Source: Megalobrama amblycephala
Taxonomy: Eukaryota; Chordata; Actinopteri; Cypriniformes; Xenocyprididae
Assembly (NCBI RefSeq): GCF_018812025.1
Contig: NC_063049.1
Location: 14,527,734 to 14,591,733, forward strand
DNA length: 64,000 nucleotides
Reading direction: 5' to 3'
The position numbers and the translations under genes were made by a program. This document shows positions 1 to 64,000 of this stretch, in pieces. The first letter of the stretch is position 1. Each line of letters begins with the position of its first letter. The notes beneath the pieces are model-generated. The model made no database searches. It saw nothing but the letters and a program-made list of their open reading frames with translations, and was not told the origin of the DNA.

Positions 1-399
1 AATTTAAAAATTTAAAAAAAATAATCACAATTAAGTAGTTGTATTCTTATTTTTAGATAATCTAGTGTGACAACTTACGTGCCAATGGGGCAAATTGTCA
101 CAAGAGCACATTCTCTATTCAACAACTCCTTAATGAGATAAGATATGAAAATGTAATGAATACAACATATGTGCCCAAGACTTCCTTCTTTCATTTGGTA
201 TGACATTTACACCATTGTGATGTATGGTGCTCAGTAAATGTTAGACAGTGTGAAAACTGTGACAACTTACCCTGATCTCCCCTATATATACACACCTCCT
301 GATGCTAATTGAGCTGATTAACTGAATGTGCTCCTCCCTTGATGTCATTGCTGCAGTGCGAATGAGGGCAGGGAGTGATTTTTCTATATAGTAATCTGT

Positions 400-474
400 A
401 TGTTTTGCATTGTTTATGGTTGCTCAAATGTATCAAACAGAGAAACCACAAGGAGCTTTTATCGTTTATGTAAC
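400..474 (+). pseudogene. possible THAP zinc-finger N-terminal fragment
   Basis: A short open stretch starts with ATG at 400. Its peptide has two cysteines four residues apart (C-I-V-Y-G-C-S-N), then a basic stretch and an F-Y-R-L motif, the order seen at the N-terminus of THAP DNA-binding domains (C2CH zinc fingers of P-element-like transposases and host THAP proteins). The later C and H ligands and the rest of the domain are not visible. Reading continues into the terminal repeat of a small transposable element at 475, so the fragment looks cut by an insertion. It could be a first exon, a transposase relic or chance. Confidence 0.3.
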
Positions 475-935
475 TTAAAGCGGAACTCAGTAAGATTTGC
501 GAAGCTCCCCCTACAGTTTCCTTCAGTGAATCACACTGTCGTAAATACTCCAAGCGCAGCTCTGGACTACAACGACTACAACGCTCACCAGCACAGTAGT
601 TTTGCAAATACAGTACAAGAAAGAGGAGGTGGGTAATTTGCAAATACAGTACACTCGATGGAGGTGGGTAATTTTCGAAATTGTCTAATAAAGTCATAAT
701 ATATACATTGTTTTTGAATTACCGTAAAGCATTTTGTCACTCTCGCGTGAACGTGAACATGAGGCGAGATTGTGTTGGGTCGGTGCAGCTCAAGTTGCAA
801 GTGCTGTATTCTGGCGTAGACGTGCCAGAGGGGGTTAGGGTACACCTCAAACACACCACTACAAGTCAATTAACCATCGTAAGGACTTAGAAAACTATTT
901 ATGAAGGTAAAAAAAGTTACTTAGTTCTGCTTTAA
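475..935. mobile_element. small non-autonomous DNA element with 19-bp terminal inverted repeats
   Basis: The left end at 475-493 and the reverse complement of the right end at 917-935 match at 17 of 19 bases (TTAAAGCGGAACTCAGTAA against TTAAAGCAGAACTAAGTAA). Each end carries TTAA, so a TTAA-targeting family is possible. There is no coding capacity. I have seen this end sequence as a common cyprinid repeat, but the family name is not assigned. Confidence 0.55.
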
Positions 936-2280
936 TAGTTTTTTTAACATTAAAAGTTGTCAACTTGTCCTTTTTTACAGGGTTTTGTATTTTCTGATAT
1001 TGAAATTAATATGGATACCTGCTTACCTTATTTTTGACTAAATTTAAATGTTTTTGGTCAAATATTCACATTCTTCATGGTATTGTTTGCAGGGAAGAGA
1101 AGCTATTTTATCCCATTGAATGATCATTTGGCGTTTTCACTTCAGTTTTGTAGAGTTCTGTTCACAATGTTGATCTGCTTACCATGAAAACAGTCGAGCG
1201 CTGCTGCTTCAGCCATCATATGGTAGAAAATGTCCAAATAAATAAATGTGTTCAACAAGCTGACAGAAGTCGATCCATTTATTTGTTGGAAGGGTGTAAA
1301 TGTAACTGTAGTTTTAATGTTGTCTTTGTTATTACTCATTTTCCCATATGGCCACTAAGGAGAATCGGAGGGTCACTTTCAGCGGACAGACACAACAAAA
1401 TGTAGTCTTTTTTTTTTTTGTATTTATTCCAACAAATGACAACCAAAATCAAACCCATAGAGTCTTGTGAACTGTTTAAGTGGCTGTGTGCAAGTTATAC
1501 TCATTCACAAGCCGAGTGAGTCATACTCACAAATGTAATGTTAATTATTAAACCAAACAAAATACAACACTTTCAAAAACACTTTTATTGAGCGATAGGC
1601 AGTGGGTTTAATCAGTGACATTATTACTAGATTTGCTAAACGGCGTCTCGCCGTCACCTCCTCAACCTGCTTCCCTTGTTTTTAACTTACAAGGCAAAAA
1701 TTGCATTACCCCTCCATTTTTTTTCCTTGAACGATGATGTGAGCTCCTGTTGCAATTCTAGATTCAGCATAAATTATCTACAATGGTGACATTTTTCACA
1801 ATCGTGACAGAAAATTAAAATACTGCCCTAACATCACTAGCAGAAAGGCAGCGCGATAACTTAACATGGTGTGGCAGGACACAGAGGGATCGAAGGTTAA
1901 TAAATAGCGACTACGCCACCCTGGACTCTTACCAGGGACAACCCTAAAAAAAAAAAAAAATTTCCTTTTTAAGGCAACACAGGTTAGCTCACCGGGAATA
2001 AGCAGGAGACGTGGATATATAAAAATGAAATATAAATTTTATTAAAGATAAAAGGCTTTACACAAACACAACAGCAATCCCTAAACCAATTAAGAAAGAA
2101 AAAAAACTAGAAATATGAAATTGGTTTAAACCACACGCAATCAGGGCAACCTGAATAGTCAGGGATGTCTGGGTTTCAGAGTGCAGGAGCTGAGGCGTGT
2201 CGACAGGGAATAAAGGGCACAACAAGGCCTCCACAGCAAATCACTGCTCCCTCACACCTGTGCATAAACACACTCACGAA
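936..2280. other. no gene recognised; AT-rich sequence
   Basis: The open frames here are short and have no recognisable motif. There are poly-T and poly-A runs at about 1407-1420 and 1946-1960. I see no terminal repeats that pair convincingly within the stretch. Confidence 0.5.
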
Positions 2281-2312
2281 CACACACACACACACACACA
2301 CGCACACACACT
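2281..2312. repeat. (CA)n microsatellite
   Basis: Uninterrupted CA dinucleotides with one G interruption. It causes a His/Thr-rich spurious reading frame. Confidence 0.95.
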
Positions 2313-2732
2313 AGAACCTCACAGCACTCGTGAAGGACCACCACCAGAAATCCGCCCTGCCTTCGGCACTCAGCTCCTGTAACAACAGAATTAAGTTATA
2401 CACTGAACCCAGAATAAATACAATAGCACTGGCATAAACAGTCACTCCATACAGCCAAATACAAATGAAAATAAATCTTCCCTCCCGACAACAGTCCACA
2501 AAATAGGTACTGAAATTATAATGCCAAACAATATAAAGTAGAAAAATAACAAATCAGTTACAAACAAAAATAGAAAAGGAAGTAGGAATTCACATTAATC
2601 AAGATTTCACAATCACTAATATAAACACAACAAAAGAAAAACTCACATCCTTAAACAATAAACCTATACAGAAAAGAACAGAAAACATAACATGACATTT
2701 GTCTACACAATAATACCATTGATCCAGCCGGT

Positions 2733-2838
2733 GCACACGCGCACGCACACACACACACACACACACGCACGCACACACACGCACACACACACACACGCAC
2801 ACGCACACACACACGCACACACACACACGCACACGCAC
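2733..2838. repeat. (CA)n / (CGCA)n compound microsatellite
   Basis: About 105 bp of alternating CA and CGCA units. Such alternating purine-pyrimidine tracts can adopt Z-DNA. The apparent proteins on both strands are artefacts of the repeat. Confidence 0.95.
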
Positions 2839-3340
2839 CTATACGGGTTTATGTGTATTACAAGGACACTTCAGCCCAAACCAGTTTTTTGCTGTATTAG
2901 GGGGACACCCCTTTCCACTTGCTCTACAGAGTTGTGGTGCACATCAAAAAATTAGTTTTAGCCACACAACACATATTTCACTTCAGAATTCATTTACACT
3001 CAACACAAGTGATAATGTAACAACCTGACAAAATACACAATTATGGGGACATATTATAATTACATGCAAACCCCGCCTATGACAAAAAACATTATTATGA
3101 GGACAGTAGCTATAACACACACACACGCCATTATCGTGTATTAAAGGGACACACATGTATTAATAGGACATATCTAAGCATACACAAAATAAAGGCATTG
3201 AGTATTAAAATGACATTGCTGATCTATATTTGTGAACCCTTATGAGACTACTGTCAATCAAACCGTCGGGTCACAAAGTTCTGGTCTGTTAATAATGCCC
3301 TGAATATCAAAATCCTTTAAAAGGTAGTAAAGAGTTTAGG

Positions 3341-3385
3341 CAGATAGTCAGACAGATAGTCAGAGAGGCAGATAGTCAGACATGC

Positions 3386-3420
<35 letters not shown>

Positions 3421-3425
3421 TAGAC

Positions 3426-3461
<36 letters not shown>

Positions 3462-3462
3462 G
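3341..3462. repeat. GATA/GACA tetranucleotide microsatellite
   Basis: It begins with degenerate GATAGTCAGACA units and becomes a pure GATA run after a short GACA block, as expected of an array that grew from one edge. Confidence 0.95.
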
Positions 3463-3564
3463 TCACCAAGGATCAAGTAAATCCAAAACATGACTTACGG
3501 TCAGTATGAAATAGAGTTTATGAGAATAACATATAGGGGACATAGACTCCCTGTGTTATACCAC

Positions 3565-3939
3565 CGGTCACAATTGTGACCGTCTTCATTTATCTGCAGT
3601 CTGACAACAGAATAAACCATGTATTAATATAATTTCAATATGTATGTATAGATATCCCTTTCATGATGATGTGTGCAAAAAATTTATGAGCTATTCAAAA
3701 ATTTACTTATTAAACTGTCATTTCTGAACTTTAACATCATCTTTGTATTAAGATGGCAGTACCAGGAAATAAATGTGTGTGGTCACTTGACCAAACTACA
3801 CAATAATGTTAGACCTGCCCAGAACTCATGCAGACATCTTAAATTTGCATTATAAATGAACATATGCTTCATAATAAGAGTTGCTTTTTAATACCACACC
3901 AAAATATGTGAGAACAAATTTGTGGTCACAATAGTGACC
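3565..3939. repeat. pair of GGTCAC...GTGACC palindromes bounding about 340 bp
   Basis: A perfect 18-bp palindrome lies at 3565-3582 (core GGTCACAATTGTGACC). A one-mismatch copy lies at 3924-3939 (GGTCACAATAGTGACC), followed by a run ending in GGGTTAA. This matches subterminal palindromes of TTAA-targeting piggyBac-type miniature elements in fish, so 3940-3960 may be one end of such an element. The other end is not clear. Confidence 0.4.
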
Positions 3940-3972
3940 TGTGGGATTAAATGGGTTAATTGAAAACTTAAA

Positions 3973-4455
3973 AACACAAACACAAACGTGAAAACATTGT
4001 GTATTATAAGGACAAAAGTGATCTATGAGGACAAACGGTTTAACACAAACACAAACGTAAAAATGTTGTGTATTATAAGGACAAAAGTGATCTATGAGGA
4101 CAAACGGTTTAACACAAACACAAACGTAAAAATGTTGTGTATTATAAGGACAAAAGTGATCTATGAGGACAAACGGTTTAACACAAACACAAACGTAAAA
4201 ATGTTGTGTATTATAAGGACAAAAGTGATCTATGAGGACAAACGGTTTAACACAAACACAAACGTAAAAATGTTGTGTATTATAAGGACAAAAGTGATCT
4301 ATGAGGACAAACGGTTTAACACAAACACAAACGTAAAAACGTTGTGTATTATAAGGACAAAAGTGATCTATGAGGACAAACGGTTTAACACAAACACAAA
4401 CGTGAAAACATTTTCTATTATTAGGACAAAAGTGATCGACGAAGACAAACGGTTT
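3973..4455 (+). repeat. 69-bp minisatellite, seven units, open in one frame
   Basis: Seven near-identical 69-bp units. Because 69 is a multiple of three, an open frame runs from 3988 to 4533 and encodes a 23-residue repeat containing C-I-I-R-T-K and E-D-K-R-F-N. Units 2-5 are almost identical, while the last unit has diverged. Each unit carries two copies of an AGGACAAA-type motif, and looser GGACA motifs occur from 2840 to 3200. No promoter, start context or known domain supports a real protein. Confidence 0.9.
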
Positions 4456-5084
4456 AACAAAGTGAAGGCAACATTCTCAGGTCTGCTGAAACTGGTAACA
4501 CCAGACTTATCCAGGTACTGCGAGTCACTGTGACTGGTGCAACTTAATAACATATATTGAAATAATAATGCATCAAAATAATTTAATTTGATTTTAAACG
4601 GGCAAAAATAATTTCAAATCATAGTTTGTGTTTCTGTAGTTACTACTGTGACTGTAACTGTACTAAGCAGAAAAATAGTATGAAATACAGTGGGTACGGA
4701 AAGTATTCAGACCTCCTTAAATTTTTCACTCTTTGTTATATTGCAGCCATTTGCTAAAATCATTTAAGTTCATTTTTCCTCATTAATGTACACCCAGCAC
4801 CCCATATTGACAGGAAAACACAGAATTGTTGACAATTTTGCAGATTTATTAAAAAAGAAAAACTGAAATATCACATGGTCCTAAGTATTCAGAACCTTTG
4901 CTGTGACACTCATATATTTAACTCAGGTGCTGTCCATTTCTTCTGATCATCCTTGAGATGGTTCTACACCTTCATTTGAGTCCAGCTGTGTTTGATTATA
5001 CTGATTGGACTTGATTAGGAAAGCCACACACCTGTCTATATAAGACCTTATAGCTCACAGTGCATGTCAGAGCAAATGAGAATC

Positions 5085-5927
5085 ATGAGGTCAAAGGAAC
5101 TGCCTGAATAGCTCAGAGACAGAATTGTGGCAAGGCACAGATCTGGCCAAGGTTACAAAAAAATTTCTGCTGCACTTAAGGTTCCTAAGAGCACAGTGGC
5201 CTCCATAATCCTTAAATGGAAGACGTTTGGGACGACCAGAACCCTTCCTAGAGCTGGCCGTCCGGCCAAACTGAGCTATCGGGGGAGAAGAGCCTTGGTG
5301 AGAGAGGTAAAGAAGAACCCAAAGATCACTGTGACTGAGCTCCAGAGATGCAGTCGGGAGATGGGAGAAAGTTGTAGAAAGTCAACCATCACTGCAGCCC
5401 TCCACCAGTCGGGGCTTTATGGCAGAGTGGCCCGACGGAAGCCTCTCCTCAGTGCAAGACACATGAAAGCCCGCATGGAGTTTGCNNNNNNNNNNNNNNN
5501 NNNNNNNNNNNNNNNNNNNNNNNNNNNNNNNNNNNNNNNNNNNNNNNNNNNNNNNNNNNNNNNNNNNNNNNNNNNNNNNNNNNNNNNNNNNNNNNNNNNN
5601 NNNNNNNNNNNNNNNNNNNNNNNNNNNNNNNNNNNNNNNNNNNNNNNNNNNNNNNNNNNNNNNNNNNNNNNNNNNNNNNNNNNNNNNNNNGTGACTGTTC
5701 TTGAATGGCCCAGCCAGAGCCCTGACTTAAACCCAATTGAGCATCTCTGGAGAGACCTAAAAATGGCTGTCCACCAACGTTTACCATCCAACCTGACAGA
5801 ACTGGAGATGATCTGCAATGAGGAATGGCAGAGGATCCCCAAATCCAGGTGTGAAAAACTTGTTGCATCTTTCCCAAAAAGACTCATGGCTGTATTAGAT
5901 CAAAAGGGTGCTTCTACTAAATACTGA
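5085..5927 (+). pseudogene. Tc1-like transposase, nonsense codon near the start
   Basis: This would encode the cut-and-paste transposase that binds the terminal repeats and moves the element. The frame starts at ATG 5085 and hits a TAG at 5109-5111, codon 9. It then stays open as a paired-type helix-turn-helix region (G-Y-K-K-I-S-A-A-L, then S-T-V-A-S-I-I-L-K-W), a GRP-like basic motif (R-A-G-R-P) and a second helix-turn-helix (S-T-I-T-A-A-L-H). A gap of Ns removes the part holding the first two catalytic aspartates. After it come P-S-Q-S-P-D-L-N-P-I-E-H-L-W, with the final catalytic Glu intact, and a normal C-terminus ending at the stop. The downstream GTG at 5127 is not a usual eukaryotic start. 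I infer an inactive copy unless the stop is an assembly error. Confidence 0.9.
5486..5690. other. assembly gap (205 N)
   Basis: A run of N inside the Tc1 transposase. The odd length suggests an estimated gap size, unlike the round 1000-N gap later in the window. Confidence 0.99.
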
Positions 5928-6129
5928 GCAAAGGGTCTGAATACTTAAGACCATGTGATATTTCAGTTTTTCTTTTTTAATAAATCTGCAAAAATGTCAA
6001 AAATTCTGTGTTTTTCTGTCAATATGGGGTGCTGTGTGTACATTAATGAGGAAATGATTTTAGCAAATGGCTGCAATATAACAAAGAGTGAAAAATTTAA
6101 GGGGGTCTGAATACTTTCCGTACCCACTG

Positions 6130-6133
6130 TATG

Positions 6134-6229
<96 letters not shown>

Positions 6230-6345
6230 CATACAGTGGTACGGAAAGTATTCAGACCCCCTTAAATTTTTCACTCTATATATATATATATATATATATG
6301 TAAATATAAATTATATTTACATATATATATATAATTTATTCAAGT
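6130..6345. repeat. (TA)n microsatellite with a second, partial Tc1 end
   Basis: A long TA run starts exactly at the TA target of the Tc1 right end. At 6234-6278 there is another copy of the Tc1 left-end sequence (CAGTGGTACGGAAAGTATTC and onwards), followed by more TA repeats. The second end has the orientation of the 5' end, so the order is element, TA array, start of another element. Confidence 0.85.
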
Positions 6346-6434
6346 GAAGACAAAGCTGAATTTTCAGCAGCTATTAATCCAGTCTTCAGTGTTATTGTAA
6401 TATATAAATTATAAATAAATTGTAATATACGCAA

Positions 6435-6530
6435 GGAATAACTGACGACGGGCCATTGAATTGGTGGTAATGCAGCCACGACGTGAAGCATTCTTTTCTA
6501 AGAATTCAACAGCCCGGAGTTAATTATTCC
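6435..6530. repeat. compact hairpin element
   Basis: GGAATAACTGACGACGGGCC at the left pairs imperfectly with the sequence ending GGAGTTAATTATTCC at the right, giving arms of about 28 bp around a loop of about 45 bp. The same motif is a familiar short cyprinid repeat. Confidence 0.55.
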
Positions 6531-7313
6531 GCTTATAGAGAGCTTATAGAGAGGGAGATAGAGAATAAGCAGCATATGTGAATTAGCCTACCTGAGTCTG
6601 TTCGCTATCTGTGCTAATAGCGAAACTATAAGTTTATGTACCTCAAGAACCTCATAGTTCTGAGTCATGTATCTTTTAAGTTGCTAAACTATTTTACTGA
6701 CTAATTCATCAGAGCAGCGCTGACAAAACATTTCTGTGCAAGTCTGTGTCCGTACTATACAGTACGTGTGTACATTTGAAAGAGAGAGAGCGCAAGAGTA
6801 TGCGCTTTCAGGACAAACTAATAAAACGTATAATTTGCTGTTTTCATCCTACTGTCTGAATTTATTTCTCAATTTGATGCATCCTCTTGTCAGTTTAATT
6901 AATGTGTTCTTGCTGTATAAAAGTGTGTACGCACACACACACAGAGAGCAAGGGTGCATTAATTATTATATTATAATATTATTTGTATGTACATAATATA
7001 ATATAAAAATTGTTTTAAGTCAATAAAAGAAGTTCTGTTTCCAGCAGCAATTAAAAAAAATAAATAAAAGATGTTTCATGTTCTTAAATAAATATGCTGC
7101 CCCTGAACCCATTTAACTCACATTACTTTTATCCTGTGGGACATGATATATACACAGCAGCCAAGTCAGCTGTAACATAAAGCAAACATATTGGTCAGGG
7201 TTATGAGAGTATAGCTGCAATGAGAGTATATCTGCAATGCATTTCATACTATATCTGTCTGGTTACAATGCAGAGAACAGCCATTACTTGTGTTTGTGTT
7301 TTATATACATACA

Positions 7314-7697
7314 TAGTCAAACCAAAAAATATTCAGACATTTTTTTTTTTTTTTTTTTAATACATTTTTACTAGTGGGTGCAGGACACTATATTTAATTT
7401 ATGTAAGTGAGGATAGCAAAATAAAGTAAACTGTGACATATTATACCCCAAAATTCTTCGTACAGTGGACTACCAGTAAAACTGATAAAAATTTGGAACC
7501 AAAAATGATTCATACACTTTGACCTGACCATGTTTTAAGTGTTATCTGACATAATTAAGATTAAATTTTTCCTGACACAGTTTAACTCTGAGATCTTGTC
7601 ATATTTTATTACTGTTTTTTTATTTAAACTATAATGAATAAACTATATTAATGAATGAAATGTTCAAGGTATATGAATAAATTTTGGTTTGACTGTA
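7314..7697. mobile_element. mariner/Tc1-type miniature element
   Basis: The left end TAGTCAAACCAAAAAATATTC and the reverse complement of the right end (CAGTCAAACCAAAATTTATTC) pair, with TA at both boundaries. About 380 bp, no coding capacity. Confidence 0.65.
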
Positions 7698-7707
7698 TAC
7701 AGTATAT

Positions 7708-7710
<3 letters not shown>

Positions 7711-7758
<48 letters not shown>
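7711..7758. repeat. (CA)n microsatellite
   Basis: About 24 CA units directly after the right end of the miniature element. Confidence 0.95.
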
Positions 7759-7759
<1 letters not shown>

Positions 7760-7905
7760 GTAATGGCAGCTCACTGCATTGTAATCGTAATCAGACACAT
7801 CATGATATGCATTGCAGCTATACTCTCAAAATCAAATAACCCTGACCATTATGTTTGCTTTATGATATTGTTCCAGGCAATATGCATGTTGTTGTCAGCT
7901 GACTT

Positions 7906-9416
7906 CGCAAAAGGCCTTTCATCAATATTGAAACAAAGGAGGTGCCAACAAAGATTAAAACCTCTGCAAGGTATAAATATAGCTTTGTTTAATAATTCAG
8001 CAAATGAATAATTAAATTGAACCAAATATGATGAAAACCAAGGTTGCATATTAAAAAACAACAGTCGAGTATACAAACAGATACTATTCTGAGGTGTGTT
8101 ATGAAACATTTTTTCCTTTGTCGTTGTTCAGTTATTATTTAAATGTTTACACTACAGTCACAAAGGAGAAGACTTACACACTATATGACAAATGTTTTAC
8201 CTAGTATCCCAGAACTGCAAGAAATGCAATGAATTTGGAAACAAATATTGGTTTTCTAACATCAATAATAACCAGCTCACCAGTGAATGAATTGGTTACC
8301 ATGGCAATTGGCATCTTTGTTGAGCTAATCCATGCCCTCTGCTGCAAAGCTTTGGTTTGTGTATTCAAAGCATTTACTATAAATAGCCATTAACACATCC
8401 AGGAGGGTTATATTTTTGGAAAATTTGAAAATATTTTTTTCATTTGAGGAGAAACGTCACCTTTTCGGATGCTTTTCAGATGCGTAGTTTATGCGTAATG
8501 TTTTTCTTATTTTTCATTCAGAGAACCAGACAAGTATTCTGATAAATTTGAGTACAGCTGTACAGTAATGACCTGGTTGTGCGTGTAGCGTACTGCCATA
8601 CATGAAGCCAAAGTAGGTTGATAAGCAGGAAAAATGGCCCTTAGATCACCATCTCATCCGGGTGCTTGGTTAACCACAAATCTCTTTATAAGACTCAAGT
8701 GCTTTGTCTTTATCCATGCTACTCCACTTCGCAGTCCTGATAACGATTCCCACAGGGTGATCTCAAGGACGTCAGCCTTACTGTAAAAGCTCAACTTCAT
8801 ATAAAAGTTATAAGAATTGTAATACTGTCAACATTACATGCAGAGCCACCACTCAGAAAAAGTGATACTACTTTGATACTTCATGTAGAGATAACTGTTT
8901 GTTGTTCATATAAACATCTCATTACAGCCTCAGTGGCAATTGTAAAAGTTTGTTTATTGAATTCCTAATGTCCAGGTGTACATTGATACAGCATGCTGAG
9001 TTAGCACTGTTGTTGCAAATGCCCAGCATTTGCTGATTGTATCAGGGGGAGCATTGATAGTTTTGATGTTTACTAGGCTATAAACATGCGATGAGAACTG
9101 CACATGTACTGCAGTCCGGGCTTTTCTTTTTTTATTTTTTTTAATGTCAAAAGTCATGAAATGTTTGACAGGTTGCTTCAAAGCTTATGCCCAAAGCTTG
9201 CTAACAGCAAGCCTGAGGCCACATTGGCACACAAAAAAAGATTCACTTCATTAGACAAGTACACATGGATTCCAAAGTGTTTCTAAACTTTTGATACATT
9301 TTTGGCAAGTAATTGCTAAACAAGTTCATAAAAGCTACATGTAACATTCTCAATAATCAGTAAGATAAAATAAGTAAAATAATAAAGGCATCCAAAAGGT
9401 CAACATCTAAAAAGAC
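7906..9416. other. no gene or element recognised
   Basis: Unique-looking sequence without convincing open frames. A near-match to an RFX X-box (GTTACC-AT-GGCAAT) lies at 8295-8308. Confidence 0.5.
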
Positions 9417-9419
9417 CAG

Positions 9420-10817
9420 GGGTCTCATTTATAAAACTGTGCGTAGGATCCCTACTAAAAGTGTACGTACGCGCAAAAGCTAAATTCTGCGTACGCACAA
9501 AAAAATTCAGATTTATAAAACCATGCGTACGCCAGAATCTGCGCACAAATCCCTTTATAAACCCCAGTCAGCGGAAGATTGTGCGTACGTGCATCTCCAC
9601 CCTGTCTCCTCCCCGAAATCACCATATATGGAGCTTATGACGCCTAGTTTTACTATGCATAACCTCATCTGCATATCATTTCCATACACATTCCCATCCA
9701 CGTGACACCATAGTTAACACCGTCAAAGGTACAAGACATTGGAAAATATTAGATATGGATTATAAATGCCATTTGTGCCACACATTATATTGATAAAGAT
9801 CATCCAATATCCTCTTTATGTTTTAGAATAAATATATCAAAATATCGATAAAAACAAAATTATATAAAATACTTAAGATAAAGGTTTTAGAATAGAGCTG
9901 ATTCATTCATTTCCACTGGCCAAATAGTATTTTAATAGTTTTAAACAATTCAAATCAAATTTATACAGTTTTGCTGATAAGGTGAACACATCTTTTAGGA
10001 AGTTTATAGGCTATTTTTAGTGGAAACAGATCGGCCTACTTATTTATTGCAGTCGTCTGTCTCGGCGCGTCACTGACAAAGTATTTTAAAAAGAAAACAT
10101 GCTAATCTTACTGTTTTCCTCATATTATATCCTTCAAATGGTAATTGTTTGAAGATCCCTCACACGACATCAATACCTTATTATTGGACCTATTCAAACT
10201 AGACAACGGACCGTTCGACCAGCAGTGTCTTCCATAATGTCCAAGTTAAGTGTGCATTGATCATCGTTCTCGCTAAAATATTTTGTCATACCATCTGCAG
10301 TTTAGTTTAAAGAGGAATTATTGTTCTCCCAGCGCTCCTCGCTGTCATTAAAACAGCGTGTCACAGGAAAAGTGATCGAAAGTAGCACATCTACTATCTG
10401 AATTCATATCACTTTTGTTTAACTTCTGCTTAATGTAATTTCAGTGCTTATCGGCAATAGTGAAGTGTAATATTAATGTAAATGTTTATCAAATGAAAAC
10501 GTGTTTCCACGCGAGTTTAAATAATTATTTTATTTATTTAAACTGTTATTGTGGACATGAACTATATTTATGATTATGACTCAGAATGAGGATTTAAAGT
10601 GGTTTTCCTTCATCTGCCGTCAGTCCCTCAGCTCACCATCAGTGTCGCCAAACTGCTCTGTCTCCAAAATGTTCGTACGCACGGCTCAAAGTTTGCTTAA
10701 AGGTGCGCACACTCTCCCGTCAAGTTTATTTTATAGATCACAACCTTTGCGTGGGAACTGGCGTACGCACGTTTCCAGCCCCGTTTTGTGCGTACGCACG
10801 CTTTATAAATGAGACCC
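9420..10817. mobile_element. PIF/Harbinger-like non-autonomous element
   Basis: The terminal repeats GGGTCTCATTTATAAA are inverted at the two ends and flanked by a 3-bp duplication CAG at 9417-9419 and 10818-10820. A 3-bp CWG target is characteristic of Harbinger elements. The subterminal regions are dense in GCGTACGCAC-type motifs on both sides, possible transposase-binding sites. No transposase or Myb-like protein is present in its 1.4 kb. Confidence 0.65.
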
Positions 10818-11541
10818 CAGGTGAGTGTAGAGTATTAGGAAAAAGATTTTCCGTGTGTTATGGGGTAAACTGAATCATTGGGGAATTTGTTTATTGGAAT
10901 ATATATTTCAAATAAAAATATCAACATAAAAAAATACTAATGCACAATGGCATTCCAAGGTTGTACACATTTTCAGAAATTTATAATAGTATTTATAATA
11001 CATTTCCTGAATTTGCAGAAAAATACTGACACAACTTTCCCCAAAGCTTCTATCTCCCCTTCTATGAGCACAGGAACAAAAAGCACTAAGCAACAATAAT
11101 CTTGATTTTGCATAAATAGTCTTTGTTGTGGAATTATCCACACTGTAAAACTTTACTGTAAATTTACAGGTAATTTCTAACAGTATTATACTGTATTTTC
11201 ATAAAACAGTAACATGCTGTATATTTCAGCCCGTTTCACTCGTAATACAGTATCAATACTGTAGAGGCATTGCATTATGGGATTGAAAGATGTTATTTTC
11301 CTCCTGATTAATCAAAACGTTTGTGCCTGTTTTGAGAAGACGGATAAACGATTGTTCGGCTGAGAACACGGTAAGTCAGTCTTTTCTGGAGCTTTTCGTT
11401 CACGTTTCTACTTTGTCATGAATAGTTTGATCTTGAAATGATAAACTTTTGTTTCATGAGCAAACGGTTAACGTTAATCTGTTCTCAGCGCTTCACGCAG
11501 TAACACTGATGTTTCATGTTATAGACAAACCTTAGCATATG

Positions 11542-13227
11542 TGTGGCGAGCAGGGCGGGCGAGAGCCGTGAGGGAACGGCGCGAGGCCGGTGACGCGATT
11601 GAGAATGAGCATCACCTGTGAGGCGCGCCGGCCTCGAGTCTCTCAGGGAGGAGCTCCGGAGGCATAAAATGGAGGAGCGACGACAGTGAAGGACGAGAGA
11701 GGACCAGGCCTGGACTTTATGTTATGTTTTATTATGTTTGTGTTATTATGTTATGTTACTTTCATTTGGTATTTGTTTATTTTGGAATTAAAGTTTTGTT
11801 GAACGCTTCGCCGGTTCCCGCCTCCTTCTTCCCACATTTACGAACCGTGTTACATTGGTGCCGAAACCCGGGAGGAAGGAGGGACATGCTGTCGGGAGTG
11901 AAGACCGCGAGAGGCTGCCTGAGGCGGTGGTACTGGAGCCTTGAGAAAGGTGGGACGGAGACCCGGATGCTGTGCTCCTGGGACGAGGTGGGGTGGCTGC
12001 CGTCCTGGAGGGAGCAGAGGAGTGCCGTTGTCTGCTGTGGGCCGGAGCCTGCTACCGTCCGCCATGAAGGGGAGGAGCAGGGGACGGCGGACTCGCTGCC
12101 GGCTGCCCTCAACCGGAGGAGCCATCGCCGGCCACCAGGAGGCGGTCAAGGATCGGGCCGTCCACTGAGCGTCCAGTGCCATCGCATGGCACCGCGAGAA
12201 AGAGCCTCTCAGCTGGCTGAGGACCGAGCGGCAGTGTGTCTGGGAGCCGGACCAAGAAATTTTTTTTCTCTCTCTTTTTCCTCTCTCCCCTCTCTCGTTC
12301 TGTCGCTCCCCTTGCTCCCCTTGCCCCTCCGGTTCCCGCCTCCTTCTTCCCACATTTACGAACCGTGTTACATTGGTGCCGAAACCCGGGAGGAAGGAGG
12401 GACATGCTGTCGGGAGTGAAGACCGCGAGAGGCTGCCCGAGGCGGTGGTACTGGAGCCTTGAGAAAGGTGGGACGGAGACCCGGATGCCGTGCTCCTGGG
12501 ACGAGGTGGGGTGGCTGCCGTCCTGGAGGGAGCAGAGGAGTGCCGTTGTCTGCTGTGGGCCGGAGCCTGCTACCGTCCGCCATGAAGGGAAGGAGCAGGG
12601 GACGGCGGACTCGCTGCCGGCTGCCCTCAACCGGAGGAGCCATCGCCGGCCACCAGGAGGCGGTCAAGGATCGGGCCGTCCACTGAGCATCCAGTGCCAT
12701 CGCATGGCACCGCGAGAAAGAGCCTCTCAGCTGGCTGAGGACCGAGCGGCAGTGTGTCTGGGAGCCGGACCAAGAAATTTTTTTTTCTCTCTCTTTTTCC
12801 TCTCTCCCCTCTCTCGTCGCTCCCCTTGCTTCCCTCTCCTTTCTCTCGTCTCGTCTGTCCTTACCCCCAGGTGCTGCGACCGCCGAGACAGGCCCCGGGG
12901 GGGGAATAGAGCGCAGTCTCGGGAGTACCCCCCGGCTTGCGAGGGGCGATGGGGGTATGTGACGAGCAGGGCGGGCGAGAGCCGTGAGGCCTGAGGCCTC
13001 GAGTCTCTCACGGAGGAGCTCCGAAGGCATAAAAGGAGGAGCGACGACAGTGAAGGACGAGAGAGGACCAGGCCTGGACTTTATGTTATGTTTTATGATG
13101 TTTGTGACGTCCGCGAGGGTCTGCCAGCATTACTTTCATTTTGTATTTGTTTATTTTGGAATTAAAGTTTTGTTGAACGTTCGCCGGTTCCCGCCTCATT
13201 CTTCCAACATTTACGAACCGTGTTACA
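11542..13227 (+). mobile_element. short non-autonomous LTR retrotransposon (TRIM-like)
   Basis: The 5' LTR spans 11542-11854 and the 3' LTR 12958-13227. Both start TGTGRCGAGCAGGGCGGG and end CGTGTTACA, and ATATG is duplicated at 11537-11541 and 13228-13232. A primer-binding site TGGTGCCGAAACCCGGG lies at 11856-11872. A purine tract, GGGGCGATGGGGG, precedes the 3' LTR. The interior is only 1.1 kb and holds no gag, protease, reverse transcriptase or integrase; its open frames are GC-rich leader sequence. The LTRs differ by an indel of about 50 bp, so the copy is not brand new. It would depend on enzymes from another element. Confidence 0.9.
11813..12848 (+). repeat. 518-bp tandem duplication containing LTR tail, primer-binding site and leader
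   Basis: The block 11813-12330 is repeated at 12331-12848 with few changes. Each copy begins with the last 42 bp of the LTR and includes its own TGGTGCCGAAACCCGGG (second copy at about 12374). The near-identity of the copies makes the duplication recent relative to the divergence of the flanking LTRs. Confidence 0.9.
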
Positions 13228-13976
13228 ATATGTTATTCTTACAACCTGATTTTTAAACTGTTTTGTTTTTTGCATCCTCGTTTCAGGCTGAAACATCTGA
13301 TGTAGCCCCATTGTGTACGTAAGTGTTGTGTTTATTTTCACGTGTATCAGGTTTATGACAAAGAATTCAGCGAATAAATTATTTTATTTTGGCAATTATT
13401 TTAAGCATTACTTTAAGACGCATCTTTTCTGAAGTATAACAGGACACATTACTGAGATCATATGCTTGAGATGTGAGTCCTTGTGTTCACAAAAATGCTA
13501 TGGTGAATGAATGCACAATATTCACTTCTCTCTCTTTATCTCTCTCTCTCTCTCTCTTTGCTTTTCTGCTTTTAGGCTCTTTGACATATAAACTGAGCAT
13601 GGCTCAAGAACCAGGAAGGTGGGGAAATGACCTTCTCTGAAATATGGTTTTGTTAACGTAAGTATTGCACCTAATTTCACATGTGATGTAATCAGCTTTA
13701 TGGCAAAGAATGGACTACTTGCAATGAGACTTGTAACACACTTACGTTTTGAAATAATACAACTTGCCTATTTCCGCTTAGTGATCGATGCTGCAGTGTG
13801 TGTGAGACCTGATGAATAAGATCAGAACAAACCTTTATTTATTTTTATTAAATATTTTAATCCCTATTTTTCATTGACAATCATTTCACTGTATGTAATT
13901 CACACAAATCTTAGTATTCAAATTCTTAATTTTTAAAGTATATTTGTCAGTCCGCTGTCAGTGTGTTACTGTTTAA

Positions 13977-14315
13977 GAGGGTTAGTTCACCCAAAAATGA
14001 AAATTCTGTCATTAATTACTCACCCTCATGTCGTTCCACACCCGTAAGACCTTCGTTCATCTTCAGAACACAAATTAAGATATTTTTGATGCGAGAGCTT
14101 TCTGTCACATGTCACAGAGACAAGTGGATTACTTTAACAATGTGTTTCCTACCATTAAGTTGTGCTGCTGCCTATGGAGGAACAGAAAGCTCTCAGATTT
14201 CATCAAAAAATATCTCCATTTGTGATCCAAAGATGAACAAATGTCTTACGGGTGTGGAACAACACGAGGGCAAGTAATTAACAAACACAAATTTAATTTT
14301 TGGGTAAACTAACCC
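13977..14315. mobile_element. TTAA-flanked miniature element (GGGTTAGTTCACCC family)
   Basis: The ends GAGGGTTAGTTCACCC and the reverse complement of GGGTAAACTAACCC pair, with TTAA on each side (13973-13976 and 14316-14319). The interior is itself nearly palindromic, with AGAGCTTTCTGT mirrored by ACAGAAAGCTCT. Very common in cyprinid DNA; fragments recur at 24209 and 40628. Confidence 0.7.
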
Positions 14316-15381
14316 TTAAAGATTCATTTAAATATTTAACATTGCTAAATGTCTCGAAGCAGGTACCACTTATTTAACAATTTTAAAAAACTGGGATAAG
14401 AGCACCAACACACATAAGCTAAATTCAACAGGTATTAAATATGAGAAAAACAGTAAGAGAAAAACAGTTAATGAGAAGATGAGCACTGGACTGCAGCAGG
14501 TTAGTGGTGTATGTAGGTGAGCTGAATGCTTTTACCAGAAACTCCTGAGATGTAGTACGACATACAACGCGGAAGCAGTTGTGCATATAGTCCATTCAAT
14601 GAATGAGCAATTTCATTGAATACAATTATAAGCATTATTTTTTAGTTGCATCTTTTCTGGAGTGTTAAGTGGACATTTTAACTTACTGCAATCAAATGCT
14701 TAGGCTGTTAGTCCTTGTGTTCACAAAAATGCTATGGTGCATATATTCACAATATTTATTACTGTTTTCTCTCTCTCTCCTTTTTTTTCTCTTTCTTTTC
14801 TGCTTTTTAAGCACTTTGACATCAACCGTGAACACGGCTCAAGAAACAAGAAGGGAAAGTAACTTCCAAGACTGGCAACACTGTGCAAAAAAGGAGCAGT
14901 ACTGAAAAAATTGTAGGCCTACTATTTGTTTTTACTCCACATTTGGAAAAATGTTAAAAGTAAATAAGATTGCTGTATTGTTCATTGATAACTGTTGAGT
15001 GCATTTAAAATGTTGACCTTTCAACATTGCAATTTTCTGTTTTCCATAAAAAAAAATAAAAAAAATAAAAAAGTTTTAAAACTCAAAGTATGTTGCTTTC
15101 CATTTCCTATGCCATAACATAATAACAAAAGTACATTTTTAATTATTTAATGACAAATATAAGTGTGGTATGAAAAGCTGTATAAATGCAGTTAATAGCT
15201 GTAGATAAACAGTATAATGCCGTAAAAGTACACAATATTACAGCAGGATACTGTATTTGGTAATTACAGTACTATACTGTAAATGTTGTTTACAGAAGTA
15301 GTACTGTAAAAATACAGTAAGTGGCTGGCAACCCAGCTGCCAGTATTTTACTGTAAATTTACAGTGAAAAGTTTTACAGTG

Positions 15382-16379
15382 CAGTCTGCTTCTGACGATT
15401 ATACGATTTGAGAGCGTTTCAGGCTGATTTAACAGCTGTAAACTAAGCAATTTGCAATTGCACCAATCAGTTCTTTAGTATTAACCCTAACATTGAAAGT
15501 AACACATGCCTCAGCCTTTTTTTTTTTTTTTTAACAACACCCTAAGCAAGCAAATGTTTGTTTGTTTTTTCTACAACTCTGCCCTCACAACAAGAGAAAA
15601 ATTGCAGTGAGTAGGCAGTAGTTGCAAGGCCTCAACATCCCATTTGTTTTTTACAACAGGGACACACAGGAACACGCAACTAATGCCAAACATTATATTA
15701 ATTACAGTTAATATAAAAAATCCTCTGAACAAAATTCCCCTGAATCACCCGAGTAAACAGAGCCAATGCTAACTTCATCTCTAAGTAATACAACCTTTGA
15801 ACACGTTTCAATTAAGCACTAGTATGATATAATACTGGTATAAGAGGGGGGGCAACAGATGATTGATTTGGGGTTGTTTGCAGTAATTTATGAACAGATA
15901 CAAGGAAGCTCTGACTGGCTACTTATAAGGACGTACGATTGAATGATCGACTCGTTCATAGCAGGAGTCTCTGATATCAAACTGTGGGATTACTGAAGAG
16001 TTGATTGGTCCCTCAGAGATTTCCCATTGAGATGAAGTAGTGCTAAGAAACTGCTCGATTCCTTCTCTGTAAACCTACTAACACTGCTAAAGGTTGGGGA
16101 ATAGCCTCAAGCAAGATGATGAGGCTGTGGGAGTGTGAGGGGGAGGTACAAGCAAGCTTTCCGGCTTATTCATCCTTTCTCTCTATTCCCACCTTCCTCA
16201 GTTTTCGCTTCCTTCTCGCGCTAATCTGTGGGTGAGAATTACATCTTGAATTTGCCTAATAACATTTGTGTGTCATTTTCCGAGGTATTCTAAAACAACA
16301 CAGGAACACAGACACAAAGGCCATTGTTGTGTTTGTTTGACCACAGAAGATATAAAACATACAACAAAGTAAACAACAA
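15382..16379. other. no gene or element recognised
   Basis: No meaningful open frame, no paired ends and no motif that I can name. Confidence 0.5.
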
Positions 16380-16560
16380 TGTCTAGATCTAGGCACAGAG
16401 AGTAAACCAAGATCATAAGATCTCAGAGTCCAATAGAGAGTATACGGATGGAGAAAATCAGTCAGATACAGAGGGGCCAAATTATGGAGGGCTTTGTAAA
16501 CAAACAATATATTATGTATTCCGTACGTATAACAGGAAGCCAGTGCATAACGATTAAAAT
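16380..16560 (-). mobile_element. LINE 3'-end fragment (L2/CR1-like reverse transcriptase tail)
   Basis: On the minus strand the peptide L-H-W-L-P-V is followed, after a frameshift, by F-V-Y-K-A-L-H-N-L-A-P-L-Y-L-T-D-F and then L-R-S-Y-D-L-G-L-L-S-V-P-R-S-R. This order is the conserved region after the reverse transcriptase of L2/CR1-type LINEs in fish. The fragment is short and frameshifted, so it is a dead relic. Confidence 0.75.
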
Positions 16561-16797
16561 AGTTGTTATGGCCTCAGACTTGCTAGTGTCCACATGAAAT
16601 GCATTCATAACAGAAACTGAATATTTAGCAGGAAATTTGTTTTTTCTGCATAATATCCTGCACTGATGAGTCGTGCACAATAAGACAGGTATATTTATTA
16701 TGAAAATTGAGAACGTCCATTTTGATGTCATATTGTTTTTAAGGGGATAAATGTGTACTGTAAATGTTTGGATGTTATAGCATTTTCTGATATTTAA

Positions 16798-18138
16798 AGG
16801 TCCCATGACATGCTACTTTTTGGATGATTTTATATAGGCCTAAGTGGTCCTTAGTACTGTATCTGAAGTCTCTTTCCCGAAATTCAGCCTTGGTGCAGAA
16901 TTTCAGCCACTATGAGCCAGTCCAACAATGAGCTTTCCTCAGGACGTGCCGTTTCTGTGTCTGTAGCCTTAAATGCTAATGAGGAGGAGAGAGGCGGGGC
17001 AAGGTGGAGGGTGGGTGTGGCCTTAACCAGCTTGCGGCCACTGTACCATGCGCTAATGTTGACAGTGGATGTATTGCAATGGCTCATAGACAAGCGTTTC
17101 AGTTAAACCCAGAATCTGATCCGGATGGAGAAGCACCAGATGAAGAAGTTGCAACTCAGCGGCTACAGCAGGACGTCTCCGAATGGTTAGTTTAAAACAT
17201 TGTGTCTGGATACGGTACTTAAGTTGGTTTATGTATGCTGTTACAGTTATTATCATGTAGCTACATTGTTGGCTTTTCATGTTGCTCTGATTTGCTATCG
17301 TATATATATTACATAATTATCAGCTATAGACACTAACCAGCGCAACTAAATTAGTCAGACCTCTGCCATTATTACAAATACCTTTTCGGATAGGTGGTGT
17401 TGTGGAAAATGTGCTACTATGCCAACATCATTTATTTGTTTACATATTTTATATTTCATAAATCTTAAAGGTTTTTACAGTCTTTCTTATTACAATTACA
17501 TCAAGCTCTGCAATCTGGAAATGTGGATATCGCGTGCGCCAACTGCAGAACGGTTATCCAAACAACAAAGAAATGTACAACACTTGCGCACACACACACT
17601 TGATGCTATCTACCTTTACGTTAGCGACAGTAACTGGGCTGTATTAGCCCACGTTGAGGAAACAGTCGTCGGTGAGTGGCGCAGACATAAAAAACTTTGG
17701 GAAGTTGTATCGCCGCTTTACTAGAGAAAATAAAATTAACCTACTGTTTTTTCATAGGCTCGGATGAAGGAACTAAAAAAATACTTCGGTGTTCATTTGT
17801 ACATCCAAATACTGAGCAACTGCCATGCTTCGCTCGTTTGCAAGCCACAATGTCTCTTGAGGAAAAAAAAAATATTGTGCTCGAATCTCACTGTAGTAGC
17901 TCATTTTCTCATGGGCGGGCAAAGCAGAGAAAGGGGAGGTAACCTTTCCCCTTATGACGACATATAGGAAGGATTCCAGCCGTCTGAGCTTTCATTTTCT
18001 CAAATGCAAAGCAAAATACCCAGGGCTCAGTTTACACCCATCGCCTTTTCTAGCCACTGGGGGACCATATGCAGGCTAGGGGAACACATACTAATGTTAA
18101 AAAAACTCATAAAGTGAACTTTTCATGCCATAGGACCT
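16798..18138. mobile_element. TTAA-flanked DNA element (AGGTCCCATGACATG family)
   Basis: The ends AGGTCCCATGACATG and the reverse complement of CATGCCATAGGACCT are flanked by TTAA at 16794-16797 and 18139-18142. Length is 1.34 kb. The 16912-17195 part has short open frames with an acidic stretch (P-E-S-D-P-D-G-E-A-P-D-E-E) before a stop, which may be a captured or relic exon; I cannot name it. Confidence 0.75.
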
Positions 18139-18735
18139 TTAAGAACAATATTGTGTACTTTTTCTCCGGTAAAGAAAATTAATGGCTTAAGTGAAACACT
18201 GTGTTTCACTCCTGAATAAATCAGCTGTTTTAAACAAATCAACTTTTTTGAACAAATGAATTAGCTTTTTTTTAACGTCAGTGTTTTTGAATGAAAAAGC
18301 TGAATAAATTATTCAATGAATCACTCATAAACTTTTTTGTTTCTGAATTAATCAGTGTTTTTGAACAAACTGGTTAAATGATTGATTCAATGACTCACTC
18401 ATAAAGACAGTCACTGCATCTGAAATCTAATACTTCCCTACTATATATACTATATATGAAAAATAGTAGGTGAAAAGTCCCTGGATAACCTACAACTCAG
18501 CGATTCTGAAGTGTGCATTCGATGGACACTTTCCCATTAGGCCACGGGAAAGGATTTGTGAATGGCAGTGAAGTAGGCAACTGAAACCTGTCGGTCATAT
18601 GACACTAAAAACATGGCAGATGTAGTACGTCCGAATTTCATTCACACTACCCATATTCACATTATATTCTACGTTTTCCTAAAACAGCAGGCATGAATAC
18701 TACTTTCCGGCAAGACTCTGAAGTGTGCATCCAGT

Positions 18736-19287
18736 TAGAGCTGCACGATTAATCATATCGCAATCGCAATCGCGATGTCAAGCTTGTGCGATTATATGAC
18801 GCAAAATGCTGCGATTTTATGAAATAAAATAATAATAATAATAAGTTAATAAATAAATTAAATAAATACATGTGTGGACACAACAACCCATTATCTGAGA
18901 GCTGTTTGTCCATTTTATACACCGCTAATAAAAAGAAGACCAGTCAGTTTCAGTTTAGGCAGTGGCATGTGTGGCGCGCATGGTCATGTCATAACTTTTT
19001 TCCAGTGTGCAGCGGAGAGTTATATGGCGATATTTTGGCTATAAGATTATAAAACCAGATTAGTAGTGGTTGATTCAAGGCCCACGGTTCGGGACGCATG
19101 TGATTCGCGGATCAATTGAAAGTTTAACCGCAATAGAGTGAAAGGATATCATTTGAACATGTTTTGTCTTGATAGTTTACACATTAAATAGATATAAAAC
19201 CATTCCAGCGCTAGAAGATTTAATTCGGTATCGCACGCAGCGCTGTTATCGGTGCGCACATGACGCACATACATACAAGGCTCGCGC

Positions 19288-19322
<35 letters not shown>

Positions 19323-20273
19323 CGTTATAGCTCGCGAACTCACAAATTGATTTCTCTTTCGCGTCCTCAATGCACTTGGATGGTCACATACACGCATTAT
19401 GTCAGTCAAAATACCCCTCTCAGCAAGTATGCTCGTAAACACATTCGGTTATATCTTAATTGAACGAGGTGAGAATTCGGACGTGTATCTATCTGATGTG
19501 TGCGTGCATGTCTTACTCTTAAAGTGACAGCAACCTATAAATACCTGCTGTTGTCTGTCATGTAAATCAAACAACAAAACACAGCTTTAACAAAGATTAA
19601 TCTATATTGAATTTATACAATGAACAGTGTCATTTTACATTTAATTATTACATTTCTGTGCATGAAAATTAATACTACAGTTAGACCTTATACTTTATTT
19701 GTAACTTTATGTTGTATTTATCTATGCTTGTTGTAATTGGTGTACAGTATTTGTTCTTTTTACAGACTGTTCACTTGCCTTTAATAATGTATTATTTAGG
19801 CTAGTAGTTTATGCTGTGGTATCAGAATAGTTTAAGTGGGCTAAGTAATAAATGCAAAGTTAAGTTACCCCTATCCAATTTTTTTTTTTTTTGTGCTGAT
19901 CTGAAAAATGATCTGATCCGTGACGTCATAACCGTGATGTGATCCGAACCGTGAATTTTGTGATCCGTTGAACCACTACAGATTAGTAAAGAAACAAATA
20001 TCTTAAATGGGATTATAACAAGTTTGCAGTAATACAAAGATGTTATTTAATTTCATTTTAATTTGAAAACGCTGTGCATTTGTTGTTGTTGCTAGTTTGA
20101 GTTGAGAAATACACATTTCAGCATTATCAGTAATCTGTGTGTGTATTTTCATTGAGAACCAAGCAAGATGACTCATGATACTATTTGTTTATTATATCGC
20201 TATCGCAAATCGCAATCGCAATATTGACCTCAATAATCGCAATATGACATTTTCCCCAAATCGTGCAGCCCTA
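18736..20273. mobile_element. hAT-type non-autonomous element
   Basis: The inverted ends are TAGAGCTGCACGATT and, reversed, TAGGGCTGCACGATT, flanked by a perfect 8-bp duplication CATCCAGT at 18728-18735 and 20274-20281. The subterminal zones are rich in GCAATCGCAATCG motifs on both sides. No transposase is visible, and the centre is occupied by another hAT element. Confidence 0.9.
19065..19979. mobile_element. second hAT-type element nested inside the first
   Basis: The inverted ends (AGTGGTTGATTC and, reversed, GTAGTGGTTCAACGG) enclose CACGGTTCGG-type motifs near both ends. An 8-bp duplication AGATTAGT lies at 19057-19064 and 19980-19987. About 0.9 kb, with a (GA)n run at 19291-19319 and no coding capacity. 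Confidence 0.85.
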
Positions 20274-21217
20274 CATCCAGTGGACACTTTAATATCCCAA
20301 GAGGGCACAACATGAAAAATAAATATATGTCCGGATTACATTCATACTACACATATTTATACTACTGTATATAGAAAATAGTTTTTATGGGTCACCCTTC
20401 TCAGAGGGTATACAATTTTCAGATACATCCAGTCAGTTGTTTTGTACTTGAATTAATCAGTTTTTGAACAAATTGGTTGAATGAATGTTTCAATGATTTA
20501 CTCAAAGACAGTCACTTGTTTCGTTGCTGAAGCTGAATGAATCATTGTTTTTAACAGTCACTTTTCACCACCCACTGGCATAATGACGTAAATTTCCACC
20601 ACTAATTCAGACAGTCTGGAACAAACACAGTCAAGAGGAATGATACAAACAGTGATAAGTCCCAGTGGACCAGAGTTAACATCTGTATAAAATAACAATA
20701 TATTATTTTTTATATAATCATCCAACTGTTATACAACTTTCAGTAAAGCAGAAATTACACACTTCCTCTTTAAGGCATCCAACATGATGGGGAAGTGCTA
20801 ATAGTTTCCCTGCATTCCAGGTATTCGCTTTGTCCAATGTAAATTCTACAGGGTACTGCATTATCATCAAGTATTGGGCGTAACACAGTACAAGTAATCA
20901 GATTACTTTTTTCAAGTAACTAGTAAAGTAACACAATTTTAAACTTACAACAAAATATGAGTTACTTTTTCAAATAATGGAAGTTACTTTATTTTCCCAT
21001 TAATTGACTGACACCTCTCCTGATTACGTGTAGAGATAAATCAGGAGTAAGGTGTAGAGGAATTGCGTGCACTGTGTAAACATGATGGTTATTGTAGTTC
21101 TAGACTAAATGTGGGCATGTGAGCAGAATCAGTATTCCGCAAAATAGAAAAACAATGAAATGCAAACTCAGAAACTTGCAATGATTAAATAGGTTAAATT
21201 ACACAAATATACTTTCC

Positions 21218-22245
21218 CCCGGTTTCACAGACAAGGCTTAAGCTAGTCCTGGACTAAAAAAAGCATGTTTGAGCTGTTTTAAAGCTGCAGTCCGTAAGAT
21301 TTGCCTCTTTGTCGCCATCTCTGTTTGAAACCTGAAATTGCAGTTGTTTCCGGAATTATCATCTTTACGTGGGTTGTGCCTCGGCATGTCTCCTCAGCGC
21401 GGATTAATCTAATGTTTGCTGTCAATCACTACACCGGTGTGGATACTGTACTTCGGAATCACAGATTGTAGCCTTGAAGTATGACCAAAATAAGAATTTT
21501 CACCAGAAAATGTCATCTGAACAAGTAAGTAACATGTCTGCCACTTTTGTTCTAACCAACTGAGGGAAAAAAAATAAAATAATAAATTGCGCTACCAATC
21601 TAACGATCGCTCAGACCACATCAAACCGTGCAAATTATTATTATACTTTGTTCTCAAATTGTTAATGTTAACAACATCAGTATTGCGTGACTATGTGTAT
21701 TTACTTTCAATTTCTGTACAGTCTAATCTCTAACGTTAATTTGTCATACCATACAATCTGCCATCAAAATGATAAGTTTAATTATTGCAGCTGCTGTGAG
21801 AAAAGGCTATAAATGATCCACCTCACATGCGATGTAGCCTACTAGCTGGGTTTCGTTCTTTATGTAAACAGACATGACGCAATGACACAAAGACAAACGG
21901 TGATATGCTTGAATTTTCCGTGAAAACCCACCAGTACAACCCGAATTATAAAAGATTATTACAAGCTTACCATTGTGAATTCGGTAAGGAGATAGTTTTG
22001 AACACTGGCTGGTTATGTACTGCAATTGATTTTGGATAATTTTTAACCAAAAAAAGTTACAGACAGCAGCTTCAACTGAAAGAACTTGTACTGCATACTT
22101 AAAATATTCAGTGACATTGTTTTGTCTTAAGATGCACACAGTATTTTATATTTCTTTTCAGGGTACATTTTTAAAAGCTACTTAAATGTCCTAATTGAAC
22201 TAAGCCTAATCCTGGCTTATTCTAAGCCCTGTCTGTGAAACCGGG
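21218..22245. mobile_element. DNA element with CCGGTTTCACAGACA ends, nested
   Basis: CCCGGTTTCACAGACAAGGC at the left is mirrored by GTCTGTGAAACCGGG at the right, with TAGTCCTGGACTAAA near the left end and TAATCCTGGCTTA near the right. I recognise this as a common palindromic cyprinid repeat. It is split in the middle by another element. Confidence 0.7.
21284..22074. mobile_element. TTAA-type element (AGCTGCAGTCCGTAA ends), innermost
   Basis: The left end AGCTGCAGTCCGTAAG follows TTAA at 21280-21283. The right end TTACAGACAGCAGCT is followed by TCAA, a degraded TTAA. The host element reads continuously across the insertion. Confidence 0.6.
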
Positions 22246-22707
22246 CCATTATGAATTTAATCTCTCTTTATTGTCTTTTCTGCTGACCTTTGATGGTCCA
22301 ATTCAACCATATTATGAAGCAAAATTGACTTAGATAAATATCAGTTTTTTTTCTTTCTTTTTTTTTATTGCTGAAGTAAAAGTGGTGAATTTTCTTCCCC
22401 TGCATCCTCTGCAGTCTAGAATTATTTTATTTCAGCTGCGTACATTTATAGGAGTGAATTTGCTACTTATTCATTTCACTTTTGGTATAAAAAGGCCTTC
22501 ACATTTGTGAAAAACTAAGGCCTTTTTTGTTTATAAAAACAAGCAAGCAAGCCTACCCCAGACGAGAAAAAGTAACGCAACAGTAATGTAACATTATTTT
22601 CCATAAAAAGTAACTAAGTAATGCAATTAGTTACTTTCTTTTAGGGAATAATGCAATATTGTAATGCATTACTTTTAAAAGTAACTTTCCCCAACACTGA
22701 TTATCAT

Positions 22708-25700
22708 CAGTATGTCTGAGCTAGATGCATGGTAGGTCTAAATCTGGCTCTGTCAGGAGACTTTAATTTTGAAGCTTTTGAACATTTGAGAAGTGTTTTA
22801 CAGAAAATTCCCTCTCCAGTGTCTCACTTGCAGTTGCACTCTGAAGTGTAATGAAACCAAACACTTAGCTGCCAAACTACCAGCTGCAAAGCCCGACCTA
22901 AATCCACTCTACCGGTCTCAGTGTGGGATTGCCTGGCAAATTATCATGCTGCCCGTTAGTTATCCACTGATGGCTGTCAGAAAAGTGATGGATGCGTTTT
23001 ATTTACATTTCAGGGATGAAGAAAAATAGCATCAGGGTTTTATTTCGGGGCTATGATTGAATGCTCCAGCAACCGTAACCTTGTCATTTGCCTATGGTAT
23101 GAATGTCTATATTCCCTTCTTTTGATAAATTTGTAAGGGCCTGAACATTGCGTCTGGAACATGATGACTCGTTTGATGTAAATACAACTCAATTGGTGTA
23201 AAATTCGGAGTGCATTCATTATGTGACGCTTTAATCAGGTTTTTGAATAGAGGTCAGAATTTGCATTCACACAGGCACTACTGTTAAATTAATAGCATAA
23301 AACGTGATCATCTGAAAACATATCTGCATTGTTATCCCTCTGATTTGTAAAATCCACCACACATTGGCTTGCAAAAGGGTATGCAGAGCCAGTTCATTAG
23401 GAATGATGGGAAGAACAGCTTCATTATAGAAATATAATAAATGGTGTTTGAATGGTTGATCATATCCAGATTGTCAATGTGTATTTAGAGGAAGTTCAGT
23501 CCCTCACTGAAGCTAATTCAGAGGTTACTGATAAGCGGTTTTCTGCAACAATTTGTTTTCTACATTAAGATGGTTGGACCAACACCTCACTTCTCAATGA
23601 AACAACCACGGTCATTTTCCAATCATTTAAACCACCTGAAAATGTTGGACACAGAGCCAAGAAAGCCACACAAACACAAAGGCACCACCTTTTTTGAAAC
23701 AAGTCGGGCAGCTTTGCAGCAATATCCAACAAAGCCAGGAAAAACAGGAAAAAGGAATTGTTTTTTTGGGCAGAGAGCTTAACGTGAATGCTGCACAATA
23801 AAAACTCACCAACATGTTCTATCGATTAGTTTCTAAGTACATCATGTAGTTTAAGCCTTGATTAACTCTTTGGGATCCAAAGACTTACGGTGGTCTAAAA
23901 ATGGCACTTTCTCAACTCATAACTCTGTGTAAGCGCAGCAGAAGTAGCGGTTGATAAGAAGCCAAACTCATTGGATAACTTAGGTTGGTTTTCTTGACCA
24001 GGCTGAGGCATTCTTCAATGTCACCACAAAGAAAATCGGATTGTTGTAAAAGTGGATCAAATTGAGGATCCAGTGTTGATACAGTTTCTTTTGTGATTGC
24101 TTGTCTAAATCCTGCATGTTACATTGGCAGGTAGGGCTGATTGATTTGGACACATCTTCCCACAGAGCCAAGGGCAAATACTTTGTGAATTTTCTCATAC
24201 TTCTACCAAAGTTCACTCAAAATCATTTACTCACCCTCTTGTTTTTCAGAATACAAAAGAAGAGTGTTGTTTGCCACACTCTTTTCCATGCTATTACAAA
24301 GCTTTCAGGCTTCAAAAAGGATTCTAAGTATTATGAAAGTGGTCCATATGCCTTGTGCATGTCTTCAAAGTTATTTGAAGCCATACGGTAGCTTTCTGTG
24401 AGAAGAATGTACACAGAATTTAAATAAGTAAAAACAGAATTTACTTTTTTGGGTTTTTATCCAGCTTAAATAGCATCAAATGAGATAAAAGTGTAATGCA
24501 CAGGTTTGTGTTGTGCCAACTGGAGGAGCGGGAAATTGGAAGCTATAATAAGGAATAATCATGGAAAATAGCATTGAGGGAAAATAGAGCAGTTATGATT
24601 ACAGAACAGAAACATTGTACAGAAAAAACAATGACAAAAAATGACTAATGTACTTTTTCCTTGGAGGACATATTGAACTTCAGTGCATGATTGCATGGCA
24701 TTTATAATGATAAAAGTCTTAGGTTTTAGATTGCAAACAATAGGATGATTTGCAATTACAAAAGCCACTGAAATGTCTGATTCCATCTACTAAACGGCAC
24801 AAAAGTATTTTGTTCTTCAATTGGAAGCTGCAGTATTTTCATTTATCGAACCCTCTAGAAGCAGAATTTCATGCTCGTGCTCCGGTCACTTTCTTATGCT
24901 GTATGTCAGCAAGAGAAACCGAAAGCAAGGAATAAGTTGGTTAAGAAGGAGTGATCTGAAGATAGGGTGAAACCAGATGGCAGAAGGGCATGAGTTATTC
25001 AAACAAAGACCCCCGGTCACTCTGCTCAAGGCACTGGTGCTCTCAGCAGGAGGGCCGGCTAGGTTACCTGAGGCAGTGTTTATTATTCAGTACCAGCGAG
25101 TCTGGCCTGGCCTACACAATTCATCTTTCCACTCTGTTGAGAGAGGAAAACTTATATTGAGTCCCTGGTTACTTGATAAATGGCAGATGATCAGTTCAAT
25201 GTCATACCCACCCCCTCTGCTTCCCACCGTCGCTCGATGCTTCTCATCGCTCTCGCTCTCTCTCTCTCTTCAGCATACTCACTCTTCAGCATACTCAGCC
25301 GCATCCTCACTCATCAAAAGTTACTTTGATTGGTTGATTTAACAACTCCCTCTGGGCTGTCATGACCACATAATAAGATCTGGCAATATTTCTTCAGCTT
25401 CACAAGGGAAGACAAGAGAAGAGGATTTGTGTAGAAAATGTCAGTGTGTTTCAGTTTCTGCTTGCTTTCTCTGTGATTTAGTACTTTGTTCATCCAAATG
25501 TTTTTAAAACAATAAAATCTCTTTTTTCAATATTGTAGCTGCTTATACAGAAAGCTACAGCAATTGTTTCAATATTTGGCTGGGTAGCATAGCTTGGTTA
25601 GTGAAATCAGCCAAGCAACCAAAGGGAATGCTAACAGCGCTCTCTTTACCTCAAAACTAAAGCAGTTACTTGATTGGTTTTCCCCCAATTCAGGTTTGTA

Positions 25701-26278
25701 GTTTATCCATTAAATATTCATTCAAGAGATACACCTTCACAAAGAGAAAATTCACCCATGCTGAAAGATAATTTGAGTTTTATAAATGATCTGACTGAGA
25801 GCAGTACTCAATAAAGTAGTTCTTTTCTATCAACAGTAACATATTGAACATCAGTGCTCAGTGTGAGCTTAAGATAAGGAGCTAAAGCCTCAGCAAAAAC
25901 ATGCATTCTTAACCATTTGCTATAATGCCATGTCAGCAAAGCAGTTTTTTCCCCACTGGGCCATTTATTACATGGGTTTTGCTGGAAATATACGGTAGTA
26001 AAATGGCCTCCAGCACAGGTTCTCTGATTATGACTCTGAGAAAAGGTTTTTATGAAATAAAAGCCAATATGAATGAATTTGATTCCATTTCAGAGAGGTG
26101 GGATCACAACATATTTACCTTAAACCTAAAGCAGTTACTTTTCTGATGTAGGGAAGAGCAAAGAGTGTACACCTTCAGTTTTACCAAATAAAAAGAAAGT
26201 AATTTAATAATATTATAAAAATGATATTATATTACATAACATATTATATACATATATTATTATTAGTTATTTTTATAA
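22708..26278. other. 3.5 kb without a recognised gene; one repeat fragment
   Basis: Open frames are short and lack domains. There is a (TC)n tract at about 25250-25270, next to a 16-bp direct duplication (TCTTCAGCATACTCA). The 24209-24405 part is a repeat fragment listed separately. Conserved non-coding elements could be here but cannot be judged without alignment. Confidence 0.5.
24209..24405. mobile_element. fragment of the TTCACCCAAAAATGAAAA repeat family
   Basis: It starts with AGTTCACTCAAAATCATTTA and continues with TTACTCACCCTCTTGT, then the segment ending AGCCATACGGTAGCTTTCTG. It is an internal part of the same cyprinid repeat type as 13977-14315, without intact ends. Confidence 0.5.
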
Positions 26279-27051
26279 AGGTGCCCTAGAACCAGTTTTT
26301 ACAAGATGTAATATAAGTCTAAGGTGTCCCCTGAATGTGTCTGTGAAGTTTCAGCTCAAAATACTTAATTTTTAAATATTTTTTTTTAACTGCCTATTTT
26401 GGGGCATCATTAACTATGCACCGATTCAGCGTTTGGCCCCTTTAAATTGCATGCCCCCTCCCCCCCCAATGCTACACTGTTGGAGAGATTTATAAAGAAT
26501 GAAGTTGTGTTTATGCATTATACAGACTGCAAGTGTTTAAAAATGAAAATAGCGATGGCTCTCTTGTCTCCGTGAATACAGTAAGAAATGATGGTAACTT
26601 TAACCACATTTAACAGTACATTAGCAACATGCTAACAAAACATTTCGAAAGACAATTCACAAATATCACTAAAAATATCATGTAATCATGGAATCATGTC
26701 AGTTATTATCACTCCATCTGCCATTTTTCGCTATTGTTCTTGCTTGCTTACCTAGTCTGATGATTCAGCTGTGCACAGAACATTAATACTGGCTGCCCTT
26801 GTCTAATGCCTTGAACATAGGCTGGCATATGCAAATATTGGGGGCGTACATATTAATGATTCTGACTGTTACGTAGCAGTCAGTGTTATGTTGAGATTCG
26901 CCTGTATTTCGGAAGTCTTTTAAACAAATGAGATTTACATAAGAAGTAGGAAGCAATGGAGTTTGAAACTCAATGTATGTCTTTTCCATGTACTGAACTC
27001 TTGTTATTCAACTATGCCAAGGTAAATTCAATTTTTGATTCTAGGGCACCT
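26279..27051 (-). mobile_element. TTAA element, AGGTGCCCTAGA family, copy 1
   Basis: The ends AGGTGCCCTAGA are inverted, with TTAA at the right (27052-27055) and a degraded site at the left. It is the reverse orientation of the copies at 41419 and 45071, with which it shares its interior, including a segment around 26480-26590 that is well conserved between copies. It is shorter (773 bp) because of internal deletions. Confidence 0.8.
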
Positions 27052-27394
27052 TTAATAAAAACAGCTTATATTATATTACATAAGATGACAGAACAAGACG
27101 CAACTGACAAATGCTTTGACTAGCGCTGTCAGTCACAGGAAAACCCCTTAACTGTTAAAAGGACAAGATAATACATCGGACATTTAAACAGATTTTTTAT
27201 TTATGAACACAGGACTGACCTGAAGGAAAATTATAAATCTGAATGCAGGTAATAACCTTGCTCAATTGATCTCTTTCTCACAATACTCTTCTAGATCTAC
27301 ATAATACAGTAAAGCTTCAATGAACAGTATCAACTGAGAACAAATAGTTTAACGTTGCTAAGAGTGGTTGCTGAGGGTGTTGTGTAGTGATAGA

Positions 27395-28477
27395 CAGTGT
27401 CGGGAGTAACGCATTACAAAAGTAATTATATTACAGTAATATATTACTTTTTGCTGTAACGCAGTAATATAACGCATTACTAAAAAAATTCGGGTAATAT
27501 TATACTCGTTACAATCTCAGTAACACACATTACAACAATGCATTTTAACCCGAAATTAAGTTGTGTTAGTTTTATTTTTTACCAACACAACGCAAGACAT
27601 TCCAGCACCAGAGCAAAAAAATTCACAGGTAAAATAGGGTTTCCTGCTGCTGGAATTTGATGGTTGAGATGACTGACTGCAGAGACAGATTCTACATTTG
27701 TGAGATGGACATAGTTACTCCCATTATTTTCAGAGAAAAGGACAAGAACTGGACAAGACAAGACAAGGACAAGAACTGAAGGAACTTTCTAGAAATAGCA
27801 CTTGAAAAAACACCCTGAACCGGACAAGACAAAGCAACAGATGCAGAAATATTAGTGAGCATATACATGGTTTGTTTGCGAATCAATAATAATATACTCA
27901 CGCATGCCAAATGTACGACTCCTGTATGTCACTTTATTTTCTTTACCTTCATAACTATTATCATCCATCAAAACTTTAATAGCGACACTGGTTTTCTGTA
28001 TCCATCTGAGAGATTTAATTTGCGTATACTGTTACTGATGCGTTTGGGTGTTTTGAGCCGCCGTTCAGTCTGTATTTCACACAGCGCAATGAGAAATGGC
28101 ATGGGCTGCTGCCAAACAATCGCAGAATACGCAAAGAGGTGGTGTTTGTTAATATTTAAAGTATTAATAATACAATTAATGAATTATATTAATACATTTA
28201 AATTAATTTTAAGTTATCTCCAAGCCCCCCTGGAGTATCACTGGCATTATCCTATACCACTGGATGTATAATGAGCAGCAATAAACTACATTTTAGCAAT
28301 TTATGCCATCATACTTCTGTGATTATTTTGGTGAAAGTAACTCAAAATTAATGCAAAAGTAGTATAACGCATTACAATTCAGAGACAGTAATATTGTAAT
28401 GTAACTAATTACTTTCAAATGACAGTAACTAGTAATATATAACGTATTACATTTTGGAAGTAACTTGCCCAACTCTG
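27395..28477. mobile_element. hAT-type element (CAGTGTCGGGAGTAAC ends)
   Basis: The inverted ends CAGTGTCGGGAGTAACGC and, reversed, CAGAGTTGGGCAAGTTAC are flanked by GTGATAGA and GTGATACA, an 8-bp duplication with one change. Both ends are rich in GTAACGCATTAC-type motifs. No full transposase frame is present in 1.08 kb. Confidence 0.8.
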
Positions 28478-28570
28478 GTGATACACCGTTCGGTGAAGCG
28501 GCCATAGCCGTGTTTTATCGTGAATAAAACACAGCTATTGACCAATCAGAATCAAGTACAAGAACTAACT

Positions 28571-28626
28571 GTTATATAATATAATATAATATAATATAAT
28601 ATAATATAATATAATATAATATAATA
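28571..28626. repeat. (TATAA)n microsatellite
   Basis: About eleven pentanucleotide units after a common cyprinid repeat piece (AATAAAACACAGCTATTGAC). Confidence 0.95.
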
Positions 28627-29333
28627 AAAACAATTTATTTACACTATATATTTTTTTTAAATGTAAAATTTCATTTCTGAATTAGATTTGTTTGACTTTT
28701 TGAATGCTTCAAATTTTTCTTATGTTTTAAAATGTTTTAAAATTTTTAATATTTTATATATACAGTGCACAGCATGAATTGATTTTCTTATCAAAGTGAT
28801 AAAATGTTTTAGCAAAAATGAGAACCCTTTTAAAAGTTACTAAATAAAACAAAATAAAAAAAATTCTGGGGTAAGTTTAAGGCAATGTTTGATCAACAGG
28901 TAAGTATGTTGAACCAAAACATTTAAAGAGAAGTAATTTCTTGACAATTAAAGTGTTATTGCCCACTAATCATTCTCAGACTTAATGCTGACAACAATAT
29001 ACCACTTGGGAGAGAACTGTCAGGAGACTTATTTCTTGCACAAAAGAGCATGTACAAAGGTTTACCAAATATTGTTTTAATTGAAAATTAGCAAAAGTAA
29101 TACAGAAATCAAAAACAAGGGACTTGTGATAAGGCACCTGAAATAATCAGGCCTTCATTTTAAGCTTTCATTTAGTGATGAGGGATTTTTTTGCTAGACA
29201 AAGAGCAGGAGAAATAACAAGCGAGTGTCTCAGAGCCAGCAAAAGCTATGAAAAGAGTGGCTGTTTATCTCACAGAGTAAGATGCAGCCTGCAGAAATGA
29301 CATGCATGGTGTTGTTCTCACTGGAACTACCAA

Positions 29334-29637
29334 TACTCTAAAAAATGCTGGGTTAAATATGGACAAAGCCAGGGATTGGGAGTTTTCACCCAGCCATTTT
29401 TTTCAACCAATTTTGTATTTATTTTTTTGCCAGCAATATAGTAATATAGTAAAAGGCTGTTTTTGCTCACCCCCAAATAGGGGCAAATTTGTGGGGCATT
29501 TTAAGCTGAAACTTGACCAGACCAGGACTTATATTACATCTTTGAAAGAGGGCATAATAGGTGCACTTTAACCCAACCTGCTGGGGTCCATATTTAACCC
29601 AGCTTGGGTTGTTTTTAACCCAGCATTTTTTAGAGTG
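29334..29637. mobile_element. CACTA-type miniature element (CTAAAAAATGCTGGGTTA ends)
   Basis: ACTCTAAAAAATGCTGGG at the left pairs with CCCAGCATTTTTTAGAGTG at the right; AACCCAGC motifs recur near both ends. The ends resemble those of the 6.6-kb element at 37610. Its interior at 29490-29570 resembles the right end of the AGGTGCCC family, so it may carry a piece of that element. Confidence 0.65.
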
Positions 29638-30139
29638 TACAGTAGCCAAAGCACAATAAAGTCAGTTAGCCATTTCCAAACCCCATATTTACAAAATATA
29701 GATTCTGGGAATCCATACTCTGGTCTCATGAGACCAAATCAATAATTTTGTATCTAACAGCATCCAAAATGTTATGGTGTTGCTAGAGGAGGAGTACAGT
29801 GAGAAGTGCCTGGTTCTCACAGTAAAGTTCAGTGGTAGTGAAGCTCTTATATAGGGATGTATGAGTGCTGAAGGTGTGAGGGTGTTGTGCTTTATCAATG
29901 CTGTCATGAATTCCCACACCACTGTGTAATTTAATACACAAACTTGAATCAGAAGATGTTACCCTTTCCTCATTCCCTGCATTGTTGGACACTTTTTCAA
30001 CATGACAATGAGGATATGCATTCTCCCAAGGTGAAAAACCTTCTGTGGACATGTATTTCACCCAATCTTAACACTCTTGAGTGCCTGTGGGGGATTCTGT
30101 AGAGATGAGTTGAGCAACACTCCCCATTAAAGATCAGGG

Positions 30140-31062
30140 CATTTAAGGAACTCATCTGACATTGGATGTTTACATTAGTAAACTTTCCAAAGCTGCATTT
30201 TTCCAGCTTCATACTTATGTTTCACCAAAAGATGCTGAATCATTAGTGCATGCCTTTATTACATCACGCCTTGATTACTGTAATGCTCTCTTTGCCGGAT
30301 TACCATCGCACTCTATTTCACGTTTACAATACATTCAGAATTCTGCTGCATGAATATTAACCCACACTAAACGTTCTGCTCATATTACCCCTATCTTATT
30401 TAAACTTCATTGGCTCCCTGTGTCCTCTCGCATTACTTACAAAATCCTTCTGCATACCTTTAAATCAATCAATGGCCTTGCTCCTCCTTATCTCTCTGAT
30501 CTACTGTCTCCTTACATTCCGCCTCGATCCCTTCGATCTTCAGGGTGTGCACTTCTTACAGTACCCAGATTCCGTCTATCTTCAATGGGCGGCAGGTCAT
30601 TTTCTGTCAATGGACCTAAATTATGGAACTCTGTACCACAAGCACTAAGGACAATAACCTCAATCTCTGTATTTAAATCACAACTCAATATTTCCAGTCA
30701 TTACATGATCTTTAGCCACTCTCCTCGTCTGTACAACCAGCTGTAATTCTCTGTGAGTATTTTTGTCGGTGTATTTATGAATCTATTATTCTTTGTTCTT
30801 CATTTATTATCACTATCCTTTTCTGTTGTCACTTTTACTATGTCACGTATCTCTGTTTTATGTATGGAATTGTACAATGATATGCAACTGCATTCATCTC
30901 TATCCTAGGACTGGACAACTGTCTACTGTCCACTTGATTGTAATATGATTGGTTTGTTCATGTGAATCAACTGTCTCTGTAAAGCGTCCTTGAGCTTGGG
31001 AAAGGCGCTATATAAATTAAACATATTATTATTATTATTATTATTATTATCATCATCATCCA
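30140..31062 (+). mobile_element. L2 LINE, 5'-truncated 3' end
   Basis: The frames at 30162-30353 and 30420-30746 give the end of an L2 reverse transcriptase ORF: S-R-L-D-Y-C-N-A-L-F-A-G-L-P, then L-H-W-L-P-V, N-G-L-A-P-P-Y-L-S-D-L-L, and L-W-N-S-V-P-Q-A-L-R. A TGA and a frame change interrupt it. The 3' untranslated end has the diagnostic AAGGCGCTATATAAATTAAA, followed by an (ATT)n tail. It inserted into the Tc1 element in the same orientation. Confidence 0.9.
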
Positions 31063-31408
31063 GGAGTTAAACAGGACAGATGTGACAATTTGTCATGAAC
31101 TTTTACACTCCGTGCCAAGAAGGGTCAGAGCAGTAAAATTATGGAGGGCATACTAAGTACTAGAATATTATACATTTGTTAAATTAAATCTAGGGTGTAC
31201 TCATTTCTGCAATCCTTAATTTAAACAAAATTGGCTAAATTACTTATTTTATGGCTATTAATGACATATATTTCTCAGTTTTTATTATGTATATGTTTAA
31301 TACATTTTAGTTTTGCCATCTTTCCATGAATTGTATTAGTGATAATAAAGAAAATACATCTTTTGTATTTGTTCAGAGGGGGTGTGCTCATTTATGCTGT
31401 GCACTGTA

Positions 31409-32208
31409 ATATTTCCACAACAGCACTGTTGTCTGCGCTCATCACCTACACTATGGCAACACTGTTATTTTAGATATAAGTGGTGAAAACAAAGTGTGAA
31501 GCTGAAGTGTGTGAGAAGAGGGTAAAGCATTGCGTTTGCGTTTTTTACCCAGATTCAAACATACGTGAGGGTTTGGAAAGTCTCTTTTATCTGTGACTCC
31601 AGGCAGATTATTTGGTATGTGAAACACACAGCAGACAGCAGCTCCCTCTGTTAAGCTTTCTCCTCACATCGCTCCACAATGCCAGTTTGAGCAAGACCGA
31701 GTTGGCTTCATATACAAAAATTCTACGGAGGGCAAAAATAAACCCAGAAAACCCCTGTAGTTCAACTAATAATGTGCACACATACACTTAAAACACAAAT
31801 GCATATCTATGCAAACATATTCTCAAAAATATGTGTTTACATCACATTGTGCAGAATGATTTTCTTTCTTGTTGCTGAGTGATAGAGGAAAAGGAAAGTT
31901 CTTATTTCGGAAGAAAAAACAGGTATGTGGTGGTCTACAGCAAGTGAAAATGTGTTACAGCTGGGAACAATTTAAGTAATTATGACTGCTACATTTGATA
32001 CTGAAATTTTGCTTATTGTACTTGGCACGATTGATCAAGCTCTATCAAGTTGGACTTTTTTTGTTAAAATTGACTTTTTTTTTGGTCATACCGCAAATGT
32101 ACAACTGGACAGAAGGCAGGGTTTTTTTCAGGCAACAGAATGACACTGATTTTTCTTTGTTTTTTTCTTTGATTTTTCTTTGGTTAAGGTGTAAACAGTC
32201 AGTGAAAT
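31409..32208. other. no gene recognised
   Basis: AT-rich sequence with short frames only and no paired repeats that I can see. Confidence 0.5.
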
Positions 32209-33006
32209 ACGGAAGAAGATTAGGGCCAAGCAATAATAAAAAAATAAAACCATCTTGAGATTAAAGTTGTTAAATTTCGAGAAAAAACTCGTTAAATTTC
32301 GAGAAAAAAGTCGAAATAAAATGTTGAGAATAAACTCATTAAATTACGAGGAAAAACTCGTTAAATTTCAAGAAAAAAGTCGAGATAAAATGTTGAGAAT
32401 AAACTCGTTAAATTACGAGAAAAATGTCGTTACATTTCGAGAAAAAAGTCGAAATAAAATGTTGAGAATAAACTCATTAAATTGTGAGAAAAAAGTTATT
32501 AAATTACAAGAACAAATTCGTTAAATTAGGAGTTTGTTCTCATAATTTAACGATTTTTTTCTCATAATTTAACAAGTTTATTCTCAATATTTTATCTCGA
32601 CTTTTTTCTCGAAATTTAACGACATTTTTCTCATAATGTAATGAATTTGTTCTCGTAATTTAACGACTTTTTTCTCGTAATTTAATGACTTTATTCTCAA
32701 CATTTTTAACATTTTAACGAGCTTTTTTCTTGTAATTTAAGGAGTTTATTCTCAACATTTTATCTCGACTTTTTTTTTAATTTAACAAGTTTTTTTCGTA
32801 ATTTAAGGAGTTTATTCTCAACATTTTATCTCGACCTTTTTCTCGAAATTTAACGAGTTTTTTCTCGTAATTTAACGAGTTTATTCTCAACATCTTATTT
32901 CGACTTTTTTCTCGAAATTTAACAAGTTTTTTCTCGAAATTTAACAACTTTAATCTCGAGATGGTTTTATTTTTTTATTATTGCTTGGCCCTAATCCTCT
33001 TCCGTA
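32209..33006. repeat. foldback element built of mirrored minisatellites
   Basis: The outer arms TACGGAAGAAGATTAGGGCC and the reverse complement of CTAATCCTCTTCCGTA pair for over 70 bp. Inside, the left half has direct units of about 69 bp containing TTAAATTTCGAGAAAAAA and AAAATGTTGAGAATAAAC, and the right half has the same units inverted. AGTGAAA is repeated at both outer flanks, a likely target duplication. The open frame at 32255-32524 comes from the 69-bp period and is not a gene. Confidence 0.85.
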
Positions 33007-33617
33007 GTGAAAGGCTTGCTCTATGAATGCAATAATATGTTGTTTTTTATTAAACTGGGTACAATGAGATGACATTCTACTCACCCTTCAACTAACGAAC
33101 ATTAAAAGGGCATTTAAAAGTGTAAAAGCATCAACAAGGTAGTTTCAACAGGCCATAAAAAAAGCGCAATTCTTTCCACAGCAATAACGGACGGGTTAAA
33201 CATAACTATAGTGATATATATCTATATGTGATATACGTTGCCTTAATAAAAAATGTTCATGAACTTCAGCATTGCGTGATTCTATTTCAAAGTGATTTCC
33301 ATCATTTTTACAGATAATAAACTGTATTTACCTGTGAAAACAAACCTGGAAAGAGACGTGAGGCTTTGAGGAGAAAAACGAGAGATTCTTTGTGCATTCC
33401 AGTGAATTATTAATGGGATATATCGTAATTATTTTGGGAGAACAGACCACAAATGTGCAGTATATATAGTCCTTTTTCATAATAATCACGAGGATAGAAA
33501 GCAGCGACTGAAAGGAGCTCTTGCCATAGAAATTCTTGTTATAACATGTTACGTTAAAAATACGAAGCGTTACGTTATTCTCATTATGTCTGAAAATAAA
33601 ACAAGAAACAAACATTG
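33007..33617. other. no gene recognised
   Basis: Unique-looking flank of the LTR element. It includes the CATTG target at 33613-33617. Confidence 0.5.
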
Positions 33618-34034
33618 TGTAACGAAGGGAGACTCATGGTAAGATCCATTTGCAGCTTTATTGAAGTAGGAGTGGTCGTACAGGCAGGATCAGACAGGAG
33701 CAAACAGGAATCACAAGGAACAGGCAGAATCGTGGTCAGAATACAGGCAATGGTCAAAGGCAGGCAGATATCAATCACGGAACAGGATAACAAGGCAAGG
33801 GTCAAAGACAGGAACAGACAGGAAAACAGGATAACGCTTGGAATTGACACACAGGGTAATCAAGACTTCGCGGTGAGGTGGTGTGTGTATGAGTCTTTTA
33901 TAGTCCAGGTAATGTGTGGCAGCTGGGTGTGGTGATTAGTGTGGAGTGATTGTGAAGTGAGTGCAGGTGATGAGCAATGGAGGATCATGGGAAATGTAGT
34001 CCGGGATGTGACAGGAACAGACGTTATCGTGACA
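33618..34034 (-). repeat. 3' LTR of the gag-only element
   Basis: 417 bp; holds the short form of the ACAGACAGGA minisatellite, about two units near 33810-33830. Confidence 0.9.
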
Positions 34035-34149
34035 TAACGCCCCCCTCCCGGAAGGCGCGTCCTCGCGGCGTAGATGACACCAATAGGGAGGGGGGGGTGG
34101 GTGCATTGGAGCTCTAGTGGCGGACAGGAACGGAGTCTCCAATGCAGGT

Positions 34150-34340
34150 TCCCGGGCCGCCATGGCGGGTCAGGTGCTACAGGCAGCCATGGCGGGTCAG
34201 GTGCCACGGGCAGCCATGGTGAGTCCGGAGTGCCAGAAGGCCATGGGGGATCAGGTGGCTTGGGTAACCTCGGCAGGTCAGGTGACTTGAGCAACCACGG
34301 CAGGTCAGGCGGGTCAGGTGGCTTGGGCAGCCACAGCAGG
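34150..34340 (-). repeat. 27-bp repeat downstream of the gag stop
   Basis: Degenerate units with core CAGCCATGGCGGGTCAGGTG. They read as a Pro/Trp-rich repeat (D-P-P-W-L-P-V-A-P) in another minus-strand frame, which suggests that the original gag extended further and a frameshift moved its end to 34354. Confidence 0.75.
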
Positions 34341-34353
34341 TAACCACGGTAGG

Positions 34354-35976
34354 TCAGGTGGTTTGGGTAATGGGGATTTGGGTAATGGTCTTGGGGATTT
34401 CAACGGGGTCTGTTGCGGCCTCGTGGGCAAGGAGTTCAGGTGGTTCCGGCAGGGCCAGGCGTTCGGGTGGTGCCGGCAGGGCGAGACGCCTGGGTGGCGC
34501 TGGCAGAGCAAGGAGTTTGGGCGGCGTTGGCAGGGCTAGGAGCTTGGATGGCGCCGGCAGGGCCAGGAGCTCGGGTGGTGCTGGCAAGGCAGGGAGTTCA
34601 GGTGGCGCCGGCAGAGCGAGAAGCGCAGGTGGCGCCGGCAGAGCGAGAAGCGCAGGTGGCGCCGGCAGGGCGAGAAGCGCAGGTGGCGCTGGCAGGGCAA
34701 GAAGCGCAGGTGGCGCTGGCCGAGCAAGCAGCTTGGGCGTAAGAGGGGGAAGAACGGAAGAAGCCTTCCTCCTCCTCCTCCTCCTCCTCTTCCGAGGATG
34801 AGGCGATGCGGCCATCTTGTCCGTAGACACAGGCAATGTGGCCCTCTTGTCCGTAGACACAGGCGATGTGGCCCTCTTGTCCGTAGACACAGGCGAACTT
34901 GAGAGCGTTGCAACCGGTTGGCTTGAGTGCGAAGCGACCGCCGGGCTTGAGTGCGAAGCGGCCGGCGGGCTTGAGAGCGAAGCGGCCGGCGGGCTTGAGA
35001 GCGAAGCGGCCGGCGGGCTTGAGAGCGAAGCGGCCGACTGGTTTGAGAGCGAAGTGGCCGGCGAGGACTTGGGGATGCCAGCTGCTCGGACCGTAGTCAG
35101 TGGAGGATCAGCCACACTGGAACGCAACCCTCTCCGCTCCCGGACTGATCTAGAGACGTGACGTGACTCTGGGTGATCAGCGGCGACGTGACTTTGCTCT
35201 GGGCGATCAGCGGCGACGTAACGTTGCTCTGGGCGATCAGCGAAGGCGTGACGTTGCTCTGGGCGATCAGCGAAGGCGTGACGTTGCTCTGGGCGTTCAG
35301 CGAAGGCGTGACGTTGCTCTGGGCGATCAGCGAAGGCGTGATGTTGCTCTGGGCGATCAGCGAAGGCGTGACGTTGCTCTGGGCGATCAGCGAAGACGTG
35401 ACGTTGCTCTGGGCGATCAGCGAAGGCGTGACGTTGCTCTGGGCGATCAGCGAAGGCGTGACGTTGCTCTGGGCGATCAGCGAAGTCGTGACGTTGCTCT
35501 GGGCGATCAGCAGAGGCGTGACGTTGCTCTGGGTGATCAGCGGAGACGTGACGTTGCTCTGGGCGATCAGCGGAGGCGTGACGTGGCTCTGGAAGATCAA
35601 CGGAGAGGTGACTTGGCTCTGGAAGATCAGCGAAGACTTGACTTGGTGTTGTTGTGGTAGCAGCCATCTTGTGGGTGTTGTCTGGCGTGGCAGCCACTAC
35701 ATGAAGAGACGAGGTGTCGCGTTCCTCCGCGACACCCACAGTAAAGCTAGAGCCACTCAGTTGTAATGCCAGATCTATATATTGTTCTAGAGTCCCATCA
35801 GGATCATGCAGTGGCATGAGGGAACTGAGCGGATCAGAAAGTCCCCCACGAAAGAATATCATGAGACATACTGTGTCAAAGGTTGTTAAATGTGCCAGTC
35901 CAATAAAATCCTCGACATAATCCTCAATCGTTCTGTCTCCTTGACGGAGACACATTAACTGGACAGAATGACTCAT
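34354..35976 (-). CDS. gag-like protein of the LTR element, rich in internal repeats
   Basis: The start chosen is the ATG at 35976-35974, the first Met after the 5' LTR, giving 540 residues. The open frame extends upstream into the LTR but only as an artefact of the minisatellite. The first 100 or so residues have a retrotransposon-gag character (C-L-R-Q-G-D-R-T-I-E-D-Y-V, L-M-I-F-F-R-G-G-L, Y-I-D-L-A-L-Q-L-S-G). No zinc knuckle or protease motif follows. The rest is repeats: about 16 copies of a ten-residue R-P-E-Q-R-H-A-F-A-D unit, an eight-residue Ser/Pro/Ala unit, a ten-residue S-T-D-K-R-A unit, a basic block (K-R-R-R-R-R-R-R-K) and a nine-residue L-P-A-P-P-A unit. It probably forms or joins particles and binds RNA through the basic block; this is inference. 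Confidence 0.75.
   Translation of the reverse strand: MSHSVQLMCLRQGDRTIEDYVEDFIGLAHLTTFDTVCLMIFFRGGLSDPLSSLMPLHDPDGTLEQYIDLALQLSGSSFTVGVAEERDTSSLHVVAATPDNTHKMAATTTTPSQVFADLPEPSHLSVDLPEPRHASADRPEQRHVSADHPEQRHASADRPEQRHDFADRPEQRHAFADRPEQRHAFADRPEQRHVFADRPEQRHAFADRPEQHHAFADRPEQRHAFAERPEQRHAFADRPEQRHAFADRPEQRYVAADRPEQSHVAADHPESRHVSRSVRERRGLRSSVADPPLTTVRAAGIPKSSPATSLSNQSAASLSSPPAASLSSPPAASLSSPPAASHSSPAVASHSSQPVATLSSSPVSTDKRATSPVSTDKRATLPVSTDKMAASPHPRKRRRRRRRKASSVLPPLTPKLLARPAPPALLALPAPPALLALPAPPALLALPAPPALLALPAPPELPALPAPPELLALPAPSKLLALPTPPKLLALPAPPRRLALPAPPERLALPEPPELLAHEAATDPVEIPKTITQIPITQTT
34430..34736 (-). repeat. 27-bp coding repeat, about 11 units
   Basis: Units such as GGTGGCGCCGGCAGAGCGAG repeat every 27 bp. 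In the gag frame they give L-P-A-P-P-A-L-L-A. All units preserve the frame. Confidence 0.9.
34816..34900 (-). repeat. 30-bp coding repeat, three units
   Basis: Units with GTCCGTAGACACAGGC repeat at 30 bp and encode the S-T-D-K-R-A-T decapeptide of gag, next to the poly-basic block. Confidence 0.9.
34905..35070 (-). repeat. 24-bp coding repeat, about seven units
   Basis: Units with TTGAGAGCGAAGCGGCCGGC repeat at 24 bp and encode an eight-residue S-S-P-P-A-A-S-L motif in gag. Confidence 0.9.
35155..35645 (-). repeat. 30-bp coding repeat, about 16 units
   Basis: Units with GACGTTGCTCTGGGCGATCA repeat at exactly 30 bp. They encode R-P-E-Q-R-H-A-F-A-D on the minus strand. The central units are nearly identical while the outer ones diverge, as in arrays that expand from the middle. 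Open frames on the plus strand across this block are shadows. Confidence 0.92.
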
Positions 35977-36034
35977 ATTAGCTGAGACAGGAACACTCAC
36001 GAAAGCTGCTGGATCTCGGTGTGGCGAAGTCTTC

Positions 36035-36703
36035 TGTAACGAAGGGAGACTCATGGTAAGATCCATTTGCAGCTTTATTGAAGTAGGAGTGGTCGTACAG
36101 GCAGGATCAGACAGGAGCAAACAGGAATCACAAGGAACAGGCAGAATCGTGGTCAGAATACAGGCAATGGTCAAAGGCAGGCAGATATCAATCACGGAAC
36201 AGGATAACAAGGCAAGGGTCAAAGACAGGAACAGACAGGAACAGACAGGAACAGACAGGAACAGACAGGAACAGACAGGAACAGACAGGAACAGACAGGA
36301 ACAGACAGGAACAGACAGGAACAGACAGGAACAGACAGGAACAGACAGGAACAGACAGGAACAGACAGGAACAGACAGGAACAGACAGGAACAGACAGGA
36401 ACAGACAGGAACAGACAGGAACAGACAGGAACAGACAGGAACAGACAGGAACAGACAGGAACAGACAGGAACAGACAGGAACAGACAGGAACAGACAGGA
36501 TAACGCTTGGAATTGACACACAGGGTAATCAAGACTTCGCGGTGAGGTGGTGTGTGTATGAGTCTTTTATAGTCCAGGTAATGTGTGGCAGCTGGGTGTG
36601 GTGATTAGTGTGGAGTGATTGTGAAGTGAGTGCAGGTGATGAGCAATGGAGGATCATGGGAAATGTAGTCCGGGATGTGACAGGAACAGACGTGATCGTG
36701 ACA
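36035..36703 (-). repeat. 5' LTR of the gag-only element, expanded
   Basis: 669 bp; same ends as the 3' LTR. The extra length is the ACAGACAGGA array at 36224-36499. Confidence 0.9.
36224..36499. repeat. 10-bp minisatellite (ACAGACAGGA)n, about 27 units
   Basis: Perfect decamers in the 5' LTR, against about two in the 3' LTR. The array has no stop codon in several frames and creates long spurious proteins on both strands. The expansion must postdate insertion, because the two LTRs are copies made at integration. Confidence 0.95.
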
Positions 36704-36708
36704 CATTG

Positions 36709-37609
36709 ACAGCTCATTCAGTCAAAGTGATAGATAAGCTTTATTTGTAGGGCAACCTTATGATTTGAAACGATTCGTTTCAGTCTTTTTAAATGGAAGT
36801 TCCCCAAACCGGAAGTGCAAGCCATAATTCAAAGCGCTTTAGGCTAGTCAGGAATAAGGTGGATACACTTAGAAAATACATTTCAGCTAAACATTTTCTC
36901 AGGACTAACTTCAGTATTTTTCAGTCACTTTTAACCAGCTGATGGTGTTAGTGAACCATTTGACATTGTAACTAGCAGGTTTCCAAGTACAAGTTATAGA
37001 GTACACACGCAACATGATATACATTACTGTAATTAAAACAGTACATCTATTGTTTTTTCATTTACAACAGATAAATATATATGGGCTGTCAATAGATCAC
37101 TATCAATCCACACTAGGGTGGGCAACACCGGGGCTGCTTCAGATAACAGTGGCCAATCACACCCCAGGATCAGCAAGGCGCCACATTTCAATCTCCTTCT
37201 CATCAGAAAGGGATAAATATGTCCCCCGGGTAGACACACCCTTGTTCTGTGTTTCCAGCTCGAAGGGGAAGGAGACATTAACAGACACTCCACGTCCTGA
37301 GTTTCTGACCTTACGAGGCAAGAGAATATAAGTGAGTTAAGGTTAAGCTTTTGCGAGCAAAACCTTTCACATTGCTTCCAGCTGCAAAAAGGGCCCCAGC
37401 ATTGAGGGACTTCATCTGACCCTTACGGCTCTTACAGCAGTGCAGCCCAGTCCGCAAAGGACCTCTGCATCGGCAGACATTGCCTGTACCACATGGTTCC
37501 TCATTGACTTGAGGTCAGCTTGTCACAAATACTAAGGATATTATTTGTTGAAGGATAAATAAGAAGTTATTCATCACCATTTTACCAGAGCCATTAGGTG
37601 GTTTCCATA
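36709..37609. other. no gene recognised
   Basis: The open frames at 37014-37331 (plus) and 37033-37293 (minus) overlap each other and show no domain. No paired repeat ends are seen. Confidence 0.45.
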
Positions 37610-38068
37610 CACAGTAAAAAACGTTGGGTTATTTTATTAACCAAACCGTTGGGTTACACATATTGGGTCACTAGGTTGGGTTATTTACCAAAAATGTTGG
37701 GTCATTTTTAAAATTGTTGGGTTATTTTTATTAATAACCCATCTGTTGGGTTAAATGCGGATCCCGTGACGGTTCAAATTTTAACGGTCCAGCCTGATTA
37801 TGAAGGTAAGCCATGTCGTTTTCGTATATAAAACTTTTATAACATTAGGTATTGTGTAGTGAAACATTAACTTACGTATATTCTAAAACGGAATTTTATA
37901 TTTTTACTAAGGAAGAGTAGGTCTCAGCAATCACTATCCAATATTACGCATGTTTTACGGTCTTCGTGATAATCTTTCATAATATGACAACTAAATTTGA
38001 GCTTTAGACTTTAAAAAAAGTACTTTTTTTGTACAGGTCTTTTAGAAATGCGGAACGAAAGTGCCGTT

Positions 38069-38107
38069 TGAGCCGAGCCGAGCCGAGCCGCGCCGAGCCG
38101 CGCCGCA
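38069..38107. repeat. GAGCC/GCGCC-type pentanucleotide repeat, GC-rich
   Basis: A short run of GAGCC and CGCGCC units in otherwise AT-rich DNA, inside the CACTA-like element. Its promoter potential is unknown. Confidence 0.7.
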
Positions 38108-38480
38108 CGGACCGTTTATCAGCTCGGCCTATGCAGCGTGAGCTCGGTCCTCGATCCTCAATCATACGGCACCACAACAGAGCTGTTTGAATTCGCTAAA
38201 ATCTAAGATATTGTAAGATGAAAAAGCGCAATATTCCCAACAGCTTCTATGCAAAAGCTGGAAAAACGTTGTGCAACCAATGAACGATTAGTTCATGAGT
38301 AGTTATCGATAAATAACCTACTGTTTATTAGATTTACTGTAGTAACACTAACTGCAAATCTGGTATTTGCAGAAATGTGGTATATTAATAATGCATGTTC
38401 TATATAGTAATGCATGTAAATGTATTACAGGGGTATCTGAAGCATCTTTGTACTATTATTTCTTATGAAGCTAACGTTAT

Positions 38481-38761
38481 TGTTACAGAGCCTCATGTTT
38501 CTGTCCGCCCCTGTGACCTAGTTTCCCCGTTCTGTTGATTAGTTCATTTGATCCACCTGTGTTTTGTTAATCACCCCATCACCTTGTTTAGTTCCTTTGT
38601 TAGTCCCTTGTATATATACCCTGTGTTTCTAGTCTTGTGTTGTCCGGTATCGTTTGTGCTAAGTTGGTGTATGTTCCTTTGGATTCCTGTTTCTCTACAA
38701 GTAAAGACTTATATTCACTCTATCTCCTCGTCGTGTGCTTTGTATACCAGCTACCGTAACA
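38481..38761 (+). repeat. single LTR upstream of a gag relic
   Basis: A 281-bp block starts TGTTACAGAG and ends CCGTAACA, with a TATA-like GTATATATACC near 38608. A leader and a gag start follow. No matching 3' LTR is found downstream, so the element is truncated. Confidence 0.6.
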
Positions 38762-38836
38762 GAATACCGGACCGAAACAGTTTTTTTGCGGCGATTTTCC
38801 TTTTGTTTGTTTTTTCCCCTTGTTTTTCCCGTCACC

Positions 38837-40128
38837 ATGGACCCTGCTGTTGCCCTTTTGTGCCTGGAGCAGAGGGACCGCTCCCTGGAATCGCGCACAC
38901 CTTGGATTTTTTGGAGTTGGCGTGCCTCACACACTATCCTGACCGCTCGCTCTGCATGTTCTACATCTCTAGCCTTAGCGAGCGGTCCCGGGCATGCCTC
39001 CCAGGGAGCGGTCCTCGGAAGGACTTCGCCGCATTTGTGAAGTGGGTGCTGGTGTGTAACGACTCGCCAATCACCATCGGCCCCGCGGAGGATGACTTCG
39101 CCACCAGCCCCACTTCACTGCCAGAAACCAGTCAGCCACCATCGACGAACGTCGCAACGGAGATGTCTCACGTGCCCACCGCAGACCGAGGAGGCCAGCC
39201 TGCTGCGATGGATGAGCCAGGACCGAGGACAGGATCGGACGGTACCATCGCCCCGGGGCCAACCTCACATCAAGGGTCTGACCAGGTGCGCGAGCTGGTG
39301 ACATCATGTGACGTCGAGGGAGTGCTTGTGGAGCTCGAGGGCTGGGAGGAAAGCTCCGCCCACAACACCACCACGATTGAAACAATGACTGACACTGGCA
39401 AATATGCTGAGGAACTGAAAGACATTTTTTTTGGCTGATTTAATTGATTTTTCCGGAGAGGTGATTTCCCATTCCCCTGATTTCCCTGTTTTTAATGAAT
39501 CTACTGAGCTCCCTGAGGACCATTCTCCCGTGTTCTCCAGTTCTCCTATGCCTCCTGAGTTCCCGTCTGCCCACCCAGCCTCCCTCTCCCACCTCCTCCA
39601 TCACCCAGCTTCTCAGCCAGTTCCTCAGCCCCACCATCACCTCTGCCCTTCAGCTGCCCGACATCTCCCACATGCCAGGTGGGGATGTCGAGCATCTTCA
39701 GGTCCTCCGCTCCATCCACTCAAGAGGATCCCCTGCCTCCACTTCCAGCCTCCACGCCCCCTGCTCCACCTCGGCCCGTCGACGCTTCGGTGTCACCCTG
39801 GCTCCTCCCTCCCTCGGCTCCACCAGACACCATCGGCCATAAGGCTTCTCCGGGCTCCCTCGTCTTTCCGGCTCCGCCTTGGTCAGTCGTCCACCTGCCT
39901 GCACCTACGGCTCTGTCTGGCTCCTGCTTCCCTCCAGCTCCGCCTACATCCTCAGTCCCACCGGCTCAGCCTCTGCCCTCTGGACGTCCGCCTCCTCCTC
40001 GGACGTTCGTCACCATGGCTCCTCCTTGGTCTCCAGGACCATCGGCTGCGCGTGGAAACACTGGGGTACAGTTTATTACTCTTGTTTTGTTTTTTTTCTC
40101 AGTTGTCTTCCTTCATTTTAATACATAA
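38837..40128 (+). pseudogene. gag-like gene of an LTR retrotransposon, two frameshifts, no pol
   Basis: It starts at ATG 38837 in a strong context (GTCACCATGG). The opening residues contain L-E-Q-R-D-R-S-L-E. A shift near 38900-38910 moves the reading into another frame, which has L-A-C-L-T-H-Y-P-D-R-S-L-C, then D-F-A-A-F-V-K-W-V-L and an acidic, Pro/Thr-rich region up to 39438. A second shift at the T run around 39425-39432 leads into a Pro/Ser-rich tail (P-A-S-Q-P-V-P-Q-P) that ends near 40128. The layout matches gag-like proteins that are common in cyprinid genomes. No protease or reverse transcriptase follows. Non-functional as it stands. Confidence 0.75.
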
Positions 40129-40627
40129 TGTTTTAATTTAAACAGAATCCAAGTTGTTTAATGACTGACAACGATTTAGTATCAAAAGAACGCAAGAAGT
40201 CCTCACAGCCAAGCTAATGTGTTCATTAGACGTACAACACCTCAACAAACTGCATGGATTTGAACTATCCATTGGATTTGAAAACTATTGAAGAAATGGA
40301 ATGCTGAGTTTAATGATGTTCAGAATAGAGAAGGGTTGTTTTATTTTGGGAAAAAATTTATTGACCATGTCATGCTTGTGAAATTTGTCCACACACACAT
40401 GGTATAAATACCATGTTTTTTAAACTTGTCTTTCAAAGATGGTCATGGAGAAACTGCCTTCAAAACCCTTCCCGCTGTCCTGCCATCATCGCCATGTCTC
40501 ACAGATGGGAAAATGGTGCTGAAATGAAGCACAGCTTAACTGACAATCACCCTGTAAGTAAAAGCAACACTGCAAAATTAGCTTTGATAAATTACACTGC
40601 TCTGTACATATTGATTCTGCTTGTTAA

Positions 40628-40790
40628 TGTGTTAGTTTACCCAAAAATTCTGTCATTAATTTCTCACCCTCATGTTGTTCCTACAACTATAAGACCTTCA
40701 CTCATCTTTGGAACGCAAATCAAAATCTTTTTAAAGATATTTAAAGAAATTTCTGTCCCTCCATTAAGAGTCCACGCAACTAAAATTTTT
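40628..40790. mobile_element. fragment of the TTAGTTCACCCAAAAAT repeat family
   Basis: TTAGTTTACCCAAAAATTCT is followed by TCTCACCCTCATGTTGTTCC and AAGACCTTCACTCATCTTTG. It matches the left part of the element at 13977; the right end is missing. Confidence 0.65.
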
Positions 40791-41418
40791 AAGGACCAGA
40801 AGGGTTATTTGAAATTATTTAAAAAATGAAAAGACACTTTAAACCTGAAATTAAACCTGCCAGTAGGTGGCAGCAAGTCCCTGCTAATGAGCGAGTCATT
40901 GAGATTCAACCGGATTCAACCGATTCATTCAAACGGCTGATCAATTCAGGAAGTGTTGCTCAGAGACACAAAACAATTCTGTGGACTTTGTTTGGAACTA
41001 TTTTCGTTGGTGAAATAGAGTGAAACAGGCGATTTAGTGTCTAAAATTAAAGTCCATTGATATTAAGTTATTGTTCATTAAACTGTACGCCGAATAAAAT
41101 CAATATCACATTTGTAATTGTTGATATTTGGAGAAAAATGGCGCTGTGTAATATTGGTTAACTATATTAAGTGATATAAATATAAAGGATATACTGGAAG
41201 CATTTTTGCCTCCTTACCTTGAATTCTGGGTCATTCTAAAGGCATTTTAATAGACTAAACCACGCGCAGTGAAAGCGTACACTCTAAATATGCACGCGCA
41301 CTAGTCTAACCTAACTGTTACTAGACTACGTCACATATTGCATGCGTGCGCTCAATGGGTGTGTTTTTATTTGGTTTTGTAAATTGAGGGACATACTTTG
41401 ATAATTTCAGATCGTTAA

Positions 41419-42388
41419 AGGTGCCCTCGAATGAAAAATTTGAATTTATCTTGGCATTGTTAAATAACAAGAGTTCAGTACATGGAAATGACATACAGTG
41501 AGTCTCAAACTCCATTGTTTCCTCCTTTTTATATAAATCTCATTTGTTTAAAAGACCTCCGAAGAACAGGCGAATCTCAACATAACACCGACTGTTACGT
41601 AACAGTCGGGGTGTACGCCCCCAATATTTGCATATGCCAGCCCACATTTCCAACATTATAAAAGGCATTAGACAAGGGCAGCCAGTATTAACGTCTGGAT
41701 GTGCACAACCAAATCATCAGACTAGGTAAGCAAGCAAGAACAATAGCGAAAAATGGCAGATGGAGCAATAATAACTGACATGATCCATGATAACATGATA
41801 TTTTTAGTGGTATTTGTAAACTGTCTTTCTAAACATTTCGTTAGCATGTTGCTAATGTACTGTTAAATGAGGTTAAAGTTACCATCGTTTCTTACTGTAT
41901 TCACGGAGACAAGAGAGCCGTCGCTATTTTCATTTTTAAACACCTTGCAGTCTGTATAATGCATAAACACAACTTCATTCTTTATAAATCTCTTCAACAG
42001 AGTAGTATTAGCCGTTAGCCACGGAGCACTATCTAACTCATTCAAAATCAGAATGTAAACAATATAACAGTATACAATACTCACATAATCCGACGCATGC
42101 ATGCATGACGAACACTTTGTAAAGATCCATTTTGAGGGTTATATTAGCTGTGTAAACTTTGTTAAGGCACTGTTCAAGGCAAGCGCAAGCTCTGTGGGCG
42201 TGGACCACGGGATTTAAAGGGGCCAGCAGCATAAAATCAGCACGTTTATAATGATGCCCCAAAATAGGCAGTTAAAAAAATTAATTTAAAAAAAATCTAT
42301 GGGTATTTTGATCTGAAACTTCACAGACACATTCAGGGACACCTTAGACTTATATTACATCTTTTAAAAAACATAATCTAGGGCACCT
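41419..42388 (+). mobile_element. TTAA element, AGGTGCCCTCGA family, copy 2
   Basis: The inverted ends AGGTGCCCTCGAATG and, reversed, AGGTGCCCTAGATTATG are flanked by perfect TTAA (41415-41418, 42389-42392). Length is 970 bp. It is highly similar to copy 3 at 45071, in the same orientation 3.6 kb away. The minus-strand open frame at 41863-42102 lies in a segment conserved in all three copies, but it is broken in copy 1 and copy 3. Confidence 0.88.
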
Positions 42389-43526
42389 TTAAATCAACAA
42401 TTGCGATATCATAGACACAGACGATATATATCGCATACCCTACAACACTGGCCCGATCAGACAAGTGACCGTTCCGTCTACTGTCCCGAGCGTCGCTCAC
42501 ACTGGCCCCTCTGCCATCGGGCAGTCCTTATTGTCGAGCCCTGAAACTTCATCCACTGTTCCCTTAACGCTGTGCTCTTTGGGAAGCTGAAAAAGGCAGT
42601 CTTTCCATCACAACCAAAAACACACTTCTTTGGTGACCACTGTTGAAAAATCTCTTAGCTTCCATAACCCGAACGAAATGCATTGATTGGCGTGCTCCTT
42701 GCTTATCAGAGAGAAGTGCCCATACAAGGAATTCCGTCCTTTATTATGTGATAAGGGATACGATAAAGGGCCATGCTCAAAAAAAACTATCCGAAACCAG
42801 AAAGAGTGAATCTGTCATACATCCAACTCGTGTTTTGAAATTTTGGGCATGTTTAGCATGAGAATACAACTCTTTAACAGTGTAAATAAGTCAGAATACA
42901 TGAAATAGCATTAGACCCCCCTCCCCCCTTTATGTAAAATGTAAAATTTTACATAAGGTGGGGGGGGGGAACTAACCCTTTAACAGCAGTGACTATATTT
43001 TAATTCAGTACAGCACTGCTTCAGTGTAACTTTTACATAATTTTACATTGCTTATGTTGTCACAGTGTATGCCAACTAAACTTTATTTATTCTTTGAAGG
43101 TTGGCACTAATATAATGCATTACCTGAGCAGTGAGACAAGCCAGAATCCACATGACTTGATGCCTTGAGGACAAAGAGAACTCCCAAGTTTTTTATGTAT
43201 ATATATGTATATATATATTTTTTTGGATCCACTTCAAATATTGACTATTAAGAGGGGTTCCTTCAACACTGCTGCCTCCTTAAGAACTTTGATCATCATC
43301 ATTAGGTCCAACATATTTGTGGTTTTATTACTTAAGGTATGTTTACAACACATCAATGCATACAATGTACAGTGCTGACCCACAAAATAGAACCGGAGTC
43401 CTATTCCATTATTCCTACCTGTGGCCGACCTCACTGTGGACCTCAAGCACCTGCTGTACATGTGATATGTTTATTTATTGAAGGATTTAATGTTATGAAT
43501 TTATGTGTACTCGTAGTTTTTCATTT

Positions 43527-43855
43527 AGTGTTCATTTTATATTTGTGTGTTCTGTATATGTGCATATTTTATGTATGTTTTGAGTTTACATGGTTGCAAA
43601 GGTAATTTAAATATAGGTTTTAATTGTGTACTGTTTGCAAATTTATAGGTTTTGAATTTAATATTTACTGTACACTTTTGTGTAGGTTTAAATAGTGTTC
43701 ATTTTGAATTTTTGTGTTCTGTATACATATTTTATTTATGTTTTGAGTTTACTCTGTACATGTTTGTGTAGGTTTTGAATGTGTACTGTTTGTACAAATT
43801 TGCATAGGTTTTGAATTGATTTACACTTGTGTGTTTGAATTTAATATGTACACTT
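43527..43855. repeat. imperfect direct duplication, period about 167 bp
   Basis: AGTGTTCATTTTATATTTGT and the following text up to TTTTGAGTTTAC recur about 167 bp later with small changes. AGGTTTTGAAT motifs recur in each half. Confidence 0.6.
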
Positions 43856-44012
43856 ATATTTACATTAAATGGCTCCACAATATTTCATTTGTAATTTAAA
43901 ATATATTTGTTAAAACATATTATTTTATACAAATAAACAATCTAGAAAACAAAGTGTATTTTATATATTAAAATAATGTCATGAATAAAAGTTAATAGTC
44001 ATAGTTAGTAAA

Positions 44013-44146
44013 TAACCCAACTATGGGTTAACATAGCACCTTCCCAACTGTGGGTTATTTTTTAACCCAACTGGCTTTTAACCCAACCATTGTGTTAAAA
44101 ATAACCCACAGTTGGGAAGGTGCTATGTTAACCCATAGTTGGGTTA
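44013..44146. repeat. near-perfect hairpin, arms about 52 bp, at the CACTA-like right end
   Basis: The left arm beginning TAACCCAACTATGGGTTAAC pairs with the right arm ending CATAGTTGGGTTA around a loop of about 30 bp. The arms include CATAGCACCTTCCCAACTGT and its mirror. Confidence 0.85.
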
Positions 44147-44182
44147 CTTGTTGGGTTATTTTTAACCCAACATTTTTTAGTG

Positions 44183-45066
44183 AGTAAGAAGCATTCCCAT
44201 ACAATTCTCTTCCATTCTACATTCAGTTCAACAGCATTGCATTTATCCATTCTGTGTTCACTTCATTTATTTGTTTCTTTGATTTAATTCAGTATTCTCC
44301 TTTGATTATTATTTTACTATCTTTTAGAAGTGCATATCCATTATTTCATTATTAATCGTTGTGGTATTTACTCTTGAATGTCTATTGTTAATAAATTTAA
44401 TTGATTTTATTATAACTGTGTCTTTCTTGTGTTGATGATCAAAGACTCTACTAGTCGGACAGACTCTCACAAATCCTTCAGATAAATCAGTTGACCGACT
44501 CCCTCCAGTTTACATTAATTCTGAATTATTAAACAGCTCTTATTGGAGTCTTCTTAAATTGTTAAAATAGTATTCTTGACTGGAGCCCCGTATTACAAAA
44601 GGGGGAAGGGGTCATCTGATACACTCATAACCACACCTTAAGTGACATGTGATCAAAAATCACTACGTCACCGGTGAATGGGTAAAAATCAGGACAGACA
44701 GACAGAATGACAATGATTTTTAAATACAATTTTTGAAGGCAAATTAGTGCCATCTGGTAGGAGTAAAAAAGTGAAAAACATCTGTAATGCCATGGTTTAA
44801 CCACTAGATTCCTATAGTAAAAAATAAATTATAGGTTTATTATAAAAAACCTATATAAAAAATAAATAAAAAATTATAAATTCTTTCAGACATAAATACT
44901 TATTTTTAGACATAAATATTCATTTTTATTAAGTTGTGCTTATAAGTTGTATAAATAATATATATTTAAATAATAATAATAATAATAATATATTTAAGTT
45001 GTGGATATATATTTAGACATTCTCAAAGACAACTTTTTGTAAAGGATTCGATTTTTTCATTTTTTT
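44183..45066. other. no gene recognised; AT-rich
   Basis: Only low-complexity AT and (AAT)n runs at about 44830-44990. A CTCF-like motif on the minus strand lies at 44747-44761. Confidence 0.5.
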
Positions 45067-45070
45067 TTAA

Positions 45071-46078
45071 AGGTGCCCTCAAATGAAAAATTGAATTTAT
45101 CTTGGCATAGTTAAATAACAAGAGTTCAGTACATGGAAATGACATACAGTGAGTCTCAAACTCCATTGTTTCCTCCTTCTTATATAAATCTCATTTGTTT
45201 AAAAGACCTCTGAAGAACAGGTGAATCTCAACATAACACCGACTGTTACGTAACAGTCAGGATCATTAATATGTACGCCCCCAATATTTGCATATGCCAG
45301 CCCACGTTTCCAACATTATAAAAGGCATTAGAAAGGGCAGCCAGTATTAACGTCTGGATGTGCACAACCAAATCATCAGACTAGGTAAGCAAGCAAGAAC
45401 AATAGTGAAAAATGGCAGATGGAGCAATAATAACTGACATGATCCATGATAACATGACATTTTTTGTAAACTGTCTTTCTAAATGTTTCGTTAGCATGTT
45501 GCTAATGTACTGTTAAATGTGGTTAAAGTTACCATCGGTTATTACTGTATTCACGGAGACAAGAGAGCCGTCACTATTTTCATTTTTAAACACCTGCAGT
45601 CTGTATAATTCATAAACACAACTAAATTCTTTATAAATCTCTCCAACAGAGTAGCATTACCCGTTAGCCATGGAGGACAGCCTCAAACTCATTCAAAATC
45701 AGAAGTAAACAATATAACAGTATACAATACTCACATAATCCGCCGCATGCATGCCGCATGCATGACAAACACTTTGTAAAGATCCATTTTGAGGGTTATA
45801 TTAGCTGTGTAAACTTTGTTAAGGCACTGTTTAAGGCAAGCGCGAGCTCTGTGGGCGGAGAGCACGGGATTTAAAGGGGCCGCAGCATAAAATCGGCGCG
45901 TTTATAATGATGCCCCAAAATAGGCAGTTAAAAAAATTAATAAAAAAAAATCTACGGGGTATTTTGAGCTGACACATTCAGCTGTCAGCTCAAAATTACA
46001 GCTGACAACTTCACAGACACATTCAGGGGACACCTTAGACTTATATTACATCTTTTAAAAACATAATCTAGGGCACCT
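45071..46078 (+). mobile_element. TTAA element, AGGTGCCCTCAA family, copy 3
   Basis: Same ends and interior as copy 2, with TTAA at the left (45067-45070) and a degraded right target. Copy 3 has a small tandem duplication of GCATGC near 45740-45760 and another near 45965-46010 (CAGCTGACA...), which are absent from copy 2. Confidence 0.85.
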
Positions 46079-46289
46079 TTCATTGGTTGGTTTGAAGTGT
46101 CAGTTTTTGCAATAATTTTATTAAAGTCAATGTGAGTCAGTGTACAGGAATGTGTCTATTTTGCACTCTTGATATTTTAGAGCGTCACCCCTTCACTGCT
46201 GTGTGCTTTTTTTCTGCATCGTGGATGATTTGTAGATTGTACACACAAAAAAATGTATTTCTGTATTTTCATATTTTTTCCTATTTCCC

Positions 46290-46526
46290 ATTCATTTCCT
46301 ATGGCGGTCATTTTTGACCACAAACAAAACAAGTGTGTCTATTTTTTTATGACTATTTAGCTTTTTCAAATCAAGTCCAAGATATATATATTTTTTTTTT
46401 TTTTTTTTTGTGTGGTCACATAGTGGCTGCCATAAAAATCTGATGAAGTGGCGATTTTTAAAATTAAAAAAAAAAAAAAAAAATGTGGGGGGGTCTAAAA
46501 TGACCGAACAACACCAAAGGGTTAAG
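46290..46526. mobile_element. possible piggyBac-type element end
   Basis: GGCGGTCATTTTTGACCACA at 46303 and the right end GACCGAACAACACCAAAGGG followed by TTAA have the look of a TTAA-targeting element with GGTCA/TGACC subterminal motifs. The left end is not identified. Confidence 0.35.
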
Positions 46527-46609
46527 GTGGCCTAGGAGTCCAGTTAATGTAGGGTTCCGATGTATGAGAATGCAGCATGTTTTCCTCAAAAAATACAATT
46601 CTTAACTTT

Positions 46610-46930
46610 ATTTTTCTCTACCGCAGAACTTCCCAGACTTCCATTTTGGTCTCACCATTGAATGTTCCCCTAAATAGAATTTCTCACATGTCTTTGGATG
46701 AACTCCAGTCATAAGAAATTTTCTCAACAGAAACCTTTCTTTTTCCCATCCCCATCACACAAGCCAGGCTTGTGGAGGATGTGAGCTATTGCTGTCTCAT
46801 GCACAGTTTCTCTTATTTCAGTTATGGAGGTTCGTAACTCCTTCACAGCTGCCTCAGGCCTCTTGGTGGCCACCTTTACTATAGCCCCTCTTACTTGGAC
46901 GCTCAGATTTGATGGATGAACACATTTTGT
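46610..46930 (-). pseudogene. fossil Tc1-like transposase fragment
   Basis: The minus strand reads V-K-V-A-T-K-R-P-E-A-A-V-K-E-L, then T-V-H-E-T-A-I-A-H-I-L-H-K-P-G-L-C. This is the second helix-turn-helix and linker of a Tc1-type transposase (the usual form is S-T-I-R-R-A-L-H-K-x-G-L). Downstream, after a stop and frameshifts, I-Q-W-x-x-E-T-K-M-E-V-W aligns with the first catalytic block, but the aspartate is not preserved. No terminal repeats were found around it. It is an old, isolated fragment. Confidence 0.65.
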
Positions 46931-47191
46931 TCCATAATTTCTCAGTTTTTAATAACTTAGGACTGCCCTGTGCTTCAAGGTATATTCCATGTTTCTTTTA
47001 CCCTTTTGCTGACTGGTATTTTTTTTTAAAGGGCCTTGTCTTAGATTAGAGTTGAATGTTCCCTATTCTTTGTTGCAACTGTTTCCTTGGAAATGTGTGG
47101 GTGTGCTGCTGGACAATGTTGTATTTATTGTGAAACCATGTGAAACATATAATGAACATGGGTTTTATAGCATGAGTAGCAATATTCTTAA

Positions 47192-48037
47192 AGGATTAGT
47201 TCACTTTCAAATTGAAATTTCCTGATAATTTTCTCACCCCCATGTCATCCAAGATGTTCATATCTGTTCAAAAGAAATTAAGGTTTTTGATGAAAACATT
47301 CCAGGATTTTTTCTCCATATAGTGGACTTCAATGGCCTCCAAACGGTTGAAGGTCAAAATTACAGTTTCATTGCAGCTTCAAAGCATTCTACGCGATCCC
47401 AGATGAGAAATAAGGGTCTTATCTAGAGAAACCATCACTCATTTTCTAAAAAACAAATAAAAATTTTAGACATTTTAACCATAAATGCTCATCTTGAACT
47501 AGCTCTATTCTTCTTCTCTATTAGAATTCCGGCAGTATAGACACTGCTAGGTGTATTACTGCCCTCCTCAGGTCAAAGTTTGAACTAAATTGTCATATAC
47601 AATATTATAGTGCAAGTATATAACGATTAGTTCAAACTTTGACCTGTGGAGGGCAGTAATACACTTAGCAGTGTCTATACTGCCGGAATTCTAATAGAGA
47701 AGAAGAAGAAGAAGAGAGCTAGTTCAAGATGAGCATTTATGGTTAAAATGTCTAAAATTTGTATTTGTTTTTTAGAAAATGAGTGATGGTTTCTCTAGAT
47801 AAGACCCTTATTCCTTGTCTGGGATCATGTAGAATGCTTTGAAGCTGCAAAGAAACTAATTTTGACCTTCAACCGTTTGGAGGCCATTGAAATGCACTAT
47901 ATGGAGAAAAATCCTGGAATGTTTTCATCAAAAACCTTAATTTCTTTTCGACTGAAGAAAGAAAGACATGAACATCTTGGATGACATGGGGGTGAGTAAA
48001 TTATCAGGAAATTTTAATTTGAAAGTGAACTAATCCT
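47192..48037. mobile_element. 846-bp palindromic TTAA element
   Basis: TTAA flanks both sides (47188-47191, 48038-48041). Arms of about 400 bp start AGGATTAGTTCACTTTCAAA and are mirrored nearly base for base to the other end, around a spacer of about 38 bp at 47598-47635. A transcript would fold into one long hairpin. There is no coding capacity; open frames stop quickly. Confidence 0.9.
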
Positions 48038-48041
48038 TTAA

Positions 48042-48524
48042 TTTAATACAACGTTCAATGCTATAGCATAATAAAATGTGGAAAACCCAAGGGGGGTTAA
48101 ACACTTAGACACTCTAATTAGCTTAATATGACTACAGACCATTAACAACACCTCAAGCCCAGTCACATGGCAGATTGTACAAGCCATATATAACTGCAGG
48201 ACACACCTCATTTCCTGTGTTTCCAATGTGAATTCTAATAGCCTCTCTTTGTTAAAATGTTTTCTACTGAATATCAATTTACATCAGGTCTCAAGATAAT
48301 ATGACATATGCCAGATCTTTTTATTCCTCTCTGGCTAATTCAGTTATTCAAATGCATTAAATGTGTTGATTAGAATAATATCTGGGCTGAGTTGTGTGTG
48401 ATAATTGCATGCTCAATCGATCTGGAAAACCATGATCAGCAATGTAGTGATTGGTGACAAGACTAATGTGATAAAATACATATATATTTATGAGTCTGAA
48501 CTAAATCAGTTTTTCACCCTTGAC
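48042..48524. other. no gene recognised
   Basis: Unique-looking AT-rich DNA; the minus-strand frame at 48038-48277 has no domain. Confidence 0.45.
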
Positions 48525-49010
48525 TAGGGATGCACCGCCCATCAATCGGAACTGGACAGTTTTTTTGTTTTTTGTTTAATTTTGGCCGATCTCTGTTCCA
48601 CAGTTTCACACAAACTGCACTGCAATCATTTCAAAGCATTACAAGTGTCATTTGTGCGGAAATATAACGAAGCCTGTAAACAGGATGTTAACACCGGCCA
48701 GAAACAGGACACACTGAAGACGGACGCAAAAAGAAAAAGAGAGCACAGAAAATGTATCAGGCTCAGCAAGATCACTGTTGACATCGATGCTCGAAATATT
48801 GGACGAAAAATATAAATATTGATTTGGGGGTGAGGGTTTATATGAACGTGTCTCTAAATGGAACTGGCGGAATATTATAAAATAGTGTTTATATGTGCAG
48901 CGCTGCTTTGTGTACAGCAGTAACCAAGGAAACGTAAGCGCCACCTACTGTCAGAAGATGAATTTGCATTTTCTTTCAGTCCGTCTGCTGTTTTAGTTTT
49001 GTGCAGGTAT
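48525..49010. mobile_element. possible hAT end (TAGGGATGCACCG)
   Basis: TAGGGATGCACCGCCCATCA resembles the start of fish hAT elements. The following 48582-48815 frame is Lys-rich (T-D-A-K-R-K-R-E-H-R-K) but has no known domain. The right end is not found. A CTCF-like motif lies at 48938-48950. Confidence 0.3.
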
Positions 49011-49234
49011 GCATAATTACATAACATAAAGCTATAGTCAGACCATTCCATTTTTACTTTAAATCTTGAAATTATACAATCTGATTTAAATCAAAATAAC
49101 TGCTCATGCTACATGTGTGTAGCATCTTTTGGATCATAATTAAAATGCAGTGGATGCCTCTAATTTCAAATGGCTACAGATTTTATTTATGTTTAAGGCT
49201 AGTTGGCCTGTAATTATGGAAACCCGTTTCCGCC

Positions 49235-49577
49235 ACTAAATTAAAAAAATAAAAACGGTAATTGCAACTTTTTATCTCAGAATTCTGACTTTTTTTCTCA
49301 CAATCGCGAGTTATAAAGTCAGAACTGCGAGATATAAACTCGCAATTGCGTGATATAGTCACAATTCTGACTTTTTTTTTCCTCGCAATTCTGACTTTTT
49401 CTCACAATTGCGAGATATAAAGTCACAATTCTGACTTTTTCTCGCAATTCTGACTTTTTTCTTGCAATTGCAAGTTTATATCTCAGAATTGTGACTTTAT
49501 ATCACTCAAATGTGAGTTTATATCTCGCAATTTTGACTTTATATCACGCAATTATAAGTTTATATCTCCGAATTGGG
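49235..49577. repeat. mirrored short repeats (TCTCGCAATTCTGACTTTTT)
   Basis: Units with TATCTCGCAATT and TGACTTTTT alternate in direct and inverted order, and GAAACCCGTTTCCGCCACT lies at the left edge. The right counterpart of that edge is absent. It is the same kind of structure as 32209-33006, but truncated. Confidence 0.7.
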
Positions 49578-49651
49578 TAACACTTTATAATAACTGCACA
49601 CTATGAAGCATTAGTTAAGCATTAGTTAATAGTTATTTCATCACTTATAAA

Positions 49652-50135
49652 CAGAGGTGTCAAGTAACGAAGTACAAATACTTCGTTACCTTACTTAAGT
49701 AGAAATTTCGGGTATCTATACTTTACTGGAGTAATTATTTTCAGACGACTTTTTACTTCTACTCCTTACATTTTCACGCAATTATCTGTACTTTCTACTC
49801 CTTACATTTTAAAAATAGCCTCGTTACTCCTATTTCATTTCAGCTTGTTTTCATTCCGGCTTGAAAAAAAACAACTATCCAGATAAATCGCACTATCCGG
49901 ATAGAGTGAATTTGATTGTGGTTGGATGAGAATAAACATAGGCTATACCATTCTGACACCCTATTGGTTTGTACGCGATCCATCACACCTGCACATGACA
50001 CAAATCACGTCACACTCCAGCAAGGACGACAGTGTTGGGGATCGTTACTCAAAAAAGATTATTTATTAAAAGTTATTATTTCTCTACTACTGGCTCATTT
50101 AGGCTATCAAACGGCTGTTTTCTCTTCGTCCTCTG
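49652..50135. mobile_element. hAT-type element ends running into the gap
   Basis: CAGAGGTGTCAAGTAACGAA at 49652 is a typical fish hAT terminus with a subterminal ACTTTACTGGAGTAA. At about 50031 a second hAT-like terminus (CAGTGTTGGGGATCGTTAC) starts. Both elements continue into the N gap, so neither right end is seen. Confidence 0.55.
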
Positions 50136-51135
50136 NNNNNNNNNNNNNNNNNNNNNNNNNNNNNNNNNNNNNNNNNNNNNNNNNNNNNNNNNNNNNNNNN
50201 NNNNNNNNNNNNNNNNNNNNNNNNNNNNNNNNNNNNNNNNNNNNNNNNNNNNNNNNNNNNNNNNNNNNNNNNNNNNNNNNNNNNNNNNNNNNNNNNNNNN
50301 NNNNNNNNNNNNNNNNNNNNNNNNNNNNNNNNNNNNNNNNNNNNNNNNNNNNNNNNNNNNNNNNNNNNNNNNNNNNNNNNNNNNNNNNNNNNNNNNNNNN
50401 NNNNNNNNNNNNNNNNNNNNNNNNNNNNNNNNNNNNNNNNNNNNNNNNNNNNNNNNNNNNNNNNNNNNNNNNNNNNNNNNNNNNNNNNNNNNNNNNNNNN
50501 NNNNNNNNNNNNNNNNNNNNNNNNNNNNNNNNNNNNNNNNNNNNNNNNNNNNNNNNNNNNNNNNNNNNNNNNNNNNNNNNNNNNNNNNNNNNNNNNNNNN
50601 NNNNNNNNNNNNNNNNNNNNNNNNNNNNNNNNNNNNNNNNNNNNNNNNNNNNNNNNNNNNNNNNNNNNNNNNNNNNNNNNNNNNNNNNNNNNNNNNNNNN
50701 NNNNNNNNNNNNNNNNNNNNNNNNNNNNNNNNNNNNNNNNNNNNNNNNNNNNNNNNNNNNNNNNNNNNNNNNNNNNNNNNNNNNNNNNNNNNNNNNNNNN
50801 NNNNNNNNNNNNNNNNNNNNNNNNNNNNNNNNNNNNNNNNNNNNNNNNNNNNNNNNNNNNNNNNNNNNNNNNNNNNNNNNNNNNNNNNNNNNNNNNNNNN
50901 NNNNNNNNNNNNNNNNNNNNNNNNNNNNNNNNNNNNNNNNNNNNNNNNNNNNNNNNNNNNNNNNNNNNNNNNNNNNNNNNNNNNNNNNNNNNNNNNNNNN
51001 NNNNNNNNNNNNNNNNNNNNNNNNNNNNNNNNNNNNNNNNNNNNNNNNNNNNNNNNNNNNNNNNNNNNNNNNNNNNNNNNNNNNNNNNNNNNNNNNNNNN
51101 NNNNNNNNNNNNNNNNNNNNNNNNNNNNNNNNNNN
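50136..51135. other. assembly gap, exactly 1000 N
   Basis: The round length suggests a placeholder for a gap of unknown size. It separates u2af1 exon 3 from the hAT ends. Long apparent frames across it are artefacts. Confidence 0.99.
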
Positions 51136-51175
51136 CCAGAATATCAAGCAAGATGTGTGTAAGAGGAAGACTTAC

Positions 51176-51999
51176 TTATGCCATCAGCAGACTGAGCTGT
51201 GTTTTGTGGGTTCCGGTAGATGTTCAACAGAGCAATGGTCTGAAACACAAATCAAGTACGAATTACAAGGCAAATCTGCCAGAAGAATCGTGCATTGCAG
51301 AACTAAATGAAGAAAAAGAAAAGAAAAAAAACTGGCGCGTACCTGACTGAACGTGGGTTTGTTATGGAGTCTCGAGCATCGGTCTCCATGGCGACATGCT
51401 CCAATTTTAAAGTAGAAAGAGCAGTTTACCCTGTTGAAAGCAAGAGAGGTTCAAAATACACACACTCGGTCTGATTTGTTCACACATGATGGTTAGTTTG
51501 GATTTCTGTTCATATGACTATGTATTCACACGCTATTAAACTACAAAATAACGAGAAGACAAACGCAGCTTATTAAACTATATGAAGAGATTATGATTTT
51601 GCTTTAAGACCGACCAACAAGACACAATGAATGAGACGCACTGCAGCCGCGCGAGACGGAAACAAACAATACAAAACCAAAATAAACATTTTAATATATA
51701 ATGATTATTCAGCATATGAAAGCTATTCGATGTGAAACAAACATTTATTATTATCATTATTATAATAAATATTATTGTTGTTGTTTTACTAGAGGCGAGG
51801 CTGGCAAACAGGTCAGCTCATAACCACACGAGGCATGATATAAGAAAGGTAAATAACCTTATATTCTACCCGTAATAGGCAGTTTGTAACAAAGCATATA
51901 CGATTACTAAGCATAATCAAATGCAGGCAATATTTTAAGGAGAATTTATACTTACTTGTCTTTTTCTGTACCGAAAATCGACGCCAAGTATTCGGCCAT
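51176..51999 (-). CDS. u2af1: u2af1, exons 1-3 (U2 snRNP auxiliary factor, 35-kDa subunit), partial
   Basis: U2AF1 recognises the AG at 3' splice sites in the nucleus, as the partner of U2AF2. Exon 1 (51999-51956) encodes [14 protein letters not shown] and ends AA before GTAAGT. Exon 2 (51430-51343, 88 nt, after TTTCAACAG, before GTACGC) holds the first CCCH zinc finger: C18, C27, C33 and H37, with the well-known Ser34 present. Exon 3 (51239-51176, after TGTTTCAG, before GTAAGT) begins [13 protein letters not shown]. Phases agree across the junctions. Introns are 525 and 103 bp. Exon 3 is 64 nt, one codon shorter than I recall for the family. The RNA-recognition-like domain, second finger and RS tail are not in the window; the gene runs into the gap. 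The first-exon layout and N-terminus favour u2af1 over the paralogue u2af1l4. Confidence 0.93.
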
Positions 52000-52200
52000 T
52001 TTGAAAAAAGAAAGGCGATGGGCGCTTTTTCTTCTACCGGAGAATCAAGAAAGGAGACGCTGAACACAGAGAGCCAGAGTACTGCCACCTAGTGTAGTGA
52101 GGCGCAAACTGCAGTGCTGCTTGTGCTTCTTCTTCTTCTATTTCTTCTTTATGGTTTTGGAGCATATTGCGCCACCTCCTGGGGTGGAGTGTGGAGCGTT
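52000..52200 (-). promoter_or_regulatory. presumed u2af1 5' UTR and promoter
   Basis: The sequence upstream of the u2af1 start codon is short of TATA boxes, as usual for housekeeping genes; no transcription start can be fixed by eye. A CTCF-like motif CACTAGGTGGCAG (minus strand) lies at 52082-52094 and a second, CCAGGAGGTGGCGC, at 52169-52182. Confidence 0.45.
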
Positions 52201-52209
52201 GACGTTGAG

Positions 52210-52984
52210 GGGCAACTACATAATGATGATGATAATATAATAATAAATTATTTTAAAAAAAGAGGGAACCAACAAACTACATGCACATCTTAAGGGCGGA
52301 CACTACAGGCAAAAACAAATTGTCAATTTTGAGATTTTGCACTTTTTGGCTTTTCATAAAGTGTTTTTTCAGACTGGTGGAAAGAAAACATCCAAAAAAC
52401 ACTTTTAAGTGTATGTTTTATTAGCACTCTATTTGCGTCTATAGATTTCATTTACAGTAAATTTCTAAAAATGATTTTTTTCTTCTTTTTTCACATATCT
52501 CCTCTTCGGCAGAACTTACATAGGCCTACACCAATTTTATTCCTATCTATATTCTGAAGGTTTTTACAGAGGGATTTGTTGATATATGATTTGTCTGATT
52601 TTATACACAATTTTAGTCCTAAAGAAATGGTGAAAATTATTATTATTATTATTATTTTTCTGGCTGTTGATAGTATTTTCTGATTTATGGATTGATAAAA
52701 AGAAATAACCAAAATTCCCTTTGAATTTAACGAGAATTTTGAACCTGACGTCATCCGATATTCAGAGTTTTGTTCTAGAAATGTATGCAAATTAGCACAT
52801 GTTTAATTAGATAATGCCTCATTTGCATATTTAAACATAACATTTTAAAAAACTTGTTATACAATTTATTTATTTATTTTTTTTGCCATTTTTAATATAA
52901 TTAATCAGCTGGGGAAGTATGGTGATATCTATTAGTTATTTTTTTTACACCGTTGAATCTTTGTTTAACAAATTCTGCAGTGAA
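52210..52984. other. no gene recognised; AT-rich, repeat-like
   Basis: It contains (ATT)n and T-rich runs. The minus-strand frame at 52491-52790 has no domain. Confidence 0.45.
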
Positions 52985-53639
52985 AGCTGATTAACTCAAA
53001 TATCTCTAAGTGCTTCTAAATTGTAAACTTTCATTGTCATAACACTTTATTAAAACATGCTCGACTGTTTCAGGAAGATCACATCTGATACAACATCTGG
53101 ATTCATGTTTTCCAATCATATGCAGAGAGCCCAAATCTGAGATGAGATATTACGCTGTCTGTTTCCAAAACTTCTCCTCTCGCTCCCAACTATTCTCTGA
53201 ATATTAAAGATGTTCTTTATTTTCTCTGTACTATTTCCTTTGCCACATATCCTTTACAGCTGCTTTAATTAGTCCTTTTATTTCCAATTTACTCATTGGG
53301 ACATTCAACTCTGTTCCTTCTACCCTACATGAGCGGGTAACCATGAGATAACTGTTCTTGTTTGATGTATTCTGAACAAACTTTATAAAATATCTGATAA
53401 AATGTATTGCCTAGTTGACAATTTTCCACTATTTTGATAATGCTGCTGAACATATGACCACTTCAGGTGTTTTGATCTCTTCCACACTGAAGAGCCAGCA
53501 ATATTGCAAGCATTTCTGTTGTATAGACTGATATATGATTAGATGTTCTTTCTGCTATTTTGTTCCTAAACCTTGGTTTTTACACTGCTGTATGTTCAGG
53601 ATCTTTAGACCATTCTGCAACTGAATTACTGATACATAC

Positions 53640-54352
53640 AGTGTAAAAAATGACCGTGATTTTAACAGTAAAAGACTGTAAAAATGCTGTGGTGAAAAAC
53701 TGTCAATTGGTTTACAGAAAGTTTCCGTACTATACGGTGAATAAATGTAATAGATCTAACAGTACATTTAATGTAATTTTACGGTAAAATAACATGAAAT
53801 TCACAGTTTTTGGAAGTGAAAAATAACAATTCATTGTAAAATTTACAGTGAAAATCCGTAAATTGACATTCCCACAATTCCCTGCGTGACACTTCACATT
53901 TGATATATTTTCGTTGAAATAACTCTGTTTCTTCTTAGTTTTTCTCATTTTTTTCTAATCAGTTATGTACATTAGGGTTTTATGTTACATCTGATGTTGT
54001 TAAATTAATGTTTATTGCATTTTTAAAATTTCATGCTGTGTGCACCTTCTATATATTAGTATTGTCCTCCTTAACTTGTGGAAAAGCTGCTTGTGATGAA
54101 CTTTGATTCATCATGTGACTCTTATCACCACTGTGTTTGGTGACTGTCAGTGTATTATAAAGATACAAAACAGATATTAGTACTTCATTAGGTTGGTAAA
54201 TTAACATTATATCAGTTAATGAAATACGTTATTTTACCGTAAATTTAAATTTTTTTTTTTTTACATTGCTACTGTATTTTTTACGGTAAAGTTCTGGCAA
54301 CCACAGCTGCCGTTTTTTTACCGTAAATTTTACTGGGATTTTTTTTACAGTG
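53640..54352. mobile_element. CACTA-type miniature element, copy A
   Basis: The left end GTGTAAAAAATGACCGTGAT and the right end, reversed, CACTGTAAAAAAAATCCC enclose 0.7 kb full of TTTACAG/CTGTAAA motifs near the ends. TAC occurs at both flanks, a possible 3-bp duplication. It interrupts the LINE and is closely related to the copy starting at 63362. Confidence 0.65.
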
Positions 54353-54548
54353 TACTTTCTGTTCCAAATATTTATGTACTATTGTGCCGTTAGGTTCTTT
54401 TCTGTTTTTATATCTCACTATAGAAGTTGAAAGTCGACTAGAGGTATTGGGAATAGTCATGGAGGTGTTACTTGCTATAGGGAATACAGCAGTTACTTAT
54501 TCCAGTTTGATGAGCCTCTTTATTTGCTTTCCATCCAAAGCTATTCAG

Positions 54549-54551
<3 letters not shown>

Positions 54552-54608
<57 letters not shown>
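54552..54608. repeat. (TA)n microsatellite
   Basis: About 28 TA units inside the LINE relic. Confidence 0.95.
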
Positions 54609-54611
<3 letters not shown>

Positions 54612-54753
54612 CCCAGCAATTTTCTATTATTCTTTTAACTGGATGTACTTCTCATTGCCCTTTATACGAAACTCCAATGGCATCTCAGCCATTTAAACTT
54701 AGAGTTGACACTGGAGATGTTGTAATGCTCCACAGTCCACAGCGTATTCTTAA

Positions 54754-55529
54754 AGGATTAGTTCACTTTCAAATGAAAATTAGCCCAAGCTTTACTCACC
54801 CTCAAGCCATCCTAGGTGTATATGACTTTCTTCTTTCTGATGAACACAATCAAAGAAATATTAATAAATATCCTGACTGTTCAGAGCTTTATAATGGCAG
54901 TGAACGGGACCCATAAGTATGAGCTGAAGAAAAGCTTCCATCCACATCCATCATAAACATACTCCACGCAGCTCCAGTGGGTTAATAAAGGCCTTCTGAA
55001 GCAAAGCGATACGTTTGTGTAAAAAAAATCTTATATTTAAGATATCTCTCATATTTAAAATTATAAAGAAAAATATCTAGCTTCTGCCAGAACACCTTCC
55101 GTATTCAAATTACGGAAAACGGAACTGGCACTGCGTAGTTCCGTAAGTTGAATAGGGAAGGCGTAGGACATACAGCGTAAGCCTTTTGAAGAATACGGAA
55201 GTCGGTCTGGCGGAAGCACTTGCAAGGTGAGCATTTGTGTTTATAAAGCTTTTTTTTTTTTTAGAAAATGAGCGATGGTTTCACTAGATAAGACCCTTAT
55301 TCCTCGTCTGGTATCATTTAAAGCCCTTTGAAGCTGCACTGAAACTGTAATTTTTGACCTTCAACCGTTTGGAGGCCATTGAAGTCCACTATATGGAGAA
55401 TAATCCTGGAATGTTTTCATCAAAAACCTTAATTTCTTTTTGACGGAAGAAAGAAAGACATGAACATCTTGGATGACATGAGGGTGAGTAAATTTTCAGG
55501 AAAAGTTTATTTGAAAGTGAACTAATCCT
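54754..55529. mobile_element. TTAA element with chimeric halves
   Basis: The ends AGGATTAGTTCACTTTC are inverted and TTAA flanks both (54750-54753, 55530-55533). The right half matches the arm of the palindrome at 47192, including GACCTTCAACCGTTTGGAGG. The left half is a different repeat (GCCATCCTAGGTGTATATGA). Two families that share the same end sequence have been joined. Confidence 0.8.
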
Positions 55530-55806
55530 TTAAAGCTCGATTTTGTATTATATTTACTTTATCGAGTAGAGATTCTGGGGCTGTTCCATCAATCATACTT
55601 CCAAAATCAACTGTAAACAGTTTTTTTATGAGTGCACAATATATTCTTTTCACAGACTGCCGGTCAGCACCCCCAAGCTATTCCTGCCAAACATCTCAAA
55701 ACATTCATTCCCTCTCTTACTTTTATCTATCATCTGTTGGGTGTGTGCTGCAAATGTTATTATTGAAACCATCCAAGTATACTTGAAAATCTGATTACAT
55801 ACAGTA

Positions 55807-56736
55807 CAGTCCAAAAGTTTGGAACCACTAAGATTTTTAATGTTTTTAAAAGAAGTTTCGTCTGCTCACCAAGGCTACATTTATTTAATTAAAAATACAG
55901 TAAAGACAGTAATATTGTGAAATATTATTACAATTTAAAATAACTGTTTTCTATTTGAATATATTTGACAAAGTAATTTATTCCTGTGATGGCAAAGCTG
56001 AATTTTCAGCATCATTACTCCAGTCTTCAGTGTCACATGATCCTTCAGAAATCATTCTAATATGCTGATCTGCTGCTCAAGAAACATTTAATGTGTACAA
56101 TTGTACAAAATATTTGTGCACAATATTTTTTTTCAGGATTATTTGATGAATAGAAAGTTCAAAAGAACAGTGTTTATCTGAAATCTAATCTTTTGTAACA
56201 TTATAAATGTCATTACTGCCACTTTTGATTGATTTAATGCATCCTTGCTGAATAAAAGTATTCATTTCTTTAATTTCTTTAAAAAAAAATAAAAATAAAA
56301 ATTCTTACTGACCCCAAACTTTTGAACGGTGGTGTATAATGCTACAGAAGCTTTGTATTTCAGATAAATGCTGTTCTTTTGAACTTTCTATTCATCAAGG
56401 AATCCTGAAAAAAAAAAAGTACACAACTGTTTTCAACATTGAAAATAATCATAAATGTTTATTGAGCAGCAAATCAGCATATTAGAATGATTTCTGAAGG
56501 ATCATGTGACACTGAAGACTGGAGTAACAATGCTGAAAATTCAGCTTTGCCATCACAGGAATAAATTACTTTGTCAAATATATTTAAATAGTACACAGTT
56601 ATTTTAAATTGTAATAATATTTCACAATATTACTGTTTTTTACTGTATTTTTAATTAAATAAATGTAGCCTTGGTGAGCAGACGAAACCTCTTTTAAAAA
56701 CATTAAAAATCTTAGTGGTTCCAAACTTTTGGACTG
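55807..56736. mobile_element. Tc1/mariner-type foldback element
   Basis: The ends CAGTCCAAAAGTTTGGAACC are inverted, with TA at 55805-55806 and 56737-56738. The pairing continues for more than 300 bp on each side, including TCACCAAGGCTACATTTATT and its mirror, around an asymmetric centre at about 56190-56330. No coding capacity. Confidence 0.85.
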
Positions 56737-57036
56737 TACTGTATTCTTGTTTCAGTTCTTGATCATAACTTCGATAGATGGGGTTTTCCTCTTTTTTGAA
56801 AATCATATTACAACAACCATTACTGCATGCTTTTCTAGACACATTTCTACCCCTTCTCCATTAGCACCATCATCTGCATAAAACAACTTTCCTATCCCAT
56901 GCCCAACACTATTCAAAATATAATTTATCATTGAGCCATTTTAAAGCAATGTGTGTTTTGTCCATTGAGTGGCGCTCTGACACTGCTGTGTATACAGTTG
57001 CTTGAAGTGGTTCCCACAAAGTGTGACTCTGATTTG

Positions 57037-57252
57037 AACCCTTTCCAGCACAGACTGTATGATTTTGAGATACATCGTTTCACACTGAGGACAATTGAGG
57101 GTTTTCATCCCCCGGCTCTTAATGCATTGTGTTTCCCTCTGGAGCATCAGTGAATGTTTGAACCTGTTTTAATAGTTGAGTTTGAGTCCCTCAATTGTCC
57201 TCATTGTGAAAAGACGGATCTCAAAATCATTCAGTCACTGCTGGAAAGGGTT
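57037..57252. repeat. inverted repeat with arms of about 65 bp
   Basis: AACCCTTTCCAGCACAGACT to AGGACAATTGAGGG at the left is mirrored by CCCTCAATTGTCCTC to TGCTGGAAAGGGTT at the right, around a loop of about 85 bp. Confidence 0.8.
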
Positions 57253-57406
57253 CAAATATGCAAAAAAAACCAAAAACAAAAACCTTGACAGAGCTCAGTT
57301 GAACTGCTCAGAACAAACAAAAGACTCATGAACAACCATCACAAAATAAAACAAAACAAAAAAAACAAAAAAAAAACAGTTGTGGATCATCCTTGTAATG
57401 ACACAG

Positions 57407-58734
57407 TTTTTTTTTACTCGCTTTGGTACTATTTTCACAAGTCAGGTGTACATTTTCAAAACTCTTAGTACTAATCTCACAACAGATCATCAAAAGTGCA
57501 CTTTTTTCAAACATTTCAACATATTTTCAATTGTTTTAGTACAATACACAAAATCATAAAGTATCCTTTTCACTACGCAAAGTAAGTGTTTCAGTCACAG
57601 TAACTGCCTTTCATGATGCTATTACTATCAAAATTTTGATTTGCATCTTTTCTCGTTCAGTTTATATAATGTATAATAATATATTATATTATATATAATA
57701 CATTTGTCTATTATTTAATCCAACTGAACTTCATGGTTAATCAATGAATCATTTGTTACCCCTATAGATACTGATAGTTTCTATAGAAATTATTTGCAAT
57801 TTCCGATATGGATAACCAAATGTAATGAATTATAAGCAATTTATCTTAGACGATGACCACAATTTTCAAAGTGAGTGTGTGGTCCTGCAACCAAATATCC
57901 CAACAAGGATGGTAATACCAGTAATTTTAGGCCTTGTTTGGACTTTTTTTTTTTTTTGTCCCCATGAGGAAAAATCAAATGAAATTATATTTTAATAAAA
58001 TGTAAAAATGCAGAAAGTTTTCTGTGATAGGTACGTTTAGGGGTAGGGTTAGTGTAGGGGATAGAATATACAGTTTGTACAGTATAAAAACCATTACGCC
58101 TATAGTCCCCGTAAACCACATATACCAATGTAACGTCTATAAGATCAGTTATAGATTCAGTCATATGGTACAGTGAGAACATTTATTGTGATATCTGTAG
58201 CCTCTGTAAATGTTTCAGCAACAAGGGCGATTTGAAACATGTATCTTGCATTGTTTGCTATTGAATTAACTGATTGTTAAAAGTACTAAACTGAAAGATC
58301 ATACTGTTGTGTTTCGGTGATTAAACCAAATGTTCTCATCACATATTACAATGATCTTGTTTTTGAAACAGTGATTATGTAAAATGAAGCTAGAATGAAA
58401 GCATGAGATCAAGTTTTGAAAGAATGACTAGCTGTGTTACAAGTGTGATCAGTTTGGATTTTTGTACTAAGAGTTTTGAAAATGTACACCTTACTTGAGA
58501 AAATAGTATCAAAGCAAATAAAAAAAAAAACTGTAATGTGAGTGAATGGGAACTCTATCAATAAGAGTTGAAAAAACTTGCATGGTAATGCCTCTAATCA
58601 GTCTGATGTTATACAGTCAGTCCTTACAGTCAGTTATACAGTTAAACCTACCATCACAGAAAACATTCTGCATTTTTACATTTTAGAAAAATATAATTTT
58701 GTATGATTTAAAAGCCGTTTTCCTCATTGAGACC

Positions 58735-58765
<31 letters not shown>

Positions 58766-59361
58766 AGGTAAACTCTGCGTTGTGAACCAAATGTCCAAAC
58801 CAAAAGGATGGTAGTAATTTTAGACCTAGTGGGGACATTTGGTTCACAACACAGGGTTTACCATGACCCCACACACTCACTTTGACAACTGTGGTCATCA
58901 TCTAAGATAAATTGCTTATAATGAAAAAAGAATTCATTACATTTGGTTATGCATGTCGGAAAATGCAAACAAGTTCTATAGAAACTATGCCTATCTAATC
59001 AATATCTATAGAAATCTATAGGTGTACCAAATGATCCATTGATTAATCATTAAGTCCAGTTGGATTAAATAATAGACAAATATATAAAACTGAACAAGAA
59101 GAGATACAAATCAAAAGTTTGATAGTAATAGCATTATGAAAGGCAGTTACTGTGAATGAAACATTTATATAGATGAAACACTTACTTTGTGTAGTGAAAA
59201 GGATACTTTGTGATTTTGTGTATTGTACTAACACAGTTGAAAATATGCTGAAATGTTTGAAAAAAAAGTGCACTTTTGATGATCTGTTGTGATATTAGTA
59301 CTAAGAGTTTTGAAAATTTACCAGTTACTTGTGAAAATTGCACCAAAGCAATTAAAAAAAC
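57407..59361. repeat. compound inverted repeat, arms about 530 bp
   Basis: 57407-57935 is the reverse complement, with indels, of about 58795-59361 (for example CAACAGATCATCAAAAGTGC and CTTTTCACTACGCAAAGTAA). A third copy of the outer end lies inverted at about 58469-58540, and a hairpin of 31-bp arms at 58767-58862. It looks like two or more copies of one palindromic element fused together. Confidence 0.75.
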
Positions 59362-59364
59362 CTG

Positions 59365-60310
59365 TAATAATATGTAATACTCCTTTTAATCTTTTGGCCA
59401 ATACTCAACCAATTATTTATAATCTTTGTTTAATAACAGTATTGGACGCCAATTATCTAATAAAGTAATGTTTTTTTACTTGGCTTGGAATTAAAGTGAT
59501 CAGTCCTTGGCACAATGTAGTGGGAGAGATGATTTATTTATACGTTAGACCATCTGTACCAGGGGATTTATTGATTTTTAAAAATTTAATTGCTCCATCA
59601 ATTGCTTTTAAAGCAATGGGAGAATCGCAAATGGCTTGATCATAACGGCTCCGTATTAAAAAAAAAAAAAAAAAAACATGAGCATGCTGTTTGTTAAATT
59701 TGTAAGATGTATATAAATCATGATAGAATTTGTCACAAAATTTGCATTGGCTTTTTGGTCTTCACAGAGAGATCCATCAATTATAAGCTTTCCAATTTGA
59801 TTTTTTTTTTTTTTTCCATGTGTTGTTTTTCTAGTCTAAAAAAAAAAATAAGAAGAATTTTGCTCACCTTCCTCAATCCATCTTTTCCGTGATCTGCTCC
59901 CTCAGCTTTTTGTTTATAAAACTCATCTAAAGAGTTTTGATGATTTTCAGCATCAGACAGAACCATTTTAGATAGAAGATTTGAGATTTTACATATTATA
60001 ATACTTTATAGTTTCATCATTTATTTTCTTTTTAGTCAATTTACTACTAAAATGCAAGTATTTACCAATTTCATATTTTGCCAATTCCCAATTACTGCAA
60101 AAATTGTTTTCCTTGTTAGCTTTTCCCCAATAATTAGTGCTTATAAAATGAATTGTATCCTTCCTTGTACTTAAGCAATGAAATAATTCAATTTCCAGTA
60201 TGAGGTAGGTCTATGTAAATTAGCAGTATCTGAAAGAGAAATGCATATAAAGATGCATTTGTGATCAGAGAGCAGCGATGGAATAATATCAGAAGATACA
60301 TTATTTAAAT
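59365..60310 (-). mobile_element. L1/Tx1-clade LINE relic (ORF2 start of the reverse transcriptase)
   Basis: On the minus strand I read F-F-R-L-E-K-Q-H (about 59830), then I-D-G-A-I-K-F-L-K-I-N-K-S-P-G-T-D-G-L-T (about 59555-59620), Q-G-L-I-T-L-I-P (about 59495-59520), and a degraded N-W-R-P-x-x-L-L-N-x-D-Y-K block near 59420-59460. This order is the linker and first reverse transcriptase motifs of Tx1/L1-type LINEs. A-runs have caused frameshifts; the catalytic YADD region is absent. Confidence 0.7.
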
Positions 60311-62178
60311 CTCTAGATTCAAGATTCAAGATTTTTATTTGTAAAAATCCCCATAATAGAAAGTTTTCAGAATTGCTGGCAAAACCCTGAATTTCCCCAA
60401 CTGTCGCAGTTTTTGCCTGGATGTCTTAACCTGAGTTTATGTGATGTCCAAGTCAGGTCCTCAGAGATGTTCACACAAAGGTACTTGAAGCTGTTCACCC
60501 TCTCCACAGGATCATGATCATGAGAGGGGTGTAGATCCACTGCTGTCTCTTCCTGAATTCCACAATCAGCTCTTTGGTTTTGGTTACATTCAGAGATAGA
60601 CAGTTGTCCTGGCACCATGATGTTAGTTTCTCTACCTCGTCCAAATATGCGGTCTCATTGTTGGAAAGGAGGCCCAGAACCACAGTATCATCGGCAAATT
60701 TGATAACAGAAGTAGAGCTGTGAGTGGACATAAAGTCATGTGTGAAGAGAGAGTAGAGCAGGGGACTCAGGACACAGCCCTGTGGAGCTCCGACACTCAG
60801 GATTATGGAGTTGGAGGTGAACTGACCTACTGACCTACTGGCTATTGTTATTGTTTCTGTTGCCTGCTTGGTTAACATAATGCTACATCCATGAACTCAT
60901 TGACGTCAGATGAATTTGCGTGGAACATGCCCAAGTCGATGTCATCAAGAGCCACCTGTAGCATGGTTTCCGAATGGGAGGACCAGCGTGTCACTACTCT
61001 CTGTGCCAGAGGTTCTTGAACGAGCCTCTGTTTATATTCCGTCGTGAGGTAAATGCCGGCATGGTCCGATTTGCCAAAAGCCGGTAGTAAGCAAGCTTTG
61101 TAGGCATTCTAAAACTGAGAGTAGCAGTGATCCAGTGTATTTGGCCCTCTAGTAGGACAGGAGACACGTTAAAGGTCCCGTTTTTCGTGGTTTTTTGAAG
61201 CTTTGATTGTGTTTATAGTGTTCAATATAACATGTGTTCATGTTTCGCGTGTAAAAAAACACAGTATTTTTCACATAATTTACTTATCTGTATACCGCTG
61301 TTTCCACTGTCATAAAAACGGGCTGATGACTTCCTTGTTCTATGAAGTCCCTCCTTCAGAAATACGTAACGAGTTTTGATTGTGCCAGCGGTTCCTGTGT
61401 TGTGATTCGACAGCAGCTTAGCGCTCCTTGCCCGGAAAGGTCACGCCTCTTACCATAAGGTGGAGATGCACGCGCTCAGTGTTATTGTAAACATGTCTTT
61501 AATTTTACCCTATCGAATTTGAGCCGGAATCAGACCCGGTGATTGGACTGCGGGATGAAAATAACAGCGTTTCGACGACATGGCGACAAACACACTGTAC
61601 AAACGCAACTCTTGTGTATTCCTGTGGGCGGAGGTTAGTCAAAAAACTGTTTTAGTGACGTCATTAAAGAAGGAAGTAGAGGGATGTAGTCCAAACTGGC
61701 CGTTTGATGTAGGCGACTTCTGTTAAATAAAATATCTCGCTTGGCATTGAACTTTGAGCTTTAAAATTTTACAGATTTTATTTATACTCTAACAACAACA
61801 TTACACACTAACTAAAGTTTGAAACATGGGATCACGAAGAACGGGACCTTTAATAAAAGTTCGGCATGACCTGCATGAGTTTGGCTTTGTTAAAGTCCCC
61901 CACGATGATAAAAGCATGTTTGGATGTTTGGATGATGCCTGGATGTTTATAGCCACTGAGCACATCATGAAGCTTAGACAAAGCCAAAACGGTGTCTGCC
62001 TGTGGTGGTATGTAAACAGCAGTAACAATGATCGATGAAAAATCCCAGGGCAGATAGAATGGGCGGCAAATAATGGATAAATGTTCCAAATGAGGCGAGC
62101 AGGAGCGCGACAGGGTGGAGATGTTCCTGGAGCCACACCATTTCTTGTTAATCATGAAGCACACTCCACCACCTTTGG
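60311..62178 (-). mobile_element. Rex1/CR1-like LINE relic with a TTAA insertion
   Basis: From the right on the minus strand: an endonuclease region (G-G-G-V-C-F-M-I-N near 62160; I-I-V-G-D-F-N-K, with GDFN at 61889-61900), interrupted by a TTAA element (61173-61849), then T-L-D-H-C and K-S-D-H-A-G near 61050-61130. After a deletion of the first part of the reverse transcriptase, G-A-P-Q-G-C-V-L-S-P-L-L-Y-S-L-F and K-F-A-D-D-T-V (FADD at 60687-60698) follow. The 3' end has AAATCTTGAATCTTGAATCT, a short tail repeat typical of this LINE group. Confidence 0.85.
61173..61849. mobile_element. TTAA element (AGGTCCCGTTTTTCGTG ends) inside the LINE
   Basis: AGGTCCCGTTTTTCGTG at the left and, reversed, AGGTCCCGTTCTTCGTG at the right are flanked by perfect TTAA (61169-61172, 61850-61853). 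It splits the endonuclease part of the LINE. It shares the AGGTCCC start with the element at 16798. 677 bp, no gene. Confidence 0.9.
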
Positions 62179-62344
62179 ATTAGAGCTTAGATCGGGCCCA
62201 ACAAATCAAGCCCGACCCTACCCGAGCCCGAGCACGTTGTGTCCGAGCCCGGCCCGGCCCGACACGTCCACTGTAATTATGAGCCCGAGCCTGATTTAAA
62301 CCCGACCATTTTTAATATGTGGGCCGTTATAACCAGGGGCGGCG

Positions 62345-62375
<31 letters not shown>

Positions 62376-63361
62376 AACGCAGGTGCTGCTGTGCTAGATC
62401 ATTTAGGCTACAGGGGGGAGCTGCGCAGTTATATACATTATATAAATACTATTAATAAATGAGCAAAAATTGGCCACTCAATATTAAATATTAAATTATT
62501 TTAATTATCATAATTAAAGTTTTAATTTTATTAAATTTAACAAGCTCAACATTCAGCATTCAATCAAATATTCTTAAAGATTAATTATTATTAATAATGT
62601 TACTTCAACATATTGATATTTCAACATAATATATGTGTGAGCAACAAGCAAGATGTGCATTTGTAAATTCGGTGACAGCGTGTGTTACCAGTTTCAAAAG
62701 GTGTGTGACCGCGGCGCGCCGGCGCGCCGGCGCCTCCATGTCATAATTACATTGTCTGCTATATTGCTTTTTATGTATTAAATCGAGGTAATTGGATGAT
62801 GAAAAATGTATTAAAATTAAGATACAATTTATACTAAACGAAATTCACTTTAAAGAAAATCTTTCTTCAAAACAAAACTTAACAAACTTGAAACTAAATG
62901 TGCTTATTTAATGGCTAAAACACGCAGACTCTCTTTTTGTACAAATTGCAGCACATTCATTTAATTCTGAATTTTGCACATGTAAGTTGAAAAGCATTTG
63001 TTTGTGCATAGTAAACATATCTGTAACATTTATCAAGTTCATAATTGTGCGTGCATTTATTAATTATTATCTTAATGAATAATACGACAAGGAAGAAGCA
63101 TGTAAACTGCGTTGTTTGTTTATTAAAACTAGTTTAAAATGTTTCCATACCTCCGATTTTCCTCCAGACTTGCTCAAAGTTAATTCTCCTGTTTTAATTT
63201 TTTTCTTTGCTTCTTCAAGCTCCATGTTGTACTTAAGCCTCGTTTACACTGTTCGTATGGCTCCGACAAGGTTTTGTTCCGTCCTCTGAGCAGTGTCAAC
63301 TCACACCAGAAGCATTTCAGAAGAGAAGCGGCTGGATTCGCGAGACCACTAGATTTGCCTG
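62178..63361. other. transposon ends and AT-rich DNA without a gene
   Basis: GAGCTTAGATCGGGCCCAAC at 62188 resembles a hAT-type terminus followed by GAGCCCG/GCCCGAC motifs to 62305. At about 62334 CAGGGGCGGCGCCAGA, another hAT-like terminus, precedes a poly-T run at 62350-62376. A GC-rich palindrome lies at 62711-62738. No complete element can be delimited. Confidence 0.4.
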
Positions 63362-64000
63362 CACTGTAAAAAATGACCGTGATTTTAACAGTAAAAGACT
63401 GTAAAAATGCTGCGGTGAAAAACTGTCAATTGGTTTACAGAAAGTTTCCGTACTATATACGGTGAATAACTGTAATAGATCTAATGGTACATTTAATGTA
63501 ATTTTACGGTAAAATACCGTTAAATTCACAGTTTTTGGAAGTGAAAAATAACAATTCATTGTAAAATTTACAGTGAAAAACCGTATATTGACATTCCCAC
63601 AATTCCCTGCGTGATACTTCACATTTGATATATTTTCGTTTAAATAACTCTGTTTCTTCTTAGTTTTTCTCATTTTTTTCTAACCAGTTATGTACATTAG
63701 GGTTTTATGTTACATCTAATGTTGTTAAATTAATGTTTATTGCATTTTTAAAATTTCATGCATGTTACCATGATGGTGTTTAGTGTGTGTGTGTGAATGA
63801 CACTGTGTGCACCTTCTATATGTTAGTGTTGTCCTTCTCAGCTTGTGATGAACTTTGATTCATCATGTGACTCTTATCACCACTGTGTTTGGTGACTGTC
63901 AGTGTATTATAAAGGTGCAAAACAGATATTAGTACTTCATTAGGTTGGTAAATTAACATTATATCAGTTAATGAAATACGTTATTTTACCGTAAATTTAA
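63362..64000. mobile_element. CACTA-type miniature element, copy B, cut by the window edge
   Basis: CACTGTAAAAAATGACCGTG starts at 63362, and the following 640 bp match copy A (53640) closely, with an extra segment near 63757-63800. The right end lies beyond the window. Confidence 0.7.

Follow-up and report, generated by a model that had tools for sequence, protein, structure and literature searches.

LARD and TRIM elements are LTR elements without coding capacity. TR-GAG elements of plants consist of LTRs and a lone gag ORF without pol, and the Arabidopsis element, whose full-length GAG has 562 aa, has been shown to transpose (PMC8704663). In zebrafish, BHIKHARI (Bik-1 and Bik-2) is a gag-only and recently active vertebrate element of another lineage—that is, among lokiretrovirus relatives—with reference-genome copies of Bik-1 lacking pol parts and a Gag described as a coiled-coil plus a capsid domain, arrays being unmentioned and no enzyme donor being settled on in the accessible parts of that description (PMC10996621), on which our comparison is based. 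The searchable text of a zebrafish ERV survey contained neither "gag-only" nor "tandem" (PMC8672886). The Ty1 restriction factor p22/p18 likewise represents the C-terminal portion of Gag and lacks the N-terminal one, but the complete Ty1 element itself produces it, via a sub-genomic RNA, and no separate element is involved (PMC8458377), again with arrays unmentioned in the accessible text. Thus, gag-only LTR elements were already known in both plants and zebrafish, and the uncharacterised class proposed in a preliminary description of the present locus is not supported. The version reported here, with half a capsid domain and in-frame arrays, is new: a search of titles and abstract openings in the open-access literature, with Repbase outside its scope, did not turn up any account of a fish LTR element that lacks pol and has tandem arrays inside the coding region.

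The window analysed, a stretch of 64,000 nucleotides of Megalobrama amblycephala DNA, contains at 33618–36703 an intact LTR retrotransposon of 3,086 bp read on the minus strand. Its near-identical LTR pair, 5-bp target duplication, purine tract, and single ORF each lie where the preliminary description had placed them. The target site CATTG is duplicated at 33613–33617 and 36704–36708. In gag orientation, the 3′ LTR is on the left (33618–34034; 417 bp, TGTCACG...CGTTACA) and the 5′ LTR on the right (36035–36703; 669 bp), and the two show mismatches at 2 of the 417 aligned bases, the right LTR alone having in addition an expanded 10-bp array (36223–36500; 27.8 units, non-coding, period not divisible by three). 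The polypurine tract GGGAGGGGGG (34040–34049) lies immediately ahead of the 3′ LTR, and the primer binding site (PBS) GAAGACTTCGCC (36023–36034), supported by the other copies, abuts the end of the 5′ LTR. An AATAAA polyadenylation signal (36074–36079) inside the LTR is also present in the LTR ends of the compared copies. Farther upstream are TATAAAAG (36564–36571), 31 nt ahead of the predicted RNA start, and the predicted self-primer GCGAAGTCTT (36531–36540), which is complementary to the PBS and would form the RNA 5′ end.

The exact junction between LTR end and primer site occurs 431 times in the genome, against 0 occurrences of a reversed control pattern. Among 20 of 100 listed junctions (every 10th, then half-way places; all on contigs C1–C4), to which the share of pol-bearing copies given here refers, six had a reverse transcriptase, and in the other 14, which had a gag head, none was clear within 4.5 kb. 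The genome search suggested for further copies thus revealed a large gag-only lineage. Where both LTRs of a gag-only copy were recognised (n=12), they were 97–100% identical in 11 copies and 100% identical in six, and 10 of the 12 were flanked by 5-bp target duplications, as was the pol-bearing L058. Three of the 14 gag-only copies had short ORFs (72, 182, and 192 aa), and three more, among them L060 with its identical LTRs, had ORFs of 284–340 aa; a long ORF is therefore not required for every jump. The open-frame measure in the copy listing was left aside because runs of N inflate its values, as L040 showed. In one copy, L059, a reverse transcriptase was matched weakly (31%) some 4 kb downstream. 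Searching a phage collection with the LTR gave no match, as expected for a fish element.

The single ORF of the window copy (34354–36066, minus strand; 570 aa), which starts within the 5′ LTR, is predicted to encode a capsid C-terminal domain (CTD; residues 33–105, 35752–35970), identified by profile, alignment, and structure-model comparison, together with the tandem arrays. The best profile match was the PEG10 capsid CTD (E 1.5e-4; runner-up 0.57); PEG10 is described as homologous to sushi-ichi. The first four Foldseek matches were likewise all PEG10 CTD, though at E values of 0.09–0.21 and with a weak structure model (mean pLDDT 57). PF03732 covers the ORF at profile positions 50–96 of 97 only, with a score under the curated cut-off, and the Pfam search gave no match in the remainder of the ORF. 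The protein contains two cysteines in all, lacks a zinc knuckle, and leaves no room for a capsid N-terminal domain, and no protease, reverse transcriptase, or integrase was found in the window copy. The predicted product is a capsid CTD plus arrays, with PEG10 as its nearest solved relative, and not a whole Gag. The view that gag is the only gene therefore holds for the single ORF, but not for a whole gag, since what is present is the C-terminal half of the capsid domain followed by repeats; this fish element differs in the same respect from TR-GAG, with which it shares LTRs and a lone gag ORF without pol. Met31 (35974–35976), with conservation of 90% or more in alignment A1, is a possible alternative start directly before the capsid domain, and a basic stretch between arrays 3 and 4, RKRRRRRRRK (34765–34794), could replace the missing nucleocapsid; where recognised, stretches of this type shared the frame of the head in 9 of 10 copies of one set and in both of two DNA-sampled copies. 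Related proteins with tandem runs are also present in other cypriniform species.

As previously noted, the ORF contains four arrays with units of 30, 24, 30, and 27 bp in gag order, all on the minus strand: array 1 (35157–35642; 16.2 units, ADRPEQRHAF type), array 2 (34898–35063; 6.9 units, SSPPAASL type), array 3 (34801–34896; 3.2 units, STDKMAASPV type), and array 4 (34425–34737; 11.6 units, LLALPAPPE type). The related array beyond the stop is also present (34155–34341; 27/36-bp units), but it is a regular component of the family and not outside the coding region throughout, with copy L039 reading through it in a single ORF of 888 aa. Periods were divisible by three in 87 of 88 internal arrays of the 14 DNA-sampled gag-only copies and in 127 of 129 in a protein-found set—more than chance, with the reservation that the periods are not independent, the arrays being inherited among copies. 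LTR arrays showed no such limit (periods of 10 and 19 in the DNA sample; two of seven divisible in the protein-found set), so that one element combines coding arrays with almost always three-divisible periods and LTR arrays free of this restriction.

Divisible periods do not mean that every array has been kept in frame, as had been claimed: a sizeable minority of copies had broken frames. Among the DNA-sampled copies, the head frame was held in 12 of 14 for array 1 (one tie counted in), 9 of 13 for array 2 (one tie), 7 of 10 for array 4, and 6 of 13 for the last array. In L012 and L014, the frame switches between arrays without an early stop. Array lengths were unequal between near-identical copies, in line with the suggestion of a protein varying by repeat number, and slippage or template switching would alter these lengths, fast relative to base changes. 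Alternatively, gene conversion or unequal crossing-over in the genome, instead of reverse transcription, may build the mosaics of arrays and heads, as the numerous near-identical copies and the heads of L041 and L052, at pS 0.019 despite LTRs only 82% identical, would allow. However, the own LTR pairs of these two copies are 100% and 99.8% identical, respectively, as expected if the mosaic arose before or during reverse transcription, and this alternative is considered unlikely.

Outside the arrays, where a dN/dS comparison had been suggested, pN/pS of the head was 0.45 over 28 DNA-found pairs with pS < 0.6 and 0.50 over all 55 DNA-found pairs, demonstrating moderate selection overall, but 0.73–2.17 in the four close pairs. 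Within array 4, nine arrays picked as being in frame gave, for the head frame, 172 synonymous and 66 non-synonymous changes, as compared with 36/174 and 27/183 in the other frames. Array 1 showed the opposite, with 16 synonymous versus 153 non-synonymous changes in the head frame, and purifying selection is not shown there. A tally of unit differences revealed no synonymous excess in the head frame of arrays 2, 3, and 5, and the tallied stretches of arrays 2 and 3 are free of stops in all three frames. With a 570-aa ORF whose head is under moderate selection, the element is not a LARD or TRIM; it offers a natural example of a reduced capsid domain maintained under selection.

These patterns can be set against the proposal that the ORF is a passenger in an element moved by cis signals alone, its GC-rich arrays staying open since the ancestral units were stop-free and expansion proceeded by whole units. 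The stop-free frames of arrays 2 and 3, the continuing frame switches of L012 and L014, the absence of a purifying pattern in array 1, and the broken ORFs of several sampled copies with near-identical LTRs all agree with a passenger, but such an ORF would account poorly for the head pN/pS of the DNA-found copies, the confinement of the synonymous excess of array 4 to the head frame, the freedom of LTR arrays from the three-fold limit, and the related cypriniform proteins. Overall, a mere passenger appears quite improbable.

Concerning replication, self-priming from the predicted RNA 5′ end, as in the Tf1/sushi group (Metaviridae; Tf1 and sushi-ichi), is predicted: in the window copy, the primer matches the LTR-adjacent PBS over 10 nt and lies 31 nt after the TATA. 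Complementarity of at least 10 nt between PBS and LTR was found in 19 of 28 copies (attained by 0–3 of 200 shuffles), and in 14 of the 19 the primer followed a TATA match at 29–31 nt. Furthermore, primer and PBS carry matched changes, of one variant in L014 and L030 and of another in L034. Nine of the 28 copies fell short of 10 nt, as did 5 of 20 in the junction sample, including three of the six pol-bearing copies. Minimum-energy folds of the 5′ leader, examined for primer–PBS pairing, back this prediction weakly, with the two paired in 7 of 22 copies and the window copy not among them.

The partner sought in the preliminary description, with the same LTR ends and a pol gene, was found through the common LTR-end/primer-site junction. 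This junction was itself the search term; beyond it, three of the six pol-bearing copies match the gag-only copies in the self-primer, a longer portion of the LTR end, and the purine tract. Tracts like GGGAGGGGGG occur in the sampled gag-only copies and in L050, L053, and L058, whose LTRs also have GCGAAGTCTTG and ATGGATCT in common with gag-only LTRs. L050 contains RVT_1, RNase H, H2C2, rve, SH3_Tf2-1, and Chromo domains; SH3_Tf2-1 and the chromodomain, together with the PEG10-like capsid domain, point to the Tf1/sushi group. The window element itself differs from that group in its large arrays and its missing enzymes, capsid N-terminal domain, and zinc knuckle, and is filed as a non-autonomous derivative and not as a full member because it lacks the pol with chromodomain integrase that L050 has. 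Capsid matches in L042, L050, L053, and L055 were 30–37% identical to gag-only heads, and none of the six pol-bearing copies carried gag-type arrays within the stretch fetched. The pol-bearing copies are likely the enzyme donor, or helper, a Tf1/sushi chromovirus that would act in trans; with overall LTR identity of only 53–61% between three partners and the gag-only copies, a different chromovirus family could be the true helper. With young copies of both an element lacking pol and the likely source of its enzymes in one vertebrate genome, parasitism among LTR elements becomes testable.

The explanation that we regard as probable, taken as a whole, is that the window copy is a recent insertion belonging to a large family of non-autonomous LTR retrotransposons, with an origin among the Ty3/gypsy chromoviruses (Tf1/sushi group). 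The element would supply promoter, self-primer, primer site, purine tract, and LTR ends in cis, and the enzymes of a pol-bearing chromovirus with the same signals in the same genome would copy and integrate it in trans. Its one protein, presumably translated as capsid CTD, long and probably disordered in-frame arrays, and basic stretch, most likely joins or modifies the capsid shell of the helper, favouring the element's own RNA; such an action on helper capsid and own RNA would explain the selection on head and reading frame. More tentatively, the half-domain may be kept to dock onto the helper's Gag, and the in-frame minisatellites, being hypervariable, may act as disordered and adjustable arms, either steering the element's RNA into helper particles or damping the helper. 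If so, each new insertion could yield a protein of different length.

Coexistence with the helper specifically through damping it would fit a protein reduced to the capsid CTD, with no N-terminal room and a possible start just ahead of the domain, and Ty1 p22/p18 has been proposed to block assembly (PMC8458377; PMC4599808). The helper's capsid domain is, however, only distantly similar. The likeness to Ty1, a copia-type element, would moreover have to be convergent, and damping is rather doubtful. That the window copy is a recent simple internal deletion of a gag-pol element is rejected as extremely unlikely—pol-bearing copies with the identical junction do exist, but they are array-free in the stretch fetched, their capsid parts and LTRs are distant, and gag-type copies dominate the sample. 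The family also explains a number of public fish proteins with misleading names, such as foot protein, filamentous hemagglutinin, aggrecan, and others.

The window carries, on the minus strand at 33618–36703, an intact LTR element flanked on both sides by the target duplication CATTG. Alignment of its LTRs (417 and 669 bp) shows two mismatches in 417 bases; the remaining difference is a 10-bp array that only the 5′ LTR contains, in 27.8 perfect copies. A purine tract lies immediately 5′ of the 3′ LTR, and a long ORF of 570 aa, in gag orientation and starting inside the LTR, contains arrays of 30, 24, 30, and 27 bp. The preliminary description of an intact unit with arrays of in-frame period is therefore confirmed. 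About 600 bp away, at 32208–33006, a large inverted tandem structure (217-nt arms, 95% complementary; AT-rich 22- and 69-bp units) looks like a separate palindromic repeat. The window also contains a satellite-like 69-bp array at 3973–4459 (7.1 copies, 97% matches) and, at 49297–49575, AT-rich arrays of 19–21 and 60 bp with units resembling CTCACAATT.

Copies elsewhere in the genome were located by protein match to the head, the gag-type part ahead of the arrays (3,523 candidate places, 150 scored), or by the exact junction between LTR end and primer site, TTACAGAAGACTTCGCC, which occurs 431 times (reversed control pattern, 0). From 100 listed of these 431, 20 junctions were sampled by fixed step, all on contigs C1–C4. 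Further copies indeed exist: 14 of the 20 show a gag head, with no clear reverse transcriptase in the 4.5 kb retrieved at each; one of them (L059) has a weak 31% reverse-transcriptase match ~4 kb downstream. Copies L056 and L059 are disrupted, and the head of L057 is displaced by ~1.5 kb. LTR pairs were recognized in 12 of the 14, with identities of 97–100% in 11 (six at 100%) and 94% in L051. Of these 12 copies, all but L046 and L051 (10 copies) also showed five-base duplications. Since gag-only elements as such are already known, the suggestion of an uncharacterized class of gag-only retroelement is not supported.

The window head matched the Retrotrans_gag model over the second half alone, with a score under the model cut-off, and 22 of 24 aligned heads matched the same family at E-values up to 1 (best 0.00038). 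For a profile of the 24 sequences, the sole credible match among solved structures was the PEG10 capsid C-terminal domain (E-value 1.5e-4; next, 0.57). The structure model of the head, of modest quality (mean pLDDT 57, pTM 0.49), has five helices, and its top four Foldseek matches were PEG10 chains (probability 1.00, target TM-score 0.68–0.72) with E-values of 0.09–0.21, none ≤0.001. A Pfam search of the ORF outside the head gave no match. The 570-aa ORF contains two cysteines in total and no zinc-knuckle pattern, and leaves only 32 residues ahead of the capsid domain. The predicted window protein thus consists of a capsid C-terminal domain with arrays and a basic stretch behind it; gag as the only gene holds in the sense of this domain with repeat arrays, but not of a whole Gag. 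Conservation of the methionine directly ahead of the domain reaches at least 90% among aligned heads, and in three sampled copies (L043, L051, and L052) a stop separates the LTR-encoded part from the head; translation may therefore actually begin at that methionine.

Of 88 internal arrays in the 14 sampled gag-only copies, 87 have a period that is a multiple of three, the single exception (95 bp) lying in the disrupted L056; because arrays are inherited, we estimate the number of truly independent arrays to be nearer nine or ten. The five LTR array rows in these copies, from three copies and with periods of 10 and 19, probably represent two distinct arrays. Among protein-found copies, the period is a multiple of three in 127 of the 129 arrays lying to the right of the LTR end (periods of at least 6; L018, L019, and L022 left out). 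For LTR or 5′-flank rows the figure is 9/21, four of the nine lying in the neighboring copy at L021, and for the seven rows in a copy's own LTR (periods 24, 16, 16, 20, 27, 29, and 10) it is 2/7. L021 comprises two adjacent family copies in tandem, with family arrays flanking the junction on both sides in one 3.4-kb stretch, and L040 has a long run of N behind its second array. In protein-found copies, the head frame is shared by array 1 in 25 of 27 cases (one tie taken as in frame) and by array 4 in 15 of 21; in sampled copies, with ties L047 and L048 counted as in frame, the values are 12/14 for array 1, 9/13 for array 2, 7/10 for array 4, and 6/13 for the last array. The claim that arrays are kept in frame holds for almost all of their periods, but not for every array.

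That the encoded protein would vary by repeat number was borne out by near-identical copies. Over 3,099 aligned bases, L049 and L060 have 10 mismatches, yet they differ in length by blocks of 60, 53, 249, 108, and 324 bp plus six 1–5-bp gaps, with ORFs of 945 and 340 aa, respectively. L041 and L039 have identical heads and differ by blocks of 30, 24, 300, 27, and 27 bp, by smaller gaps, and at 44 of 2,804 bases; the heads of L041 and L052 are nearly identical (pS 0.019), with LTRs 82% identical. Slippage together with template switching during reverse transcription would fit these changes best.

Outside the arrays, head pN/pS in the protein-found set, which is biased toward conserved protein, was 0.39–0.44 in pS bins 0.1–0.75 and 0.50 at pS 0.02–0.1 (465 pairs). 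In the DNA-found set (excluding L056, L057, and L059), the full set of 55 pairs gave 0.50 and the subset of 28 with pS <0.6 gave 0.45, four close pairs ranging over 0.73–2.17. Constraint on the head, as read from these alignments, is clear but moderate. In a tally of 41 hand-chosen arrays, those of arrays 1–4 mostly from in-frame copies, array 4 showed a synonymous excess in the head frame only and array 1 the opposite; no clear pattern emerged for arrays 2, 3, and 5. The likeliest role of the protein would be joining helper particles and favoring its own RNA; rival readings are that it might damp the helper, by analogy with Ty1 p22, or that it has no role at all.

As to the likely helper, the junction copy L050 encodes RVT_1, RNase H, H2C2, rve, SH3_Tf2-1, and Chromo domains, a set that marks it as a Tf1/sushi-type chromovirus; in this copy, the gag region is spread over two frames. 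Reverse transcriptase was found in six of the 20 sampled junctions (L042, L050, L053, L054, L055, and L058), where the junction, being the search term, is not independent evidence. Beyond it, L050, L053, and L058 have the self-primer of the gag-only LTRs, further LTR-end sequence in common with them, and a similar purine tract. They thus provide a partner of the kind sought, with pol and shared LTR-end sequence, at an overall LTR identity to gag-only LTRs of 53–61%, compared with 73–100% among gag-only LTRs. Their LTR pairs are 100% (201 bases seen), 98.6% (219), and 99.0% identical, respectively, and L058 also has a five-base duplication. Primer matches in L042, L054, and L055 span only 5–7 nt; LTR pairs of L054 and L055 are matches of only 90–92%, and a search for an LTR pair in L042 gave no match.

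Reverse transcription of Tf1/sushi elements is primed by the RNA 5′ end (PMC6317226, PMC10085805). In the window family, a predicted LTR self-primer is complementary to the site next to the LTR. In the window, a 10-base stretch of the LTR located 31 nt after TATAAAAG recurs, as its reverse complement, in the bases that follow the LTR. Primer matches of at least 10 bases occur in 19 of 28 copies (without L018, L019, and L022, which have no recognizable site), each equalled by 0–3 of 200 shuffles, and in 15 of the 20 sampled junctions. Primer and site have changed jointly in three copies, with one variant shared by L014 and L030 and another in L034; such matched changes would hardly arise by chance. 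Counting against self-priming, the predicted leader fold pairs primer with site in only 7 of 22 copies. The window family would overall consist of non-autonomous, self-priming LTR elements that a Tf1/sushi chromovirus mobilizes in trans and whose protein joins hypervariable arrays to a retained capsid half-domain.

One search gave related proteins (n = 14) from Sinocyclocheilus, Cirrhinus, Ctenopharyngodon (a xenocypridid), and Xyrauchen (a catostomid), and a second (n = 70, many nameless) from Anabarilius, the source of the closest matches, Labeo, Cirrhinus, Ctenopharyngodon, and Onychostoma; 78 of the 84 contain tandem runs. Seven Labeo rohita proteins with a gag-type head (P0026, P0049, P0053, P0057, P0070, P0074, and P0083) bear misleading names, including Foot protein 1, Filamentous hemagglutinin, CD209 antigen, Aggrecan core protein, Adhesive plaque matrix protein, Alternative oxidase, and C-type lectin. 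Predicted host proteins P0012, P0036, and P0069 (two named CCR4-NOT 6-like and Serine protease 27, the third with several presumed Ig-type domains, going by Pfam names) also match the head and are gene-model fusions or exonized insertions. P0082, assigned to a Plesiomonas metagenome bin and located on a contig of 1,553 bases, also hits the fish gag-type head and probably represents contaminating fish DNA.
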